64,000 nt of DNA from Bdellovibrio sp. 22V (GTDB lineage Bacteria; Bdellovibrionota; Bdellovibrionia; Bdellovibrionales; Bdellovibrionaceae). Location of the stretch: NCBI RefSeq assembly GCF_030169785.1, contig NZ_CP125854.1, forward strand, positions 1,054,001-1,118,000, written 5' to 3'. The notes under the pieces were generated by a model, which worked only from the letters and a program-made list of their open reading frames with translations, made no database searches and was not told the origin of the DNA. Of this stretch, positions 1 to 64,000 are shown piece by piece (the stretch's first letter is position 1; each line of letters opens with the position of its first letter). The position numbers and the translations under genes were made by a program.

Positions 1-1859
1 CTTTTCATGGAGCATACTCCCAAGAGTTGAATGACTCTGCATTGAAGGCAGTCGCGAACTCCAAAGAATGGCTGCGACTCATGCATTATCGCCAGGGAAC
101 TTTTGGCGGGTACGTCAGCGAAATTGACGGCCAGGATTTTTTCTTTTCTCCGCAGGGCAAGTACGACCCCGAGGCAGAACTCAAGGCTTCGATCAAGGCT
201 CTTCAGGAAAACACCCTTGAAGTCGGCAAGGTCAAACAAACTCCACGCTGCGCTTTTCCGGAGCGCTTCCGTTATCTTAATGAAACGTTTAAACTGAATT
301 TGCAAAAAACGCCATGTGCTTTGTTCGATGCTTTCATGGAACGCTTTCATGATCCGCAAAGCCTGAGTTTGGTATTCTCGAGCGCCTATCCTAATAATCC
401 GGCGTCCATGTTTGGACATACTTTTTTAAAAGTAAACTCTTCACGAGGTACAGACCTTCTCGATACCGGTGTTAATTTCGCCGCGGCTGTTTCCGACGAC
501 GAAAATCCTTTTGCTTTCGTTTGGTTTGGGGTGACCGGCGGTTACATCGGCCAGTGGTCCACACAGCCCTACTACGTGAAGGTGCGTGAGTACGTGAATT
601 TCGAAAGCCGCGATTTATGGGAGTATGAACTGAATCTTTCTCCGGAAGAAACACGTCGTCTGTTGGCGCATTTGTGGGAGATCGAAACGAACAGTTATTT
701 CGACTATTACTTTTTCGACGAAAACTGCTCGTATCAGGTTTTGAAGGCGATAGAAGTCGTGAAACCGAATTGGAACTTGGATCATCATTTTATTTACATG
801 ATCCCCGGGGAGAGTGTGAAGTTCGCGCTCAGTGAGCCGGATATTCTCAAAAGTGTGAAATATCGTCCTTCGCTGTACAGAAAGATGTGGCAGAAATACG
901 AAGTGCTCGATGCGGAAGAGCGCGCAAGTTTTGCCGGAGTGATGGCGCAAAGTCGCCCATTGGATTCTGTGACTTCGCGACCTGTGATGGAAGCCGTGAT
1001 TTATCATTTGGACTATTTGAAAAGCGAAGACAAAAACTTCGATTCGAAATATCAAACGTTGCAGGCTTCTTCTCTGAAACGTCGTGCGGAATTGGGACCC
1101 ATGACGGCGCAAGAGGAAAGCCGTTACAAAGACATCGTCGGCACCACTCGTCCTGACTGGGGCCATGACTCTTACTCTTTTGAAGCCGGTGTGGGTCATC
1201 GTGGGGGAGAGGCGAACGATGAAACTTTCGGTCGTCTTAAAATTAAGTCCGCGTATCACGATCTTCTTAACCGTGATTTGGGATATACCTCTTACGCGCA
1301 CATTGATTTTCCTTCGATCGAATTTCAATACAACGACGTTCGTCGCCAATTCCGTGTCGAAGAAATTATCGGTCTTGCGACAACATCGCTCACGCCTTTG
1401 AATGAGCTGCGCACGCCGATCAGTTATCGCATGGCGGTGGGAATGAACACCTCGCGCGAGTTCGCTGATTGTTATGAATGCAATCAAGTGTACGGTGAAG
1501 TCGGTGGCGGTTTTACCTGGGCGACCTCTGGCAACGAAGTGTGGGGTTACGCTTTGCTTCTGGCGCAAGTCGATTTGGCAGAGCACCTAAAGAAAGGTTA
1601 TGACTACGGCCCCGGCGTCGAGTTGGGCTTGTTGTATCATCCGTTTGAGAATTACAAAGCGCAGTTGGAAGTTCGCGATTTCTGTTACGCAAATTATTTC
1701 GAGGACTGCCGCAATCTTCTTTCCGTGTCACTGAATCAATCGTGGAGCCTGGACCGAAATCTAGAAATCAGAAACTATAACAAGTGGGTCCAACCCGATC
1801 ATCGCTTGCGTCCTGACTATTGGGAAGTCGGGTTGAGTTTCGTTCGGTTTTTCAATTGA
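1..1859 (+). CDS. DUF4105 / Lnb-like envelope protein, 5' end outside the window
   Basis: The reading frame is open to the left edge: in-frame residues before the first internal TTG (27) read FHGAYSQE, like the end of a signal-peptide region, so the true start lies upstream. The N-terminal half carries the DUF4105 (Lnb N-terminal periplasmic) signature: a block with NPASMFGHTFLKV around residues 125-140, a conserved GGYIGQW block, and FFDENCSYQ around residue 235, which supply the His and Cys expected at the active site of this NlpC/P60-like fold. The C-terminal third is rich in aromatic alternating segments and ends in FVRFFN, which looks like an outer-membrane beta structure. Lnb of Gram-positive bacteria transfers acyl chains in lipoproteins; whether Gram-negative relatives do the same is not established. 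Family call is confident, function is not. Confidence 0.8.
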   Translation, partial: FHGAYSQELNDSALKAVANSKEWLRLMHYRQGTFGGYVSEIDGQDFFFSPQGKYDPEAELKASIKALQENTLEVGKVKQTPRCAFPERFRYLNETFKLNLQKTPCALFDAFMERFHDPQSLSLVFSSAYPNNPASMFGHTFLKVNSSRGTDLLDTGVNFAAAVSDDENPFAFVWFGVTGGYIGQWSTQPYYVKVREYVNFESRDLWEYELNLSPEETRRLLAHLWEIETNSYFDYYFFDENCSYQVLKAIEVVKPNWNLDHHFIYMIPGESVKFALSEPDILKSVKYRPSLYRKMWQKYEVLDAEERASFAGVMAQSRPLDSVTSRPVMEAVIYHLDYLKSEDKNFDSKYQTLQASSLKRRAELGPMTAQEESRYKDIVGTTRPDWGHDSYSFEAGVGHRGGEANDETFGRLKIKSAYHDLLNRDLGYTSYAHIDFPSIEFQYNDVRRQFRVEEIIGLATTSLTPLNELRTPISYRMAVGMNTSREFADCYECNQVYGEVGGGFTWATSGNEVWGYALLLAQVDLAEHLKKGYDYGPGVELGLLYHPFENYKAQLEVRDFCYANYFEDCRNLLSVSLNQSWSLDRNLEIRNYNKWVQPDHRLRPDYWEVGLSFVRFFN

Positions 1860-1922
1860 CGAATCCTTGCAGAAGAGAAAACCTAATAAGGTTTGTTACG
1901 CTAAACAACTAAAGGAGAAACA

Positions 1923-2375
1923 ATGAAAAAAGTTTTAGTAGCGTTCATCACAGTATCAGCATTTGCATCAATCAGCTCTGCAGCAGATCGTTTGGACGGT
2001 TGCGGTCTTGGCTGGCAAGTAACTAGCAAAAAAACTTACACTGCGACAACAACTCGCGGAACAACAAATGCTTTCATCCCTCCAACTTTCGGTATGACTA
2101 CTGGAACTATGGGTTGTGATAAACTTGATATCGGTAAAAACGATAAAGAAGCTGCTGAGTACGTAGCGACAAACTTCGATTCTTTGAAGTCTGAATTGGC
2201 TTCGGGTCGTGGTGAGTACGTAACTGCTTTGGCAACAGCAATGGGTTGCAAAGCTTCTGCTGACATGATCGGCACTCGTTTGCAAAAGAACTACAACACT
2301 GTAGTAGCTCCTGCTGCTAACGCTGTTGAGTTGTACAAAGGTATCAAAGCTGACGTAGCTGGCCTTTGCATCTAA
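1923..2375 (+). CDS. DUF3015 family secreted protein
   Basis: This gene encodes 150 residues. Residues 1-20 form a clear signal peptide ending in SSAA. The mature part begins with DGCGLGWQ and has four Cys (around 27, 64, 107 and 149), so disulfides in the periplasm are likely. This pattern (short exported protein, GCGLG start) matches the DUF3015 family, which has no known function. The start is backed by AAAGGAG at 1911-1917. Just upstream lies a small hairpin (AAACCT/AGGTTT, 1879-1894) without a T run. A strong terminator follows, so the gene is probably a single transcription unit. Codon use is strongly biased towards GCT, GTA and ACT, as in highly expressed genes nearby. Confidence 0.8.
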   Translation: MKKVLVAFITVSAFASISSAADRLDGCGLGWQVTSKKTYTATTTRGTTNAFIPPTFGMTTGTMGCDKLDIGKNDKEAAEYVATNFDSLKSELASGRGEYVTALATAMGCKASADMIGTRLQKNYNTVVAPAANAVELYKGIKADVAGLCI

Positions 2376-2397
2376 TTATTGAGTATTACTCAAAACG

Positions 2398-2429
2398 AAA
2401 AGCCACGGTTTCAAACCCGTGGCTTTTTT
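2398..2429 (+). terminator. Rho-independent terminator after the DUF3015 gene
   Basis: The stem AAAAGCCACGG/CCGTGGCTTTT closes a short loop and is followed by a run of T. It sits 22 bases after the stop codon. Confidence 0.85.
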
Positions 2430-2824
2430 GTTTTGGGCCGTCGTGGCCCAAAAACCCTTCGAGGCTGGCGCGCAAAAAGGCCTTCCTGGCATTTTTGTAT
2501 TTTGGGCGGGCTTTTTACCCTACGCCGCCATGAGTCGTGATGTTGAGAGTGGATTTTTAGTCACTTTCTTCTCTTTTTCTCTGAACTTTTTTCATTAAAA
2601 GCGAATGCGAACAAATGTCGCGCTGCATATTTGGTTTTCGCGGCGGTTTTGAAGTAGAAAAATGACTCGATCGCTCCTCTAAGAAAGAACGCCAAAAACC
2701 CTTATAATCACTTGATTTCTTTAAAACTTCCGGTAGTTTAAAGTGCTTATCTTTTTTTTATTTAATGTGGGCCTTGGATTTTCCCCCCGAAGCGAATGTC
2801 CGATTTTCTTTACAGGAGAGTAAA
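2430..2824. other. 395-base intergenic region upstream of rpoB with hairpins
   Basis: No gene is visible here. A second hairpin, TTTTGGGCC/GGCCCAAAA with loop GTCGT, lies at 2431-2453, directly behind the terminator. The following 80 bases are G+C-rich with further weak hairpins (around 2475-2500). A perfect TATAAT is at 2703-2708 but has no good -35 at the right distance, so it is only a possible rpoB promoter. rplJ/rplL, the usual upstream neighbours of rpoB, are not here. An ATG at 2765 is in frame with rpoB but lacks a ribosome binding site. Confidence 0.5.
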
Positions 2825-5800
2825 TTGGAAAGAACTCCAGTTACAGCTTCTAACATCCGAGTTAGAAAGTCTTTTGCAAAAAACAAGCAGGTCATTGATA
2901 TCCCAAATCTGATTGAATTGCAGAAATCTTCTTACGAAGCTTTCATTCAAAAAGATATGGATCCAGATCGCCGTGGCGATGCGGGTCTCAATGGCGTTTT
3001 CAAATCTGTATTCCCAATTACAGATTTCAACAACACAGCAAGCCTTGAGTTTGTCTCTTACACTCTAGAGCCAGCTAAGTACGATGTGGACGAGTGCCGT
3101 CAGCGTGGTATGACTTTCGCTGCTCCAATCAAGGTGACTCTTCGTTTGATCGTATTCGATGTTGATGAAGAAACTGAAGCACGCAGCATCCGTGACGTAA
3201 AAGAGCAAGAAGTTTACCTCGGTGAAATTCCTCTTATGACTGCGAACGGTTCTTTCATCATCAACGGTACTGAGCGCGTTGTTGTTTCTCAGTTGCACCG
3301 TTCTCCAGGTGTGTTCTTCGACCACGATGGTGGTAAGAACAATGCTTCTGGTAAATTGATTTACTCTGCACGTGTGATTCCGTACCGTGGTTCTTGGTTG
3401 GATGCTGAATTCGATCAAAAAGATCTTATCCACGTACGTATCGACCGTCGTCGTAAATTCCCTGTGACAATCCTCTTGAAAGCTCTTGGTTACAACACTG
3501 AGCAACTTCTTGAGTACTTCTACGACCTCGACGAAGTTTACGTAAAATCTGGAAAGCTTTATCGTAAACTTGATATCGAGCGTATGTCGGGTCAAAGAGC
3601 ATTGACTGACATCATCGATCCAAAATCAGGTGAGGCGCTTGTTAAAGCAGGTCGTCGTATCACTCGTGCGATCGTTAAGAAAATCAAAGACCTCAACATC
3701 ACTGAGCTTGAAGTTCAGCCAGACGATCTTGATGGAAAAGTTTTGGCGAAACCTCTTATCGATGAATCTACGGGTGAGATCATCGCTGACGCCAATGCCG
3801 AGTTGAACTCTGCAATCATCAAGAGATCCATCGAGGCGGGCATTGACCGTTTCTTCATGATCTTCTTCGACGGTTTGACAGTAGGTCCTTACCTTCGCAA
3901 CACATTGTTAGTAGATAAAGTGACTAACAAAGAAGAATCTCTTGTTGAGATCTACAAACGCCTTCGTCCTGGTGAGCCTCCAACTTTGGAAGCGGCTACG
4001 ACGTTCTTCGGTCGTTTGTTCTTCGATCCAGAAACTTACGATTTGTCTGAGGTAGGTCGTATTAAGATCAACCACAGATTCGGTATTTCTATGGATGAGT
4101 GCCCTCCTTCACACAGAACACTCACTCACAAAGATATCTTGAGCACTATTAAAACTTTGATCGACCTTAAAAACGGTCGCGGCGTTATCGATGATATCGA
4201 TCACTTGGGTAACCGTCGTGTTCGTTCTGTAGGTGAGTTGCTTGAGAACCAATACCGTATCGGTCTAGTTCGTATGGAGCGCGCGATCCGTGAACGTATG
4301 TCTCTTCAAGATGTTGAGACGATGATGCCTCACGATCTAGTCAACGCGAAACCAGTGAACGCGGTTGTTAAAGAATTCTTCGGCTCTTCTCAATTGTCTC
4401 AGTTCATGGACCAAACAAACCCATTGTCAGAGATCACTCACAAACGTCGTTTGTCAGCTCTCGGCCCTGGTGGTTTGACTCGTGACCGTGCCGGTTTCGA
4501 AGTACGTGACGTACATCCTACGCACTACGGTCGTATCTGCCCGATCGAAACTCCAGAGGGTCCAAACATCGGTTTGATCGCATCTTTGGCGACTTACGCT
4601 CGTATCAACAACTACGGTTTCATTGAGACTCCGTATCGTAAAGTTGATCAAGGTGCTGTTTCTAAAGACATCAACTACTTGTCAGCTTTGGAAGAAGCAG
4701 GTCACTACATTGCTCCTGCGGCTCGTGATGAAGCTGGTAACAAAGCTATCCAAACTGCAACGACGATCACTCGTCGTGACGGTGAGTACGAAATCGTTGA
4801 TAAAGACAAAGTTGCTTTGATGGACGTTTCTCCATCGCAACTCGTTTCTATCGCGGCTTCTTTGATCCCATTCCTTGAGCATGACGACGCCAACCGTGCG
4901 TTGATGGGATCGAACATGCAACGTCAAGCGGTTCCATTGTTGCGTTCTCGCGCACCACTTGTTGGTACAGGCGTAGAGCGTTTGGTAGCTCGTGATTCTG
5001 GTACATCCGTTGTTGCGCAAAACGACGGTATCGTTGAAGAAGTCGATGCATCTCGTATCGTTGTTCGCCGTTTTGCAAAAGGCGGGGAGCTTGGTGCGAA
5101 CGTAGACATCTACAACCTCACGAAGTACCAACGTACAAATCAAAATACATGCTTTAACCAAAAACCAATCGTAACTGTAGGTGACAAGGTTTCTAAAGGC
5201 GACATCATCGCTGACGGTCCTTCTACAGAGCTTGGTGAGTTGGCTCTAGGTCAAAACATCCTAGTGGCGTTCACTCCTTGGCAAGGTTACAACTTCGAGG
5301 ACTCCATCCTTATTTCTGAACGTTTGTTGAAAGACGACGTTTACACTTCCATCCACATCGAAGAATTCGAGTGTGTGGCTCGTGATACAAAGCTTGGTAA
5401 GGAAGAGATCACTCGCGATATCGCTAACGTCGGTGAAGAGGCTCTTAAAGACCTCGACAGCTCTGGTATCATCCGCATCGGTGCGGAAGTTCGTCCAGGC
5501 TTCATCCTTGTTGGTAAAGTAACTCCTAAAGGTGAAACTCAGCTTTCTCCTGAAGAAAAACTCTTGAGAGCGATCTTCGGTGAAAAAGCAGGCGACGTTC
5601 GTGATACATCACTTCGTGCTCCATCAGGCGTTTACGGTACTGTGATCGATGCTCAGGTTTACTCTCGTGAAGGTGCGGATCGTGACGAACGTCTCGCGTC
5701 TATCATCGAGGAAAAGAAACGCAAACTTGAGAAAGACTTGGCTGTTGAGCAAAACGTTATCAAAAATAACGCGATCTCGAAGCTTCGTGATATCCTCGTA

Positions 5801-7033
5801 GGTAAAGTCACTACGGGCGTTCTATTGAACGAAGACGGAAGCCAAAAGCTTCTTAATAAAGGCCAATCCATCACAGTTGCGGATATCGAAACAATTCCGT
5901 TCGAATTGTTGAACTATATCCCTCTTGAGCAAGATCTAGAGTTCCAAGTGAACAAGATCATCGACAATGCTCGCAACCAACTTGATGCTGTTAAACTTGT
6001 GTTCAACGAAAAGATCGACCGTCTCCGCAAAGGTGACGAGTTGCCTCCTGGCGTGATCAAAATGGTCAAAGTTTACGTTGCAATTAAACGTAAAATGCAA
6101 GTCGGTGACAAGTTCGCCGGCCGCCACGGAAATAAGGGTGTCGTTTCTAAAGTATTGCCTGTTGAAGACATGCCATACCTTGCAGACGGCTCTCCAGTTG
6201 ACATGGTTCTAAACCCACTGGGCGTTCCTTCTCGTATGAACATCGGTCAGATCCTTGAGGTTCACTTGGGTTGGGCTGCTCATAACTTGGGTAAACAGCT
6301 TTCTGCACACCTTGAAAAATGGAATGCGGAAAATGCTCGTACTGAAATGAAAGATATCTTCAGTGATTCAGAAATCTCCGCGAAACTTGATGGCGCAGAC
6401 GATGCTTCATTGAAACAAATGGTAACTCGTATGAAGCACGGTATCCACGTTGGAACGCCGGTCTTCGACGGTGCTCGTGAAACAGACGTGAAGGGCTTGT
6501 TGACGAAAGCGCAAGTTCCGACATCTGGTAAATCGATCCTCTTTGACGGTCGTACAGGTGAGCCGTTCACGAACCCAGTTACTGTGGGTATCATGTACAT
6601 GTTGAAACTTCACCATCTTGTGGAAGAGAAGATCCACGCTCGTTCTATCGGGCCTTACTCTCTTGTTTCGCAACAACCTCTTGGCGGTAAAGCGCAATTC
6701 GGGGGTCAGCGTCTCGGAGAGATGGAGGTTTGGGCGATCGAAGCTTACGGTGCCGCTTATTCATTGCAAGAGTTCCTCACTGTTAAGTCAGATGACGTGG
6801 CAGGAAGAACGCGTATGTATGAAAGCATCGTGAAAGGTGAAAACATCCTAGAGCCGGGCCTTCCAGAGTCCTTCAACGTATTGGTGAAAGAGCTTCAGTC
6901 TCTTGCATTGAACGTGGAGTTGATGGAGTCCGACATCCTTCGTGATCAAGATGAAGATCTTGGCGACGACGGTATGGGTGAAGAAGTGCCAGCAGTTGAC
7001 GTGGTTCCAAACGATGAACCAGGTCAGCACTAG
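2825..7033 (+). CDS. rpoB: DNA-directed RNA polymerase subunit beta
   Basis: The beta subunit of RNA polymerase forms one half of the catalytic cleft. The chosen start is TTG at 2825: AGGAG lies at 2814-2818, six bases before it, and the protein then begins [17 protein letters not shown], matching the family N terminus. An in-frame ATG at 2765 would add 20 residues unlike any beta subunit. The product is 1402 residues, slightly longer than the 1342 of E. coli. The rifampicin-binding segment ([20 protein letters not shown] at about residue 520) matches the sensitive form, followed by the conserved [18 protein letters not shown] block. The C terminus carries an acidic tail ([14 protein letters not shown]). 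rpoC follows after 35 bases, so the two are co-transcribed. Confidence 0.97.
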
Positions 7034-7068
7034 GATTGATTTTTAATTTTTAACAACAGGGGTGTTCT

Positions 7069-10000
7069 TTGAGAGACTTGTTGAATTTTTTCGATAAACC
7101 AAAAGATCCACTTTCGTTTGATGCGGTTCGCGTTTCGCTCGCATCGCCGGAAATGATTCGTGAATGGTCATTTGGTGAAGTTAAGAAGCCTGAAACTATC
7201 AACTATCGTACATTCAAGCCTGAACGTGATGGCTTGTTCTGTGCGAAAATCTTCGGTCCTATCAAGGATTACGAGTGCTTGTGCGGTAAGTATAAACGTA
7301 TGAAGTACCGTGGCGTCGTCTGTGAAAAGTGCGGCGTTGAAGTAACACAAACTAAGGTTCGCCGTGAGCGCCTTGGTCACATCGAATTGGCAACTCCTGT
7401 AGCGCACATTTGGTTCTTGCGCTCTTTGCCTTCTCGTATCGGTAACTTGCTCAACCTTTCTTTGAAAGACGTTGAAAAAGTTCTTTACTGTGAAGCGCAC
7501 GTTGTTATCGATCCAATGGATACAACATTGGAAGAAGGTCAAATTTTGACTGAAGAAGCTTATCAAGCTGCTTTGAACGAGTTCGGCCCAAGCTTTAAAG
7601 CGGGCATGGGCGGTGAAGCAGTTCGTGATCTTCTTCGCAAAATCGATCCTGAATATTTGTCTCGTAAACTTCGCATGGAAGTGAAAGACACGAAATCTGA
7701 AGCGCAAATCAAGAAATTGACGAAGCGTCTTCGCGTTGTTGAGGCTTTCAAAGGCTCTATCAACAAACCAGAATGGATGATGTTGGAAGCACTTCCTGTT
7801 CTTCCTCCGGATCTTCGTCCGTTGGTACCACTTGATGGTGGTCGTTTCGCGACTTCAGATCTAAACGATCTTTACCGTCGTGTTATCAACCGTAACAACC
7901 GTTTGAAACGTCTTCAGGAGTTGAACGCTCCGGACATCATCATCCGCAACGAAAAACGTATGTTGCAAGAAGCGGTTGATGCATTGTTGGACAACGGCCG
8001 TCGCGGTAAGACTTTCACTGGTCCTAACAAACGTCCTCTTCGCTCTCTTTCTGATATGTTGAAAGGTAAGCAAGGTCGTTTCCGTCAAAACCTTTTGGGT
8101 AAACGTGTCGACTACTCTGGCCGTTCGGTTATCGTAGTTGGTCCAACTTTGAAACTTCACCAATGCGGTCTTCCTAAGAAGATGGCTTTGGAGCTTTTCA
8201 AGCCATTCGTTTACAACAAACTTGAAGAAAAAGGTTTGGCTGCGACAATCAAGCAAGCAAAACGCCTTGTTGATCAAGAGACAGTAGAAGTTTGGGATAT
8301 CTTGGCTGACGTGGTTAAAGAACATCCAGTTCTTCTAAACCGTGCGCCAACTCTTCACAGACTTGGTATCCAAGCTTTCGAGCCGGTACTTCACGAAGGT
8401 AAAGCAATCCAATTGCACCCTCTAGTGTGTACGGCGTTCAATGCCGACTTCGACGGTGACCAAATGGCGGTTCACGTTCCACTTTCTGTGGAATCTCAAG
8501 TTGAAGCTCGCGTATTGATGATGTCTACAAACAACATCCTTTCTCCGGCGAACGGTAAGCCAATCATCAACCCTTCACAAGATATCGTGTTGGGCTTGTA
8601 CTGGTTGACTCGTATCCGTCCTGGCGCAAAAGGAACTGGTAAAGCGTTCTCGAGCGTTCAAGAAGCGCAGTACGCTTACGAGACAGGTCTTGTTGACTTG
8701 CAAGCGGCTTGTAAAGTTCGTATCAACGGAAAAGTTCAAGAGACTTCCGTAGGTCGCTCGATCTTGTCTGACATCGTTCCTAAAGAAGTTCCGTTCAACG
8801 AAGTGAACGTAACAATGAATAAGAAGCAAATCGCAGCTTTGATCGATAAGACGTTCCGTCTTGCCGGTGCAAAAGCGACTTGTATCTTGGCTGATAAAAT
8901 CATGGAACTTGGTTTCAAATATTCTACAGCAGCGGGTATGTCGATCGGTATCGACGACATGGTGATCCCTGCAGCAAAAGCGACTATGATCGCTGATGCA
9001 GAGAAACAAGTGACAGAGATCCAACAGCAGTACGATGAAGGTTTGATCACAGATGGTGAGCGCTACAATAAAGTGGTGGATATCTGGGCGCAAACGGGTG
9101 ACAAGATCGCAAAAGAAGGTATGAACGCGATCGAAAAACAAACTTTCGTAGTTGATGGCAAAGAAGTAGTAGGACCTTCATTCAATCCTATCTACATCAT
9201 GGCTGACTCCGGAGCCCGTGGTTCCGCTGCTCAGATCCGTCAGCTCGGTGGTATGCGTGGTTTGATGGCGAAACCTTCTGGTGAGATCATCGAAACTCCG
9301 ATCACTGCGAACTTCCGTGAAGGTTTGACAGTTATCCAGTACTTCATCTCTACACACGGTGCGCGTAAAGGTTTGGCCGATACCGCATTGAAAACAGCGA
9401 ACTCTGGTTACTTGACTCGTCGTTTGGTTGACGTTGCTCAAGACGTTGTTGTTTCAGAAATCGATTGCGGTACTGAAGACGGTTTGGAAGTAACTCCAGT
9501 TTATGAAGCTGGTGAGATCATCCAAAACATCGGTGACCGTATCCTTGGTAGAACAGCTCTTAAAGACGTTGTTGAACCAATGAACAACTCTATGGTGGTG
9601 AGAGCCGGCCAAGAGATGACAGAGTCTGATGTTAAGAGAATTGAAGAGCTCGGAATCGACAAAGTTGAAATCCGTTCTGCTTTAACATGTAAATCTAAAC
9701 GTGGCGTGTGCGTGAAATGTTACGGCCGTGACTTGTCTCGCGGTAACACTGTGAACCTTGGTGAAACAGTAGGTATCATTGCTGCACAATCTATCGGTGA
9801 GCCTGGTACTCAGTTGACAATGAGAACGTTCCACTTGGGTGGTGCGGCTTCTCGTGCGGTTGAGCAATCAGTTCATACGACTCGTCACGATGGTACAATT
9901 AAACTTGTAAACGTTCATGCAGTGACAAACCGTAACGGTAAGTTGACTGTGATGAATCGTAACGGTTCTGCCCTTGTTATCGACGAAACAGGTCGTGAGC

Positions 10001-11199
10001 GCGAAAACTTCAAGCTCGTATACGGTGCTGTTTTGAACTTTAAAGAGGGTGAAAAAGTCACGAAAGGTCAAACTGTTGCTGAGTGGGATCCTTATTCGAA
10101 TCCAATCATCGCGGAAGTATCTGCGAAGATCCAATACTCTGATATCGAAGAAGGTTCTACAATGCAGGAGCAAGTCGACGCGGTAACTGGTTTCGCGACC
10201 AAAGTTATCATGGAGTCTAAGTCTTCTGACATTAAGCCGACAGTATTCCTTGTCGATGGCGCTGGTAAGACATTGAATCTTCCTGGCCGTGATATCCCTG
10301 CGAGATACTTAATCCCAGTGGGTGCACAGCTTCTGGTTTCTGACCAACAGGAAGTTCATGCCGGTGACGTTATCGCGAAGATGCACCGTGAAGCTTCGAA
10401 AACGAAGGATATCACGGGGGGTCTACCGCGCGTTGCTGAATTGTTTGAAGCTCGTAAACCGAAAGAAGCAGCTATCATCTCTGAGATCGATGGTTACGTG
10501 ACATTCGGTAAAGACGTGAAAGGTAAACAACGTGTGATCGTTACTCCTGAAGTGGGTGAGCAAAAAGAATACCTCATCCCTAAAGGTAAGCACGTTGCTG
10601 TAAGAGAAGGTGAGTACGTAAGAGCCGGTGAGGCTTTGATGGATGGTCCAACAAATCCTCATGACATTCTGGCGGTTCTGGGTGCGAAGGCCTTGTCTGC
10701 ATACCTTGTGAATGAAATCCAAGAAGTTTACAGACTTCAAGGGGTTGGTATCAACGATAAGCACATCGAAGTGATCGTTCGCCAAATGCTACGTAAAGTA
10801 GAAATCAGAGACGCTGGTGACAGCCGTTTCTTGGCGGGTGAACAAGTTGAGAGATATGCTTTCGACGAAGAAAATGATCGTATCAACCGTGAAGGCGGAC
10901 AACCTGCTACATGCAGCCCGCTTCTTCTAGGTATTACGAAAGTTTCTTTGAGCACTGACAGCTGGATTTCTGCAGCATCATTCCAAGAAACGACGAAAGT
11001 CCTCACAGAGGCGGCGATCAATTCTCGTACAGACCATTTGCGTGGCCTGAAAGAGAACATCATTATGGGTCGCTTGATCCCTGCGGGAACTGGTTTGACT
11101 TCGTACAAACGTTGGAAAGTGTCTGTAGCTGAAGACGACGATACGGCTTTCGTAGCATTGCCGGGTATGGCGACTTCAACTCAACCTCACCAAGGTTAG
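7069..11199 (+). CDS. rpoC: DNA-directed RNA polymerase subunit beta'
   Basis: The beta' subunit holds the catalytic magnesium of RNA polymerase. It starts at TTG 7069, six bases after AGGGG at 7058-7062, giving [20 protein letters not shown] as in other bacteria. The product is 1376 residues. The N-terminal zinc ribbon (CLCGKY...CEKCG, about residues 70-88) and the catalytic [10 protein letters not shown] motif (about residue 460) are intact, as is the second zinc site near [11 protein letters not shown] (about residue 880). It follows rpoB in one unit and ends 21 bases before a terminator, so rpoBC is separated from the rpsL operon. Confidence 0.97.
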
Positions 11200-11220
11200 T
11201 CGAAAGAGTGAAAAAATAAC

Positions 11221-11246
11221 AAAAAGGGGAACTCACGCCCCTTTTT
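11221..11246 (+). terminator. Terminator after rpoC
   Basis: AAAAAGGGG and CCCCTTTTT form a 9-bp stem around an 8-base loop, 21 bases after the rpoC stop. Confidence 0.75.
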
Positions 11247-11347
11247 GTAGAGAAATATAAATTTAACAACAAAGTCTTGACCTGGGTGCTAGGCAAATGT
11301 AAGTTCCAGCGTCCAGGATTCGAATAATTGTTATAAGGGGTATTAAA

Positions 11348-11722
11348 GTGCCAACAATTAACCAGCTCATCAAAAGTGAGCGTACTGTTCAAAAGAACCA
11401 AACAAAATCACCTGCTTTGGCATCTTGCCCTCAGCGTCGTGGTGTTTGTACTCGTGTTTATACGACGACTCCAAAGAAGCCGAACTCTGCTCTTCGTAAA
11501 GTAGCGAAAGTTCGTCTTTCAAATGGCTTCGAAGTTATCTCTTACATCCCTGGTATCGGCCATAACCTTCAAGAGCACAGCGTTGTTTTGATTCGCGGTG
11601 GTCGTGTGAAGGACTTGCCGGGTGTTCGTTACCACATCGTGCGTGGGGTATTGGACCTTCAAGGTGTAAACGGTCGTCTTCGCGGTCGTTCTAAGTACGG
11701 TACTAAGAGACCTAAGAAATAA
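11348..11722 (+). CDS. rpsL: 30S ribosomal protein S12
   Basis: S12 sits at the decoding centre of the small subunit. The 124-residue product starts at GTG 11348, seven bases after AAGGGG (11335-11340). The TPKKPNSA block (Lys43, Lys44) and PGVRYH are the streptomycin-sensitive forms. It opens the str operon with rpsG and fusA. Upstream a TTGACC at 11277-11282 could be a -35 box, but no convincing -10 lies at the expected distance. Confidence 0.97.
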
Positions 11723-11735
11723 GGGGTAGTGACAA

Positions 11736-12209
11736 ATGTCTCGTCGTAAAAAGACCTTTAAAAGAGAAATTATTCCAGATCCCGTTTTTAAGGATCTAGT
11801 AATTGCTAAATTCGTAAACAAAATGATGATCCAAGGTAAAAAAGCGACTGCACAGAAGCTTTTCTACGGAGCATTGAAAGAGCTTGAAGGTAAGATCCAA
11901 GGTGAAGAACCAATGTCTATCTTCAAAAAAGCTCTTGAGAACGTTAAGCCTTCTATCGAAGTTCGCTCTCGCCGTGTAGGTGGAGCTACTTACCAAGTTC
12001 CTGTGGATGTACGTCCTTCTCGTCGCTTGGCACTTGCTATGAGATGGTTAGTTGAGTACTCACGCGAGCGTGGCGAAAAAGATATGGCTAAACGCTTGGC
12101 TGGTGAATTCATCGACGCTTACAACAATAGAGGTAACTCTATTAAGAAGAAAGACGATGTTCACAGAATGGCTGAAGCGAACAAGGCTTTCTCTCACTAC
12201 AATTGGTAA
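11736..12209 (+). CDS. rpsG: 30S ribosomal protein S7
   Basis: S7 nucleates assembly of the 30S head and contacts the E-site tRNA. The 157-residue product begins [16 protein letters not shown] and includes the family blocks [18 protein letters not shown] and [10 protein letters not shown]. It lies 13 bases after rpsL with GGGGTAG just before its ATG. It is one residue longer than the usual 156. Confidence 0.97.
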
Positions 12210-12218
12210 TCTGTATTC

Positions 12219-14324
12219 ATGTCAGCTAAAGATCCTAAAGTTGTAGCTGATCTCAAGTACACTCGTAATATCGGCATCATGGCTCACATCGATGCCGGTA
12301 AGACGACCACCACCGAACGTATTCTTTACTATACAGGTAAAAGTCATAAAATCGGCGAAGTCCATGATGGCGATGCTACCATGGACTGGATGGTTCAAGA
12401 GCAAGAGCGTGGTATCACTATCACATCTGCTGCGACCATGGCGTTCTGGAAAGATCACAGAATCAACATCATCGATACTCCGGGGCACGTTGACTTCACG
12501 ATTGAAGTTGAGCGTTCTTTGCGCGTTCTCGATGGTGCTATTGCTGTTTTCGACGGTGTAAACGGTGTCGAGCCTCAGTCCGAAACTGTTTGGAAACAAG
12601 CTGACAAATACAAAGTTCCAAGAATTTGTTTCGTCAATAAAATGGACCGTGTGGGTGCTGACTTTGTGATGTCTTATGGGACAATCAAAGACAAACTCAA
12701 TGCGAATCCAATCCCTGTTCAAGTTCCTATCGGAGTTGAAGACACATTCCGCGGCGTTGTCGATTTGCTCGAGAACAGAGCGTACATGTGGGATCAATCC
12801 GGAATGGGTGACCATTTCGAAGTTACCGATGTTCCCAATGACATGAAAGAAGAAGTCGCGCGCTTCCGCACTGAAGTCATTGAGAAGATCGTTGAGTTTG
12901 AAGATGCTCTTCTTGAGAAGTATCTTAACGGAGAAGAGGTTTCAGTCGCAGAATTGAAACGGGCTCTTCGTAAGGGAACTCTAGAGTTGAAGGCGTTCCC
13001 CGTATTCTGCGGAGCTGCCTTCAAAAACAAAGGCGTTCAGCCTCTGCTTGACGGTGTGATCGACTATCTTCCGTCTCCAATTGAAGTTCCAGATATCATT
13101 GGTCATGATCCACAAAAGCCTGAAAAAGAAATCGTGTGTAAGACTGATTTCGATGCGCATACCGCAGCGTTGGCGTTCAAAATTGCCAATGATCCGTTTG
13201 CGGGAACTTTGACTTATATCCGTGTGTACTCTGGCGAAGTGAAAGTGGGCGACCAGCTTTTGAATCCTCGTACAGAGAAAAAAGAGCGCATCCAAAAGCT
13301 TGTGAAAATGCACGCAAACTCTCGTGAAGAAATCACGGGATTAAAAGCGGGTGATATCGGTGCTGTTGTCGGCCTGAAGTTCACTGCTACGGGCGATACT
13401 CTTTGCGAGACATCGCACGCTGTTGTTCTTGAATCCATCACATTCCCTGAGCCTGTTATTTCTGTGGCGATCGAAGCAAAGTCTTCGGCAGACCAGGAAA
13501 AAATGCTTCAAGGTTTGGAAAAGCTCGGCAAGGAAGATCCTTCTTGTCGCGTGAAAACAGATCCTGAGACAGGACAAATTCTTCTTTCGGGAATGGGTGA
13601 GTTGCACTTGGAAATCCTCGTGGATCGTCTTTTGCGTGAACATAAAGTTCAAGCAAACGTGGGGAATCCGCAGGTTTCTTATCGCGAGACTATTTCTGGT
13701 TCTGCGACGGCTGAGCACGTGTATGAACGTGAGATCGCCGGCGAAGCGAACTATGCAAAAGTTTCTTTGACGATCGATCCGATCAATCAGCATGACGGCA
13801 TTCAGTTCCAATCAAAAGTTTCCGTGTCCAAGGAATTTACAGCTCCTTTCTTAAAGGCAGTTGAGAGCGGCTTTAAAGAGGCCGCTGAGGTTGGACCTCT
13901 GGCGAGCTATTCAATGCTGGGTATTCGCGGGACTTTGAACTCTGTGGAAGTGCGTCCTGAGGCTTCTACGGAAATGGCCTTTAAGGCGGCAGCGTCTTTG
14001 GCGTTCCGGGATGCTGTTAAGAAAGCCACTGTAGAGCTTCTAGAGCCTATCTTTAAGCTTGAAGTGACTTGCCCTGATGAATTCGTAGGTAACGTGGTTG
14101 GGGATCTTAATTCACGTCGTGGAAAAATCCTCACAATGAATGCAAAAGTGGGCGGCGGGCAGGTTATTTCTGCGGAAGCTCCGTTGGCGAACCTGTTTGG
14201 TTATGCGACGAACGTGCGCAGTATCAGTCAGGGGCGTGCAAGCTTTAGTATGGAGTTCTTGGAGTACGCTCCGGTTCCTGCGAAAGCACGCGCGGAAATC
14301 CTTCATAAGATGGGCCGCTACTAG
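12219..14324 (+). CDS. fusA: Translation elongation factor G
   Basis: EF-G is the GTPase that drives translocation on the ribosome. The 701-residue protein has all GTPase motifs: P-loop [12 protein letters not shown] (about residue 20), DTPGHVDF and NKMD, followed by domains II-V of full length. It begins 9 bases after rpsG, but no Shine-Dalgarno sequence is visible before the ATG (the preceding bases read AATCTGTATTC), so translation may depend on coupling to rpsG. tuf, which often follows fusA, is absent; a 284-base gap with a promoter comes next. Confidence 0.97.
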
Positions 14325-14416
14325 AGGCTTTTTGAACGGGCGCCATATCCTTTTTACTGGGGTTGCGCCTCGAAATCGGACTTTCTAAACATCCCTCAAA
14401 AAAATAATATTTCCCT

Positions 14417-14445
14417 TTGACAATGTTTTTTTTGTTGCGCATAAT
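14417..14445 (+). promoter_or_regulatory. Sigma70-type promoter for the S10-spc-alpha run
   Basis: TTGACA at 14417-14422 and CATAAT at 14440-14445 are separated by 17 bases, near the consensus. Transcription would start about 150 bases before rpsJ, leaving a leader. A second TTGACG at 14541 has only a poor -10 partner. The rest of the 14325-14608 gap shows no gene and no clear terminator for fusA. Confidence 0.7.
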
Positions 14446-14608
14446 CGCGCACTCGTGACGTCTAAATCTACAAAAAACCCCCCGCATTGGGTGATTTCAC
14501 GGCCGCAAGGGCTAATTCGGGGCAAGTTTTCGATGGGATATTGACGTTATTTTTTAACAAATTTGCTAGTAATTACGCTACTTTATAAAAAGAAGAGAAG
14601 TGTCCATT

Positions 14609-14926
14609 ATGCAAAGTCAGAAGATTAGAATCAGATTGAAGGCATTCGATCATAAATTGCTTGATCAGTCGACGAAAGAAATCGTTGAGACTGCTCGTCG
14701 TACAGGCGCAAAGGTTGCGGGTCCTATCCCCTTGCCAACTCGCATCAATCGTTACACTGTATTGCGCTCTCCTCACGTTGATAAAAAATCTCGTGAGCAG
14801 TTTGAGGTAAGAACTCACAAGCGTATGCTCGATATTTTAGAACCCACACAACAGACTGTCGATCAGCTCATGAAACTCGACCTCTCTGCTGGTGTTGATG
14901 TTGAAATTAAACTTTCAGCGATCTAG
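14609..14926 (+). CDS. rpsJ: 30S ribosomal protein S10
   Basis: S10 is a 30S head protein and, as NusE, a transcription antitermination partner. The ATG at 14609 gives 105 residues starting [20 protein letters not shown], which matches the family, with AGAAGAG placed about 10 bases upstream. A GTG at 14600 would add MSI and lies too close to the same site. It is the first gene of the long r-protein run. Confidence 0.96.
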
Positions 14927-14935
14927 GAGTAACAA

Positions 14936-15604
14936 GTGAGCGAAACTACACAAACTACAAATACAAATGAGCAAGGCCTTAAGCTGAATGGCCTGTTCGC
15001 ATTCAAAGAAGGCATGGCTACCATCTATAATGAGCAAGGTGAGGCCGTTCCTGTAACAGTACTTCGTTATGAGCCTTGGTTTGTTGCACAAATCAAAACA
15101 AACGAAGTTGATGGTTATGAAGCTCTTCAATTGGCTTGCAAACCAAAAAAAGCAAAAAACTCTAACAAAGCAGAAAAAGGTCACCTTAATAAAGCTGGCT
15201 TCGAGAATGGCGCTCAGTTCGTAAAAGAACTTCGTCAAGCTCTTCCTGAAGGTGCTTCTGTTGGCGCGCAAATCTCTATCGACTCTTTGGTTAAAGGTGA
15301 TTTCGTAAAAATCACTTCTAAATCTAAAGGTAAAGGTTTTGCGGGTTCAATGAAGCGTTGGAACTTCGCGGGTGGTCCTGCTGCCCACGGTTCTAAGTTC
15401 CACCGTCGTCCTGGTTCTTCTGGTAACAGAACTTGGCCAGGTCGTGTAATGCCGGGTAAGAAATTCCCAGGTCACTTGGGTGCTGAGACAGTTACTGTTC
15501 GCAACGTAGAGATCGTTCAAGTTCTTGCTGACGAGAACGTTCTTATGGTTAAGGGACCAGTTCCTGGTGCTAGAAACACTTTGGTTAAGTTGGTGAGAGA
15601 ATAG
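14936..15604 (+). CDS. rplC: 50S ribosomal protein L3
   Basis: L3 binds 23S rRNA early in assembly and reaches the peptidyl transferase centre through its loop. The 222-residue product starts at GTG 14936 after TAGGAGT. The GKGFAGSMKRW block and the loop GGPAAHGSKFHRRPGSSG identify it. It is about 13 residues longer than the E. coli protein, with an extra Lys-rich insert (KPKKAKNSNKAEKG) near residue 65. Confidence 0.96.
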   Translation: MSETTQTTNTNEQGLKLNGLFAFKEGMATIYNEQGEAVPVTVLRYEPWFVAQIKTNEVDGYEALQLACKPKKAKNSNKAEKGHLNKAGFENGAQFVKELRQALPEGASVGAQISIDSLVKGDFVKITSKSKGKGFAGSMKRWNFAGGPAAHGSKFHRRPGSSGNRTWPGRVMPGKKFPGHLGAETVTVRNVEIVQVLADENVLMVKGPVPGARNTLVKLVRE

Positions 15605-15605
15605 T

Positions 15606-16235
15606 ATGGCAACAGTAAACGTATTAAACTGGAAAAAAGAAAAAGTTGGATCAGTTGAATTGGCTGCTGACGTGTTCGAAGCTCCTGTTAAAAAGGAAGT
15701 TCTTCACACTGTAGTTCAATGGCAATTGGCGGCTCGTCGTCAAGGTACACACATGACAAAGACTAAAGGTCTTGTGTCTGGTGGTGGTAAGAAGCCTTTC
15801 AAACAAAAAGGTACTGGTGGAGCTCGTCAAGGTTCTAGCCGTTCTCCTTTGATGCCTGGTGGTGGTACTATGTTCGGTCCACAACCTCGCAGCTACGCTT
15901 TCGTATTGCCTAAAAAAGTTCGTCGTTTGGGTTTGAGCATGGCTCTTTCTCACCTTCAAAAAGAAGGCAAGTTGTTCATCGTAGACAGCATGCAATCTGA
16001 AGGAAAAACAGCTGAGCTTAACAAGCGTTTGAAAGCATTCGGTCTTACAAAAGCTGTATTGGTTGATGCGACTGTGAACGAAAAGTTCAACCGTGCATCT
16101 AAAAACTTGCAATCTTTCAAATACTTCCCAGTAGAAGGTTTGAACGTATTCGATCTATTGAAATACGACGCTGCAGTAATCACTAAAGATTCAGTAGCAA
16201 AAATCGTAGATCGTTGCTCATTGGAGAAAGCGTAA
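15606..16235 (+). CDS. rplD: 50S ribosomal protein L4
   Basis: L4 lines the peptide exit tunnel, and in some bacteria represses its own operon. The 209 residues include the Gly/Lys-rich tunnel loop (KPFKQKGTGGARQGSSRSP, about residues 60-78) with full family length. It starts one base after the rplC stop and its TAA shares a base with the ATG of rplW (TAATG), showing translational coupling. Confidence 0.96.
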   Translation: MATVNVLNWKKEKVGSVELAADVFEAPVKKEVLHTVVQWQLAARRQGTHMTKTKGLVSGGGKKPFKQKGTGGARQGSSRSPLMPGGGTMFGPQPRSYAFVLPKKVRRLGLSMALSHLQKEGKLFIVDSMQSEGKTAELNKRLKAFGLTKAVLVDATVNEKFNRASKNLQSFKYFPVEGLNVFDLLKYDAAVITKDSVAKIVDRCSLEKA

Positions 16236-16513
16236 TGAAACAAGTAATTAAAGCGCCTCTCATTACTGAGAAAAATACTTATCACAACGCTGCTGGCGTG
16301 TACGTGTTCGAAGTAGATTTGAAGTCTACTAAAACAGACATCAAAGCTGCTGTTGAAAAGAACTTCAAAGTGAAAGTTGACAGCGTTAGAACAAGCATCT
16401 GCCGCGGTCATGCGAAGTACACTAAATTTGGATTAACTAAGGTCCCTTACTGGAAAAAAGCTTACGTTAAGCTTGTTGAAGGTGAGAAGATCGCTCTTTT
16501 TGAGGGAGTATAA
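16235..16513 (+). CDS. rplW: 50S ribosomal protein L23
   Basis: L23 stands at the tunnel exit and docks the signal recognition particle and trigger factor. The start is ATG 16235, which overlaps the rplD stop and gives 92 residues beginning [14 protein letters not shown], the family N terminus. GGAG at 16223-16226 lies inside rplD. An upstream in-frame start at 16214 is not credible. Confidence 0.95.
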
Positions 16514-16515
16514 AG

Positions 16516-17334
16516 ATGGGTATCAGAACATTCGCCCCACGCTCTCATGGTCGCAGAGGAATGACTGGTTTTGATTTCTCTGAAATCACAAAGACAACTC
16601 CAGAGAAGTCTTTGTTGGCTCCGCTTAAGAAAAAAGCGGCGAGAAACAACCATGGTCAAATCACGATCCGTCACCAAGGTGGTGGTCATAAGAGAAGATA
16701 TCGTTTGGTTGATTTCAAACGTAACAAGCTAGAAGTTCCAGCTAAAGTTGCTGCGATCGAGTACGATCCAAACAGAACTTGCCGTATTGCTTTGCTTAGC
16801 TATGCAGACGGTGAAAAAGCTTACATCATTGCTCCAGTGGGCTTGAATGTAGGTGATACAGTTGTTGCTTCTGCTTCTGCAGATATTAAGCCTGGTAACT
16901 CGCTTCCTCTTTCTGCGATCCCTGTAGGTACAGTAATTCACAACATCGAATTGCGTCCTGGTAAAGGTGGTCAAGTGTGCAGAGGCGCTGGTGCTAGCGC
17001 GACATTGGCTGGTAAAGGTGAACAATACTGCCAAATCCGTATGCCTTCTGGTGAATTGAAGCAAGTTCTCTCTGTATGTAAAGCTTCAATCGGTCAAGTT
17101 GGTAACACTGATAACGAGAACATCTCTCTTGGTAAAGCAGGTCGCTCTCGTTGGAGAGGTATCCGTCCTGGCGTTCGCGGTATGGCGATGAACCCAGTTG
17201 ACCATCCTCTCGGTGGTGGTGAGGGTGTTGGTAAAGGTCATCATCCTGTAACTCCATGGGGTCAACCATGTAAAGGTTACAAAACTAGAAACAATAAGAG
17301 AACCAACTCTTCAATCATCAAGAGACGTAAGTAG
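16516..17334 (+). CDS. rplB: 50S ribosomal protein L2
   Basis: L2 is needed for peptidyl transferase activity and subunit joining. The 272 residues start [20 protein letters not shown]. The C-terminal [14 protein letters not shown] block with the conserved His near residue 230 is intact, as is the basic tail ending IIKRRK. AGGGAG inside the end of rplW serves as its ribosome binding site. Confidence 0.97.
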
Positions 17335-17343
17335 GAGTAAAAG

Positions 17344-17634
17344 GTGGCACGCTCAATTAAGAAAGGTCCATTTGTTGATATTTCTCTACAAAAGAAAATC
17401 GACCATGCGATCGAAAAAAATGATAAGAAAGTTATTAAAACTTGGTCTCGCCGCTCAACAATTCTTCCAGAGGCAATTGGACTCACTTTCGCAGTTCATA
17501 ACGGAAGAAAGTTCGTTCCAGTGTACATCACTGAGAACATGATTGGTCACAAACTCGGTGAGTTTGCTCCAACAAGAACTTTCCACGGTCATGCCGAGAA
17601 GAAAGCTGCTGCTCCTGCTGCTGCGAAGAAGTAA
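17344..17634 (+). CDS. rpsS: 30S ribosomal protein S19
   Basis: S19 sits in the 30S head near the A-site finger. It starts at GTG 17344 after TAGGAGTAAAAG and encodes 96 residues, beginning [12 protein letters not shown]. The C terminus has a short Ala/Lys tail ([11 protein letters not shown]) beyond the usual end FHGHAEK. Confidence 0.96.
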
Positions 17635-17646
17635 TAGAGGTTGATA

Positions 17647-17979
17647 ATGGAAGTTAAAGCAAGCTTGAAATATGCAAGAGTAGGTGCTCAAAAAGCAAGA
17701 TTGGTTGCTGACCTCGTTCGCGGTAAAGACGTAAACGACGCAGTTAAAACTCTTACTTTCTTGAACAAAAAAACTGCTGGAATGATCAAAAAATTGATCG
17801 AATCTGCGGTAGCTAACGCTGAATACAAAAAGGTTATGGACGTAGATAGCCTTTACGTTAAAGCTATCTGGGTTGATCAAGGTCCCGTTCTTAAAAGATT
17901 CCGTCCTCGTGCACAAGGTCGCGCGTTCGGCGTTCGTAAGAAGACCAGCCACATTAACGTAGTACTCGAGGAGAAATAG
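17647..17979 (+). CDS. rplV: 50S ribosomal protein L22
   Basis: L22 touches all domains of 23S rRNA and lines the exit tunnel. ATG 17647, six bases after AGAGG, gives 110 residues starting [24 protein letters not shown] at 17641 would sit directly on the binding site and is rejected. The tunnel hairpin region ([23 protein letters not shown]) is intact at the C terminus. Confidence 0.95.
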
Positions 17980-17981
17980 TC

Positions 17982-18647
17982 GTGGGACAAAAGGTTAATC
18001 CAATTGGTCTAAGAGTTGGTGTTATCAGAACTTGGGATTCTCGCTGGTATGCGAAGGGTCAACAATATTTTGACAATCTCCACGAAGACATCCGTTTGAG
18101 AAAGTATTTGAAAACTAAGCTCAAACACGCGGGTGTTGCGAAAATTGAAATGGAACGTGCAGCGAAGAAGATTAAAATCATCATCTCTACTGCGCGCCCA
18201 GGTGTTGTAATTGGTAAAAAAGGTACTGGTATTGACGCTCTTAAAGCGGAAGTTCAAAAACTTACACCCAACGAAGTTTTCTTGAGCATCCAAGAAGTGC
18301 GCAAGCCAGACCTCGATGCTCAGCTCGTTGCTGAGAGCATTGCTCAACAACTTGAGAAACGTATCTCTTGGAGAAGAGCACTTAAAAAAGCTATTGCAGC
18401 TGCTATCAAAGGCGGCGTGAGAGGTATCAAGATCCGTGTTTCAGGACGTCTTGATGGAGCCGAGATTGCTCGTTCAGAGTGGTACAATGAGAAGAGCGTT
18501 CCTCTTCATACATTGCGTGCAGATATCGACTACGGTACTGCTGAAGCTTTGACTGCATACGGAATCATCGGATTGAAAGTATGGATCTATAAAGGCGATA
18601 TCTTATCTGCTCGCGAAGTTGAGGAGGCAGGTCGTGTTAAGTCCTAA
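17982..18647 (+). CDS. rpsC: 30S ribosomal protein S3
   Basis: S3 forms part of the mRNA entry channel. The 221-residue product starts at GTG 17982 ([20 protein letters not shown]). The KH domain with [12 protein letters not shown] lies around residue 75-87, and the basic helicase-type patch follows. Its last 14 bases overlap the start of rplP. Confidence 0.97.
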
Positions 18648-19041
18648 AAGAGTAAAATGGCGTAAACAATTTGTAGGCCGCGCTACTGGCTTTGCAGTAA
18701 GAGGTGCTAACCTCGATTTCGGAGACTACGGTCTTCAAGCTATCGAGGAAGGCCGCTTGACTGCTCGTCAGTTGGAAGCTGGTCGTATTGCTATCTCACG
18801 TTCAGTAAAACGTGGTGGTAAAATCTGGTGCCGTGTGTTCCCGAACATCCCAGTAACTAAGAAACCTGCTGAAACTCGTATGGGTAGCGGTAAAGGTAAT
18901 CCGGAGTTGTGGGTAGCACGCGTTCTTCCTGGAAAAGTTCTTTTCGAAATGAACGGTGTGACTCGTGAGCAAGCTAAAGAAGCTTTCGAACGCGCAGCTC
19001 ACAAACTTCCTTTCAAAACTCGTTTCTTGGTGAGGGAGTAG
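18634..19041 (+). CDS. rplP: 50S ribosomal protein L16
   Basis: L16 contacts the A-site tRNA elbow. GTG 18634 gives [16 protein letters not shown], the classical N terminus, with GAGGAGG at 18621-18627 inside rpsC. The product is 135 residues. An in-frame start at 18619 would add five residues unlike the family. The 14-base overlap with rpsC suggests coupled translation. Confidence 0.95.
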
Positions 19042-19045
19042 TTGT

Positions 19046-19237
19046 ATGAAGTTCGTAGAGATTAAAGATCTTTCTGTAACTGAATTGAAGAAGAAAAGAG
19101 CAGCTCTTTCTGAAGAGTTGTTCCAAGCACGTATTAAGAACTCAATTGGTCAACTTTCTAATCCAATCGAGATTCGTAATCTTCGTCGCAACATCGCTAA
19201 AATCAACACAGCGATCGTTAAAAAAGTGGCGAGATAG
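19046..19237 (+). CDS. rpmC: 50S ribosomal protein L29
   Basis: L29 is a small helical protein beside L23 at the tunnel exit. The 63 residues contain the LFQARIKNSIGQLSNP block of the family and end in a basic helix. It begins four bases after rplP. Confidence 0.94.
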   Translation: MKFVEIKDLSVTELKKKRAALSEELFQARIKNSIGQLSNPIEIRNLRRNIAKINTAIVKKVAR

Positions 19238-19246
19238 AGGTAGAGA

Positions 19247-19519
19247 ATGGCAACTGAAACTAATACTAGAGGACGTAAAATTGAAGTCGTAGGTGAAGTT
19301 ATCAGTGACAAGATGGATAAAACTATCTCTGTCCTCATCTACCGCATGGTGAAACATCCAAAATACGGTAAGTACGTTAAGAAGACATCTGTGTTCAAGG
19401 CTCATGACGAGAAGAACCAAGCTAAAATTGGTGACATCGTTAAGATCCGTGAAACACGCCCTCTTAGCAAAACTAAGCGTTGGACTTTGGCTGAAGTCGT
19501 TGAAACGGCGAAGGCGTAA
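19247..19519 (+). CDS. rpsQ: 30S ribosomal protein S17
   Basis: S17 is an early 16S rRNA binder with an OB fold. The 90 residues include [14 protein letters not shown] and [25 protein letters not shown], both family hallmarks. The N terminus ([11 protein letters not shown]) is a few residues longer than usual. Confidence 0.95.
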
Positions 19520-19531
19520 GGGGAGGCTGAC

Positions 19532-19900
19532 ATGATTCAAATGCAAACTAGACTCAATGTAGCTGACAACTCTGGCGCTAAAGAAGTTATGTGCGTAAAG
19601 GTTCTTGGTGGTTCTAAACGTCGTGTTGCTTCTATCGGCGACATTATCGTTGTTTCTATCAAAGAAGCTTTGCCAAACGCTAAAGTTAAAAAAGGTGACG
19701 TAGCTAAAGCTGTTGTTGTTAGAACTGTTCAAAAACTTCGTCGTCCAGACGGATCTTACATCCGTTTCGATGACAACTCTGCAGTTCTTATCAACGCTTC
19801 TAAAGAACCAATTGGAACACGTATCTTTGGCCCAGTAGCCAGAGAATTGAGAGCAAAGTCGTTCGTTAAGATCGTATCTTTGGCTCCGGAAGTTCTATAA
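19532..19900 (+). CDS. rplN: 50S ribosomal protein L14
   Basis: L14 lies at the subunit interface. The 122 residues begin [18 protein letters not shown] and end in the usual IVSLAPEVL. It is full length. It is followed after 11 bases by rplE, with no rplX (L24) between them, although rplN-rplX-rplE is the order in most bacteria. Confidence 0.96.
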
Positions 19901-19911
19901 GGGGTGATGAG

Positions 19912-20451
19912 ATGAATCGCTTACAAAATAAATATCAAAAAGAGATCGCTCCCGCTCTTATGAAGCAATTGGGAGCTAAGAACGTGATGCAAGTTCCTCG
20001 CTTGGAGAAAATTACTCTTAGCGTGTGCTTGAGCGAAGCTGTTCAAAATCCAAAAATTTTGAACACAGTTGTTGACGAGATCACTGCGATCACTGGTCAA
20101 AAAGCTGTTATCACTAAAGCTAAAAAAGCTATCTCTAACTTCAAATTGCGTGCTGGCATCCCATTGGGTGTTCGTGTGACATTGAGAAGAGAGAGAATGT
20201 GGTCTTTCATGGATCGTTTGAACACTTTGGCACTTCCTCGCGTAAGAGACTTCCGCGGTTTGCCAAATAAAGGTTTCGACGGCCGTGGTAATTACAACAT
20301 GGGCTTGAAAGAGCAAATCGTGTTCCCGGAAATCAACTACGATAAAGTAGATAAAGTACGCGGAATGAATATCACTATCTGTACAACTGCGAAAAACGAT
20401 GCAGAGGGCAGAGCGCTTCTTGAAGCACTTGGCATGCCCTTCAGAAAGTAA
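19912..20451 (+). CDS. rplE: 50S ribosomal protein L5
   Basis: L5 binds 5S rRNA. The 179 residues contain the [19 protein letters not shown] and [11 protein letters not shown] blocks and [18 protein letters not shown]. It starts at ATG 19912 after AAGGGGTGATGAG. The gene takes the place right behind rplN where L24 would be expected. Confidence 0.96.
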
Positions 20452-20462
20452 GAGGGTGTCAA

Positions 20463-20768
20463 GTGGCTCGTAAAGCAAGTATTGAAAAAAATAACAAAAG
20501 AAAAGAACTCTCTAAGAGATACGCTCAATACAGAAAAGAGCTTAGAGAGAAAGCTGTTGATATGAAGCTTTCTGAAGAAGAAAGAGCAACTGCACGTAAG
20601 AAGTTGCAATCTCTTCCTAAAAATACAAATCCAAACCGCGTGATCACACGTTGTGAGATTTCTGGTCGCCCTCGTGGTAACTACAGAAAGTTTGGTTTGT
20701 CTCGTATTGCCTTCAGACAATTGGCTCTTGATGGTAAATTGCCTGGCGTAACGAAAGCTAGCTGGTAA
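20463..20768 (+). CDS. rpsN: 30S ribosomal protein S14 (zinc-free long form)
   Basis: S14 is a head protein of the small subunit. GTG 20463 gives 101 residues. The length and the lone [10 protein letters not shown] (one Cys, no CXXC pair) mark the long form that does not bind zinc. The basic C terminus ASW is typical. Confidence 0.96.
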
Positions 20769-20778
20769 GAGGTTATAG

Positions 20779-21168
20779 ATGGATACAATTTCTCAATTTC
20801 TTACAATGATCAGAAACGCAGGAGCAGCGAAACACGAAAAAGTGGATCTTCCTGCTTCTAAAGTGAGAGCTGGTATTGCTCAAATCCTAGCGAACGAAGG
20901 CTTCATCAGAAGCTTCAAAGTAGCGAAAGATAGCAAACAAGGCATCATGCGTGTTTATTTGAAGTACGATGAGGCGGGTAACCACGCTATCAATTCTATT
21001 GATCGCGTGAGCAGACCAGGCCGCAGAGTTTATGTTAAATCTGACAAGGTTCCTGTTGTTCGCTCTGGTATGGGTATGTCCATCCTTAGCACAAGCAAGG
21101 GAATCATGAGCGCAAAACAAGCTGCTGAGCAAAACCTCGGCGGTGAATTGCTTTGCACACTTTGGTAG
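20779..21168 (+). CDS. rpsH: 30S ribosomal protein S8
   Basis: S8 organises the central domain of 16S rRNA and represses the spc operon in E. coli. The 129 residues hold the DTISQFLTMIRNA start and the SRPGRRVYVKSDKVPVVRSG and GMSILSTSKGIMS blocks. It starts 10 bases after rpsN. Confidence 0.96.
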   Translation: MDTISQFLTMIRNAGAAKHEKVDLPASKVRAGIAQILANEGFIRSFKVAKDSKQGIMRVYLKYDEAGNHAINSIDRVSRPGRRVYVKSDKVPVVRSGMGMSILSTSKGIMSAKQAAEQNLGGELLCTLW

Positions 21169-21175
21169 GTGAATT

Positions 21176-21718
21176 ATGTCTCGTATTGGAAAAGCACCCG
21201 TTGTTTTTGATAACACAGTACAAGTAAGCGTTTCACCTGCTAACGAAGTCATCGTTAAAGGTGCAAAAAGCTCTTTGAAAATTGGCATGCAGCCAGCGAT
21301 CTCTGCGAAAGTAGAAGGTAGCAAAGTTGTTTTGACTCGCAAAGATGACTCTAAAGAAAGCCGCGCATTGCACGGTCTTTACAGAGCTCTTATTCAAAAC
21401 GCTGTGACTGGCGTGACTAAAGGTTTCTCTAGAGGTTTGGAACTTCATGGGGTTGGTTACCGTGCAAACGTAGCCGGCAAAAAATTGGAACTCTCTTTGG
21501 GTTTCTCTCATCCTGTGATCTTCGATATCCCTGAAGGAATCGAAATTAAAGTTGATAAGCAAACTAACATCTCTATCACTGGCCCAAGTAAAGAGTTGGT
21601 TGGACAAGTAGCGGCTAAAATCCGTTCATTCCGTCCGCCAGAGCCTTACCTTGCGAAAGGTGTTCGTTACGCTGGTGAGCATATCAGACGTAAAGCTGGT
21701 AAGTCGGCTGGTAAATAA
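21176..21718 (+). CDS. rplF: 50S ribosomal protein L6
   Basis: L6 supports the GTPase-associated region. The 180 residues start MSRIGKAPVVF, carry the two tandem alpha/beta repeats and the C-terminal blocks RPPEPYLAKGVRYAGE and RRKAGKSAGK. It starts seven bases after rpsH. Confidence 0.96.
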   Translation: MSRIGKAPVVFDNTVQVSVSPANEVIVKGAKSSLKIGMQPAISAKVEGSKVVLTRKDDSKESRALHGLYRALIQNAVTGVTKGFSRGLELHGVGYRANVAGKKLELSLGFSHPVIFDIPEGIEIKVDKQTNISITGPSKELVGQVAAKIRSFRPPEPYLAKGVRYAGEHIRRKAGKSAGK

Positions 21719-21730
21719 TTGAGGTAGAAA

Positions 21731-22096
21731 ATGAAATTAAAATTCAATAAGCATACAAGCGACAGAAAAGTTAATCGCCTCAAAAAGAAAATCAGAATCC
21801 GCAAGACTGTAAACGGTACTGCGGACAGACCTCGTCTTTGCGTATTCCGTAGCGGCAAGCACATGTACGCTCAGATCATCAACGACGTAGACGGCACTAC
21901 TTTGGTAGCTGTTTCTTCTCTTGGTAAAGAGGACAAATCTGGTGTTGAGATGGCGAAGCTTGTTGGTATGGAAGCGGCTAAAGCAGCAGTTTCTAAAAAT
22001 ATCAAAGACGTGGTTTTCGATCGTAACGGATACCTTTACCACGGCCGTGTTAAATCTCTAGCAGAAGGCGCTCGTGAGGGCGGCCTTAATTTCTAA
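21731..22096 (+). CDS. rplR: 50S ribosomal protein L18
   Basis: L18 binds 5S rRNA with L5. The 121 residues contain [20 protein letters not shown] and end in [11 protein letters not shown], the family C terminus. GAGGTAG precedes its ATG. Confidence 0.95.
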
Positions 22097-22106
22097 GGAG
22101 TGATGT

Positions 22107-22562
22107 GTGGAGAAAGTTCAAGCTCAAGCAGCTGAATTAGAAGAGCGTGTAGTTGCGATCAACCGCGTAACAAAAGTTGTTAAGGGTGGTCGTCGCTTCT
22201 CTTTCGCAGCTCTCGTAGTTGTTGGAAATAAAGCTGGAGACGTAGGTTTCGGCTCTGGTAAAGCAGGCGAAGTTCCTGAGGCTATCGGTAAGGCAAGCAG
22301 ATCTGCAAAGAAGTCTGCTAAGTCTGTAGCTTTGAAAGAAGGACGTACAATCCCTCACGAAGTTATCGGTAAATTCGGCGCAGCAAAAGTCATCATGAAA
22401 CCTGCAGCTCCTGGTACTGGCGTTATCGCTGGTGGCGCGGTGCGTGCAGTTCTTGAGTCTGTTGGCGTAAAAGACATTCTTACTAAGTGTGTTGGTACTC
22501 GTAACCCACACAACGCGGTAAGAGCAACAATCGACGGCTTAAAGCAGTTGAAACAGCTTTAA
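22107..22562 (+). CDS. rpsE: 30S ribosomal protein S5
   Basis: S5 guards decoding accuracy at the mRNA entry. It starts at GTG 22107 after AAGGAGTGAT and encodes 151 residues. The double-stranded RNA-binding part ([20 protein letters not shown]) and the [17 protein letters not shown] block are intact. It is shorter than the 167-residue E. coli protein, mainly at the C terminus. Confidence 0.95.
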
Positions 22563-22579
22563 TCGGAACGGTGGCAAAT

Positions 22580-22765
22580 ATGGCTAAAACATTTGTTGTT
22601 ACATTGAAAAGATCAACGATCGGCTGCACTCAAGATCAAAAAGATGCAGTTCGCGTCCTTGGTTTGAAGAGACGTCATCACACAGTAGAAGTGAAAGATT
22701 CTCCTGCTGCTCGTGGTAACATTATGAAAGTTCAGCATCTTGTTGATGTTGAAGTTAAGGGGTAA
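22580..22765 (+). CDS. rpmD: 50S ribosomal protein L30
   Basis: L30 is a small 50S surface protein that many bacteria lack. ATG 22580 gives 61 residues starting MAKTFVVTLKRSTIG, as in the family, with GGTGG just upstream. A GTG at 22571 would add MAN and sits only two bases after GGAA, so it is less likely. The block LGLKRRHHTVEVKDSPAARG identifies it. Confidence 0.92.
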   Translation: MAKTFVVTLKRSTIGCTQDQKDAVRVLGLKRRHHTVEVKDSPAARGNIMKVQHLVDVEVKG

Positions 22766-22768
22766 TCC

Positions 22769-23206
22769 ATGAGCTTGCTTAAAACACTTGCTCCCAAAGC
22801 GGGATCTAAGCACAGCCCAAAAAGAATCGGTCGTGGTATCGGTTCTGGTATGGGTGGCACTGCGACAAAAGGTCACAAGGGTCAATTGGCTCGTACTGGT
22901 GGCCGTGTACGCCGCGGTTTCGAGGGTGGTCAAACGCCTTTGCACCGTCGCCTACCTAAATTTGGTTTTAGCAACGTCGCGTTTGCTAACAAATTTGAGA
23001 TTGTTAATTTATCACAACTTGCTAAATTTTCTGGAGAGGTAACTCCTGAAACTCTTCACCAAGCTGGCCTTATCAATGGCGGCGCGGTTAAGATTTTGGG
23101 AAATGGTGAGCTAAAAGCAGCTTTGACTGTAAAAGCTCATAAATTTTCAGAAAGCGCTAAGAAAGCTATTGAAGCTGCTGGCGGCAAAGTCGAGGTAATT
23201 AAGTAG
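22769..23206 (+). CDS. rplO: 50S ribosomal protein L15
   Basis: L15 is a late-assembly 50S protein. The 145 residues have the Gly-rich N-terminal arm ([20 protein letters not shown]) and a C-terminal globular part ending [10 protein letters not shown]. It begins three bases after rpmD, and its TAG shares its last base with the GTG of secY. Confidence 0.96.
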
Positions 23207-24534
23207 TGTCTGCAATTGAGAGCATCGCAAAGAATTCGGATCTTCGTAAACGCATCTTGTTCACGTTGGCTATGTTAGCTATCTACAGAATTGGTGTGCA
23301 CGTCCCAACTCCTGGAGTTGATGGCGGCGCCGTACTTCAGTTCTTCCAAGCACAAAGCCAAGGGATCTTTGGATTGTTTAATACCTTCACGGGTGGTGCT
23401 CTCTCCCAATTCAGCGTTTTTGCATTGGGAATCATGCCGTACATCTCTGCTTCCATCATTTTCCAACTTTTGACTTCGGCGATTCCATACTTGGAAGCGT
23501 TGAAGAAAGAAGGGGAGCAGGGACGTCGTAAGATCAATCAGTATACACGCTATGCAACAGTAGCCTTGGCAGTTGTTCAGGGCTACGGTATCAGCAGCTG
23601 GTTGATGAATTCTACAAGCCCAGATGGACACCCTCTTGTTGTGGCTCCAACTGTGGCATTCTTGCCATTCCAACTTATGACTATCATCACATTGACAGCA
23701 GGTACTTGCTTCATCATGTGGTTGGGTGAGCAAATCACTGAAAGAGGAATCGGTAACGGTTCATCTTTGATCATCTTCACAGGTATCGCTGCGGCTATCC
23801 CTGGTGGAGCTCAAAAACTTTGGGAACTAGTTCGTACTGGTGAAATGCGTTTTGCCTTGGTTCTTTTGTTGGTGGCTTTCATGGTTGCGATCATCGCAGC
23901 AGTTATTTACATGGAAGTAGCTCAACGTCGCATCACTGTACAATACTCTCAAAGACAAGGCGGCGGCGGAATGCAGTCTATGCAAACTCCAACAAGCCAC
24001 TTGCCAATTAAAATCAATTTCTCTGGCGTTATTCCGCCAATTTTCGCAAGCTCCTTGTTGATGTTCCCAGCAACAATGGCTCAGTTTGTGAACACACCAT
24101 GGTTGAAGTCTTTGCAAGATTCTTTGAATCCTTCAGGCACGATCTTCAACATCATGTTCGTGGCTTTGATTGTATTCTTCTCTTTCTTCTATACAGAGAT
24201 CGTATTCAATCCAAACGACGTAGCTGACAACCTCAAGAAATATGGCGGTTTCGTTCCTGGCGTTCGCGCTGGTAAGAGCACAGCTGACTATATCCAAAAA
24301 GTTCTTGAGCGCGTAAACGTTCTTGGTTGTATCTACCTTAGCACGATCTGTATCTTGCCAGGTATTATGGCAAGCCAATTCAACGTGCCTTTCTACTTCG
24401 GTGGAACAAGCCTGTTGATCTTGGTGGGTGTCGCTTTGGATACGGCTCAACAAATCCAGTCTCACATGATCACTCAAAAATATGAGGGCTTCCTTAAGGG
24501 AGCTAAGATCCGCAGCAGAAGGGTTCAGTTCTAA
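23206..24534 (+). CDS. secY: Preprotein translocase subunit SecY
   Basis: SecY is the channel of the general secretion system in the inner membrane. The 442-residue protein starts at GTG 23206, overlapping rplO by one base, and ends overlapping adk by one base (TAATG). Ten hydrophobic segments are visible. The first carries [14 protein letters not shown], and the cytoplasmic loop [17 protein letters not shown] is the family signature. The C terminus ends [11 protein letters not shown]. Confidence 0.97.
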
Positions 24535-25169
24535 TGAACGTGATCCTCTTTGGTGCCCCAGGGGCCGGTAAAGGTACTCAGTCTGAACTTTTGATTGCGC
24601 GCATGGGAATGACACAGATCAGCACAGGTGATTTGTTCCGAGCAGCAATCAAAGGACAAACAGCCCTAGGGAAAAAAGCCCAAGAGTATATGGATAAGGG
24701 CCAACTTGTGCCAGATAGCATCGTTATCGGCATGGTTGAAGAGGTCCTCCAAAAAGGTGTAAAAAACTTTATTTTGGACGGCTTTCCTAGAACGACTGCG
24801 CAGGCAGAAGCTCTAGATGAATTATTGAATAAAATGAACTTCTCCATTGGAAAAGCCATCTTTTTGGAAGTTCCAATGGCGATTTTAATGGATCGTTTGA
24901 CGGGTAGACGCGTTTGTAAAAATTGCGGGGCTGTTTACCATATCGTCAGTAAGCCTTCTAAAGTAGAAGGTGTATGTGATAATTGCGGTGGCGAAGTCAT
25001 TCAAAGGAATGATGACAAAGCCGAGGTGATTGAAACTCGCCTCAAAACCTATCAAGAATTCACAAGCCCACTAAAAGAATTTTATAAAAAATCAGGGAAG
25101 TACATCGAAGTGGACGGTAATAGAGGCACCGAGGAAGTCTATAAAGAGATCGAAAAAATAATAAAGTAG
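24534..25169 (+). CDS. adk: Adenylate kinase, zinc-LID type
   Basis: This enzyme interconverts ATP + AMP and 2 ADP. The 211 residues hold the P-loop [10 protein letters not shown] (residues 7-16) and LDGFPRT. The LID carries Cys128, Cys131, Cys148 and Cys151 in two CXXC pairs, so it binds structural zinc, unlike the E. coli enzyme. The start overlaps the secY stop. map and infA, often found next, are not here. Confidence 0.96.
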
Positions 25170-25298
25170 GCTGCTGTATTGTTTTATCTCTAGACTTTAA
25201 TGGTTCTCGGTGTTAGCGTGCCGAACCGCGTTTGTATTTTTGCTGGAATTTACGCCTCATTTTGGGGGCGAAAAATATAGCAAGTATGGGAAGACATT

Positions 25299-25412
25299 AT
25301 GAAAGTAAGACCATCAGTTAAAAAAATCTGTAATAAGTGTAAAGTTATCAAAAGAAAAGGCGTTATTCGCGTTATCTGTGAAAACCCTAAACATAAGCAA
25401 AGGCAGGGCTAA
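25299..25412 (+). CDS. rpmJ: 50S ribosomal protein L36 (zinc-binding form)
   Basis: This 37-residue gene ([20 protein letters not shown], ending KHKQRQG) has Cys11, Cys14, Cys27 and His32, the zinc ribbon of the C+ form of L36. It begins 129 bases after adk and ends two bases before rpsM. No clear promoter was found in that gap, which holds a weak CGCC/GGCG hairpin. The weak A+T-rich stretch before the start has GGGAAG as ribosome binding site. Confidence 0.95.
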
Positions 25413-25414
25413 TC

Positions 25415-25789
25415 ATGGCACGTATTCTTGGTGTCGACTTACCTAGAAATAAGCGAGTAGAAATCGCTTTGACTTATATCTACGGCATTGGCCGTCCACG
25501 TGCGGCTATGATTTGTAAACAAGTAGGAATTCCTCATGAATTGAGAACTGAGGGGCTTACTGATGAACACATCGCTAAAATCCGCGGAATCATCGAACAA
25601 AACTTCAAAGTTGAAGGTGATTTGCGTCGTGAAATCGGTTTGTCTATCAAGCGTCTTATGGACCTCAATTGCTTCCGTGGCATTCGTCATCGTAAAGGCT
25701 TGCCAGTTCGTGGTCAGAACACTCGTTCTAATGCACGCACTCGTAAAGGACCTAAGAAGACGGTAGCTAACAAGAAAAAAGCCGTATAA
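25415..25789 (+). CDS. rpsM: 30S ribosomal protein S13
   Basis: S13 forms a bridge between subunits and touches P-site tRNA. The 124 residues start [21 protein letters not shown], include [23 protein letters not shown] near the C terminus and end in a Lys-rich tail. It starts two bases after rpmJ. Confidence 0.96.
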
Positions 25790-25802
25790 AGGTAGCTGAG
25801 AA

Positions 25803-26198
25803 ATGAATACTGATAACAAAAAAACAGTTGCTAAGAAAAAAGTTAAAAGAAACGTTCCTCAAGGGAACTGCTATATCCAAGCTGGTTTCGGAAATGTGAT
25901 CGTTACGATGACAGATCCAAACGGAGCTACGGTGTCTTGGTCCTCTGCTGGACACCTCGGTTTCAAAGGAAGCCGTAAAGGTACTCCATTTGCAGCTCAA
26001 GTCGCGGCAGAAGACGCTGCAAAGAAGGCTATGGAAGCAGGCATGAAATCTGTGGACGTTTATCTTAAAGGACCAGGCGCTGGACGTGAGCCTGCAATCC
26101 GTGCACTAGCTGCAACAGGCATGAGAATCTTGTCTTTGAAAGATATCACACCTGTTCCTCATAACGGTTGCCGTCCACCTAAGCGTAGAAGAATCTAA
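25803..26198 (+). CDS. rpsK: 30S ribosomal protein S11
   Basis: S11 lies on the platform near the E site. The 131 residues have a basic N-terminal arm ([15 protein letters not shown]), the [19 protein letters not shown] block and the C terminus [12 protein letters not shown]. It starts 13 bases after rpsM. Confidence 0.96.
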
Positions 26199-26208
26199 GG
26201 AGTATATC

Positions 26209-26835
26209 GTGAGCTGCATTAACGAAAGCGTTTGTAAGCTTTGCCGTCGCGAAAATGTGAAACTTTTCTTGAAGGGTGATCGTTGTTACACTGATAAGTG
26301 TTCTTTCGAAAGAAGACCTTATCCTCCAGGACAACACGGTCAATCTCGTTTGAAGTTCTCTGAATTTGCACTTCAATTGCGTGAAAAACAAAAAACTAAG
26401 AGATACTACGGTGTTTCTGAAAAACAATTTGTAAAGTATGTTACTGAAGCCAACCGTTCAAAAGAATTGACTGGTACTGCGCTTCTTAAGTTCCTCGAGA
26501 CAAGACTTGATAACGTTGTCTACTCTTTGGGGTATGCTAACTCTCGTCGTGAAGCAAGGCAGCTTGTTAAACACAACCATTTCTTGTTGAATGGTAAGAG
26601 AGCTAACATTCCAAGCATCATCGTAAATAAGGGTGACGTTATTACGGTTGCGGAATCAAGCCGCGAAGTTGCTAAGATCCAAGCTGCTATTCAATCAGTA
26701 GCACGCAGATCTGTGCCAGCATGGCTTGAAGCTGATCATGCGAAATTCACTGGAACTGTTAAAGATCTTCCAAATCGTGAAGACGTAACAGTAGCAGTTG
26801 AAGAGAACATGATCGTTGAATACTACTCAAGATAA
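26209..26835 (+). CDS. rpsD: 30S ribosomal protein S4 (zinc-finger form)
   Basis: S4 nucleates 30S assembly and is the classical repressor of the alpha operon. GTG 26209 gives 208 residues. Cys9, Cys12, Cys26 and Cys31 form a zinc finger at the N terminus. The S4 RNA-binding domain follows ([25 protein letters not shown] starting near residue 94). A GGAG site precedes it. Confidence 0.96.
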
Positions 26836-26855
26836 TTTTACCTCTCGGGGGAAGC

Positions 26856-27887
26856 ATGCAAGAGCACTATTATAAATTCTGGAGAGAGATGATCAAACCA
26901 AAGGGATTTGAGGTTGATCGTGATACTCTCCGTGAGGACTACGCTAAATTCATTATCCGTCCCCTCGAAAGAGGTTTTGGGGTTACTCTTGGTAACTCCC
27001 TAAGAAGAATTCTTCTTAGCTCAATGATGGGTTCTGCAATTACAGCTGTTAAGTTTGAAGGCGTATTGCACGAGTTCACTACGATCCCTGACGTTCTTGA
27101 AGATGTCACTGACATCATCTTGAACCTCAAAGAAGTTCGTTTCAAACAGTACACTTCTGACTCTGTTACTTTGAAGATCTCTAAAAAAGGTCCAGGTAAA
27201 GTAACAGCTGCAGACATCCAAACTACAGATAAGATCGAGGTTTTGAACCCAGATCACCATATTGCTACTTTGGGTGCGAATGCAAATTTCAATGCGGAAA
27301 TCCTTGTGACGTTCGGTCGCGGATACGTTCCTGTTGAAAACAGAGAAACTGATCTTCCTGTTGGCTTTATCGGCGTTGACGCTCTTTACAGCCCTATCAG
27401 AAAGGTAAACTACAATGTTTCAAATGCACGCGTTGGTCAAAGAACTGACTACGATGCTTTGACTTTGGAAGTTTGGACTGACGGTTCATTGAAGCCGGAA
27501 GAAGCGGTTGCGCTTTCATCTAAAATCATGAAAGAACAACTTCAAATCTTCCTTACTTTCGATGAAAGCATGGAACCTGCTGAAGAATCTCGCGAAATTG
27601 GATCTCCTTCATTGAATGAGAACCTATTCCGTTCTGTTGATGATCTTGAGCTTTCTGTTCGTTCTGCGAACTGCTTGAAGAACGCTAACATCCGCTACAT
27701 CGGTGAGTTGGTTGTTCGTTCTGAAGCGGAAATGCTTAAAACTAAAAACTTCGGACGTAAGTCTTTGAACGAGATCAAAGAGATCTTGGGCGAAATGGGA
27801 CTTAGCCTTGGTATGAAGATCGAAGGCTGGCCACCAGCTGGTTGGGATCCAAGTCAACCTCCTCAAAAGAGAGAGACTCCACAGTAA
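26856..27887 (+). CDS. rpoA: DNA-directed RNA polymerase subunit alpha
   Basis: The alpha dimer scaffolds RNA polymerase and its C-terminal domain contacts UP elements and activators. The 343 residues start at ATG 26856 after CGGGGGAAGC. The N-terminal domain has [20 protein letters not shown] (about residues 34-53). The C-terminal domain spans about 250-325 with the conserved [18 protein letters not shown] helix region. A terminator follows directly, so rplQ is not simply read through. Confidence 0.97.
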
Positions 27888-27896
27888 GATTTTAAA

Positions 27897-27933
27897 GGGT
27901 GTTCTGCTTAGGTAGGACACCCATCGTTTTTTT
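27897..27933 (+). terminator. Terminator or attenuator between rpoA and rplQ
   Basis: GGGTGTTC and GGACACCC pair around an 10-base loop and are followed by ATCG and seven T. It starts 9 bases after the rpoA stop. The remaining bases to rplQ (27934-28066) are G-rich, hold a repeat of AGTGACCC (at about 27964 and 28001) and may form more structure. Confidence 0.75.
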
Positions 27934-28066
27934 AAGAATGACCAATGATGGTGTTCTGGACAAGTGACCCTTGCGGGGGTTGCGGGGCAGGGAGCCCTTA
28001 AAAGTGACCCTCGGGTCCTCTCGTGCTGATGCCTAATACGGTCAGTACGTTTTAACGGAGAATAAA

Positions 28067-28600
28067 ATGAGTTCACACAGAAGAAGAGTAAAACATTTCG
28101 ATCGTAAATCTGGCCCAAGAAAAGCTTTGTTGAGAGGTCTTGTAACTTCTCTTGTTGAGCATGGCCGTATCACTACAACTGTTGACCGTGCTAAAGAAGT
28201 ACGTCGTCACATTGAAAAAGCAATCACTCTTGGTAAAAAAGGTGACTTGGCAACAACTCGTTTGTTGATGTCTCGCTACCCAAATAAAGAAGCTGTTGCG
28301 ACTATCATGAAGGACCTTGCTCCTCGCTTTAAGACACGTCCTGGTGGTTACACTCGTATCATCAAGATTGGTCGTCGTCCTGGTGACACTGCTGAGATGG
28401 CATTCCTTGAGTTCGTAGACTACGATTTCGAAGCTAAAGGTGCAGCTGCTGAAGCAAAAGAAGCTAAAGCAAAAGCAGAACCTAAAGCGGCTAAAGCAAC
28501 TGCTACAAAAGCAAAAAAAGCTTCTACTAAGCTTGTTGCTGCTAAGAAAAAGTCTGTTAAGAAAACTCAAAAGAAAGCAAGAGCAGCAGCTCGCGCTTAA
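28067..28600 (+). CDS. rplQ: 50S ribosomal protein L17 with long Lys/Ala tail
   Basis: L17 sits near the tunnel exit on the back of the 50S. The core (residues 1-122) matches the family, with HRRRVKHFDRKSGPRKALLR and RPGGYTRIIKIGRRPGDTAEM. From about residue 124 a tail of some 50 residues made almost only of Ala, Lys, Thr and Glu follows; E. coli L17 ends near 127. The tail resembles histone-H1-like tails. A good ribosome site, ACGGAG, precedes the ATG. The gene stands 179 bases after rpoA behind a terminator, so it may have its own promoter. Confidence 0.95.
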   Translation: MSSHRRRVKHFDRKSGPRKALLRGLVTSLVEHGRITTTVDRAKEVRRHIEKAITLGKKGDLATTRLLMSRYPNKEAVATIMKDLAPRFKTRPGGYTRIIKIGRRPGDTAEMAFLEFVDYDFEAKGAAAEAKEAKAKAEPKAAKATATKAKKASTKLVAAKKKSVKKTQKKARAAARA

Positions 28601-28626
28601 TTTGAAAAAATCAAATAGCACTTTCG

Positions 28627-28656
28627 AAAAAGGCTCTGGAAACAGAGCCTTTTTTT
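28627..28656 (+). terminator. Terminator after rplQ
   Basis: AAAAAGGCTCTG and CAGAGCCTTTTT form a perfect 12-bp stem closed by a GAAA loop, ending in seven T. It closes the ribosomal region. Confidence 0.92.
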
Positions 28657-28805
28657 ATTTCGAAGGTAGCGCTCAAAAATAGCAGCCAAAATTTAGCGTC
28701 GGTTTCTGATCCCAAAAACCTTGAATTCAAATGGTTGCATTCTTTTGTGCGTCTTGCGCTCGGACGGTCGTTCTAATAGAGTTTTGTCGGTAAGGAGTCA
28801 CTTCT

Positions 28806-29372
28806 ATGAGCCAACATCTTAAAGCCTTTATTGTCGTTGTTATTCTTGCTGTGGCAGGGGTGTGGGGTTACACGCATTTCTTCGGCAGCAAAGAGGGTAA
28901 GGCTCCTTCGGCGTATTCAGCGCTGGAAGTTATGGAAAAAGAAGGGGTGCCGAACTTTGAAACCAAGGATCTTAACGGGACGTCGTTTGATCTTAAAAGC
29001 TATCAAGGCAAAGTGGTTATCCTCAATTTTTGGGCTTCGTGGTGCGCACCTTGTATTGAGGAAGTGCCGTCGCTGATCAAGCTTGTGAAAGAGTTTAAAG
29101 GCGATGTGCAGTTGATCGCGGTTTCAGGAGATAGCAACCGGGAAGACATCGAAGTCTTCATGAAGTCATTCCCAGAGCTGAAAGATACTAATATCAAAAT
29201 CGTGTGGGATGAGGACCGTGCCCTGATGAAGCAGTACCAGGTTTCTCGCCTTCCGGAGTCTTTGGTGATCAATCCCGAGCAAAAGTTAGCGAAGAAACTG
29301 GTTGGCTCTATTGATTGGTATAATCAAGACTCGATCGCTTATATCAAAACTCTCTTCAGCAAACCTCAGTAG
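28806..29372 (+). CDS. TlpA-like membrane-anchored thioredoxin
   Basis: The 188-residue protein has one N-terminal membrane segment (residues 7-22) and a periplasmic thioredoxin fold. The active site is WCAPC (Cys80, Cys83), preceded by VVILNFWASW, and the cis-proline loop is RLPES. This is the TlpA/ResA group, which reduces disulfides in exported proteins or apocytochrome c. AGGAG at 28793-28797 supports the start. A possible promoter is TTGCGC at 28754 with TAGAGT at 28777. The gene stands alone and converges on the next one, so its partner protein cannot be inferred. Confidence 0.9.
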   Translation: MSQHLKAFIVVVILAVAGVWGYTHFFGSKEGKAPSAYSALEVMEKEGVPNFETKDLNGTSFDLKSYQGKVVILNFWASWCAPCIEEVPSLIKLVKEFKGDVQLIAVSGDSNREDIEVFMKSFPELKDTNIKIVWDEDRALMKQYQVSRLPESLVINPEQKLAKKLVGSIDWYNQDSIAYIKTLFSKPQ

Positions 29373-29393
29373 GAGTTTCTGCGGCACGAGTAT

Positions 29394-30473
29394 CTAATCC
29401 AGACACTCGTACATAAGGTCGATCTCTGTGCCCTCAATCAGTGCATAAGAGAATTTCAGGATCTTGCCGTCGAGTTTAAGTCCCGAGACATCCAAGCCGC
29501 CGATGCGAACCTTCAAAGTTTTCGGCTTCGGCGTGCACTCTAAATTCAAGTGCGACAAAGAGTTCACGATCTTATCCTTAAAGGTGTTCAAATTCGCGCT
29601 ATAATCGGCGTCACAAATACTTCCGACGCCTCCGTCAGTCAGCCTAGAGGCCTCGGCGTAAACGTTTCCTGCGTGGCTTGGCGACGTTGCCTGGTCTTGT
29701 TCGGCTTCGCAGTTTTTATCGCCGGGTTTAACGATGATAGAGCTGAATGTAAAACGAACGTCGTCACCGAAACTCGACTTGGCTTGGGCCAAAAGATTTT
29801 GCGGAAGATCATCGGTCTCAAGCGGCTGATAAGCTCCCGATGCATCGTTGGGTTTTACGTTTTTAGGGTCACCGCCAACAGAGCGTTCGTCTTCATCGGA
29901 AATCACGATCACGGAAACCGCAGCGCCTGGGCGATAGCATGAATGAGATACGGAATCGCGGAAACTGTTATGAGCCGCTTTGATTCCGCGCTCGTCACCC
30001 GAGTTCGTTCCGCCGATCGTTGTGTTTTCGATCGTCGATGTGAATACAGTATTGAGATCCGGCGTTCCTTTTTTTAACAAGTATGCAGGAGTGCCCGTTG
30101 TTGGTACGTAGTTATTCCAGCTTAACGGAGTGCCATAGGCAAGAGAGCCATTCGCAGAATAACCGCGTGTCGTGGTCAAACACATTTGCCAATCAATATT
30201 GCTCGCATCCAAAGAGGTCACAAAAGTCGACATGCGGGCCGCAAGTTTTTTCAACTCGGGCAGCATCGAGTTCGAGTCATCCAAGACTAAAAGAAAATCC
30301 ACCTGCTTATTCCCATACGCGACAACTTCGGTCTTCGAAATCGTTTTCGAAGTATCCACTGTCGATGCTTGTTCCTCGGGAACAGGGGCGAAGTTCATCT
30401 TTGCGCAGGCCGTGCTTAGAGTAATCACAACACAGCTCAAAACTAATTTGGATGTTAGAGTCGAAGCTTTCAT
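29394..30473 (-). CDS. Lipoprotein with von Willebrand factor A domain
   Basis: The start is ATG with its first base at 30473, six bases after GAGG; a GTG six bases earlier would overlap that site. The 359-residue product has a lipobox LSTAC with Cys23, so it should be a lipoprotein. A von Willebrand A domain follows, with the metal-binding motif DDSNS (residues 65-69, DxSxS) and VISDEDERS further on. Such domains bind proteins through a metal ion. Six or more Cys in the rest may form disulfides. The C-terminal part (residues 300-359) resembles a small beta domain. The partner is unknown. A 39-bp dyad lies about 100 bases upstream. Confidence 0.85.
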   Translation of the reverse strand: MKASTLTSKLVLSCVVITLSTACAKMNFAPVPEEQASTVDTSKTISKTEVVAYGNKQVDFLLVLDDSNSMLPELKKLAARMSTFVTSLDASNIDWQMCLTTTRGYSANGSLAYGTPLSWNNYVPTTGTPAYLLKKGTPDLNTVFTSTIENTTIGGTNSGDERGIKAAHNSFRDSVSHSCYRPGAAVSVIVISDEDERSVGGDPKNVKPNDASGAYQPLETDDLPQNLLAQAKSSFGDDVRFTFSSIIVKPGDKNCEAEQDQATSPSHAGNVYAEASRLTDGGVGSICDADYSANLNTFKDKIVNSLSHLNLECTPKPKTLKVRIGGLDVSGLKLDGKILKFSYALIEGTEIDLMYECLD

Positions 30474-30576
30474 ACACACCTCATCGTCAGGCTAGCACGA
30501 AAACATTTGCGAAAAAAAGAGGCAGGAGTTAAAAATGAGGGAAAATAACTTAGTAAATTCGGTAAGTTAGATATTC

Positions 30577-30615
30577 TGTCGAAGCTCTTTACAGGTCCTG
30601 TAGAGAGCTTCGACA
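30577..30615. repeat. 39-bp near-perfect inverted repeat
   Basis: TGTCGAAGCTCTTTACAGG (30577-30595) and CCTGTAGAGAGCTTCGACA (30597-30615) are reverse complements at 18 of 19 positions, with one base between. It lies between two genes on the - strand, downstream of one and about 100 bases upstream of the other. No T run follows on either strand, so it is not a standard terminator. Confidence 0.85.
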
Positions 30616-30651
30616 TTCACAGAAAAACTAATTAGACAGAAAAAATAGGAA

Positions 30652-32598
30652 TTAAAGACCGAATCTTTTCTTCAACTCGTCGACAGCTTTCTGTCCTTCT
30701 TTCTCGAGTTGTTTGCGCCCTTGATTTTCGGCGTCTTTCTTGGCTTGCTCAACGCGCGACTCGACTTGTTTCTTCTGATTATCAAGTTCACTTTGAGCTT
30801 TCTTCACTTGAGAGTCGAATTCGCCACGCAATTGATTTATTTGCGCATCAATTTGCGCTTTCTGTTTTCCAATTTCTTGGTTTACGGCGGCTTCGATGTT
30901 TTTGCGAGCTTCGTTGATTTTAGCCTGGATTTGTTTTTCAAATCCTTTTTGCAGTTCCGGTCCCAAGTTCGAGTTGATCGACAACGGAATATCCGGGAAC
31001 ACGCCTTGGCCCTGCACGTTCAGGGTCACAACGGGGATGCCGGCAAAGACGGCTTTCAGGATTTGATCGGCGATCTCATTCTTGGAAGTGATAAGATAAT
31101 CAACTTTCGAGAATTTATTCTCCATGCCCAGGATAATATTTTTAAGACCGATGACTTTGCCTTCAATGCCCATGCTGCCGATGGCTTTATTAAACGCGAT
31201 TTGCACGTCTGGTGTCTGCAAAAGCTCTTTCCCCAAAATAGAATAAGAGTCGACCTTAAAGCGGTAGTCAATTTCGCTTTCCGCTTTCGTGTTGTCGAGA
31301 GAAAGACGAAGCAAGAATCCGAAGATCTCTTTGCCAGGGAAGTCACCAGACAAAGAAGCGACCGTGGGCTTTCCGGTCAAAGCTTGGTTTGTGGTGATAT
31401 CCGTGATCTCGCCTTTGATGTCGCCCGCGTCAGGAGACGATCCGGCCTGAGAGCTTACGGCTGTCCGCTTGATCCAGACGAGTGGATAAGAATTCGGTCT
31501 GCCAAATTCGTAGCTGATTCCTTCTTCGCGCGGATGCGGTTGAATAGGGACCTCGTCCTTTTCGCCTTTCTTTTTAAGATTTGGCGGGATGTATTTATCC
31601 GCCATTTCTTTGTAGCGATAGAACTTGGATTTGTAAGGCGCAAGGTAGCGGTTGAATACCGCCATCGTCATTGCTTTCGCATCCAACTGTGGAATACGGA
31701 AGTGCTGTTCGAGCGTTTTAACATCTGTCTTAATCTGGGTCTCGATTTGTTTGTACTGGGATTCGACCGCTTTTAAATCTTTACCAAGATCGTCGCCAGT
31801 GCTTTGCACTTGCTTGTACATGGCGTCGCCTTCTTTGTAGATGCGATCCAACTCCTGAATGGACGTCTGCAGCTCTTGTGGTGATTTAAAGTCTTTGTAT
31901 TTCACTTTGTTCAAGCGATCATTCAAAGCGCGAATATCTTTTTCTTGCGGCAAGGTTTTAAGACGCGCATCCCAGGCTTGCTGTTTGCCTTTCAGATCGG
32001 CATCGAATTTTTCGAGCATCGCTTTGGACGGCAAAGACTCTTTCAGTTTTTCCAATTGTACGTTGGCATCAGAACCGCCGAGCATTGCAATGACGTCTCC
32101 AAGGACGTTATCGCCGGCTTGTCCTTGCGCTTCTTCCAGGGCGCGTTTCTTCAAAACTTCAGTAGCGCCGGGTTTTCCATCGTCAGCCTCGGGAGGTTTT
32201 ACTTTGCCCGGGCGTTTTCTTTTAACGCCGAATTCGATTTGTTCGACAGCCGCTTCATTCACGACGACTTTCGCGCGCAAAAGAGCGTCCCAAAGCATAG
32301 AAAACCGAATGTCGCCGATTTTGATCGAGTCATGCGTCGGCTTCTCTGCATCCGTCACTTCGATGCCTTGTACGCGCAAGCTGGCTTTGAAAAAGCTGGT
32401 TTCGAGATTCGCGATGTTCACTTCGGCTCCAACAGCTTTGTAGCCCGCCCATTCGAGAGCACGACGAAGATGTCCGTCGAAGAAGAAATGAAAGTACGCC
32501 ACAATTAAAAGCACGATGATCGTAGCGGGAATGATCGCTTCCCAGCGAATAGGACCTTTGGATTTTTTCTTTTGCTGATCTTGAGGTTGTGTTGCCAT
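30652..32598 (-). CDS. TIGR03545 family membrane-anchored protein
   Basis: The 648-residue protein has a basic N terminus, one membrane segment (about residues 20-40, PATIIVLLIVAYFHFFF) and a long periplasmic part. Residues 45-110 (VNIANLETSFFKASLRVQGIEV) resemble AsmA-type repeats. The middle (200-320) and the C terminus (about 545-648, rich in Lys, Gln, Glu and Ala) are predicted coiled coil. These features and its neighbour match the TIGR03545 family, which is found paired with TIGR03546 and has no known function. AsmA-like proteins are thought to carry lipids between membranes, so a role at the envelope is an inference. It starts 11 bases after the stop of its partner gene, so they form an operon. 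Confidence 0.8.
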   Translation of the reverse strand: MATQPQDQQKKKSKGPIRWEAIIPATIIVLLIVAYFHFFFDGHLRRALEWAGYKAVGAEVNIANLETSFFKASLRVQGIEVTDAEKPTHDSIKIGDIRFSMLWDALLRAKVVVNEAAVEQIEFGVKRKRPGKVKPPEADDGKPGATEVLKKRALEEAQGQAGDNVLGDVIAMLGGSDANVQLEKLKESLPSKAMLEKFDADLKGKQQAWDARLKTLPQEKDIRALNDRLNKVKYKDFKSPQELQTSIQELDRIYKEGDAMYKQVQSTGDDLGKDLKAVESQYKQIETQIKTDVKTLEQHFRIPQLDAKAMTMAVFNRYLAPYKSKFYRYKEMADKYIPPNLKKKGEKDEVPIQPHPREEGISYEFGRPNSYPLVWIKRTAVSSQAGSSPDAGDIKGEITDITTNQALTGKPTVASLSGDFPGKEIFGFLLRLSLDNTKAESEIDYRFKVDSYSILGKELLQTPDVQIAFNKAIGSMGIEGKVIGLKNIILGMENKFSKVDYLITSKNEIADQILKAVFAGIPVVTLNVQGQGVFPDIPLSINSNLGPELQKGFEKQIQAKINEARKNIEAAVNQEIGKQKAQIDAQINQLRGEFDSQVKKAQSELDNQKKQVESRVEQAKKDAENQGRKQLEKEGQKAVDELKKRFGL

Positions 32599-32609
32599 TG
32601 TTTTTTGTC

Positions 32610-33134
32610 CTATCCGTACAGCTCGTCGTATTTAAGATACCAGTTGTAAAACTTTGTCGCGGCGAAGGCTTTCCAGAACTTCGTGTTTTTGAAGCGCGCC
32701 ACGACGGTCGCTCTGTACTTGATGATCAAAGCTTTGAAGCCAAAAAATGCAAATGGGAGCAAAAGAATGGAAACAATCATCGAACCCATCACGATGCTAT
32801 TGTTGAATCTTGTCATCGGCACAAAAGGCATGTTGTACATCGCCGTGAAAAGCGGGCGCAGACCTTCGGTTTCCAAGACAGCTTTGCCAAGATGGTGCGC
32901 GGGAGTGTCGAAGAGGAACGCGACGAACTTAAAGAAAAATGCGGAAACAAAAGCGGCGCCAATTTGCACTCTGAACACAAAGATGATCAAGAACACAATG
33001 AATGTTTGAATCGAAAGAAAGGGCGCGAATCCCAAAATCAATCCCAGAGACATACCGGCCGCCAACTGCGTGGTGCCTGTATCTGAATTCAGGAGTTTTA
33101 GGAAGTTGAAAATCTGCTTCAGTAAGAGAGTCAT
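32610..33134 (-). CDS. TIGR03546 family membrane protein
   Basis: The 174-residue protein has three or four hydrophobic segments (about 25-55, 58-75 and 115-140) and the pattern GMSLGLILGFAPFLSIQTF, which is like the DUF2062-type start. It matches TIGR03546, the partner of TIGR03545, and lies directly upstream of it in the same operon. Function is unknown. Its gene starts 90 bases from the divergent HAD gene. Confidence 0.8.
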   Translation of the reverse strand: MTLLLKQIFNFLKLLNSDTGTTQLAAGMSLGLILGFAPFLSIQTFIVFLIIFVFRVQIGAAFVSAFFFKFVAFLFDTPAHHLGKAVLETEGLRPLFTAMYNMPFVPMTRFNNSIVMGSMIVSILLLPFAFFGFKALIIKYRATVVARFKNTKFWKAFAATKFYNWYLKYDELYG

Positions 33135-33253
33135 TTTTTGGTTCCTCCGTTGCTGATTTTAATAAGCATAAATGCAAGGCGGCAAGTAGAAAGCCGAGGA
33201 CAGGGGAGGGGTCTTGTCGTAAAATGTGGGGACATTTTCAGGAGATTGCAAAG

Positions 33254-34228
33254 ATGATGCGTTGGGAAAATCTTATCCTTGATACGGTTCAAATCGGCGG
33301 AAGTCTGGTTTTCCTTGCCGAGAAAGCTCCATCGCAACAGCGCGAATGGTTTAAGCCGTTGCAAAGTCATTTTGCGCACGAAATTCCATTTGTTCTTCGT
33401 CGCACCGACGATCTCTTAACGGAAAAATTTAAAACGCGTCCGGAGGATCTTGTTATTGTTTTCTCGGAACAAAAAGAGGTGCTTAAAAAACTCAATCACG
33501 TTTTGCAGGGGCAAAGAGTTTTAGTTACCGAGCATGAAGGGGAGAAAAACCCTTACGTGGATTTTGCCTGGAACTGCGATGAAGAAGTGTGGACTCATGC
33601 ATTGCAGAGTTTGCGTGCAAACTGGGACCGTCTGCAGGCTCCGGTGGATTTTGCCAAAAGTGGCGAGTCACCTTGTCTTTTTCTCGATCGTGATGATGTC
33701 ATCGTGAAGAACGTGCCTTACAATAAAGATCCCGATGCAGTTCAGTTGATGCCGGGGATTGAAGAATTGATCAACCGCGCCCATGCTGCCGGTTACTGGG
33801 TGGCTTTAGTCACCAATCAATCTGGTTTAGGACGTGGCTGGATTTCGTGGCACGACTATCAACTTGTCCATCAACAAATGATGCGTCTTCTGGCGCAAAA
33901 AGGTTGCTGGATCGACGAGTGTGTTTGGTCACCGTTTATTGATCAAGAGGGCGTTCCGCAAGGCCGTTTTCTGGCAGGGCTTCGCAAGCCTCGTGCGGGC
34001 ATGTTTCAAATGGTGCATGCAAAGCTGAAGGTCAATATGAGCAAGTCCGCGATGGTGGGAGATAGTGCTTCCGATTTAATGGCTGCTTTTTCTGCGGGAG
34101 TAAAAGATCTTTATCTTTTTAACTCTGAAAAAGTGGAAAAAGAAAAGCAGGAGCTTTATCGTTTTCAAACGGAAAACCCGCAGTTTTCTTACAATCTCAT
34201 TCTTGATTTCAAGGAAGTGGAGATCTAG
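33254..34228 (+). CDS. HAD-IIIA phosphatase, GmhB-like, with N-terminal extension
   Basis: The C-terminal half (residues 140-310) is a HAD phosphatase: LDRDDV with Asp145 and Asp147, VTNQSGLGRG, RKPRAGM and GDSASDL. This is most like heptose-bisphosphate phosphatase GmhB, used in LPS core synthesis. Two differences stand out: the usual DRDG is DRDD, and the loop that holds the CxHx(n)CxC zinc site in GmhB has no Cys or His. Residues 1-135 match no domain I recognise. ATG 33254, nine bases after AGGAG, is preferred; an in-frame ATG at 33224 has a poorer site. The neighbouring LPS genes fit a sugar phosphatase, but the substrate is open. Confidence 0.75.
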   Translation: MMRWENLILDTVQIGGSLVFLAEKAPSQQREWFKPLQSHFAHEIPFVLRRTDDLLTEKFKTRPEDLVIVFSEQKEVLKKLNHVLQGQRVLVTEHEGEKNPYVDFAWNCDEEVWTHALQSLRANWDRLQAPVDFAKSGESPCLFLDRDDVIVKNVPYNKDPDAVQLMPGIEELINRAHAAGYWVALVTNQSGLGRGWISWHDYQLVHQQMMRLLAQKGCWIDECVWSPFIDQEGVPQGRFLAGLRKPRAGMFQMVHAKLKVNMSKSAMVGDSASDLMAAFSAGVKDLYLFNSEKVEKEKQELYRFQTENPQFSYNLILDFKEVEI

Positions 34229-34239
34229 AGACTCCGCTT

Positions 34240-35235
34240 TCAAGGCTGGTCGATAAGATCCGCTGTTTCCACACGGTCTTTGCGGCGCAAATAGAAGAAA
34301 GCGCCAAGCAAACTCGTAATAAATGTGGCAACTTGATAAGCCGTGATTGTTGTCGGGCCGAGCTCGCTTGTTGTTCCCGTATACAAGTTAAAAAGAAAAT
34401 AGAAAGCCGCTTGGCCCACGCCAACACCTGCTGGCGAAACGGGAATGGCCGTCGCCATAAAGCCCAAAGGTGCCACGAGGAAATAGGTCTTTGCGGGAAC
34501 ATCCGTAAAGCCCGCCATAGACCCCGCAAGATAGAGGAATACAATGGCGCAAGCCTGCGAGATCAAGCTGAGGAAAATCACAAGAATAAAGCGCTTACCA
34601 TCGCGGCCATAAAGGTGCATGCTTTCGTAAAGTTTTAAAAACTTTTCCGAGAGAGGCAGTTTCGCGATGATTTTTTTCAGAACGCCTTTGTCATAAATTT
34701 TCTGTGAAAAAACCAAGGAAAGAGAAATCACAAAAGCCGCGAAAAGACCGGAGATGAAATAAAACAACGTCAACAAAGCCGGCGTTTGCACGATGTGGTT
34801 GAAATCGTAAGTCATTACGAGGAGTGCTAGAAGCACCATCGCAAATAAGCCCAATACGCGATCCATAAGAACGCTTGTCACGGCAATGACTTTGCTGCCG
34901 GGATTGTCGCGTGTGAAGTAGTAAGCTTTGATAACATCTCCGCCGACTCCGCCGGGCATGGCGAAGTTAAAGAAGCTGCCGATCAAACTGAGTTTAAAAA
35001 CCGAGAAGGGACTGGCGGCTACATCTTGCGAGCGGATAAGAATACGCCAACGTTCGCTGGCAAAGAAAAGATTGATAAGCACAAGACCTAAAGCCACTGC
35101 GGCCGCTGTCGGCGTCAGCAAGTTCTTTAAAGCTGCAAAATTAATTTTTCCTGATTGGACCAGCCAGTAAATGATGCCTGCAGAAAACAGGATCTTGAAA
35201 GACTGAACCAGGAGCTTTTTCGTGTGCTTTACCAT
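34240..35235 (-). CDS. LPG-synthase-type (UPF0104) flippase-like membrane protein
   Basis: The 331-residue protein has about eight membrane segments. The block SLIGSFFNFAMPGGVGGDVIKAYY (about residues 83-106) and PVSPAGVGVGQAAFYFL near the C terminus are the signatures of the lysylphosphatidylglycerol synthase membrane domain family (UPF0104). The aminoacyl transferase domain is absent, so it is a stand-alone flippase-like protein, found often in polysaccharide and lipid gene clusters. It is the third gene of an operon with the aminotransferase and kdsA, 36 bases after kdsA. Confidence 0.85.
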   Translation of the reverse strand: MVKHTKKLLVQSFKILFSAGIIYWLVQSGKINFAALKNLLTPTAAAVALGLVLINLFFASERWRILIRSQDVAASPFSVFKLSLIGSFFNFAMPGGVGGDVIKAYYFTRDNPGSKVIAVTSVLMDRVLGLFAMVLLALLVMTYDFNHIVQTPALLTLFYFISGLFAAFVISLSLVFSQKIYDKGVLKKIIAKLPLSEKFLKLYESMHLYGRDGKRFILVIFLSLISQACAIVFLYLAGSMAGFTDVPAKTYFLVAPLGFMATAIPVSPAGVGVGQAAFYFLFNLYTGTTSELGPTTITAYQVATFITSLLGAFFYLRRKDRVETADLIDQP

Positions 35236-35271
35236 GGTTCAGTCTTACTTGAAATATCAACAGAACTCTAC

Positions 35272-36123
35272 TTAGAAATGAGTCGTCCAGATTTTTTTAA
35301 GATTTGTAAGAACGGTCTCCAAATTATCCAAACGCAGAGAAGTTGGTCCGTCACAAAGAGCTTTTTCTGGATTTGGATGTGTCTCAAGGAAGATGCCATC
35401 CACGCCGACAGCCATCGCGGCGCGAGCCAAAGGCCATACCATGTCGCCACGGCCGCCGCTGCTTTCTCCGGTAGCTCCAGGAAGCTGTGTGGAGTGCGTG
35501 CAGTCCATGATCACCGGGTAACCCAAGCGACGCATTTCAACCAAGCCGGTCATGTCGTTGATAAGACGATTGTAACCGAAAGTCGTTCCGCGCTCGCAAA
35601 GAAGAATCTTATCGTTGCCAGCATTCACGGCTTTTTGGGCGATAGCTTTCATATCCCAAGGAGCCAAGAATTGACCCTTTTTGATATGAATAACTTTGCC
35701 TGTTTTTGCGGTCTCAACAAGAAGGTCCGTTTGGCGAGAGAGAAACGCCGGAATTTGCAAAACGTCTGCGACTTCGGCCGTCTCTTTCACTTGAATTGTT
35801 TCGTGCACGTCTGTCAAAAGAGCGCAGCCCAATTCGCCTTTGATTTTTTCCAAGCTCTTAAGAGCGGAGTTTACACCCGGTCCGCGGAAGCTTGAAGCGC
35901 TTTGGCGGTTGGCTTTATCGAAAGAGCATTTCAAAATCCAAGGAATACCCAACGCGCGAGTGATGCGTTGGATTTCTTTTCCTGTCTCAAGCACCATGCC
36001 TTCGTCTTCGATAATGTCAGGACCGGCAAATAACACGAAGTTTTTGCCGTCACCCCAAGTGATTGTTTCGTGAGCTGTCTTTAAGACAACTGGTTTTTTT
36101 AAAGGACCAAATCCTGTGTTCAT
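35272..36123 (-). CDS. kdsA: 3-deoxy-8-phosphooctulonate (KDO-8-P) synthase
   Basis: KdsA joins phosphoenolpyruvate and arabinose-5-phosphate to make KDO-8-phosphate for LPS inner core. The 283 residues include SFDKANRQS, FLSRQTDLL, KKGQFLAPWDM, RGTTFGYN and DCTHSTQLPG. The family has two classes: metal enzymes with Cys in AGPC, and metal-free ones with Asn at this place. Here the residue is Asp36 (AGPDIIE), although the other metal ligands His210, Glu247 and Asp258 are present. Its ATG shares a base with the stop of the aminotransferase gene, so the two are translated together. Confidence 0.93.
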   Translation of the reverse strand: MNTGFGPLKKPVVLKTAHETITWGDGKNFVLFAGPDIIEDEGMVLETGKEIQRITRALGIPWILKCSFDKANRQSASSFRGPGVNSALKSLEKIKGELGCALLTDVHETIQVKETAEVADVLQIPAFLSRQTDLLVETAKTGKVIHIKKGQFLAPWDMKAIAQKAVNAGNDKILLCERGTTFGYNRLINDMTGLVEMRRLGYPVIMDCTHSTQLPGATGESSGGRGDMVWPLARAAMAVGVDGIFLETHPNPEKALCDGPTSLRLDNLETVLTNLKKIWTTHF

Positions 36124-37232
36124 TAGAACGCCCCTTTAACTGCGGCGATAATTTTATCTTGAGTTGCATCGTCCATATCTGGGTACATTGGCAAGCTGAT
36201 CACATGCTCTGCCGCCCAACGCGCTACTGGAAGCTCTTGTTGCGGATCTGCCGTGTGCTCTTTGTACCAAGGTTGATCCGGCATGATGCGAGGGTAGTGA
36301 ATTGAAGTTGGAACTCCAGCATCGGACATTTTCTTTTGGAAGCCCGCGCGGTCTTTCACAGTCAATGTGTATTGCGCCCAAGCTGAGTTGTTGCCAGCAG
36401 CTACGAATGGAGTTGAGAAACCATCCGCCTTGATCGATGAGAATGCGTCGTTATAGCGATCTGCTACGCGCTGACGTTGTGCCAATTCCCAATCATATCT
36501 TTCCATTTTCGCAAGAAGAACCGCGCACTGGATTGTATCCAAGCGGCCGTTGATGCCCAAGCGTGTGTGGTAGTAACGAGATTCAGAGCCGTGCTCGCGA
36601 ATTTCTTTGATGATCTTCGCCATGTTGTCATCGTTTGTGAAGATCGCGCCGCCATCACCGTAACAACCCAAAGGTTTCGCCGGGAAGAAGCTTGTGCCAG
36701 TTGCTGTTGTCATGCTGCCGCTGCGGTGACCGTGATATTTTGCACCGAAGCTTTGTGCGGCGTCTTCAATAACCGCCAAGCCGTGTTTTTTTGCGATCGC
36801 ATTGATCGCATTCATGTCTGGCATTTGGCCGTAAAGAGAAACGGGCATGATCGCTTTTGTACGAGGAGTGATCGCCGCTTCGATTTTAGTGACATCGATA
36901 TTGAAAGTTTTCGGATCGATATCCACGTAAACAGGTTTCGCGCCGGCAAGGACGATTGTTTCCGCAGTTGCGATGAAAGAGAAAGCTGTCGTGATCACTT
37001 CGTGACCTTGACCGATACCCAATGCCATCAAAGGAACCCACAAGGCGTCCGTTCCGTTTGCGATTGTCAGACAGTGTTTAACTCCTACGTACTTTGCGAG
37101 TGTTTGTTCAAGTTCAACAACTTCAGGGCCATTCACGTAAGCGCCGTGCTCAAGAACTTTATGAATGCGAGAATCGATAGACGTTTTTAAAGCCTTGTAC
37201 TGCGACTTCAAATCGATGAAAGGAATGGACAT
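36123..37232 (-). CDS. DegT/DnrJ/EryC1/StrS sugar aminotransferase
   Basis: This is a PLP-dependent sugar aminotransferase of the WbpE/WlbC type, which aminates a keto-sugar nucleotide for LPS or surface glycans. The 369 residues include the phosphate-binding NGTDALWVPLMAL, VIEDAAQSFGA (Asp157) and the Schiff-base Lys186 in SFFPAKPLGCYGDGG. Full length compared with the family. It heads a three-gene operon with kdsA and the flippase-like gene. A GGAGG-type site precedes its ATG. The exact sugar substrate cannot be read from the sequence. Confidence 0.9.
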   Translation of the reverse strand: MSIPFIDLKSQYKALKTSIDSRIHKVLEHGAYVNGPEVVELEQTLAKYVGVKHCLTIANGTDALWVPLMALGIGQGHEVITTAFSFIATAETIVLAGAKPVYVDIDPKTFNIDVTKIEAAITPRTKAIMPVSLYGQMPDMNAINAIAKKHGLAVIEDAAQSFGAKYHGHRSGSMTTATGTSFFPAKPLGCYGDGGAIFTNDDNMAKIIKEIREHGSESRYYHTRLGINGRLDTIQCAVLLAKMERYDWELAQRQRVADRYNDAFSSIKADGFSTPFVAAGNNSAWAQYTLTVKDRAGFQKKMSDAGVPTSIHYPRIMPDQPWYKEHTADPQQELPVARWAAEHVISLPMYPDMDDATQDKIIAAVKGAF

Positions 37233-37390
37233 TGATACCTCCGAAAATAGTGTTTTTTAAACAGGAAAAGTATCACTCTCTTCGAGCGAAAAGTCCATTG
37301 CACACAGGGATTTAGGGCTTTGGGTCGAGAGCTTTTTGGCCAGTGTGGCGGGGAAGCTACGCTCTCGTGTTTACAAAAGGCCTCAGTTTT

Positions 37391-37421
37391 TTGACGAAAT
37401 GAGCCATTATGTGACTATAAT
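37391..37421 (+). promoter_or_regulatory. Likely promoter of manC
   Basis: TTGACG at 37391-37396 and a perfect TATAAT at 37416-37421 are 19 bases apart, a little long, with TG just before the -10. The expected start of transcription is about 50 bases before the manC codon. Confidence 0.6.
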
Positions 37422-37475
37422 TACTCACTTAGCCGGTTCGTGATATAGATTATGAACTCAGCTCGGAGGTACGTT

Positions 37476-38852
37476 TTGATTCCAGTTATACTCTCAGGCG
37501 GCAGCGGCACGCGCCTTTGGCCTGTTTCGCGCCAGCACATGCCGAAACAGTTTTGCAGCATTTTCGGCCAGCCTCTTCAGACTTTGACGTTACAAAGATG
37601 TTTGCAAATGGGCACGCCGTGGATCGTAACCTCGAAAGCTTTGCAGACGTTGACGGAACTGAATCTCAAAGAAAATAAAGCGTCGCAAGTCCAAGTGGTG
37701 TACGAGCCTATCGGAAAAAATACGGCGCCTGCGATTGCCGCTCTTTGCAAACTTTTGCAAATGAAAGGTTTGGGGGAAGAGATCGTCGGGATATTTCCTT
37801 CGGATCATCTTATCACAAAAGAACAAGCTTTTTTGAAAGTCGTGGATTTTGCGCAAAAGGTCGCTGCTGATAACAAAGTGGTGACTTTGGGAATCACGCC
37901 TTCCTATCCAGAAACAGGATACGGTTACATTCAAACACGTGCGGTGAGTTTCAAAGAAGAAGGTCCTTTGAAGGCTTATTCCGTCGTGAAGTTTCATGAA
38001 AAGCCGGACTTGCAGAAAGCGAAAGAATTTATCGCGCAAGAAAGCTTTAGTTGGAACGCGGGGATTTTTGTTTTCAAAGTTTCACACATGATCAGTCTTT
38101 TTGAAAAACATCAGCCGGCACTCTGGAAAGAGATCGCGGGATTGAAAGAAGACGCTTCGAATTTGGAAACTGTTTACGGCAAAGTGCAGGGGATCTCGAT
38201 TGACTACGCGATCATGGAAAAACTGAACGGTGACGAACTTACGTGCGTGCCGGCAGAGTTCGGATGGAGCGACGTAGGTTCCTGGGATGCCGTCGCGTCT
38301 TTGCAAGAGGGCCAAGAAGTTCTGAATGTGAAAGGTCAGGATAATTTCGTCTTTGGTGATGCAGGAAAAAACTATTCCATGATCGGCATGGAAGACGTGA
38401 TCGTCGTTGATACCAAAGACGCCATGATGTTGGTTAAAAAAGGTCATTCCCAGGACGTGCGCTATGTCGTGGAAGCATTGACTCAGCAAAAGTCTTCCTT
38501 AGTGAAAGACCATGTTTTTGAATACCGTCCGTGGGGTTACTTCGAGATTTTAAAAGACACGGAAAATTTCAAATCCAAAGTGATTCGCGTGAATCCGCAC
38601 TCACAGATTTCGTATCAATCCCATGCGAAAAGAGAAGAGCATTGGACGATCACGAAAGGTGCCGGCGAAGTTGTTTTGAATGATGAAGTGATTCCAGTAA
38701 AAGCGGGGAGCCATATTCACATTCCTCTGGGAGCGAAACATCGTATCCGCAATAACACCAACGAGATGTTGGAATTTGTCGAGGTGCAGTTAGGAACGTA
38801 CTTCGGTGAAGATGATATCGTGAGATATCAGGACGACTACGCGAGGAAATAA
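37476..38852 (+). CDS. manC: Mannose-1-phosphate guanylyltransferase / mannose-6-phosphate isomerase
   Basis: This enzyme makes GDP-mannose from mannose-1-phosphate and GTP for polysaccharide synthesis; the C-terminal cupin isomerises fructose-6-phosphate and mannose-6-phosphate. TTG 37476 gives 458 residues beginning MIPVILSGGSGTRLWP, the family N terminus, with GGAGG at 37465-37469. An in-frame ATG at 37452 lies before this site and is rejected. Motifs are GGSGTRLWP, KFHEKP and, in the cupin, QSHAKREEHW. The usual MHHHR in the cupin is SHAKR here, so one metal-binding His differs and isomerase activity is less certain. A shared terminator follows. Confidence 0.92.
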   Translation: MIPVILSGGSGTRLWPVSRQHMPKQFCSIFGQPLQTLTLQRCLQMGTPWIVTSKALQTLTELNLKENKASQVQVVYEPIGKNTAPAIAALCKLLQMKGLGEEIVGIFPSDHLITKEQAFLKVVDFAQKVAADNKVVTLGITPSYPETGYGYIQTRAVSFKEEGPLKAYSVVKFHEKPDLQKAKEFIAQESFSWNAGIFVFKVSHMISLFEKHQPALWKEIAGLKEDASNLETVYGKVQGISIDYAIMEKLNGDELTCVPAEFGWSDVGSWDAVASLQEGQEVLNVKGQDNFVFGDAGKNYSMIGMEDVIVVDTKDAMMLVKKGHSQDVRYVVEALTQQKSSLVKDHVFEYRPWGYFEILKDTENFKSKVIRVNPHSQISYQSHAKREEHWTITKGAGEVVLNDEVIPVKAGSHIHIPLGAKHRIRNNTNEMLEFVEVQLGTYFGEDDIVRYQDDYARK

Positions 38853-38879
38853 AAAAAGGGATCTTACGATCCCTTTTTT
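38852..38879. terminator. Bidirectional terminator between manC and the L,D-transpeptidase gene
   Basis: AAAAAAGGGATC and GATCCCTTTTTT form a 12-bp stem with a TTAC loop. A runs on one side and T runs on the other make it usable from both directions, and the two genes converge on it. Confidence 0.9.
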
Positions 38880-38886
38880 CTTTAAC

Positions 38887-39678
38887 TTATTTTTCATTTT
38901 TACGGATGGACTCTTCTTCACCCGGTAAGTCGATGTCTTCATCGTCATTCTCCGGTTGAACTTCTTGCAGCGTCGGGCTCTTTACAGCCTTACCGATCAA
39001 ATCTTTATGGTAGGCGTAGATCACGCCGCCTTCTTTGAAGTTTGTGAGCATCTTATTGATAATTCCAGGAGCCACGGCAGGGCAGCCCCAGCTACGACCA
39101 AGACGGCCTGTCTCTTTCACGTAGTCTTCAGAAACGTAGTTGGCGGCATGAACGACAATGTCACGCTCTGCTGCTTTATTGTTGGAAGCTTCCAAGCCAT
39201 GAAGGTTCAACGAAGCTCCGTGGCCGCCGTAATAAACCGTCCCGCCTACGTACAGACCTAATGAAGACATCTTCGAGCCGTCAACATTCGAGAATTTCGC
39301 GGCAATACGAACGCCCGAACCTTTTCCGTGGGCTACGAAGTGTTTTGAAACAGCACCCGTTTTTAAATTAATAACATAAAGACGGCGCTCGCTGGAAGGA
39401 AGAGAGAAATCGATGATGGCAATGGCATCATTTTTAATAGTGAGGTCTCGCTCATCCATATATGTCTTTGTTTTTTCGCGAATCTTTGCGGGCACACGAA
39501 TCGTCTTGCCGCCATTCACGTCGAGGAATTCAAAGGTACGCTGGAGGGCTAACTCAGGAACACCTTGTTTTAAGACGATATCGTAAAGGCGTTGGTCTTT
39601 GATTTTGACGTCATAAAGGCTGCTGGCAAAGCTCTGAATGCTGAATAACGTGATGATCATGAAGCTCAAGATTTTCAT
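38887..39678 (-). CDS. Murein L,D-transpeptidase catalytic domain protein (YkuD_2 type)
   Basis: The start is ATG with first base at 39678, after GGAAGAGGG; an in-frame ATG at 39708 would add ten non-signal residues. The 263-residue product has a signal peptide (residues 1-19) and the catalytic block GRSWGCPAVAP with Cys199, and HGLEASNNKAAERDIVVHAAN with His177 before it. This family cuts or links peptidoglycan stem peptides through a Cys enzyme. The last 30 residues are very acidic and look unstructured. Predatory Bdellovibrio species have many such enzymes that remodel their own or prey wall; which one this is cannot be told. Confidence 0.88.
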   Translation of the reverse strand: MKILSFMIITLFSIQSFASSLYDVKIKDQRLYDIVLKQGVPELALQRTFEFLDVNGGKTIRVPAKIREKTKTYMDERDLTIKNDAIAIIDFSLPSSERRLYVINLKTGAVSKHFVAHGKGSGVRIAAKFSNVDGSKMSSLGLYVGGTVYYGGHGASLNLHGLEASNNKAAERDIVVHAANYVSEDYVKETGRLGRSWGCPAVAPGIINKMLTNFKEGGVIYAYHKDLIGKAVKSPTLQEVQPENDDEDIDLPGEEESIRKNEK

Positions 39679-39839
39679 TTCTAACCCTCTTCCAAAATTC
39701 TTAAACAATTCCTGAATAACGGAGACTTCCCATACAAGCCTTATGCCATCGGCAAGGGAGCCTCTTCAGAACTTAATTTCGAGATGAATTCCCGGAATCT
39801 GGTGGGGAGTGACAGGGAAGGACTCCCTGTTTAAAAGTT

Positions 39840-42398
39840 TTACATCGTTATTTCGGGTTGCGGGGGCGCATTGCCTTTGGCCAATTCACTGACCGTCTTG
39901 ATGAGGGTGGAGCTATCGACGGGTTTCGCGACGTGAAGATTAAATCCTTCGCGGAGGGCGCGCCCTTGGTCTTCGTCATGAGCATAAGCGGTGAGCGCGA
40001 TCGCCAAGGTGTTTCCGCCATGGTCTGCGGGCAACTGCCGAACCATGCGAATCAAATCGTAACCGTCTTGTTCGGGCATACCTATATCACTGATAAGAAC
40101 GTGCGGTTTTATATTCACAATTTTTTTCAAAGCTTCAGAGGCGGACATAGCCGTGTTGACCTCAGCCCCCGCGCGCGAAAGAACTTTTGCGAGAAGATTG
40201 AGCGCATCAGGCTGATCTTCGACGACAAGCAGACGCAGACCCTGCAAAATCAATTCAGGCTTGCGGTTTTCAGTAAAATCAAACGGCAGATTGCTTTGCA
40301 GACGGACCGCGTGAACGGGAAGAATCACGGAAAAAACCGAGCCTTTGCCTTTCCCGGCGCTGTGGGCTTGGATGGTTCCGCCATGCAGCTCTACGATGTT
40401 TTTGCAAAGGGCAAGGCCTAATCCCAAACCGCCAAAGCGGCGGGTGGTGGTGGCGTCCTCTTGGCGGAATCTTTCAAAGACATAGGGCACAAAACTGGGG
40501 TCAATTCCAATACCGGAGTCTGAAACTGTGATCTTGACTTGCGATTCTATCACGCTCGTTTCGATTTCGATGTGACCGTATTGGGGAGTGAATTTAATCG
40601 CGTTCGAAATCAGATTCCACATCACTTGTTGTAAGCGCCCGAAGTCACCCGCCACGGTCGCCGCCACGGGGTCGATAGTTGTCGTGATGCGGATCTTCTT
40701 TGCCTCCGCCGCATGACGAAGGGACTCCGTGGCCGCTTTGATCACAGAAGGGATATCGACGTCATCCACCGTCAGTTTGAATTTCCCAGTCACGATGCGC
40801 GAAATATCCAAAATATCGTTCACGATCTGCGACTGCGCTTTGGCATTACGGTAAATGGTTTCATAGTATTGCGGCAGCTCATCTTCAGGAATGTCTTCGT
40901 TCGAAAGCATTTCACTGTAACCGATGATAACGTTAAGAGGTGTGCGCAGCTCATGTGAAATGGTCGCAAGAAATTCATCCTTCAGGCGGTTCGCCGTTTG
41001 CGCCTGCTCATAGAGAACTTTTTTTTCTTCAATTTCTTTGGTGAGCTGATCGTTCGCTAACGCTAAATCCAAGGTTCTTTGTTCAACTTTCTTTTCTAAG
41101 TTGCGGTAAAGCACGGCGAGCTCTTCTTCCGCCAGACGACGGCGCATGAAAAGTCCCATTTTCTTTCCCGTATCTTCTAAGGTTTCGATAATTTGTCGGT
41201 CGGGAGAAAGCTGCTCTTGGCTATAAAACATCATCACGCCAAAAACCTTCCCGCCTTCATAGATGGGACTGGCGACACAGGTTTTGAGGCCGGCCCGACG
41301 AACCAGATCGGCGCGTTGATACTTAGGCTCTTTGGCGATATCCGAAAACCAACAAGCTTCGAGAGAACTCAATAGTTTTTTGCAGAAAAGATCGTCGTCG
41401 GGAATGACTTTTTGTTGCGAGCTTTCATGAAGCTCGGCGTACTTTGGCTCATTCGGTGGCCAAAATCCCTTGCACTCAAAAAGTCCTTTATGCACCAGCC
41501 ACAGCTCCGCGACGGCGAAGTCCAGCCCCGTGCAAAGCGATTGCAAGGCCAGTGGAATGACCTCTTCCAGAGTATTCACCTCTGTCATAATTCGCGTCAC
41601 GTCGAAATGCGTGGTTTGAATGCGTTCAATTTTTTTCTTTTCAGATATATCGTGCAGGAAAGAACCAAAAAAATAGAGATCGCCTTGCTTGAAAGGATAG
41701 ATCGTCAATTCCACTGGAATCTCACGCCCTTCTTTGGTGAGCCCCATGATCTCAAAACGTTTATTGAGGACGGGACCCTCGCCCGTATTGAGAAAGCGCG
41801 ATAAACCGCGGTTGTGAGCTTCACGAAAACGCTCCGGAATAATTGTCGACGTCAAGTGCCGGGAAAGAGCTTCACTCCGTTTCCATCCGAACATCACCTC
41901 GGCCTGAGGATTCCACTCTTGAATGATACTGTGCGAGTCGATCACGATTAAAGCGTCGTGCGCGGAGGAAACGATGGCGCGGAATCTTTCTTCACTTTCG
42001 CGTAAGGCGTGTTCTGAGCGGGCGAGCTCTGCCAGTTGTTCCCGCAGAGGTTTGTCCGTGCGCTGTTTGAGAATGATGATCAGGACGCCAATCATCGGAA
42101 GCGCCAAGGACCACACCAAAAGACGCAAGCCAATGTTTTGAGGGGCGTACAGAGCATTGTCAGGCGTGAGCGAACCGTAAATCAAGTACAGCCAGGCGCA
42201 GACAACAGCGAACGCCGTCAGAAAAATACGACCAAAGAAACCGGAAAGAACCACAGCTAGAATAAGAATTGTTGTTGGCGGAATTTTCCATGCTGTTGTT
42301 TGGGTAAATTCCAAGGCAGCCACAAGAGCCAAGATAAGAAAACATCCTAAGATGTTTTTCGCAGTGTTGTTTGTGGAATTTGACGTCTTTGACTTCAT
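39840..42398 (-). CDS. Hybrid sensor histidine kinase / response regulator (PAS-GAF-HisKA-HATPase-REC)
   Basis: The 852 residues hold three membrane segments in the first 110 residues, a PAS domain (about 130-250), a GAF domain (about 265-420), a coiled coil, a HisKA domain with His482 in SHELRTPLN, a complete ATPase domain (WNLISNAIKFT with Asn599, DSGIGID, GGLGLGLAL) and a receiver domain (about 720-840) with phospho-acceptor Asp771. It is therefore an intact hybrid kinase that should autophosphorylate and pass phosphate to its own receiver. No output partner is next to it. The signal is unknown; the GAF domain suggests a small ligand. Confidence 0.92.
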   Translation of the reverse strand: MKSKTSNSTNNTAKNILGCFLILALVAALEFTQTTAWKIPPTTILILAVVLSGFFGRIFLTAFAVVCAWLYLIYGSLTPDNALYAPQNIGLRLLVWSLALPMIGVLIIILKQRTDKPLREQLAELARSEHALRESEERFRAIVSSAHDALIVIDSHSIIQEWNPQAEVMFGWKRSEALSRHLTSTIIPERFREAHNRGLSRFLNTGEGPVLNKRFEIMGLTKEGREIPVELTIYPFKQGDLYFFGSFLHDISEKKKIERIQTTHFDVTRIMTEVNTLEEVIPLALQSLCTGLDFAVAELWLVHKGLFECKGFWPPNEPKYAELHESSQQKVIPDDDLFCKKLLSSLEACWFSDIAKEPKYQRADLVRRAGLKTCVASPIYEGGKVFGVMMFYSQEQLSPDRQIIETLEDTGKKMGLFMRRRLAEEELAVLYRNLEKKVEQRTLDLALANDQLTKEIEEKKVLYEQAQTANRLKDEFLATISHELRTPLNVIIGYSEMLSNEDIPEDELPQYYETIYRNAKAQSQIVNDILDISRIVTGKFKLTVDDVDIPSVIKAATESLRHAAEAKKIRITTTIDPVAATVAGDFGRLQQVMWNLISNAIKFTPQYGHIEIETSVIESQVKITVSDSGIGIDPSFVPYVFERFRQEDATTTRRFGGLGLGLALCKNIVELHGGTIQAHSAGKGKGSVFSVILPVHAVRLQSNLPFDFTENRKPELILQGLRLLVVEDQPDALNLLAKVLSRAGAEVNTAMSASEALKKIVNIKPHVLISDIGMPEQDGYDLIRMVRQLPADHGGNTLAIALTAYAHDEDQGRALREGFNLHVAKPVDSSTLIKTVSELAKGNAPPQPEITM

Positions 42399-42523
42399 TC
42401 AGTTTCCAGTCCGACAAGGTCCATACACGGTTTCTATTGTAAAGACTGCCGTTCCTTTGTCATAAACAAACAAGGAAAGTGAACTTATACATACTTTTAT
42501 TTGCAGGTCTGTGTGGTTTCACA

Positions 42524-42552
42524 AAAAAACCGCGCGGGGAGCGCGGTTTTTT
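42524..42552. terminator. Bidirectional terminator downstream of the acyl-CoA dehydrogenase gene
   Basis: AAAAAACCGCGC and GCGCGGTTTTTT form a perfect 12-bp stem with loop GGGGA, four bases from the stop codon on the - strand. Confidence 0.88.
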
Positions 42553-42556
42553 GAAG

Positions 42557-44107
42557 TTACATTTTGTATTCGTAGAGCAAACCTTCCGTCATCAAGTCAG
42601 CGACGGAGAAAGCCAATTGCCGGGCATGGGTCTCCCATTCCTCGGGAGTGCCCTTCGACAAGATACCGATCCATTTTTGCAAGGCGGTCCATTTGTCGAC
42701 AAAAGAAGATGCGGAGTCTTTCATCGCGGAACAGTTTTTAAAATGCTCCATGACAATCGGCAAAGCCTGTTCTTTTTCGAAGGCACGCAACATATCTAAA
42801 GAAAGAACGTTGGTCGTTCCTTCCCAAATAGAAAAGACCTGCGCATCACGCAACAAGCGCGGCAAACCGGTATCTTCGATATACCCGGCGCCACCGAACA
42901 TCTCCACAACTTCGCTGGAAATATGAATGGATTTTTTAGCGGTGTACAATTTCAGAATCGGCGTTAGCGCACGCAGAAGCACGCGTTCGGAAGCGGAAAT
43001 CTCTCCCACTTCTTCTTTGCCTAAGAGATGCGCGACAAAAAAACTAAAAATAAAACAGCGACGGAAATCTTCTTCCAACGCAAGCAATGTGCCGCGGTGA
43101 AGAGGATGATCGATCAAAAGTTTTCCGAAGGCTTTTCTTTTGCGAGAGTAGTCCTGTATCAGATCCAAAGCGCGGCGCATGTGTCCTACGGCGCACATCG
43201 AATTATAGATACGCGTGATATTTAAAACGCTGGCAATTTTTTTAATGCCGTCGCCTTCGCCTCCGACCAGACGTGCAGGTGTTCCTTGCAAACTGAGCTC
43301 GGCCGTGGGAAGAGCTTTTGTTCCCAATTTGTCTTTAAGACGGTGAATTTGAATATTGTTGAGCTGTTGCTGATCGTTACGAAGTTCCAGGTAAAAGAGG
43401 CTTAAACCCTTGGATCCCGTGGGGGCGCCGTCGGGGCGGGCGAGGGTCAAAGCCATCTGCGAAGTTGTCGCAGATGTGAACCACTTCGTTCCGTGTAGCG
43501 AGTGTGTTGCTCCAAAAGCGCTCGTACCAGAGAAGGCATGTGCATCCGTCGACGTGCCGCTGACGTCAGAACCACCGGTCCTTTCCGTCATCCATTGGCC
43601 TGCCGTCCAAAATATTTTCGCGTCTTTCGACAACAAATGCGGAAGCGCTCGCTCTTTCAAATCCATGCTGCCGTAAAGTTCAAGAGCGCGAGCCGCTCCA
43701 TCCGTCATCGCTAGGGGACAAGAAAAAATCGCCGAGCTAGGAGAATAAAGATAAAGCAAAGCCATTTGATAGATGCGTGACAGAGGACCAAAGCGTCGGT
43801 CGTAAGCTGTCGCTACGATGCCCTCCTCGGCGGCCGCTTTTTCTAGCTGTTTCCAGCCGTTGGAGGTTTTGATGTCATCGATACGTCGGCCCCAAGGATC
43901 AAAAGGAACGTGCTGAGGCGGTTGGGCTTCAGCCTCTTGTGACCATTCAAGCATGTCGGTCGCGGCTCTGTGGCCTAGGTGATCGAGGTGAGGAAGTGCG
44001 GTTCTCTGAACGTCCTCGGGGAGAATCTTTTTAAGAAACTTCTGCAAGGTCTCGTCAGAACGGAATGTGTTCGTGAGGCGGGGTCCCTCTTGATAAAAGT
44101 TTTTCAT
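42557..44107 (-). CDS. Acyl-CoA dehydrogenase family protein, AidB-like
   Basis: The 516-residue protein is larger than ordinary acyl-CoA dehydrogenases (about 380) because of its N-terminal extension, as in AidB and the mammalian ACAD11 group. Motifs are WMTERTGGSDV (about residues 172-182) for FAD and substrate binding, KDKLGTKALPTAELS, and VEMFGGAGYIEDTGLPRLLRDAQVFSIWEGTTN near the C terminus. E. coli AidB binds DNA and belongs to the adaptive response to alkylation. Whether this one oxidises acyl-CoA or protects DNA is open. It stands alone and diverges from the protease gene. Confidence 0.85.
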   Translation of the reverse strand: MKNFYQEGPRLTNTFRSDETLQKFLKKILPEDVQRTALPHLDHLGHRAATDMLEWSQEAEAQPPQHVPFDPWGRRIDDIKTSNGWKQLEKAAAEEGIVATAYDRRFGPLSRIYQMALLYLYSPSSAIFSCPLAMTDGAARALELYGSMDLKERALPHLLSKDAKIFWTAGQWMTERTGGSDVSGTSTDAHAFSGTSAFGATHSLHGTKWFTSATTSQMALTLARPDGAPTGSKGLSLFYLELRNDQQQLNNIQIHRLKDKLGTKALPTAELSLQGTPARLVGGEGDGIKKIASVLNITRIYNSMCAVGHMRRALDLIQDYSRKRKAFGKLLIDHPLHRGTLLALEEDFRRCFIFSFFVAHLLGKEEVGEISASERVLLRALTPILKLYTAKKSIHISSEVVEMFGGAGYIEDTGLPRLLRDAQVFSIWEGTTNVLSLDMLRAFEKEQALPIVMEHFKNCSAMKDSASSFVDKWTALQKWIGILSKGTPEEWETHARQLAFSVADLMTEGLLYEYKM

Positions 44108-44234
44108 AGTGAGTAGTTTAGGCTTTCAGAGGAGAACGGACAAGAATATGTCATCCGCCTCGCCTTTTTTAAGAAAATTGTTGCTGTTTTGTAAGCCTCT
44201 CATTATAAGAGCCCCCTTCCTGAAGGAGAGAGAA

Positions 44235-45128
44235 GTGTCCCGTATTGTATTTGCATTAAGCCTTATTGCTTTGGTGTCCTGTACACCTAAAAACAACAAC
44301 GATATGAACGGATCCGTAGGTTCAGCCATTATGGGCGGGACTTTGGTGAAGGAAAATTCCACTTTAGCGTCAGGAATCGTAGGTATTTTCGATACGCAAG
44401 ACAATGCGATCTGCACAGGTTCTATTATCGGCGAGAACATCGTTTTGACGGCCGCTCACTGCGTGACGACAAAACCTTCCAAACTTAAAGTCATTTTCGG
44501 CAATGATATTGATGCCGCGATGGCCACACGCGAGCCCGATGTCTTGCAAGAATACGTTCGCCGGGTTGTCGATGTGAAGGTTCATGAGGACTACAATCCT
44601 GCAGAGCACGAGACTAAAGAGACTGATTACGCGGATATCGCTTTGATTAAGTTCCAGGGCGCTTTGCCACAAGGCTATAAACCCGTATCGATTCTACCGG
44701 ACGACAGCGTTCTCCGTCGTGGTGTGCTGGTTACTTTGGCGGGATATGGCGTTTCTGATATTTACACAGAGCCCGTAGATCCTAAGAAAGTAAAAAATCT
44801 TGATGAAGCTTTAGAGTACGGCGAAGTCATGTGCGATGAGAATCTTCGCAATTGTCTTAAAGTTGAAATGTCAGGCGACGGCGTTTTGCGCGAGACAAAA
44901 GCTCCGGTTTCATCTTTGCAAGAAACGGAAGTTCGCTTGGATGAATCCAAGGGACATGGAACTTGTTCGGGAGATTCCGGCGGCCCTGCTTACATTGAAA
45001 AGAACGGCCAGTATTATCTTTTCGGAATCACAAGTCGCGGCAGTCAGCTTTGTGACAGTGTCGGCGTTTACACGAACGCGGTTTACTACCGTACGTGGAT
45101 TGCTGAAACAATTCTTAAGATGAAATAG
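44235..45128 (+). CDS. Trypsin-like serine protease lipoprotein
   Basis: The start is GTG 44235, six bases after AGGAG; an upstream in-frame ATG at 44109 would add 42 residues without a signal. The 297-residue product has a lipobox LVSC with Cys16, so the protease should be tethered to a membrane. The chymotrypsin fold (S1 family) is complete: His75 in TAAHC, Asp134 in DYADIALIK and Ser248 in CSGDSGGP. IMGGT (residues 32-36) resembles the activation site IVGG of zymogens, so cleavage there could activate it. It diverges from the AidB-like gene. Exported proteases of this kind are common in predatory bacteria. Confidence 0.9.
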   Translation: MSRIVFALSLIALVSCTPKNNNDMNGSVGSAIMGGTLVKENSTLASGIVGIFDTQDNAICTGSIIGENIVLTAAHCVTTKPSKLKVIFGNDIDAAMATREPDVLQEYVRRVVDVKVHEDYNPAEHETKETDYADIALIKFQGALPQGYKPVSILPDDSVLRRGVLVTLAGYGVSDIYTEPVDPKKVKNLDEALEYGEVMCDENLRNCLKVEMSGDGVLRETKAPVSSLQETEVRLDESKGHGTCSGDSGGPAYIEKNGQYYLFGITSRGSQLCDSVGVYTNAVYYRTWIAETILKMK

Positions 45129-45214
45129 TTTGTAAACACACAACGTAAACAAATCGATTTTGTTTTTTTCCAGAAGATGCATGGTTATCCATACCTTGAT
45201 GTTAGACTCAAGGC

Positions 45215-46771
45215 ATGGATGCATCTTCCGCCTTTTCATCCTCCTCATCCTCGTCTTATGCTGTCGATTCATCGCCTGCACTTCTTTGGATGTCGGGCGT
45301 GGATGGTATGTGCAGCTACGTGAATCGCACGTGGTTGAATTTTCGCGGTTCCTCTTTGCAAAAAGAAAAAGGCGTCGGATGGCTGGATGGAGTGCACCCT
45401 GACGACGCGCAAATGGTCATGGATAAATACTCCGCGGCTGTCAACGCTCGCGCCAACTTCCAATTAGAATATCGAATGCAAAAAAAAGACGGCACCTACG
45501 TGTGGGTCTTAAATCAGGGCTTCCCTCGGCTTTCAGAAGGCGGGGAATTCTTAGGTTATGTCGGTTGCTGTCTGGACATCACAGAGAAAAAAGAAGCCGA
45601 AGCTGTTCTGCGCAGTGAAAAACTGCAAGCCGAAACCGCCAATAAAATGAAAAGCGGTTTTTTAGCCGTGGCGACGCACGAGATTCGCGAGGCCTTGGGC
45701 GCTCTTTTGGGTTTTTCAGAAATGCTTTCCGGCGGGGATCTCTCCCGCTCGGAGAAAGAACATTATCGCCAGAGTGTCCGACGTAAAGGCGCCCAGCTTT
45801 CGCAAATTATTAACAGCATCACGGATCTTTCAAAGATTGAGACCGGCGAACTGGAAGTCAAAAAAGCGGATGTGAATCTGCTCGATCTTCTGAATGAAGT
45901 GATTGCCACCATGAGTCTGCAGGCGTTGGAGAAGAACGTCGTTCTTAGACTGCAGTTTGAACATAATCTGCCGCGCTGGATTTATACAGACGGACTTCGC
46001 CTCAAAGAAATCCTCATTAACGTGATCGACCTTGCAATTAAGTACACCACGAAAGGAGAAGTTGTTGTTGAAGTCTCTCCGGAGGCACAGGATCTTTTAT
46101 CTTTTGTCATTACCGACACGGGTCGGGGAATGACCGTTAAAGAGCAAAAAGCCATTTTTAATCCGTTTCAGTCAGCAGAGCTGGAGTTGTCCGAGGGAAG
46201 CGTAGGGCTTGGCCTTATACTTGCCAGAAATTTAGCGCAATCGTTAGGAGGTAATGTGGAACTTCTTTTTAGTGAACCGGGTAAAGGAAGCAAATTCAAA
46301 GTTACTCTCGTGCGCAGTCCTTCATTGCATAAAGATAAAATGGAGTCGGCGGGCAGCTCCATGGGAGGAGCGAACTTGCCATTAAAAGGAATGAAACTTT
46401 TAGTCGTCGATGACGTTAAAGACAATCAAGACCTCGTCAGCCGTTACCTCAAAAAAGTAGGGGTCCACGACTTGGATTTTGCTGAAAACGGCGCAGAGGC
46501 GGTGGAAAAGGCGCGCAAGCAAGATTACGATTGCATTCTGATGGATTTGCAAATGCCCGTGATGGACGGCTTGGAGGCGACAAAAACTTTAAGAAAAGAC
46601 GGCTATAAAAAACCGATCTGGGCTGTCACCGCCTACGCTCTTAGAGAAGAGAGAGATAAATGTCTTGCGGAGGGGTTCGACGATCATTTCGCCAAACCCA
46701 TTGATCGCAAAACTTTGATCGGCCATCTGGAAAATCTAAAAAAGGAAAAAGAGTCCGATGCCAACGTGTGA
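45215..46771 (+). CDS. Soluble PAS hybrid histidine kinase with degenerate ATPase N-box
   Basis: The 518 residues start with a Ser-rich stretch, then a PAS domain (about 20-125), HisKA with His155 in HEIREALGALLG, an ATPase domain (about 245-365) and a receiver (about 392-510) with Asp444. No membrane segment is seen, so it is cytoplasmic. The H-box lacks the usual TP, and the N-box reads INVIDLAIKYT: Asn269 is kept but the second Asn, which holds magnesium, is Leu273. DTGRGM and GSVGLGL are intact. ATP use may be weakened, and the protein might act as a phosphate receiver or phosphatase. Convergent with the next gene, with only seven bases between. Confidence 0.88.
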   Translation: MDASSAFSSSSSSSYAVDSSPALLWMSGVDGMCSYVNRTWLNFRGSSLQKEKGVGWLDGVHPDDAQMVMDKYSAAVNARANFQLEYRMQKKDGTYVWVLNQGFPRLSEGGEFLGYVGCCLDITEKKEAEAVLRSEKLQAETANKMKSGFLAVATHEIREALGALLGFSEMLSGGDLSRSEKEHYRQSVRRKGAQLSQIINSITDLSKIETGELEVKKADVNLLDLLNEVIATMSLQALEKNVVLRLQFEHNLPRWIYTDGLRLKEILINVIDLAIKYTTKGEVVVEVSPEAQDLLSFVITDTGRGMTVKEQKAIFNPFQSAELELSEGSVGLGLILARNLAQSLGGNVELLFSEPGKGSKFKVTLVRSPSLHKDKMESAGSSMGGANLPLKGMKLLVVDDVKDNQDLVSRYLKKVGVHDLDFAENGAEAVEKARKQDYDCILMDLQMPVMDGLEATKTLRKDGYKKPIWAVTAYALREERDKCLAEGFDDHFAKPIDRKTLIGHLENLKKEKESDANV

Positions 46772-46778
46772 GCTGCGT

Positions 46779-47345
46779 TTAGAGTTTTTGAAAGCGACGG
46801 AATTTCAATGTCGCACCCAAAATAAAAGCGCCGCAAATAAGAAGGTGAATCAGATGGTCTGCGGTACCTTGCTCTATCACTCCGGGTATCGCCTTCCATA
46901 AAAACTGATCTTCTCGAATGGCTCCAACTGTGGGCATTCCAGGTCGGCCGGCAATAAAGCCTATCAAGCCAAAAAGCCCATAAAAAACTCCGGCCACCCA
47001 GCTAAAACGTCGCGCGTTCACTTCATTATCAAAACCAAACCATAACGACAAAGCGCCCGAGGCGAAGTGAAGGGCATTGACGGTGTAAGAAAGATGCGCG
47101 CGGAAAAGATTGTCGATAACAAAACCAAGAAGGCCGTAGATGAGCAAAGCTGTTCCCAGGACAACGCAAGTTTCCTGTACATAAGTGCGTTCAACGGGGA
47201 GCAAAGTCTCGGTAGGTTTACCTTGATAAGGACGAGGTCGTGAGGGCTCTGGCCGAGCGGGCTCCGTGGGAGGTTGGGAAATTCCACGGGGCGGTTGTCG
47301 ACGGGGTTCGCGAGGTTCTCTTTGCGGTTCTTGTCCAAGTTCCAT
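46779..47345 (-). CDS. Small membrane protein with Pro/Arg-rich N terminus, unknown function
   Basis: The 188 residues begin with about 45 residues rich in Pro, Arg, Glu and Gln, followed by four membrane segments (about 58-80, 90-105, 115-133, 165-182). The arrangement is loosely like DUF4383 proteins. No catalytic motif is visible. It converges on the hybrid kinase gene. I do not recognise it. Confidence 0.6.
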   Translation of the reverse strand: MELGQEPQREPREPRRQPPRGISQPPTEPARPEPSRPRPYQGKPTETLLPVERTYVQETCVVLGTALLIYGLLGFVIDNLFRAHLSYTVNALHFASGALSLWFGFDNEVNARRFSWVAGVFYGLFGLIGFIAGRPGMPTVGAIREDQFLWKAIPGVIEQGTADHLIHLLICGAFILGATLKFRRFQKL

Positions 47346-47428
47346 AAAAAGCTCCTTGTCTAATATAGATTATGAGCTTGTTAAAACTGGAAAGCATGCG
47401 ACCCCGCCTGAAACTGACAGAAAACAAA

Positions 47429-49195
47429 TCAGGCTTCTTGTATAAGCGGAATAAAAGAAAACTTCGTTACGTCCACCAGTCCTCGGTCGGTGAGCTTTAA
47501 GGTCGGGATCACCGGCAACGCTAAAAATGCCATTTGAATAAAAGGTTCGTCGAGGATCACACCTTGCTGGCGGAAAGCGACCTTGAGTTTTTCAATTCCC
47601 ACCTTGATGGCTTCGGCACTTTGCAGGCTGAGAAGGCCTGCGATAGGAAGCTCCACCAACGCTTTTACTTTTCCCTGATCGACGACGACGAAGCCGCCGC
47701 CACACGCGATCAGTGAATTTGCCGCCACAGCCATGTCAGCGGCATTCGTTCCGATGACCATCAGATTGTGGGAGTCATGAGCCACCGAACTTGCGATCGC
47801 GCCGCTTTTTAAACCCAAACCTTTCACTAATCCCAAACCAGGAGGAAGGCCTTTGCCATAGCGTTCAATATTGGCCATAAACAGAACGTCGGATTCAGAG
47901 AATTTCTGGCCGTCATAGGAAATACTTAAGTGTTTCGTTATAATTTCATTCGGAACGATCTCGATGACATTGTACTGGCCGGCTCGCAACTGATAGTTCA
48001 AATCTTTTTCACAGAGCGGGTTTCGCTTCATCGTGTTTTCAAGAGGCGGCTGGGAGGCGTGCAGTTTTTCCTGAACGCCTTTTTCGAGTTTCAGTTCGCT
48101 GACGAATTTGCCCCCGATAAGAACTTCTTTGATGGCGACTTTTTCTAAATCCGTGAGCAGCACCAAATCGGCTTTCTTGCCAGGCGCGACAAGTCCCAAG
48201 CGTTTCAGACCAAAGTGTTTCGCGGCGGAATAAGTGGCTAAGCGATAAGCCACATGCACGGCAACCCCGTGTTTGTTAATCATCTCGCGAATGATGAAAT
48301 CAATATGTCCTTCGTGAGCGATTTCGAAAGGATTGCGATCATCCGTACAAAGCAAACACTGTGCAGAGGAAAACTCGTTCACCAAAGGCGCTAGCGTGCG
48401 CAGATTTTTTGCGACACTGCCTTCACGAATGATAAGGCCCATGCCTTTTTGCAGTTTTTCGCGACCTTCTTCTAAAGTCACCGTCTCGTGACAGTTCTGA
48501 ATTCCGGCCAGAAGATAAGCGTTTAAAGATTTGCCGCGCAAAAGTGGCGCATGACCATCCAGATTCAAATCATCAAAGGCTTCGACTTTGGCAAGCACAT
48601 CTTTGTCGGCATAGATCACGCCGGGAAAGTTCATCATCTCTGCCAGTCCCAAGACGGCGGGATGATCTTTGTGCTTTTTCATTTCTTCTAAAGGAAAATC
48701 ACTGCCTGTCGTTTCAAATCCCGGCAGGGCAGGGACGCAAGAAGACATTTGCACGAACAGATTTTGATGCATCAACTCGGAGGAGCGTAAAAACCATGTA
48801 AATCCGCGTGAACCAAGAACGTTGGTGATTTCGTGGGGGTCGCAGATCGCCGTCGTCGTGCCAAGAGGCAAAGTGGCACGTTCAAATTCAAAAGGCGACA
48901 TCATCGACGATTCAATGTGCAAATGCCCGTCGATAAATCCAGCTGTGACAAAAGCGCCTTGAGCGTCGAAGACTCTTTTCGCAGGGCTTTGTTTGTATTC
49001 TTCGCCGACACCGACAATGTATTCACCGCCGATAGCTACGCACGTCGGATAAATTTCACCGGTAATCACATCCAAAAGCTGAACATTCGTAATGAGAAGA
49101 TCCAGCTCCGCATCGCCGCGGGCTTGCGCCAAACGCTGAGGAAGTTCCGTGGAAGAAATTTTCTGTGTTTTCTTTTGACTCAGCGTTGATGCCAT
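47429..49195 (-). CDS. ade: Adenine deaminase
   Basis: Adenine deaminase turns adenine into hypoxanthine and ammonia. The 588 residues match the family's length. The amidohydrolase metal site is seen in GFIDGHLHIESSMMSP (about residue 90-105) and DPHEI (about 120), with LDGHAPLLRGK and CTDDRNPFEI further on, and the C-terminal domain has SVAHDSHNLMVIG. It is the last gene of the xdh operon and starts eight bases after xdhC. Its product hypoxanthine is a substrate of the xanthine dehydrogenase encoded upstream, so the operon makes a short pathway. Fully conserved and confident. Confidence 0.94.
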   Translation of the reverse strand: MASTLSQKKTQKISSTELPQRLAQARGDAELDLLITNVQLLDVITGEIYPTCVAIGGEYIVGVGEEYKQSPAKRVFDAQGAFVTAGFIDGHLHIESSMMSPFEFERATLPLGTTTAICDPHEITNVLGSRGFTWFLRSSELMHQNLFVQMSSCVPALPGFETTGSDFPLEEMKKHKDHPAVLGLAEMMNFPGVIYADKDVLAKVEAFDDLNLDGHAPLLRGKSLNAYLLAGIQNCHETVTLEEGREKLQKGMGLIIREGSVAKNLRTLAPLVNEFSSAQCLLCTDDRNPFEIAHEGHIDFIIREMINKHGVAVHVAYRLATYSAAKHFGLKRLGLVAPGKKADLVLLTDLEKVAIKEVLIGGKFVSELKLEKGVQEKLHASQPPLENTMKRNPLCEKDLNYQLRAGQYNVIEIVPNEIITKHLSISYDGQKFSESDVLFMANIERYGKGLPPGLGLVKGLGLKSGAIASSVAHDSHNLMVIGTNAADMAVAANSLIACGGGFVVVDQGKVKALVELPIAGLLSLQSAEAIKVGIEKLKVAFRQQGVILDEPFIQMAFLALPVIPTLKLTDRGLVDVTKFSFIPLIQEA

Positions 49196-49203
49196 AAACC
49201 CTC

Positions 49204-50016
49204 CTAAGCAAGAGTTTCGGTATTTGCAAAGATTTGATCTTTGGTTTTTAAAAGTTGTGCGACGATGCTAAAGGCGATTTCAATAGGGGAGTTTCCGCCA
49301 AAGTTTTCACCCATGGGGCAATGAAACTGTTGGATCGTATCTTCTGAAATGCCCGCTTGCTGTAGATCTTTCTTAAGACGCAAGTATTTGAGGTCGCTCC
49401 CGATGTTCCCGACATAACTAAAGCGCTCTCGCTGTTTCATTGTTTCAATCAATATAGGAAGATCCGTACCATGTCCCATTGTCATGATCGCGACGAAAGA
49501 GCGCGGGGGAAGCTTCGCGACTTGCTCTGCCAGGTTTTCCGTACACAGTGTCGTGAGTTTTGGCGACGACGGTAAGCGGTTGATCCATTCAGGGCGTGAG
49601 TCGAAACAAGTGACCTTGCAGTCAAGCTTAAGCAGAAGAGGAATGAATTCTTGAGCAATATGGCCGGCGCCAAATACGGCGACATGAAACGGATGCTCTT
49701 TTTCAAAAAGCTCGAAAAAGAAACCGACGACTCCACCGCAGGTCATCCCGATGTCTTTTTGCAGATTCCAGTCGGCATACTGATAGCGCGTTTTATCCGC
49801 GATCATTTTTTTCGCTTCCTGAATTGCGCGGTTTTCGACTTTGCCGCCGCCGACGGTTCCGTACTCAAGACCATCGCTGCTGACCAAGGCGCGGGCGCCC
49901 ACGTCTTGCGGCGACGAGCCCACTTGTTTAACTAGCGTTACGGCGACAAAATTTTTGCCGGCTTCTTTTAAAGCATTCATTGCGGAAAGAAAATCTTCAA
50001 AGTTTGTTTTACTCAT
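49204..50016 (-). CDS. xdhC: Xanthine dehydrogenase accessory protein XdhC
   Basis: XdhC binds molybdenum cofactor and inserts it, sulfurated, into xanthine dehydrogenase. The 270 residues have the N-terminal XdhC/CoxI domain (VTLVKQVGSSPQDVGARALV, about residue 25-44) and a C-terminal Rossmann fold (HVAVFGAGHIAQEF). GGVVGFFFELF and MGENFGGNSPIEIAFSI fit the family. Its start overlaps the end of xdhB by eight bases, so the two are translated together. Confidence 0.92.
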   Translation of the reverse strand: MSKTNFEDFLSAMNALKEAGKNFVAVTLVKQVGSSPQDVGARALVSSDGLEYGTVGGGKVENRAIQEAKKMIADKTRYQYADWNLQKDIGMTCGGVVGFFFELFEKEHPFHVAVFGAGHIAQEFIPLLLKLDCKVTCFDSRPEWINRLPSSPKLTTLCTENLAEQVAKLPPRSFVAIMTMGHGTDLPILIETMKQRERFSYVGNIGSDLKYLRLKKDLQQAGISEDTIQQFHCPMGENFGGNSPIEIAFSIVAQLLKTKDQIFANTETLA

Positions 50017-52336
50017 AACGTGAAAGCTCCATGAGCATTTCTTCCGGTGTTGCCGGAGATTTTATATAAGGAAGAGTTTTGCCACTGCGATACTTCAATG
50101 CATCTTTAAGCGCCGTCCACACGCTGATGCCCAGAAGGAAAGGCGGTTCTCCCACCGCTTTTGAGCGATGGACGTTCTGACGGTTTTCATTGTTCTCAAT
50201 AAAATGCACGTGAAACTCGCGGGGCGTATCTTGAATGTTCGGAATCTTATAAGTTGTCGGAGAATGGCTTAAAAGTTTGCCGTCTTTATTGTAATAAAGT
50301 TTTTCCGTTGTGACCCAACCCATGCCTTGAATGAAAGCTCCTGTCACTTGCCCGCGATCAATACCTGGATTTAAAGGTCGGCCTAGATCCATCAAAATAT
50401 CAGTGCGTAAAACTTTGTACTCGCCGGTCCAAGTATCCACTTGCACTTCGCAGACAGCGACACCATTTGTGAAATAGCTAAACGGTGTTCCCATGCTGCG
50501 GGCTTTATCAAAACCTAGTCCTTCGGTTGTAAAGTGCGCGTATTCTCCTAAGGAAATGCGATTCAGATAGGCGCGCTTCACCAGATCCGGCCAGGCAATG
50601 GTTTGTTTCGTCGGCAAATGCTGAAGCTCTTTACCGGAGAAAATGAAATCTTCCAATCGCAATTGCGCGTCTTCAAGAGGCGGACATTCCGCAATATCGT
50701 TCATAGGCGTGCCATGAATAATATGCTGAAACAACCACGCCAATCTTTTTTGCAAAGCCACACACGCTTTTAAAGCGGCGGCGCCGTTAATGTCAGAACC
50801 GCTGGAGGCGGCCGTGGGCGACGTGTTGTGATTTTTCTCTGTCGACGTCGTCATGACTTTGACATCTTGAGGAGGAATACCAAAAGCATGCGCCACGATC
50901 TGCTGAATTTTCGTGTTCACGCCTTGACCCATTTCCGTGGCGCCGGTGGAAACTTGCACGGTGCCGTCTTTGTGCACGTTGACCAGCGCATTGCCTTGGT
51001 TCAGAAAGCGCGCCGTAAAAGCAATCCCAAACTTTGTCGCTGTTACCGAAAGACCGCGGATGTATCCGCTTTGGCTGCGATTAAAAACGTCAATTTCCTG
51101 ACGACGGCGTTCATAGTCGGAATCTTTTTTGATACGGGCAAAAAGCTCTGGAAGCGGGTTGTGATCTAATTTCTGTCCGTAATGAGTGACGTTGTTTTTC
51201 TCGACGCCATAACAATTGAGTTCACGGATTTCGAAAGCCTCTTTTTTTAAGTAAACCGCGATATCTTCAAGAATGCTTTCAATAGTCATTGTTCCTTGCG
51301 GACCGCCGAATCCACGAAAGGCCGTATTCGAATGAAAATTCGTTCTGCACACCGAGCCTTCGATGTGCGCGTTTGGCAGATAGTAGGCTCCGTCAATGTG
51401 AAACATGGCGCGATCAAGAATCGACGAAGACAAGTCAGCGTAAGCGCCGCCATCCGCATAGAGGTGAGCTTTCAAGCCCAGAATGCGACCGTCGTTATCG
51501 AAGCCAACCTCATAGAAGTTTTTAAAAGGATGACGTTTTCCGGTCATCATCATGTCGTCATCTTTTGAAAGACAAAGACGCGCCGGGCGCTGCATACGAG
51601 TCGCCACCAGCGCCGCCATCGCTGCGAAAGGAGCCGCCTGACTTTCTTTTCCGCCGAAGCCGCCGCCCATTCTTTTTACGATGCAGACAACCTCGTGCAG
51701 ACTCAAACCCAAGGCCTCTGCCACCACGTGCTGTGTCTCACTTGGATGTTGCGAGCTGGAATGAATTTCAATTTGTCCGTCTTCAAGAGGGTAAGCGATG
51801 CAGGCTTGCGATTCCAAATAGAAATGTTCCTGGCCGCCGCACTCAAATTCGCCTTTCAGCTTGTGCGGTGCTTTGGCCAAAGCCGCATCAACGTCCCCGG
51901 TGACAAAGGCATTCGCCTTGTAAATAAAACTATTTTTTCGGATGGCGTCGTCAATGGAAAGAATCGGTTCGGATTTTTCGATTTCAAACTTGATGTGGCT
52001 TCTGGCGCGTAACAAGGCCTCCATGGAGGTGCCGACAAGAAGTACTGCGGGCTCATCGTAGTATCCGATTTTATCCTGCACAAGAATAGGTTGTTCGGGA
52101 ATGATGGTGCCCCACGCATTGTGATGCAGATCTTTTGCTGTGAAAACCGCCAGCACGCCTTCTTGTTGGGCTGCGATGTCGGTGTAAATATTCTTCACGG
52201 TTCCCGAGGCCGCCGGAACTCCGACAGGCAGAATCAAAACTTCTTTTTGCGTCAACAGACGGTCGTCGATAAAAACGCTGCCACCGGAAACATGACCACG
52301 TGAAGAGTCATGAGGGATGTTTTGTCCTATGGACAT
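50009..52336 (-). CDS. xdhB: Xanthine dehydrogenase molybdopterin-binding subunit
   Basis: This 775-residue subunit holds the molybdenum cofactor and oxidises hypoxanthine and xanthine. Motifs are GRGHVSGGSVFIDD, RMGGGFGGKESQ (the loop with the residue equal to bovine Glu802), NTAFRGFGGPQG (the Arg equal to bovine Arg880) and KAVGEPPFLLG with the catalytic Glu near residue 733. Full family length. It overlaps xdhA by ten bases and xdhC by eight. Confidence 0.94.
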   Translation of the reverse strand: MSIGQNIPHDSSRGHVSGGSVFIDDRLLTQKEVLILPVGVPAASGTVKNIYTDIAAQQEGVLAVFTAKDLHHNAWGTIIPEQPILVQDKIGYYDEPAVLLVGTSMEALLRARSHIKFEIEKSEPILSIDDAIRKNSFIYKANAFVTGDVDAALAKAPHKLKGEFECGGQEHFYLESQACIAYPLEDGQIEIHSSSQHPSETQHVVAEALGLSLHEVVCIVKRMGGGFGGKESQAAPFAAMAALVATRMQRPARLCLSKDDDMMMTGKRHPFKNFYEVGFDNDGRILGLKAHLYADGGAYADLSSSILDRAMFHIDGAYYLPNAHIEGSVCRTNFHSNTAFRGFGGPQGTMTIESILEDIAVYLKKEAFEIRELNCYGVEKNNVTHYGQKLDHNPLPELFARIKKDSDYERRRQEIDVFNRSQSGYIRGLSVTATKFGIAFTARFLNQGNALVNVHKDGTVQVSTGATEMGQGVNTKIQQIVAHAFGIPPQDVKVMTTSTEKNHNTSPTAASSGSDINGAAALKACVALQKRLAWLFQHIIHGTPMNDIAECPPLEDAQLRLEDFIFSGKELQHLPTKQTIAWPDLVKRAYLNRISLGEYAHFTTEGLGFDKARSMGTPFSYFTNGVAVCEVQVDTWTGEYKVLRTDILMDLGRPLNPGIDRGQVTGAFIQGMGWVTTEKLYYNKDGKLLSHSPTTYKIPNIQDTPREFHVHFIENNENRQNVHRSKAVGEPPFLLGISVWTALKDALKYRSGKTLPYIKSPATPEEMLMELSRYE

Positions 52337-53790
52337 ACGCTCTCCTTTTCTTCGGCCATTTCATACCAGCATTTATGGAAAAGATTTTCTGCGACTTGCA
52401 GACGATAAGCATCGCTCGCACGCAAATCAGAGATGGGTTTAATGTATTGGCGAATATTTTTACCGGCTTCTTTAAAGACCGTTTCGCTAAAAGTTTTGCC
52501 GACAAAATCTTGTTCGATAGCGGGCACGCGAACAACGGTCGGTCCCACGCCACCTACGGCGATACGCGCTTCAAGAATCGTTTCGTTTTCAATGCGAAGA
52601 GCCGCCGCGAAAGTCACCGCAGAAATATCTAGATCTTTACGCAAAGACATTTTGAAGAACTTCAAGCTCCAACTATCGCGCAAAGGCGGAATCGAAAGAC
52701 CGATCGCGATTTCATCCGGCTGCAGATCAAAAGATTTGTAGGCTTTGTAAAACTGTGTCAGAGGCACTTTGCGCAAACCTCTTGTCGACATCAAATGGAG
52801 TTCTGCATTCAACACGAGTAAAGCCGGGATGCTGTCTCCGATAGGGGAACCGTTTAAGACATTGCCCAGAAGAGTTCCCTGATTTTTGATTTGCGGAGAA
52901 GCGAAAATTCTTAAAAGACGGCTGAACTCGGGGACGGATAATTCGACTTCGTTTTCAAACTCGGTCAGAGTGACTTTGGCGCCCACCCACAGCCCTTGTG
53001 CTGTCATTTCAACGCGTCCTAACTCGGGGATGCGATTAAGAACAAGAACTTGATCAAGGAAGTATTTTCCTTTGTTATGCAAAACGCCAAGATCTGTGGC
53101 GCCCGCGGTAATGCGAATGCCCGGCTTTTGCATTTTAATTTTAACGGCTTCATCCAGCGTTTTCGGCGCATGGATTTCTTTAAGACCGTCGACAAGAGTG
53201 ATCGCGTCTTGCGCGCGAGCTTTGAACTGAAGTGCTTGCTCGGCCGTCAGATAGCGAGCTTTCAAAGAAGACCATTTTTCTAAGTCGATATGTGTGGCGG
53301 CATTGAGAATCGGCTCATATCCCGTACAGCGGCAAAGATTTCCGGTTAAGTGATTGCGGGCTTTCTTTTCGCTGATCTTCGTGCGTGTCGGAGCGCAAGC
53401 CTCTGCAAGTCCTGAAAGGGAGCACACCATACCCGGTGTGCAATAGCCGCACTGGCCGCCGTGAAATTCGCGCATTTTTTGTTGCACTTCATTGAGTTCT
53501 TCTTCGAAAGCCAAGCCTTCGACCGTGACGATCGAAGCCAGATCGAACAAATAAACCGGCGCGATGCACGAGTTGAGTGTTTGGAAAGCAGTCCAAGATT
53601 CTTGGTTCCAGCGTGCGACAAGAACCGTGCAGGCTCCGCAGTCGCCTTCGGCGCAAACGACCTTAGTTCCAGGCAAGTGTGCGTGATATCGCAAATACTG
53701 TGCGAGCGGTAAAAAGGCGTGTTCGCCCTGAACGACGTGTTCGGTTCCGTTAATCAGAAGGTGAATTTGATTGCGTGTGAATTGAGCCAT
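52327..53790 (-). CDS. xdhA: Xanthine dehydrogenase small subunit (2Fe-2S and FAD)
   Basis: This 487-residue subunit carries electrons from the molybdenum site to FAD and NAD. The first [2Fe-2S] cluster is in CAEGDCGACTVL (about residues 46-57), the second in GGQCGYCTPGM and NLCRCTGYEP (about 111-157), and the FAD domain follows (about 200-370, ITAGATDLGVL and LGNVLNGSPIGDSIPALL). It heads the xdhA-xdhB-xdhC-ade operon. A weak Gln/Lys-rich start with GAGAG upstream of ATG. It diverges from the DMT transporter gene across 60 bases. Confidence 0.94.
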   Translation of the reverse strand: MAQFTRNQIHLLINGTEHVVQGEHAFLPLAQYLRYHAHLPGTKVVCAEGDCGACTVLVARWNQESWTAFQTLNSCIAPVYLFDLASIVTVEGLAFEEELNEVQQKMREFHGGQCGYCTPGMVCSLSGLAEACAPTRTKISEKKARNHLTGNLCRCTGYEPILNAATHIDLEKWSSLKARYLTAEQALQFKARAQDAITLVDGLKEIHAPKTLDEAVKIKMQKPGIRITAGATDLGVLHNKGKYFLDQVLVLNRIPELGRVEMTAQGLWVGAKVTLTEFENEVELSVPEFSRLLRIFASPQIKNQGTLLGNVLNGSPIGDSIPALLVLNAELHLMSTRGLRKVPLTQFYKAYKSFDLQPDEIAIGLSIPPLRDSWSLKFFKMSLRKDLDISAVTFAAALRIENETILEARIAVGGVGPTVVRVPAIEQDFVGKTFSETVFKEAGKNIRQYIKPISDLRASDAYRLQVAENLFHKCWYEMAEEKESVCP

Positions 53791-53850
53791 TTTAAATGGC
53801 TCTCATAAAATCACTTTCATTACAACACTTATTCAAGTAGCGTTGAATGC

Positions 53851-54300
53851 ATGGTGATTAAATTTTTCTTACCAATCGTGGCCGGGCTTTCCATCGTTTT
53901 ACAAGGAACATTGAACCGCAATTCCGCCACGCAAATAGGCTTGGTTTCCGCGATTCTTTTGAATGCCGGGATTCTGCTCGTGTTGGCGGGAGCTTTGTGG
54001 TTACTGATGAAGTTCCAGATTATTTCCGGTACTCCTGCGCTGTCCGCGAAGCCCTTTATGGATTTACGCTGGTGGCAGCTTTTACCGGGCTTGTGCGGCT
54101 TTCTGATTGTTTTCGCGACCCCCATGGCCATTGAAAATTTCGGTGCGAATCTGACGTTCTCGGTGATTATTTGCACACAGTTGTTGGTCAGTCTGTTTTG
54201 GGATTCGTACGCGCAAAAAACTCCGCCGTCATGGATGAGCCTCGTCGGTGTTGCCGTGATGTGTGTGGGGCTCTTTATTCTTATGAGTTCGAAAAAATAG
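53851..54300 (+). CDS. Small DMT-type transporter (DUF606/YdcZ-like)
   Basis: The 149 residues hold five hydrophobic segments. The block LQGTLNRNSATQIGLVSAILLNAGILL and the C-terminal WMSLVGVAVMCVGLFILM are typical of the DUF606 (YdcZ) group of the drug/metabolite transporter superfamily. No Shine-Dalgarno site is clear before ATG 53851. It diverges from xdhA and might move a purine or other metabolite, but that is only a guess from position. Confidence 0.75.
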   Translation: MVIKFFLPIVAGLSIVLQGTLNRNSATQIGLVSAILLNAGILLVLAGALWLLMKFQIISGTPALSAKPFMDLRWWQLLPGLCGFLIVFATPMAIENFGANLTFSVIICTQLLVSLFWDSYAQKTPPSWMSLVGVAVMCVGLFILMSSKK

Positions 54301-54433
54301 TCTTGCGAGGTTTTAATCTCGTTCGTTTGTGCGCCATGTTGCGGTCTCTGCGCGGTCTTTTCATTTTGTATTTTCTCTCCACTGATTGAACGGTCGGAAG
54401 TTTAAAGGTCCCCTTGAAGAGTAGGGGAAAAGA

Positions 54434-55741
54434 ATGGACTCTTCTCGTCGGCACTTTCTAAAAATAGCAGGGACAGCGGCATTGACATCACTTCCGGGCT
54501 TGAGCTCAGCGTGGGAGGAACTGCTTACCAGTTATTATACCGGCCATGTGGCAGTAAATCAGCACATGACCAATGAAACCTCCGCGCAGTTTTCAGTTCT
54601 GACTCCGGGAAAACTGCCGTATGCCTACCGGGTTTTTGATCCTCACGGCAAAGAACTGCCGGTCGAGATGTACGATCATGACAAATTGAAAAGTTATGGT
54701 TGGGGCATCGACAAACTCATCGTAAGAAACTTGCAGTCAGACACAAAATACCGCTTGCGTATCATTGATAAAGATCGTGGAACAGTTATCGATGAAAGAT
54801 TTTTTAAAAATCTTATTCTTAATAGGGCGTCCGCAAAGTTCGCACTGATTAGCTGCGCCTGTGATGCATACTTTTTTCAGAATAAAAACATGTGGCACCG
54901 TCTTTTTGATGACCGGCCCGAAGTCATCATGCTTTTAGGCGATGCCTGTTATGCCGATTTAGGAACGGACGGCAGTGAGTTCGATATTTGGCGCCGCTAC
55001 TGTGAAACACGTAGAACCTTATCGCACTTTAAGCAATCCAATCTTGTGCCGACTCTTGCCGTCTGGGACGACCATGATTATGGCCAAGACAATGCGGATC
55101 GATATTATAAGAATAAAAAAATGGCGAAACGTTGTTTCGAATTGTTTTTCGGTTCCAGAGAGGTGACCGGGTATAAAAAAACCGTGGGAGTCGGTTCTGT
55201 CTTCACGGGTTTCGGGCAGCGTTTCTTTTTCATGGATGATCGGACCTTTCGTGATCCAAAGAATACCTCCGGCGGCATGATGTGGGGAGGAGAGCAGCAG
55301 GAGATGGTGCTCGACTTGATTTCTAAAAGTTCAAAGCCAACATGGATCATGAACGGAAGCCAATTTTTTGGCAACTATATGACGGACGAATCTTTCCAGA
55401 AGAACTTCTTTAAAAATCTTGTCGACGTGACTCGCAAATTATCGAAAATGGAAGCGCCTGTCTTATTTGCTTCCGGCGATATTCATTTTAGCGAAGTGAT
55501 GCGAATTGAGCCGCGGGTTTTAGGTTATAAAACTTTTGAATTCACTTCGAGTGCAATGCACAGTTTTAATTTTCCGACGACGTGGTTTTTGAAAAATCCC
55601 CGTCGGGTGGCGCACACGTGGAAACACAACTTCGTCATGATGCACTCGAAAGTGATAAAAGGCGGTCTTAAAACTTCTTGTTATGCGACGGGCCGCTTTG
55701 GCCGAAATCTTTTTTACCATGAAGGTTCTGTGATTCGTTAG
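54434..55741 (+). CDS. PhoD-like metallophosphatase with Tat signal
   Basis: The 435-residue protein begins with a twin-arginine signal SRRHFLK (residues 4-10) followed by a hydrophobic stretch, so it is folded with its metals before export. The metallophosphatase motifs are LLGDACYADLG, WDDHDYGQDNAD and ASGDIHFSEV, as in the PhoD group of alkaline phosphatases and phosphodiesterases. An N-terminal Ig-like domain (about 30-125) is also typical. AGGGGA before the ATG can pair with TCCCCT (54409-54414) in a hairpin that would hide it, so translation may be controlled. No phosphate box was identified. Confidence 0.88.
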   Translation: MDSSRRHFLKIAGTAALTSLPGLSSAWEELLTSYYTGHVAVNQHMTNETSAQFSVLTPGKLPYAYRVFDPHGKELPVEMYDHDKLKSYGWGIDKLIVRNLQSDTKYRLRIIDKDRGTVIDERFFKNLILNRASAKFALISCACDAYFFQNKNMWHRLFDDRPEVIMLLGDACYADLGTDGSEFDIWRRYCETRRTLSHFKQSNLVPTLAVWDDHDYGQDNADRYYKNKKMAKRCFELFFGSREVTGYKKTVGVGSVFTGFGQRFFFMDDRTFRDPKNTSGGMMWGGEQQEMVLDLISKSSKPTWIMNGSQFFGNYMTDESFQKNFFKNLVDVTRKLSKMEAPVLFASGDIHFSEVMRIEPRVLGYKTFEFTSSAMHSFNFPTTWFLKNPRRVAHTWKHNFVMMHSKVIKGGLKTSCYATGRFGRNLFYHEGSVIR

Positions 55742-55899
55742 TTTGTGAATGAACACAGCCGTTCCGGATTTTACCACGAGTTTGCTGAAAATATTTTCTC
55801 GCGTATCAGTATGTTTATGTCTTTCATCCGCTGACTTGCCTGACATTTGGTCTTCAGTCTTTATTGGAGCCAGTGTTCAAACAACAACAAGGAGGAATC

Positions 55900-56439
55900 A
55901 TGAAAAAATTAGCGATGATTTTGGCGTTCAGCTTGATGGGAGCCTTTGCTCACGCTGAGACCACAGAACTGGATACATACGGCAACGACGCTCATGCAAT
56001 GGGTGCCTGGGTGTGCGGAATGACTTTCAAAGGAACGGCTAAAGGCTTGAAAGTTATTATCGGTCACTTCAAAACGGTGGCTTACGGCACGCTCGTATGT
56101 AAGGGGGTTGGTAAAAAGTATTACCAAGATGTGAAACTTACGATCGGTCACCACTGGATCGGCCCGTCAGCCGGCATTGGTTACTTCAAAATGGCAGGGG
56201 CAGCTTCTGAAATCAGTTTGTTGAATAAGTCTCCAGAAGTGATTCTGGGCAAATACAAAATTGCAACAGCGGACGCTTCGATCATTGCAGGTGTCGGAAC
56301 TTTCACAGGTGTGAAAGTGGGCTTGCCGCAATTGGCTGTCAATTTCTCGGTCAAACTTCTTAAAGGTTTGGGCTTGAATGTTGGCATCGACAAATTGACG
56401 ATCACTGCTGTCAGCGATCCTGAAGTCGTACCAGAATAA
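55900..56439 (+). CDS. Secreted protein of unknown function
   Basis: ATG 55900, directly after AAGGAGG, gives 179 residues; an upstream in-frame ATG at 55864 is rejected. Residues 1-19 form a signal peptide (ending FAHA). The mature part is Gly-, Val- and Lys-rich with short hydrophobic stretches that look like a beta protein, and two Cys. No known family is recognised. It ends in a strong terminator, so it is probably expressed alone. Confidence 0.7.
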   Translation: MKKLAMILAFSLMGAFAHAETTELDTYGNDAHAMGAWVCGMTFKGTAKGLKVIIGHFKTVAYGTLVCKGVGKKYYQDVKLTIGHHWIGPSAGIGYFKMAGAASEISLLNKSPEVILGKYKIATADASIIAGVGTFTGVKVGLPQLAVNFSVKLLKGLGLNVGIDKLTITAVSDPEVVPE

Positions 56440-56446
56440 GTTCCAG

Positions 56447-56482
56447 AAGCGGTGTTTCTAAAAGAAGCACCGCTTTTTTTTC
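56447..56482 (+). terminator. Terminator after the 179-residue secreted protein gene
   Basis: AAGCGGTGTTTCT and AGAAGCACCGCTT pair with one G-U and are followed by eight T. Confidence 0.88.
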
Positions 56483-56580
56483 GTTTTCGTCCTCATGTAA
56501 TCCTTCAGAGTGCCGGTTTAAATCTACTCACACGCTCCCTCTTATCGGTATAAAAAACCATCCAAATGGAGGGATGATCA

Positions 56581-57024
56581 ATGATGAAAATGCTTTTTTC
56601 AGCAGCCTTAATCGTACTTGCGGGAAGTTCCGCTTTCGCAGCGGAATTGACTCCGGGAAATCTTATCGGACGTTACAGAGTCGAAGCCCGCGCGGGATTT
56701 CAAAAAGTTTATATCAAGTTCCGTGTCATCAATACGAAAGAATTCGAATTGCAAAGAACGTATCCGAACGGAAATGTCGATGAACTTTGCAACGGAACTT
56801 ACAATCTTAATCCCACTTTGTTCTGGGATGATTTCGCGTTGCTCGCTAAAGGCAAGACTTTCAAAGGCACCTTCACATGCCCTAGCAACCGCTCTCGCGT
56901 AGTCACTTTCAATATCGATTTTCAGAATAAAACGACCGAGGACTTAGCTCGCGGGACAAATGTTTCCGTAACAAGTTCCATGGCCCCAGGAATGACGTTA
57001 AACGCTTACGTCAAAAAGCAGTAA
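56581..57024 (+). CDS. Secreted protein of unknown function
   Basis: The 147 residues begin with a signal peptide (MMKMLFSAALIVLAGSSAFA), followed by a short beta-like domain with two Cys (CNGTYNLNP and FTCPSNRS). GGAGGG precedes the start; the second ATG, three bases on, is equally possible. The family is unknown to me. It may be small and periplasmic. The structured element and 18-T terminator lie directly downstream. Confidence 0.7.
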   Translation: MMKMLFSAALIVLAGSSAFAAELTPGNLIGRYRVEARAGFQKVYIKFRVINTKEFELQRTYPNGNVDELCNGTYNLNPTLFWDDFALLAKGKTFKGTFTCPSNRSRVVTFNIDFQNKTTEDLARGTNVSVTSSMAPGMTLNAYVKKQ

Positions 57025-57053
57025 CTTTCTGCGGGTTCTTGGCGAGCACGACG

Positions 57054-57208
57054 GATTTAAGCGCCGGGCTTTGCAGTTTCCCGGCGCTTCGGTCGACACG
57101 GCCTCGTGCCTCAGTTGCCGCCCCGGGCTGACGCCCGGTTCGCGCCATCGTGGCGCCGGCAAAGGTCGACGCTACGGCCGGCAAACTGCAAAGCCCGGCG
57201 CTTAAATC
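57054..57208. repeat. Large nested inverted-repeat element
   Basis: Arms at 57054-57079 and 57183-57208 are perfect reverse complements over 26 bp (left arm starts GATTTAAGCGCCGGG). The 103 bases between hold more hairpins: CCGGGC/GCCCGG with loop TGAC (57123-57138) and GCGCCA/TGGCGC with loop TCG (57142-57156). The stretch is much more G+C-rich than its surroundings. No gene, no direct repeat target site and no transposase are seen, so it is either a structured RNA, a repeat of unknown kind or a large attenuator. Confidence 0.8.
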
Positions 57209-57210
57209 GG

Positions 57211-57268
57211 TGCTTCGTCAAGATGTAGTATTCCTGATCTTGACGAAGCATTTTTTTTTTTTTTTTTT
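57211..57268 (+). terminator. Terminator with 14-bp stem and 18-T tract
   Basis: TGCTTCGTCAAGAT and ATCTTGACGAAGCA are perfect partners with a 12-base loop, followed by 18 consecutive T (57251-57268). It ends transcription from the left. It lies five bases from the end of the tolC-like gene on the other strand. Confidence 0.92.
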
Positions 57269-57273
57269 CGTGC

Positions 57274-58530
57274 TTAGAGTTCGCTTAGCAGAAGTTGAGA
57301 TGAATAAAGTTTATTGAAGTCGCGGACGATTTCAGAGAGTCGCAGTTTGGCGTTGATATATTTTTCCGTGGCTTCGAGCATGTCGGGGGAGTTTTTGACT
57401 CCGCGGGCATATTCCTTTCTTGTGGCGTCGAGATAGCGGGAAGCACTTTTGATATTTTCTTCCGTATCATGCACGAACGAATGCAGGGTGCGGAGTTCGT
57501 CGATTTTGTTGGTTTGATCCAGTTCCGTTTTTTGGCGAGCGTAGTTAAGAGCCAACTCTTTAGAAGCAAGTTCCTTTTGCAGGCTGCTTCTTTCAACAAA
57601 AGAGGAAACGGTTTTTCCCAAAGACCAAGAGGCGCGCAGGCCCATATAGGTTTCGCGGCGGTCAGAGGCATCGGCGAAATCTCTTTCGTCGCGTTGATTG
57701 TTTTCAGCAAGACCCGCATAGGCATCAATCGCCGGGAAGTAGTCGGATTTGTATTGGCTTTTTTTGCTTTTCAGAACTTCCTTTTCCGTATTGAGAAGAT
57801 TCACTTCGGGCAATCGTTCGCTGGAAATAGGTTTGAGGTTCTGTTCCCATTCGTGAAAATGGTGAAGAGACCCCTGGGCTATGACGGGAGACTTGGCACC
57901 CAAAGACAAGGCCAAAGATTTGGAGTTTTGACGGATGTCTTTTTCGGTCAGCGAAATCTCTTGTTTGATAACCGAGATGCGCATTTCAAACTCTAAACGG
58001 TCTGTTGCCGTTGCGACGCCGGCGGAAACGCGGCGGCTGGCTTCTTGAAGATTCTGTTGGGTCAGTTTCAAATCGTCATTGAGGATCTTCAGCCTTTCCT
58101 GCTGAAACAAAAGATTCCAGTAGAGATCGTAAGCTTTTTGAATTTCCTCCTGAAGGGACAATTTGGTTTCGTACTCCGCGGCCTTTGTTTCTAATTCCCG
58201 GGAAGCTTCCTCTTGTGAGTCCGCGCCACCGCGGAAAAGATTCAATGTGGCCTCAGCACGCCAATGCGGCTGGGTTTTTTGTTCTTCGTTTCCGACCTTG
58301 AAAGTCTCTTGTGCGTATTCGGCGTTGATGTCTGGGATAAACGAGCGCCCTAAATGACCCTCGCGCGATTTCTTGGCGTTTTTCTTACCTTCAAGCGATT
58401 CCACTAAAGGATTTTTACTTCGCACTCTTTCCGCGATCTGTTCAAAAGAGACACTCTCATTGGCGCTCGCACTGAGCGCAAATAAAAGACTCCCGAAAAG
58501 ATAAATAATTTGTTTCATGCTATTTCTCAC
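57274..58530 (-). CDS. TolC family outer membrane efflux protein
   Basis: The 418 residues have a signal peptide (MKQIIYLFGSLLFALSASA from residue 5), followed by two repeats of long helices typical of TolC/CusC channels, with the pattern NLFRGGADSQEEASRELETK and LETRISVIKQE-like segments. GTG at 58530 overlaps the previous stop (GTGA), while ATG at 58518 gives the cleaner signal peptide; either may be used. It is the last gene of the metal efflux operon and would carry ions out of the cell. It is somewhat shorter than most TolC proteins. Confidence 0.88.
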   Translation of the reverse strand: MRNSMKQIIYLFGSLLFALSASANESVSFEQIAERVRSKNPLVESLEGKKNAKKSREGHLGRSFIPDINAEYAQETFKVGNEEQKTQPHWRAEATLNLFRGGADSQEEASRELETKAAEYETKLSLQEEIQKAYDLYWNLLFQQERLKILNDDLKLTQQNLQEASRRVSAGVATATDRLEFEMRISVIKQEISLTEKDIRQNSKSLALSLGAKSPVIAQGSLHHFHEWEQNLKPISSERLPEVNLLNTEKEVLKSKKSQYKSDYFPAIDAYAGLAENNQRDERDFADASDRRETYMGLRASWSLGKTVSSFVERSSLQKELASKELALNYARQKTELDQTNKIDELRTLHSFVHDTEENIKSASRYLDATRKEYARGVKNSPDMLEATEKYINAKLRLSEIVRDFNKLYSSQLLLSEL

Positions 58531-58940
58531 TTGCGAGGTTCTACAGTGAACGTCAATTTGTCTTCATGTCCTTGTTTCGCATCGGTGATTAAAACAATCA
58601 GGTTGTAGCGATGCGCGCCTTTGGCATCAAAGCTGGCTTCAAGATGATGTGCTTCCGTTTTATATGTCAGCTCTTCTGTTTTTTTAGAGCGCGGAAGTTC
58701 CGCCTTCAATTTGATTTTAAATTGGCTCGCGTCTGCGGGCTTGAGGTCTTTATTGTACAAATAGACCTTGATATCTTTGCCTTTAGAAATGACTTCGACG
58801 TGCACTTCTTCCAGCGATTTGATGACGCCGCCTTTGGGTGCCTGCACCATCGCAGGTCCGTCGTGATCGTGGCCTTCATGAGCGCTCACAGGCAACGCGA
58901 AAAAAGAAGCTGCGATAAGTGAAAGAAAAATCTGTTTCAT
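58527..58940 (-). CDS. His-rich periplasmic protein of the metal efflux operon
   Basis: ATG with first base at 58940 follows GGAGATTTTT and gives 137 residues, with a signal peptide (residues 1-20) and then HEGHDHDGPAMVQAPKGG. The cluster of His and Asp right after cleavage is a likely metal-binding site. The rest is a small beta domain like the heavy-metal binding part found in CusB-type adaptors, but no lipoyl hairpin is present. It lies between the RND pump and TolC genes, where an adaptor is expected. A chaperone or sensor for the exported metal is the likely role. Confidence 0.75.
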   Translation of the reverse strand: MKQIFLSLIAASFFALPVSAHEGHDHDGPAMVQAPKGGVIKSLEEVHVEVISKGKDIKVYLYNKDLKPADASQFKIKLKAELPRSKKTEELTYKTEAHHLEASFDAKGAHRYNLIVLITDAKQGHEDKLTFTVEPRK

Positions 58941-58953
58941 AAAAATCTCCTGA

Positions 58954-61900
58954 TTAAATAGTTTCGTTGTTATTTTCTGTTTCAATGGATTGTTCTGCCG
59001 CCTTTTTTCCAAAGCGGTAGAAAAGGGTTGGGGTGACGATGATGTCCAAAAGTGTCGAGCTTAAAAGACCTCCGACAATCACGACCGCCACAGGATGCAG
59101 GATTTCACTTCCCGGTTGGCCCTTTGCAAAGACCAAAGGTAAAAGTGCCAAAGACGCCACAAACGCCGTCATCATCACAGGCACAAGACGTTCCTGCGAG
59201 CCGCGAATGATCATATCTTTGTTGAATCCTTCACCTTCATGCTTCATCAAGTGCAAGTAATGGGAAATCATCATAATGCCATTGCGCGAGGCGACTCCGC
59301 ACAATGTAATAAAACCGACAAGGCTAGCCACCGTGACCGAGCGATCCGTGATAAACAGCAGAACGATGCCGCCGATGAAAGCAAATGGTATCGTCGCCAT
59401 AATCTGCGCGGTGATCATCGTCGATTTAAAGTGCGTATAAAGAACGAAGGCGATGCCGAATAAAGAAAGCACACCGAAAAGAATAATTTTTTTCGTTGCC
59501 GCCTGCTGACTTTCAAACTGTCCGCCATAAACGACATAGTAGCCGGAAGGCAGTTTTACTTTTTCAGTCACTCTGTTTTGAATGTCTTGAATCAGACTGC
59601 CTAAATCTCTTTGGCTCACATTGGCTGAAATCACGATACGGCGCTGGCCGTTTTCGCGGTTGATCTCGTTGGGGCCTGTTGTTTCATAGACGTCGGCGAC
59701 TTGCTCCAAAAGAACCTTGCGACCGTCAGGCATCGTTTTTAAAACAGTTTTTTGCATTTTCTCTAAAGACTGTTTTGATTTGTCGTCGAAGCGATAGAAG
59801 ACATCGTATTGCCGAGTCTCTTCCAAAACCTGGGCGACGGTTTCGCCGTTGAAAGCCCCCTCCAGCAGCGAAGTCACTTCGCCAGGACTCATTCCGTATT
59901 TGGCGGCTTCGTCACGCAAGACGTGAATCTTCACTTGCGGAATCAAACCCTGGCTTTCGATACGCAAGTCCACTAAACCTGGTGTGCCTTCGATGGCTTC
60001 TTTGAGTTCGATGGATTTTTCCCGCAACGTCGTCAAGTCAGGTCCAAAGATTTTAATTGCAACGGCAGCGCTGACACCCGAAAGCATGTGATCGATCAGA
60101 TGCCCAATAGGCTGTCCGATGTTCACGCCCATTCCAGGAAGGTCGCGTTTGATGTTTTCGCGTATCTCATTAAGCACGGTATCTTTGCTGCGGCCTTTTG
60201 CATGGAAATCGACGTCGATCTCGCTGATATTGACGCCCATGGCGTGTTCATCCATTTCTGCTCTTCCGGTACGGCGAGACACCGACTTAATTTCTGGAGT
60301 CTTCATAATAATCAGCTCAGCTTTTTTGCCGATCTCATTGGAGGCTTGCAAGCTTGTGCCCGGAGGAGTGATCACGCTCACCATCGCAGTGCCCTCGTTG
60401 AACTGCGGTAGGAAATCGCGGCCCATGAAAGGAACTAATAACAACGATAAAATTAGAAGTACACTTGTTGCCGCTAAAATCAGTTTCGACCGCGGCAAGG
60501 CCCACTCTAAAATTCTGCGATCTTGCTTCTTCAACCACTGTACGAAATGAGTGTCCCCGTGTTCTTTTAAAGATCCTTGCGTCAGGAAGTACGAACATAG
60601 CACCGGAGTTAAAGTCAGTGAAACCAACAATGACGCCGTCAGGGCCGTTAGATAAGCAATCGCAAGCGGAGTGAAAAGACGTCCTTCGAGTCCCGTAAGA
60701 TTAAAGAGCGGCAAAAACACCAAAGCAATAATCACAGTTGCGAGGACGATAGAGTTTCGCACTTCCGAAGAAGCGTCAAAAATAACACGCAAGCTCGAGC
60801 GCGGATTTGACAGTTTCATATTCTCGCGCAAGCGGCGATAAACGTTTTCAACATCGACGATCGAGTCATCGACTAATTCGCCGATAGCGATAGCAAGTCC
60901 ACCGAGTGTCATTGTGTTGACGGAAAGACCAAACCAGCGAAAGACAACGAACGTCACCAAAAAGGAAACGGGAATCGCCGTCAAAGTAATGACGGACATG
61001 CGTAGGTTCGCAAGAAAAATAAAAAGAACCACAAAAACCAAAACCGTTCCGAACTTGAGCTTCCCTTGAATGCCGTCGATAGACGCCTCAATAAAATGAG
61101 ATTGCTTAAAGATATCGGTATTGACGGTAACTCCCGGCGGCAAAGACGGTTTGATTTCAGCAATCGCTTTTTCAATATTGCGAGTCACCGTCACCGTATC
61201 AGCGGAGGGCTGCTTTTGTACCGTGATAATCACCGCAGGTTTTGCTTTGTAGCTTCCGTCGCCGCGTTTTGTTTTCGGAGCTTCCACGACCTCGGCAATA
61301 TCCTTAAGAAAAATAGGACGGCCAAAGTGCAAACCGACCAGAGTGTTTTTGATGTCGTCGAGACTTTCCACGACACCAATATTTCGAACCAAATACTCTT
61401 GCGTATCCTTGTCTAAAAAACCACCTGTGGTGTTCTGACTGATTTGCGCAAGCTCCTTATCGATTTGTTCTAAGTGCAATTGATGGAGATTCATTTTCTC
61501 CGCCGACAGAAGGATCTGATACTGTTTTAGTCCACCGCCGATGGAAATAACTTGCGCGACACCCGGAACTGTCATCAGGCGTGGGCGCAAAACCCACTCT
61601 GCCAGATCGCGCACTTGCATGGGTGGAACAGATTCGTTTTCAGAATAAAGCGCGATCATTTGGATTTGTCCCATCAGAGAAGTGATAGGACCCATGATCG
61701 GCGTCACGTCTTTAGGCAGACGCTCCTTGGCTAAAGCCAGCTTTTCTTGGACAAGTTGGCGATTGCGATAGATGTCGGAGCCCCATTCAAACTCGACATA
61801 GATGGCCGACAAGCCGATACCGGATTGAGAGCGAATTCTTTCAACACCGGGCAGGCCGTTGAGGTAAGACTCGATCGCATAAGTCACACGCGTTTCGACT

Positions 61901-62079
61901 TCTTCCGGTGCCATGCCGTGCGCCTCGGTCATAATCGTGACCGTGGGTTTATTGATGTCTGGAAATACATCAATGGGAAGATTTTTAAGAGTAACCGCGC
62001 CATAGACAATAATCAGCGCAGTGACCGCCACCACAAGCAGTCGATGGTTCAACGCGAACCGAATAATAGTATTGAGCAT
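58954..62079 (-). CDS. CusA/CzcA-type heavy metal efflux RND pump
   Basis: The 1041 residues form an inner-membrane RND proton antiporter with 12 membrane segments and two large periplasmic loops. The N terminus MLNTIIRFALNHRLLV and LPIDVFPDINKP, the metal-type block AIGELVDDSIVDVENVYRRL in the fourth membrane segment and GVASRNGIMMISHYLHL are of the HME-RND group. These exchange protons for divalent cations or Cu/Ag. Metal specificity cannot be set exactly from this. It heads an operon with the His-rich protein and TolC. The CzcI-like gene upstream is probably in the same transcript. Confidence 0.93.
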   Translation of the reverse strand: MLNTIIRFALNHRLLVVAVTALIIVYGAVTLKNLPIDVFPDINKPTVTIMTEAHGMAPEEVETRVTYAIESYLNGLPGVERIRSQSGIGLSAIYVEFEWGSDIYRNRQLVQEKLALAKERLPKDVTPIMGPITSLMGQIQMIALYSENESVPPMQVRDLAEWVLRPRLMTVPGVAQVISIGGGLKQYQILLSAEKMNLHQLHLEQIDKELAQISQNTTGGFLDKDTQEYLVRNIGVVESLDDIKNTLVGLHFGRPIFLKDIAEVVEAPKTKRGDGSYKAKPAVIITVQKQPSADTVTVTRNIEKAIAEIKPSLPPGVTVNTDIFKQSHFIEASIDGIQGKLKFGTVLVFVVLFIFLANLRMSVITLTAIPVSFLVTFVVFRWFGLSVNTMTLGGLAIAIGELVDDSIVDVENVYRRLRENMKLSNPRSSLRVIFDASSEVRNSIVLATVIIALVFLPLFNLTGLEGRLFTPLAIAYLTALTASLLVSLTLTPVLCSYFLTQGSLKEHGDTHFVQWLKKQDRRILEWALPRSKLILAATSVLLILSLLLVPFMGRDFLPQFNEGTAMVSVITPPGTSLQASNEIGKKAELIIMKTPEIKSVSRRTGRAEMDEHAMGVNISEIDVDFHAKGRSKDTVLNEIRENIKRDLPGMGVNIGQPIGHLIDHMLSGVSAAVAIKIFGPDLTTLREKSIELKEAIEGTPGLVDLRIESQGLIPQVKIHVLRDEAAKYGMSPGEVTSLLEGAFNGETVAQVLEETRQYDVFYRFDDKSKQSLEKMQKTVLKTMPDGRKVLLEQVADVYETTGPNEINRENGQRRIVISANVSQRDLGSLIQDIQNRVTEKVKLPSGYYVVYGGQFESQQAATKKIILFGVLSLFGIAFVLYTHFKSTMITAQIMATIPFAFIGGIVLLFITDRSVTVASLVGFITLCGVASRNGIMMISHYLHLMKHEGEGFNKDMIIRGSQERLVPVMMTAFVASLALLPLVFAKGQPGSEILHPVAVVIVGGLLSSTLLDIIVTPTLFYRFGKKAAEQSIETENNNETI

Positions 62080-62143
62080 TTTAATGCCTCTAATTTCTAA
62101 CTAAAGTGAATCGAAGGTGCGTGCGATAAATCGAAAGATCGAT

Positions 62144-62521
62144 TTAAGCTCGGGGAGGTTGCCAAGGTTTACCTTGGACGAAAAGGGAACGAAGCGAAGA
62201 CTCTCGAACCACAGTGAGAGGTTTCGCAAAATAATAGTCTTCAGGAACAATAGCATTACTTGTTACTAGGACCGAACAGTGTCCCATGTGACAATGACCC
62301 AAAAAACAAAGGCCGATATCTTCGCAATCGGCTTGATGTGTCTCTGTACCATTCGAGTTCACGGTCTGCTCGCTTGTGACGTGAGAGCTTGTCAGATGTT
62401 CATGACAATCCGCTTGGGTAAGGCTGAAGGAAACGATTTGCAGAGAAAATAAAAAGAGCATAAGCACCCAAAACGGGCGAAGAAAGATTTTGAACTTTTC
62501 TGAGGAGTTCTTCGGTCTCAT
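62144..62521 (-). CDS. Small Cys/His-rich protein, CzcI-like
   Basis: The 125 residues have one hydrophobic segment (about 14-34) near the N terminus, then CHEHL and CEDIGLCFLGHCHMGHC, a cluster of Cys and His that should bind metal, and the ending GKPWQPPRA. CzcI and other DUF2946-type proteins next to cation pumps look similar, often as small exported regulators. It lies 64 bases upstream of the RND gene. The Shine-Dalgarno site is weak. Family call is by similarity of pattern only. Confidence 0.65.
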   Translation of the reverse strand: MRPKNSSEKFKIFLRPFWVLMLFLFSLQIVSFSLTQADCHEHLTSSHVTSEQTVNSNGTETHQADCEDIGLCFLGHCHMGHCSVLVTSNAIVPEDYYFAKPLTVVRESSLRSLFVQGKPWQPPRA

Positions 62522-62584
62522 GCTTCAATAAGACTACGCTCCTAAAGAGGGAATGTCCACCGGTCATTTCAAATGATGCCGCAT

Positions 62585-63532
62585 CTATTTAAGACATTGA
62601 TCTTCGCTGAGATATTCTCGGTTGGCGAAAGTCTGTGTCTTTAAGAACTCATATTTTTCGGGCTGGGCTTTCTTTAAGTAAGCTCCGCGAAAGCGATAGG
62701 CGACTACGGACTCTGCAAAATCCTCTTGAGGATTGAGCATGCCATATTCTGAGACAGCCTTGCTTGGATCCGCCAACTCATAGACTTTGTACTCGAGCTT
62801 ATTCACGAGCTTACGCGACTCTTTCCAACCGCCGATTTTTAGCCACGCAGTCGAAGTGTCAAGCTGACCGCGGTAGGCGAGCGTGTGACCCAATTCATGC
62901 AAAAACGTCTGCTGCCGCTCCGGAAAAGAAAGTTCATTCCAAAGATCAAAAACTTCCATACTGGCGTTGGCCACGATTTCTTCACCGAAGCTGTACCTTT
63001 TGCCACGGGCGAAATGAATAAGGCGTTTGTTATAGGTAATCGGATAAAGCGAAAGAGGATAATCATGCAGGGCTTGCAGAATTTCATTCAACTCATCCGG
63101 TCTCCAGGCAGAGGCATTGGCTGTGCGCAGATGTGAACCGTTAAAGCCAAAGGTCTTCAAAAGATAAAGAAGCTGTACTCCTTCATCGTCTCCGTAGATT
63201 TCCTTCATCGCACAGACAACTTTGTCGCACTTTACGGAAAATTTTAGCGCCGGTCTGCCACGCCAGCTGATGTCTAAGGCGTGCAAATCAGCGAAAAGTT
63301 GAATTAAAGGCTGAGCCTCATTTTTGAAGGCCACGCCATGAACCGTCGTTGTAAGCAGGGAAGCCCGAGGAAACTTCAAACTTTGCAACATCTCTTGGCG
63401 AGAAGGCGGATGCTGCGTTTTGCAAGGCGCTTGCAAGACCTGCTCTGCGGTGGCGGCCCACCACGTCAGCTCCTCAGCCATGACGGGACTGGTGAGACAA
63501 AACAAACATAGAATCGTTAAAGAGCGCAACAT
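62585..63532 (-). CDS. Secreted HELGH zinc metallopeptidase
   Basis: The 315 residues have a signal peptide (residues 1-19) and an exported domain with the zinc motif HELGH (His212, Glu213, His216). EDFAES (Glu270-Ser275) downstream offers the third zinc ligand, Glu274. Six Cys may form disulfides. It is likely an exported gluzincin-type protease. It sits alone next to the efflux operon. Substrate is unknown. Confidence 0.78.
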   Translation of the reverse strand: MLRSLTILCLFCLTSPVMAEELTWWAATAEQVLQAPCKTQHPPSRQEMLQSLKFPRASLLTTTVHGVAFKNEAQPLIQLFADLHALDISWRGRPALKFSVKCDKVVCAMKEIYGDDEGVQLLYLLKTFGFNGSHLRTANASAWRPDELNEILQALHDYPLSLYPITYNKRLIHFARGKRYSFGEEIVANASMEVFDLWNELSFPERQQTFLHELGHTLAYRGQLDTSTAWLKIGGWKESRKLVNKLEYKVYELADPSKAVSEYGMLNPQEDFAESVVAYRFRGAYLKKAQPEKYEFLKTQTFANREYLSEDQCLK

Positions 63533-63749
63533 CGGGGCGTAAATTTCAGGAATATCGCCGTGAAGTCAAAGGAAAACGGGCGAGGGTGCCGCTTCCGGAA
63601 AAGATTTTGGAACAGGCACTTTTTTTAGAGTCACTTTTGAAAGCGTCAAGGCCCTGGACAGCGCTCTTTCTGACGAGGCTTTAAATTCCAGGAGATTCCG
63701 GAATGAACCTTGCTAAAACCAGAGCGTTACTAATTTTGTGGAGGATTAT

Positions 63750-64000
63750 ATGAAAGCAATATTGGCACTCTGGGTTCTTGTGATCGCGCTCCCGGCATCA
63801 GCCGCTTCCTTGGCGGAGGGAGATACCGTGTATGATAAAGTCACGGGCTGGGTTTACTATATCGACAGCATTCATGGCGATAAAATCTATATCCACAACA
63901 ATGACGAAAAGGCCTGGCCTCTTCAGCGTAAAAGTTCCGACTTGCTTAAAAGTATTGAGTCCTACGGGCGAGTTTCCACAGGCGCGACGGTGACTTATTA
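63750..64000 (+). CDS. Secreted protein, 3' end outside the window
   Basis: ATG 63750 follows GGAGG (63740-63744) and opens a frame to the right edge. The product starts with a signal peptide (MKAILALWVLVIALPASAAS) and continues EGDTVYDKVTGWVYYIDSIHGDKIYIHNN. Its family cannot be told from the 83 visible residues. No clear promoter was seen in the 217 bases upstream (63533-63749), which hold no gene. Confidence 0.7.
   Translation, partial: MKAILALWVLVIALPASAASLAEGDTVYDKVTGWVYYIDSIHGDKIYIHNNDEKAWPLQRKSSDLLKSIESYGRVSTGATVTY

Follow-up and report, generated by a model that had tools for sequence, protein, structure and literature searches.

The question raised by this locus is what kind of element lies between two genes in the chromosome of Bdellovibrio sp. 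22V. The window, by which is meant the whole stretch of 64,000 nucleotides that was analysed (NZ_CP125854.1, positions 1,054,001 to 1,118,000), contains a short intergenic region with an exceptional amount of nested pairing. A first-pass annotation made from the letters alone had offered three readings, namely a structured RNA, a mobile repeat of the REP/MITE kind, or a folded 3′ region. These readings are considered below in the light of searches of the same genome, the genus, the phylum and beyond.

The element and its surroundings

The features of the locus are listed in Table 1. The element proper covers 57049-57208, and the terminator that follows it (57211-57268) is a separate and ordinary feature, as the first-pass annotation had proposed. 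That annotation was also right about the perfect reverse-complement arms of 26 bp each, 57054-57079 (GATTTAAGCGCCGGGCTTTGCAGTTT) and 57183-57208, which reach 32 bp (the limits given in Table 1) if one mismatch is allowed, and about the presence of at least two perfect inner hairpins, which are helices 4 and 5. Besides these two hairpins the arms also enclose an outer branched helix. The remark that there is no transposase or target duplication holds for the window locus. The RNA fold of 57040-57275 has an energy of -138.2 kcal/mol; dinucleotide shuffling, done 200 times, gave -85.8 ± 4.6 and never so low a value (z -11.5).

Table 1. Features of the locus, in window coordinates
Feature	Position	Strand	Basis or remark
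Upstream gene, 147-aa secreted-type orphan ORF	56581..57024	+	Stop 29 nt before the left arm of the element
5′ boundary motif CGACG	57049..57053	+	Boundary alignment of the family
Left arm, 32 nt (26 perfect, one mismatch, 5 more), starting with conserved GATTT	57054..57085	+	
Conserved core, a dispersed repeat with a branched fold	57086..57176	+	Covariance model R1: 86.9 bits
Core helix 1, 5′ side GTCGAC, partner 57165-57170	57092..57097	+	Sequence; covaries across the family
Small core hairpin GGC-CTCGT-GCC (helix 2)	57100..57110	+	Family covariation analysis
Junction helix (helix 3), 5′ side TTGCCG, partner CGGCAA 57157-57162	57115..57120	+	
Core hairpin CCGGGC-TGAC-GCCCGG (helix 4)	57123..57138	+	
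Core hairpin GCGCCA-TCG-TGGCGC (helix 5)	57142..57156	+	
Right arm, reverse complement of the left arm	57177..57208	+	
Intrinsic terminator	57211..57268	+	14-bp stem 57211-57224/57237-57250, 18 T at 57251-57268
Convergent gene, outer membrane efflux protein (TolC type)	57274..58530	-	Pfam PF02321, E 1.3e-24

No Pfam match was obtained for the upstream ORF. The convergent neighbour operon (57274-62079) resembles a CusA/CzcA-type metal efflux system with an outer membrane partner.

Copies in the genus and beyond

BLAST of the window stretch against its own genome showed that the inner ~85 nt recurs there, every time inside long arms of other sequence; the genome holds 12 copies. The core was detected by BLAST in 20 of the 24 genomes of the genus. 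A covariance model built from 41 cores, with matches counted at E ≤ 0.01, was positive in 22 of the 24 and gave at least 340 copies in total (0-31 per genome among the scored candidates), which is a lower bound because up to 150 candidates were scored per genome. The first-pass annotation had suggested that many copies would mean a repeat, and a repeat is what the searches of its own genome and of other Bdellovibrio genomes returned.

In a sample of the phylum, 27 of 291 genomes were positive, of which 20 are genus members. A few weaker matches come from outside the genus, from other families of the phylum; G162 and G175 (assemblies 75-82% complete) have 19 each, with the same anatomy of a G+C-rich core within long arms. 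Beyond the phylum, 21 exact-pattern matches were found in genome contigs; those not from Bdellovibrio score at most 25 bits, and the ones inspected resemble coding DNA. Viral contigs gave no exact-pattern match of the element. Rfam at the gathering score gave nothing in the window, and a relaxed threshold gave chance matches only.

The matches in G175 and G162, which are small genomes from another family, have some features of their own. At L089, L206, L233 and L234 the palindrome extends far past the arms in nested interrupted blocks, for example CCTTTGACACACCAGAC..GTCTGGTGTGTCAAAGG, and these outer blocks covary between copies too. In some of the cores (L233, L235, L236 and L239) one hairpin is replaced by a longer GATTCGCGGCATTATATCTC segment, like a swapped module.

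Anatomy of the family

In the boundary alignment the family begins with the 5′ consensus CTTCGAGCG[ACG][CG]G, immediately followed by GATTTG, a private arm, a core of ~88 nt, the complementary arm ending in CAAATC, and then TTTGCT. The core consists of a closing helix and branching hairpins, and the total length is 150-180 nt, with arms of 20-44 bp in 79 of the 84 distinct copies. A 1x1 mismatch recurs in the arms, 5-6 bp from the core end. The tetraloop seen in helix 4 of the window is replaced in most family copies by a triloop, which on the minus strand is GNA or AAA.

The arm sequence is private to each locus. What the arms of different copies have in common is confined to the outer ~6 bp (GATTTG/CAAATC); among non-orthologous copies, arm sequence is otherwise shared in two matches of 14 nt and in a partial similarity within one pair of G003 copies. 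The left-arm 26-mer of the window has no second site in its own genome, with up to 3 mismatches allowed. Within a copy the arms match closely, with 96.6% Watson-Crick pairs over 2527 positions in the 84 distinct copies. The family is dispersed, its core conserved in structure and set between long, locus-private and mutually complementary arms. That arms which vary from one copy to the next nearly always pair with their partner argues for a mechanism at the level of DNA and against an ordinary RNA.

The suggestion that the arms were taken from elsewhere in the genome, or serve as guides, was rejected, given that the window arm is unique in its own genome. An origin as an inverted target duplication was also rejected: the arms begin with the conserved GATTTG and orthologous arms have words in common, and therefore the arms are part of the element. 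A composite transposon made of tail-to-tail pairs was likewise rejected, since the arms of the paired elements are unrelated and the intervening stretches of the four pairs inspected by eye have no common cargo. Convergent genes, with one element each, explain the tail-to-tail layout. Between the two elements of L038, the short hairpins AAATCTACTGCCATCGTGGCAGTG and AAATCCACCGCCACCGTGGCGGTA suggest another dispersed repeat.

Base pairing in the core and arms

Pairing in the core was analysed in 81 distinct cores, giving 1930 pair cells, of which 97.8% are standard pairs. Compensatory changes, in which both sides differ, account for 304 of these cells and occur in 21 of the 24 core pairs, and there are no one-side changes. 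The covariation score is 0.419, compared to 0.111 for shuffled and 0.04-0.07 for slid controls, and on four of five measures the structure outdoes each of the 500 shuffles; it also outdoes every slid control. Covariation of this kind would by itself normally be read as a structured RNA. The covariation analysis that the first-pass annotation had proposed thus gave strongly covarying core stems, almost without G.U, and it is the second part of this result that weakens the RNA reading.

Among the 1930 core cells only 2 are G.U. In arms and core together (4457 cells, + strand) there are 18 G.U (0.4%) and 29 C.A. By comparison, the 31 tRNA genes of the same genome have G.U in 42 of 671 pairs (6.3%; p = 2e-24 versus the element), and 87 terminator hairpins, scored as the arms were, have 18 G.U and 4 C.A (p = 8e-4 versus the element). 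G.U is scarce and, unlike in the tRNAs and terminators, is not favoured over C.A, which argues that the element evolves as DNA and not as an ordinary RNA. The sequences of the element thus carry no mark of selection acting on a transcribed strand. That base pairing is a property of the DNA is supported but not proved. The covarying stems pass all the usual tests for a structured RNA and yet look DNA-driven, which is a warning for RNA discovery based on covariation.

The alternative is a hairpin in the 3′ untranslated region of the upstream gene, or a small RNA derived from it, in which pairing is kept by compensatory mutations. This would account for the strong helix covariation, for the highly stable RNA fold of the window element (z -11.5), and for the many copies that lie soon after a same-strand stop codon (mode about 7-35 nt). 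We nevertheless consider it unlikely, and the RNA reading of the first-pass annotation is not supported. Apart from the near absence of G.U, no Rfam family matches, and the eight copies located in genome G001, among them those at positions 1515874, 2307522 and 2429788, overlap none of the eight attack-phase sRNAs of HD100 that have been catalogued with coordinates (PMC3627812), a comparison that covers the attack phase only. G001 matches the published HD100 coordinates, its c-di-GMP-I riboswitch lying inside merRNA. A further difficulty is that 21 of 79 copies lie past an intrinsic terminator. The same copies bear on the folded 3′ region of the first-pass annotation, which has the position 3′ of a gene right but does not fit copies beyond the gene's own terminator.

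Mismatches on the minus strand are A.G (66), G.T (29), A.C (18) and others (16), which is approximately the order of mismatch tolerance in DNA. In the most variable core hairpin the minus-strand triloops are GAA (31), AAA (18), GCA (11) and GTA (2), mostly with a C-G closing pair; C(GNA)G loops form unusually stable DNA hairpins. Because of this mismatch order and these triloop types, the strand that folds is probably the minus strand, either single-stranded or extruded. Many of the mismatches come from core helix 1 and from the arm position 5-6 bp from the core, and the assignment therefore leans partly on a few recurrent positions.

Presence, absence and placement

Orthologous loci differ in whether they carry a copy. 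The L131 locus is filled in G000, G003, G006, G009 and G013 and empty in G010, G005, G018 and G015. At the L125 locus, G006 has an insert of ~350 bp with the element, inside the T-tract of an intrinsic terminator, while in G003, G010, G000 and G013 the terminator is uninterrupted and is followed directly by the end of the convergent gene. Given the uninterrupted terminator in four genomes, the insert is a gain in G006, and a recent one. The L114 locus has a similar presence/absence difference, with TATTTT at both ends, which is unpolarised. The inserts at L114 and L125 are bounded by T-rich repeats such as TATTTT. No clean target duplication was found at the inserts; their ends sit in T-tracts, where duplication and microhomology look alike.

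In G021, the L131 locus (L182) has ~750 bp in place of the element between the same two genes, with what by eye is an apparent toxin-antitoxin-like pair on the opposite strand.

A sense terminator is found within 150 nt upstream in 21 of 79 copies, compared to 8 with one downstream and 4 with an antisense terminator upstream. For 20 of these 21 copies, 14-45 nt separate the end of the T-run from the element that follows. Copies lacking an upstream terminator are often 7-35 nt past a stop codon. Divergent neighbour genes are rare (3 of 84 copies), and orientation relative to co-directional genes is mildly biased (26 versus 15, p = 0.12). These positions suggest that a putative cellular or trans-acting enzyme may insert the element just past gene 3′ ends or terminators.

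The element could instead be a DNA site of benefit to the host, for a nucleoid protein, gyrase or a recombinase, fixed by selection at gene ends, so that its mobility would be mostly the gain and loss of a useful site. The core is conserved, with specific loops and a recurrent mismatch nearby, and persistence at L131 in five species (G000, G003, G006, G009 and G013) could mean a host function. A copy number that ranges from 0 to 31 within the genus, with two genomes lacking the element altogether, tells against such a site, as do the gain in the single lineage of G006 and the unconstrained sequence of the arms, and we regard this explanation too as improbable.

Changes in the arms

Comparison of G003 and G006, at loci where the flanks are 90-98% identical, shows arms that are either nearly identical or just 53-76% identical, and still complementary. 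In the pair L109/L305 a block of ~14 bp differs symmetrically in both arms, and the arm bases on either side of it, outer and inner, are alike. L099/L304 has arms that agree and inner hairpins that differ, although each of these hairpins remains self-complementary. The L112/L094 pair has one arm in common and differs in the other, giving a mismatched intermediate.

Template switching in replication makes multi-base compensatory changes in one event (PMC8794818). Fold-back synthesis of this kind may copy one arm onto the other, so that the arms would stay complementary and would sometimes be rewritten in blocks. Alternatively, recombination at the locus with a divergent allele could account for the block changes.

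Taking pairing, placement and arm changes together, the reading that we favour, and think rather likely to be correct, is a non-autonomous mobile DNA hairpin that is inserted at terminators or gene 3′ ends and has its arms kept complementary by fold-back synthesis. A bolder version, which we put forward only tentatively and doubt somewhat, is that such hairpins form a class of their own, new among bacterial mobile DNA: each would fold as a single strand, with a conserved cloverleaf-like core, and insert at transcription terminators, and one arm would be resynthesised from the other during the copying cycle, so that each copy would gain its own perfectly complementary arms. Should fold-back synthesis indeed rewrite the arms, the family would provide over 300 natural records of template switching, and the origin of compensatory changes would become directly testable.

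Search for a transposase

Genes for Y1 (RAYT-type) transposases occur in 21 of the 24 genomes of the genus, the exceptions being G002, G012 and G015. The element was found at none of the 30 Y1 loci that were read, and there is no Y1 gene in G162 or G175, with 19 weaker element matches each in assemblies 75-82% complete. A RAYT/Y1 partner is thus not supported. No transposase, integrase or autonomous parent copy was found for the element, Y1 being the one type sought genome-wide. Two of the Y1/RAYT-like genes of Bdellovibrio (L149 in G016 and L161 in G000) have flanking inverted repeats of their own, of the type AAAAAGGTGCCTGCC / AGGTACCTGCTTCCC, which are unrelated to the element.

A REP element moved by a RAYT (Y1/HUH) transposase would be palindromic, extragenic and dispersed, as this element is, and a 4-nt G-rich foot (GRSG) stands before the hairpin in a genus where Y1 genes are widespread. 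The foot, G[ACG][CG]G, is however not GTAG/GTGG, and together with the 30 Y1 loci and the five genomes lacking Y1 this makes such an origin very unlikely. The mobile repeat of the first-pass annotation is accordingly supported as a general class, given the dispersal, the presence/absence differences and the one insertion whose direction is clear, whereas membership of REP/RAYT is not supported.

A chance G+C-rich palindrome, to which the first-pass annotation would have reduced the element if there were neither copies nor conservation, has G+C richness alone in its favour and can be dismissed, given the dispersed homologues in its own genome and across the genus, the covariation and the shuffle z of -11.5.

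Comparison with known systems

We found no description of the element in the open-access literature on Bdellovibrio repeats, MITEs, sRNAs or variable-arm hairpins, which is no proof of absence; the family, mobile DNA hairpins of Bdellovibrio and related bacteria, is apparently previously undescribed. It differs from an intrinsic terminator in that its 3′ flank has the consensus TTTGCT and no stem followed by a T-run, the window terminator being separate.

The integron attC site is similar in lying 3′ of genes, in folding its bottom strand, and in conserving pairing rather than sequence (PMC7923331). Here, however, there is a conserved inner core with free arms, in single dispersed units and not cassette arrays, and no R′ (GTTRRRY) or R′′ boxes were seen by eye in the boundary alignment. 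Group IIC introns also insert beside the stem-loops of Rho-independent terminators (PMC7923331), whereas our element is shorter than 200 nt, has no ribozyme or reverse transcriptase, and has no Rfam match. If terminator insertion is correct, it would be a second kind of terminator-associated mobile DNA besides these introns. Template switching at quasipalindromes copies an arm onto its partner in one event, giving multi-base compensation without G-U intermediates (PMC8794818). As described, this is a mutation process of general occurrence, whereas in the present case its target would be an entire family of dispersed elements.

Among mobile repeats, MITEs are likewise short, non-coding and dispersed, with terminal inverted repeats, but in our element the terminal repeats are not common to copies beyond the outer ~6 bp, and no parent was found, in searches that did not extend to whole genomes. 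The repetitive/double hairpin elements (RHE) of sponge mitochondria are scattered intergenic hairpins that are structurally divergent and have invaded repeatedly (PMC2800124); the present element is in a bacterial chromosome, has a conserved core with variable arms, and lies at terminators and gene 3′ ends. REP/BIME sequences with RAYT are short extragenic palindromes in many copies, in which palindromy is kept by complementary mutations (PMC2817692), and in this they are similar. They differ in length (20-40 nt for REP versus 150-180 nt), and the element has a branched core and long locus-private arms, no GTAG/GTGG foot, and no association with Y1 loci. It is concluded that the element belongs to a family of mobile DNA hairpins which is broadly of the REP/MITE/RHE type but has distinctive properties.
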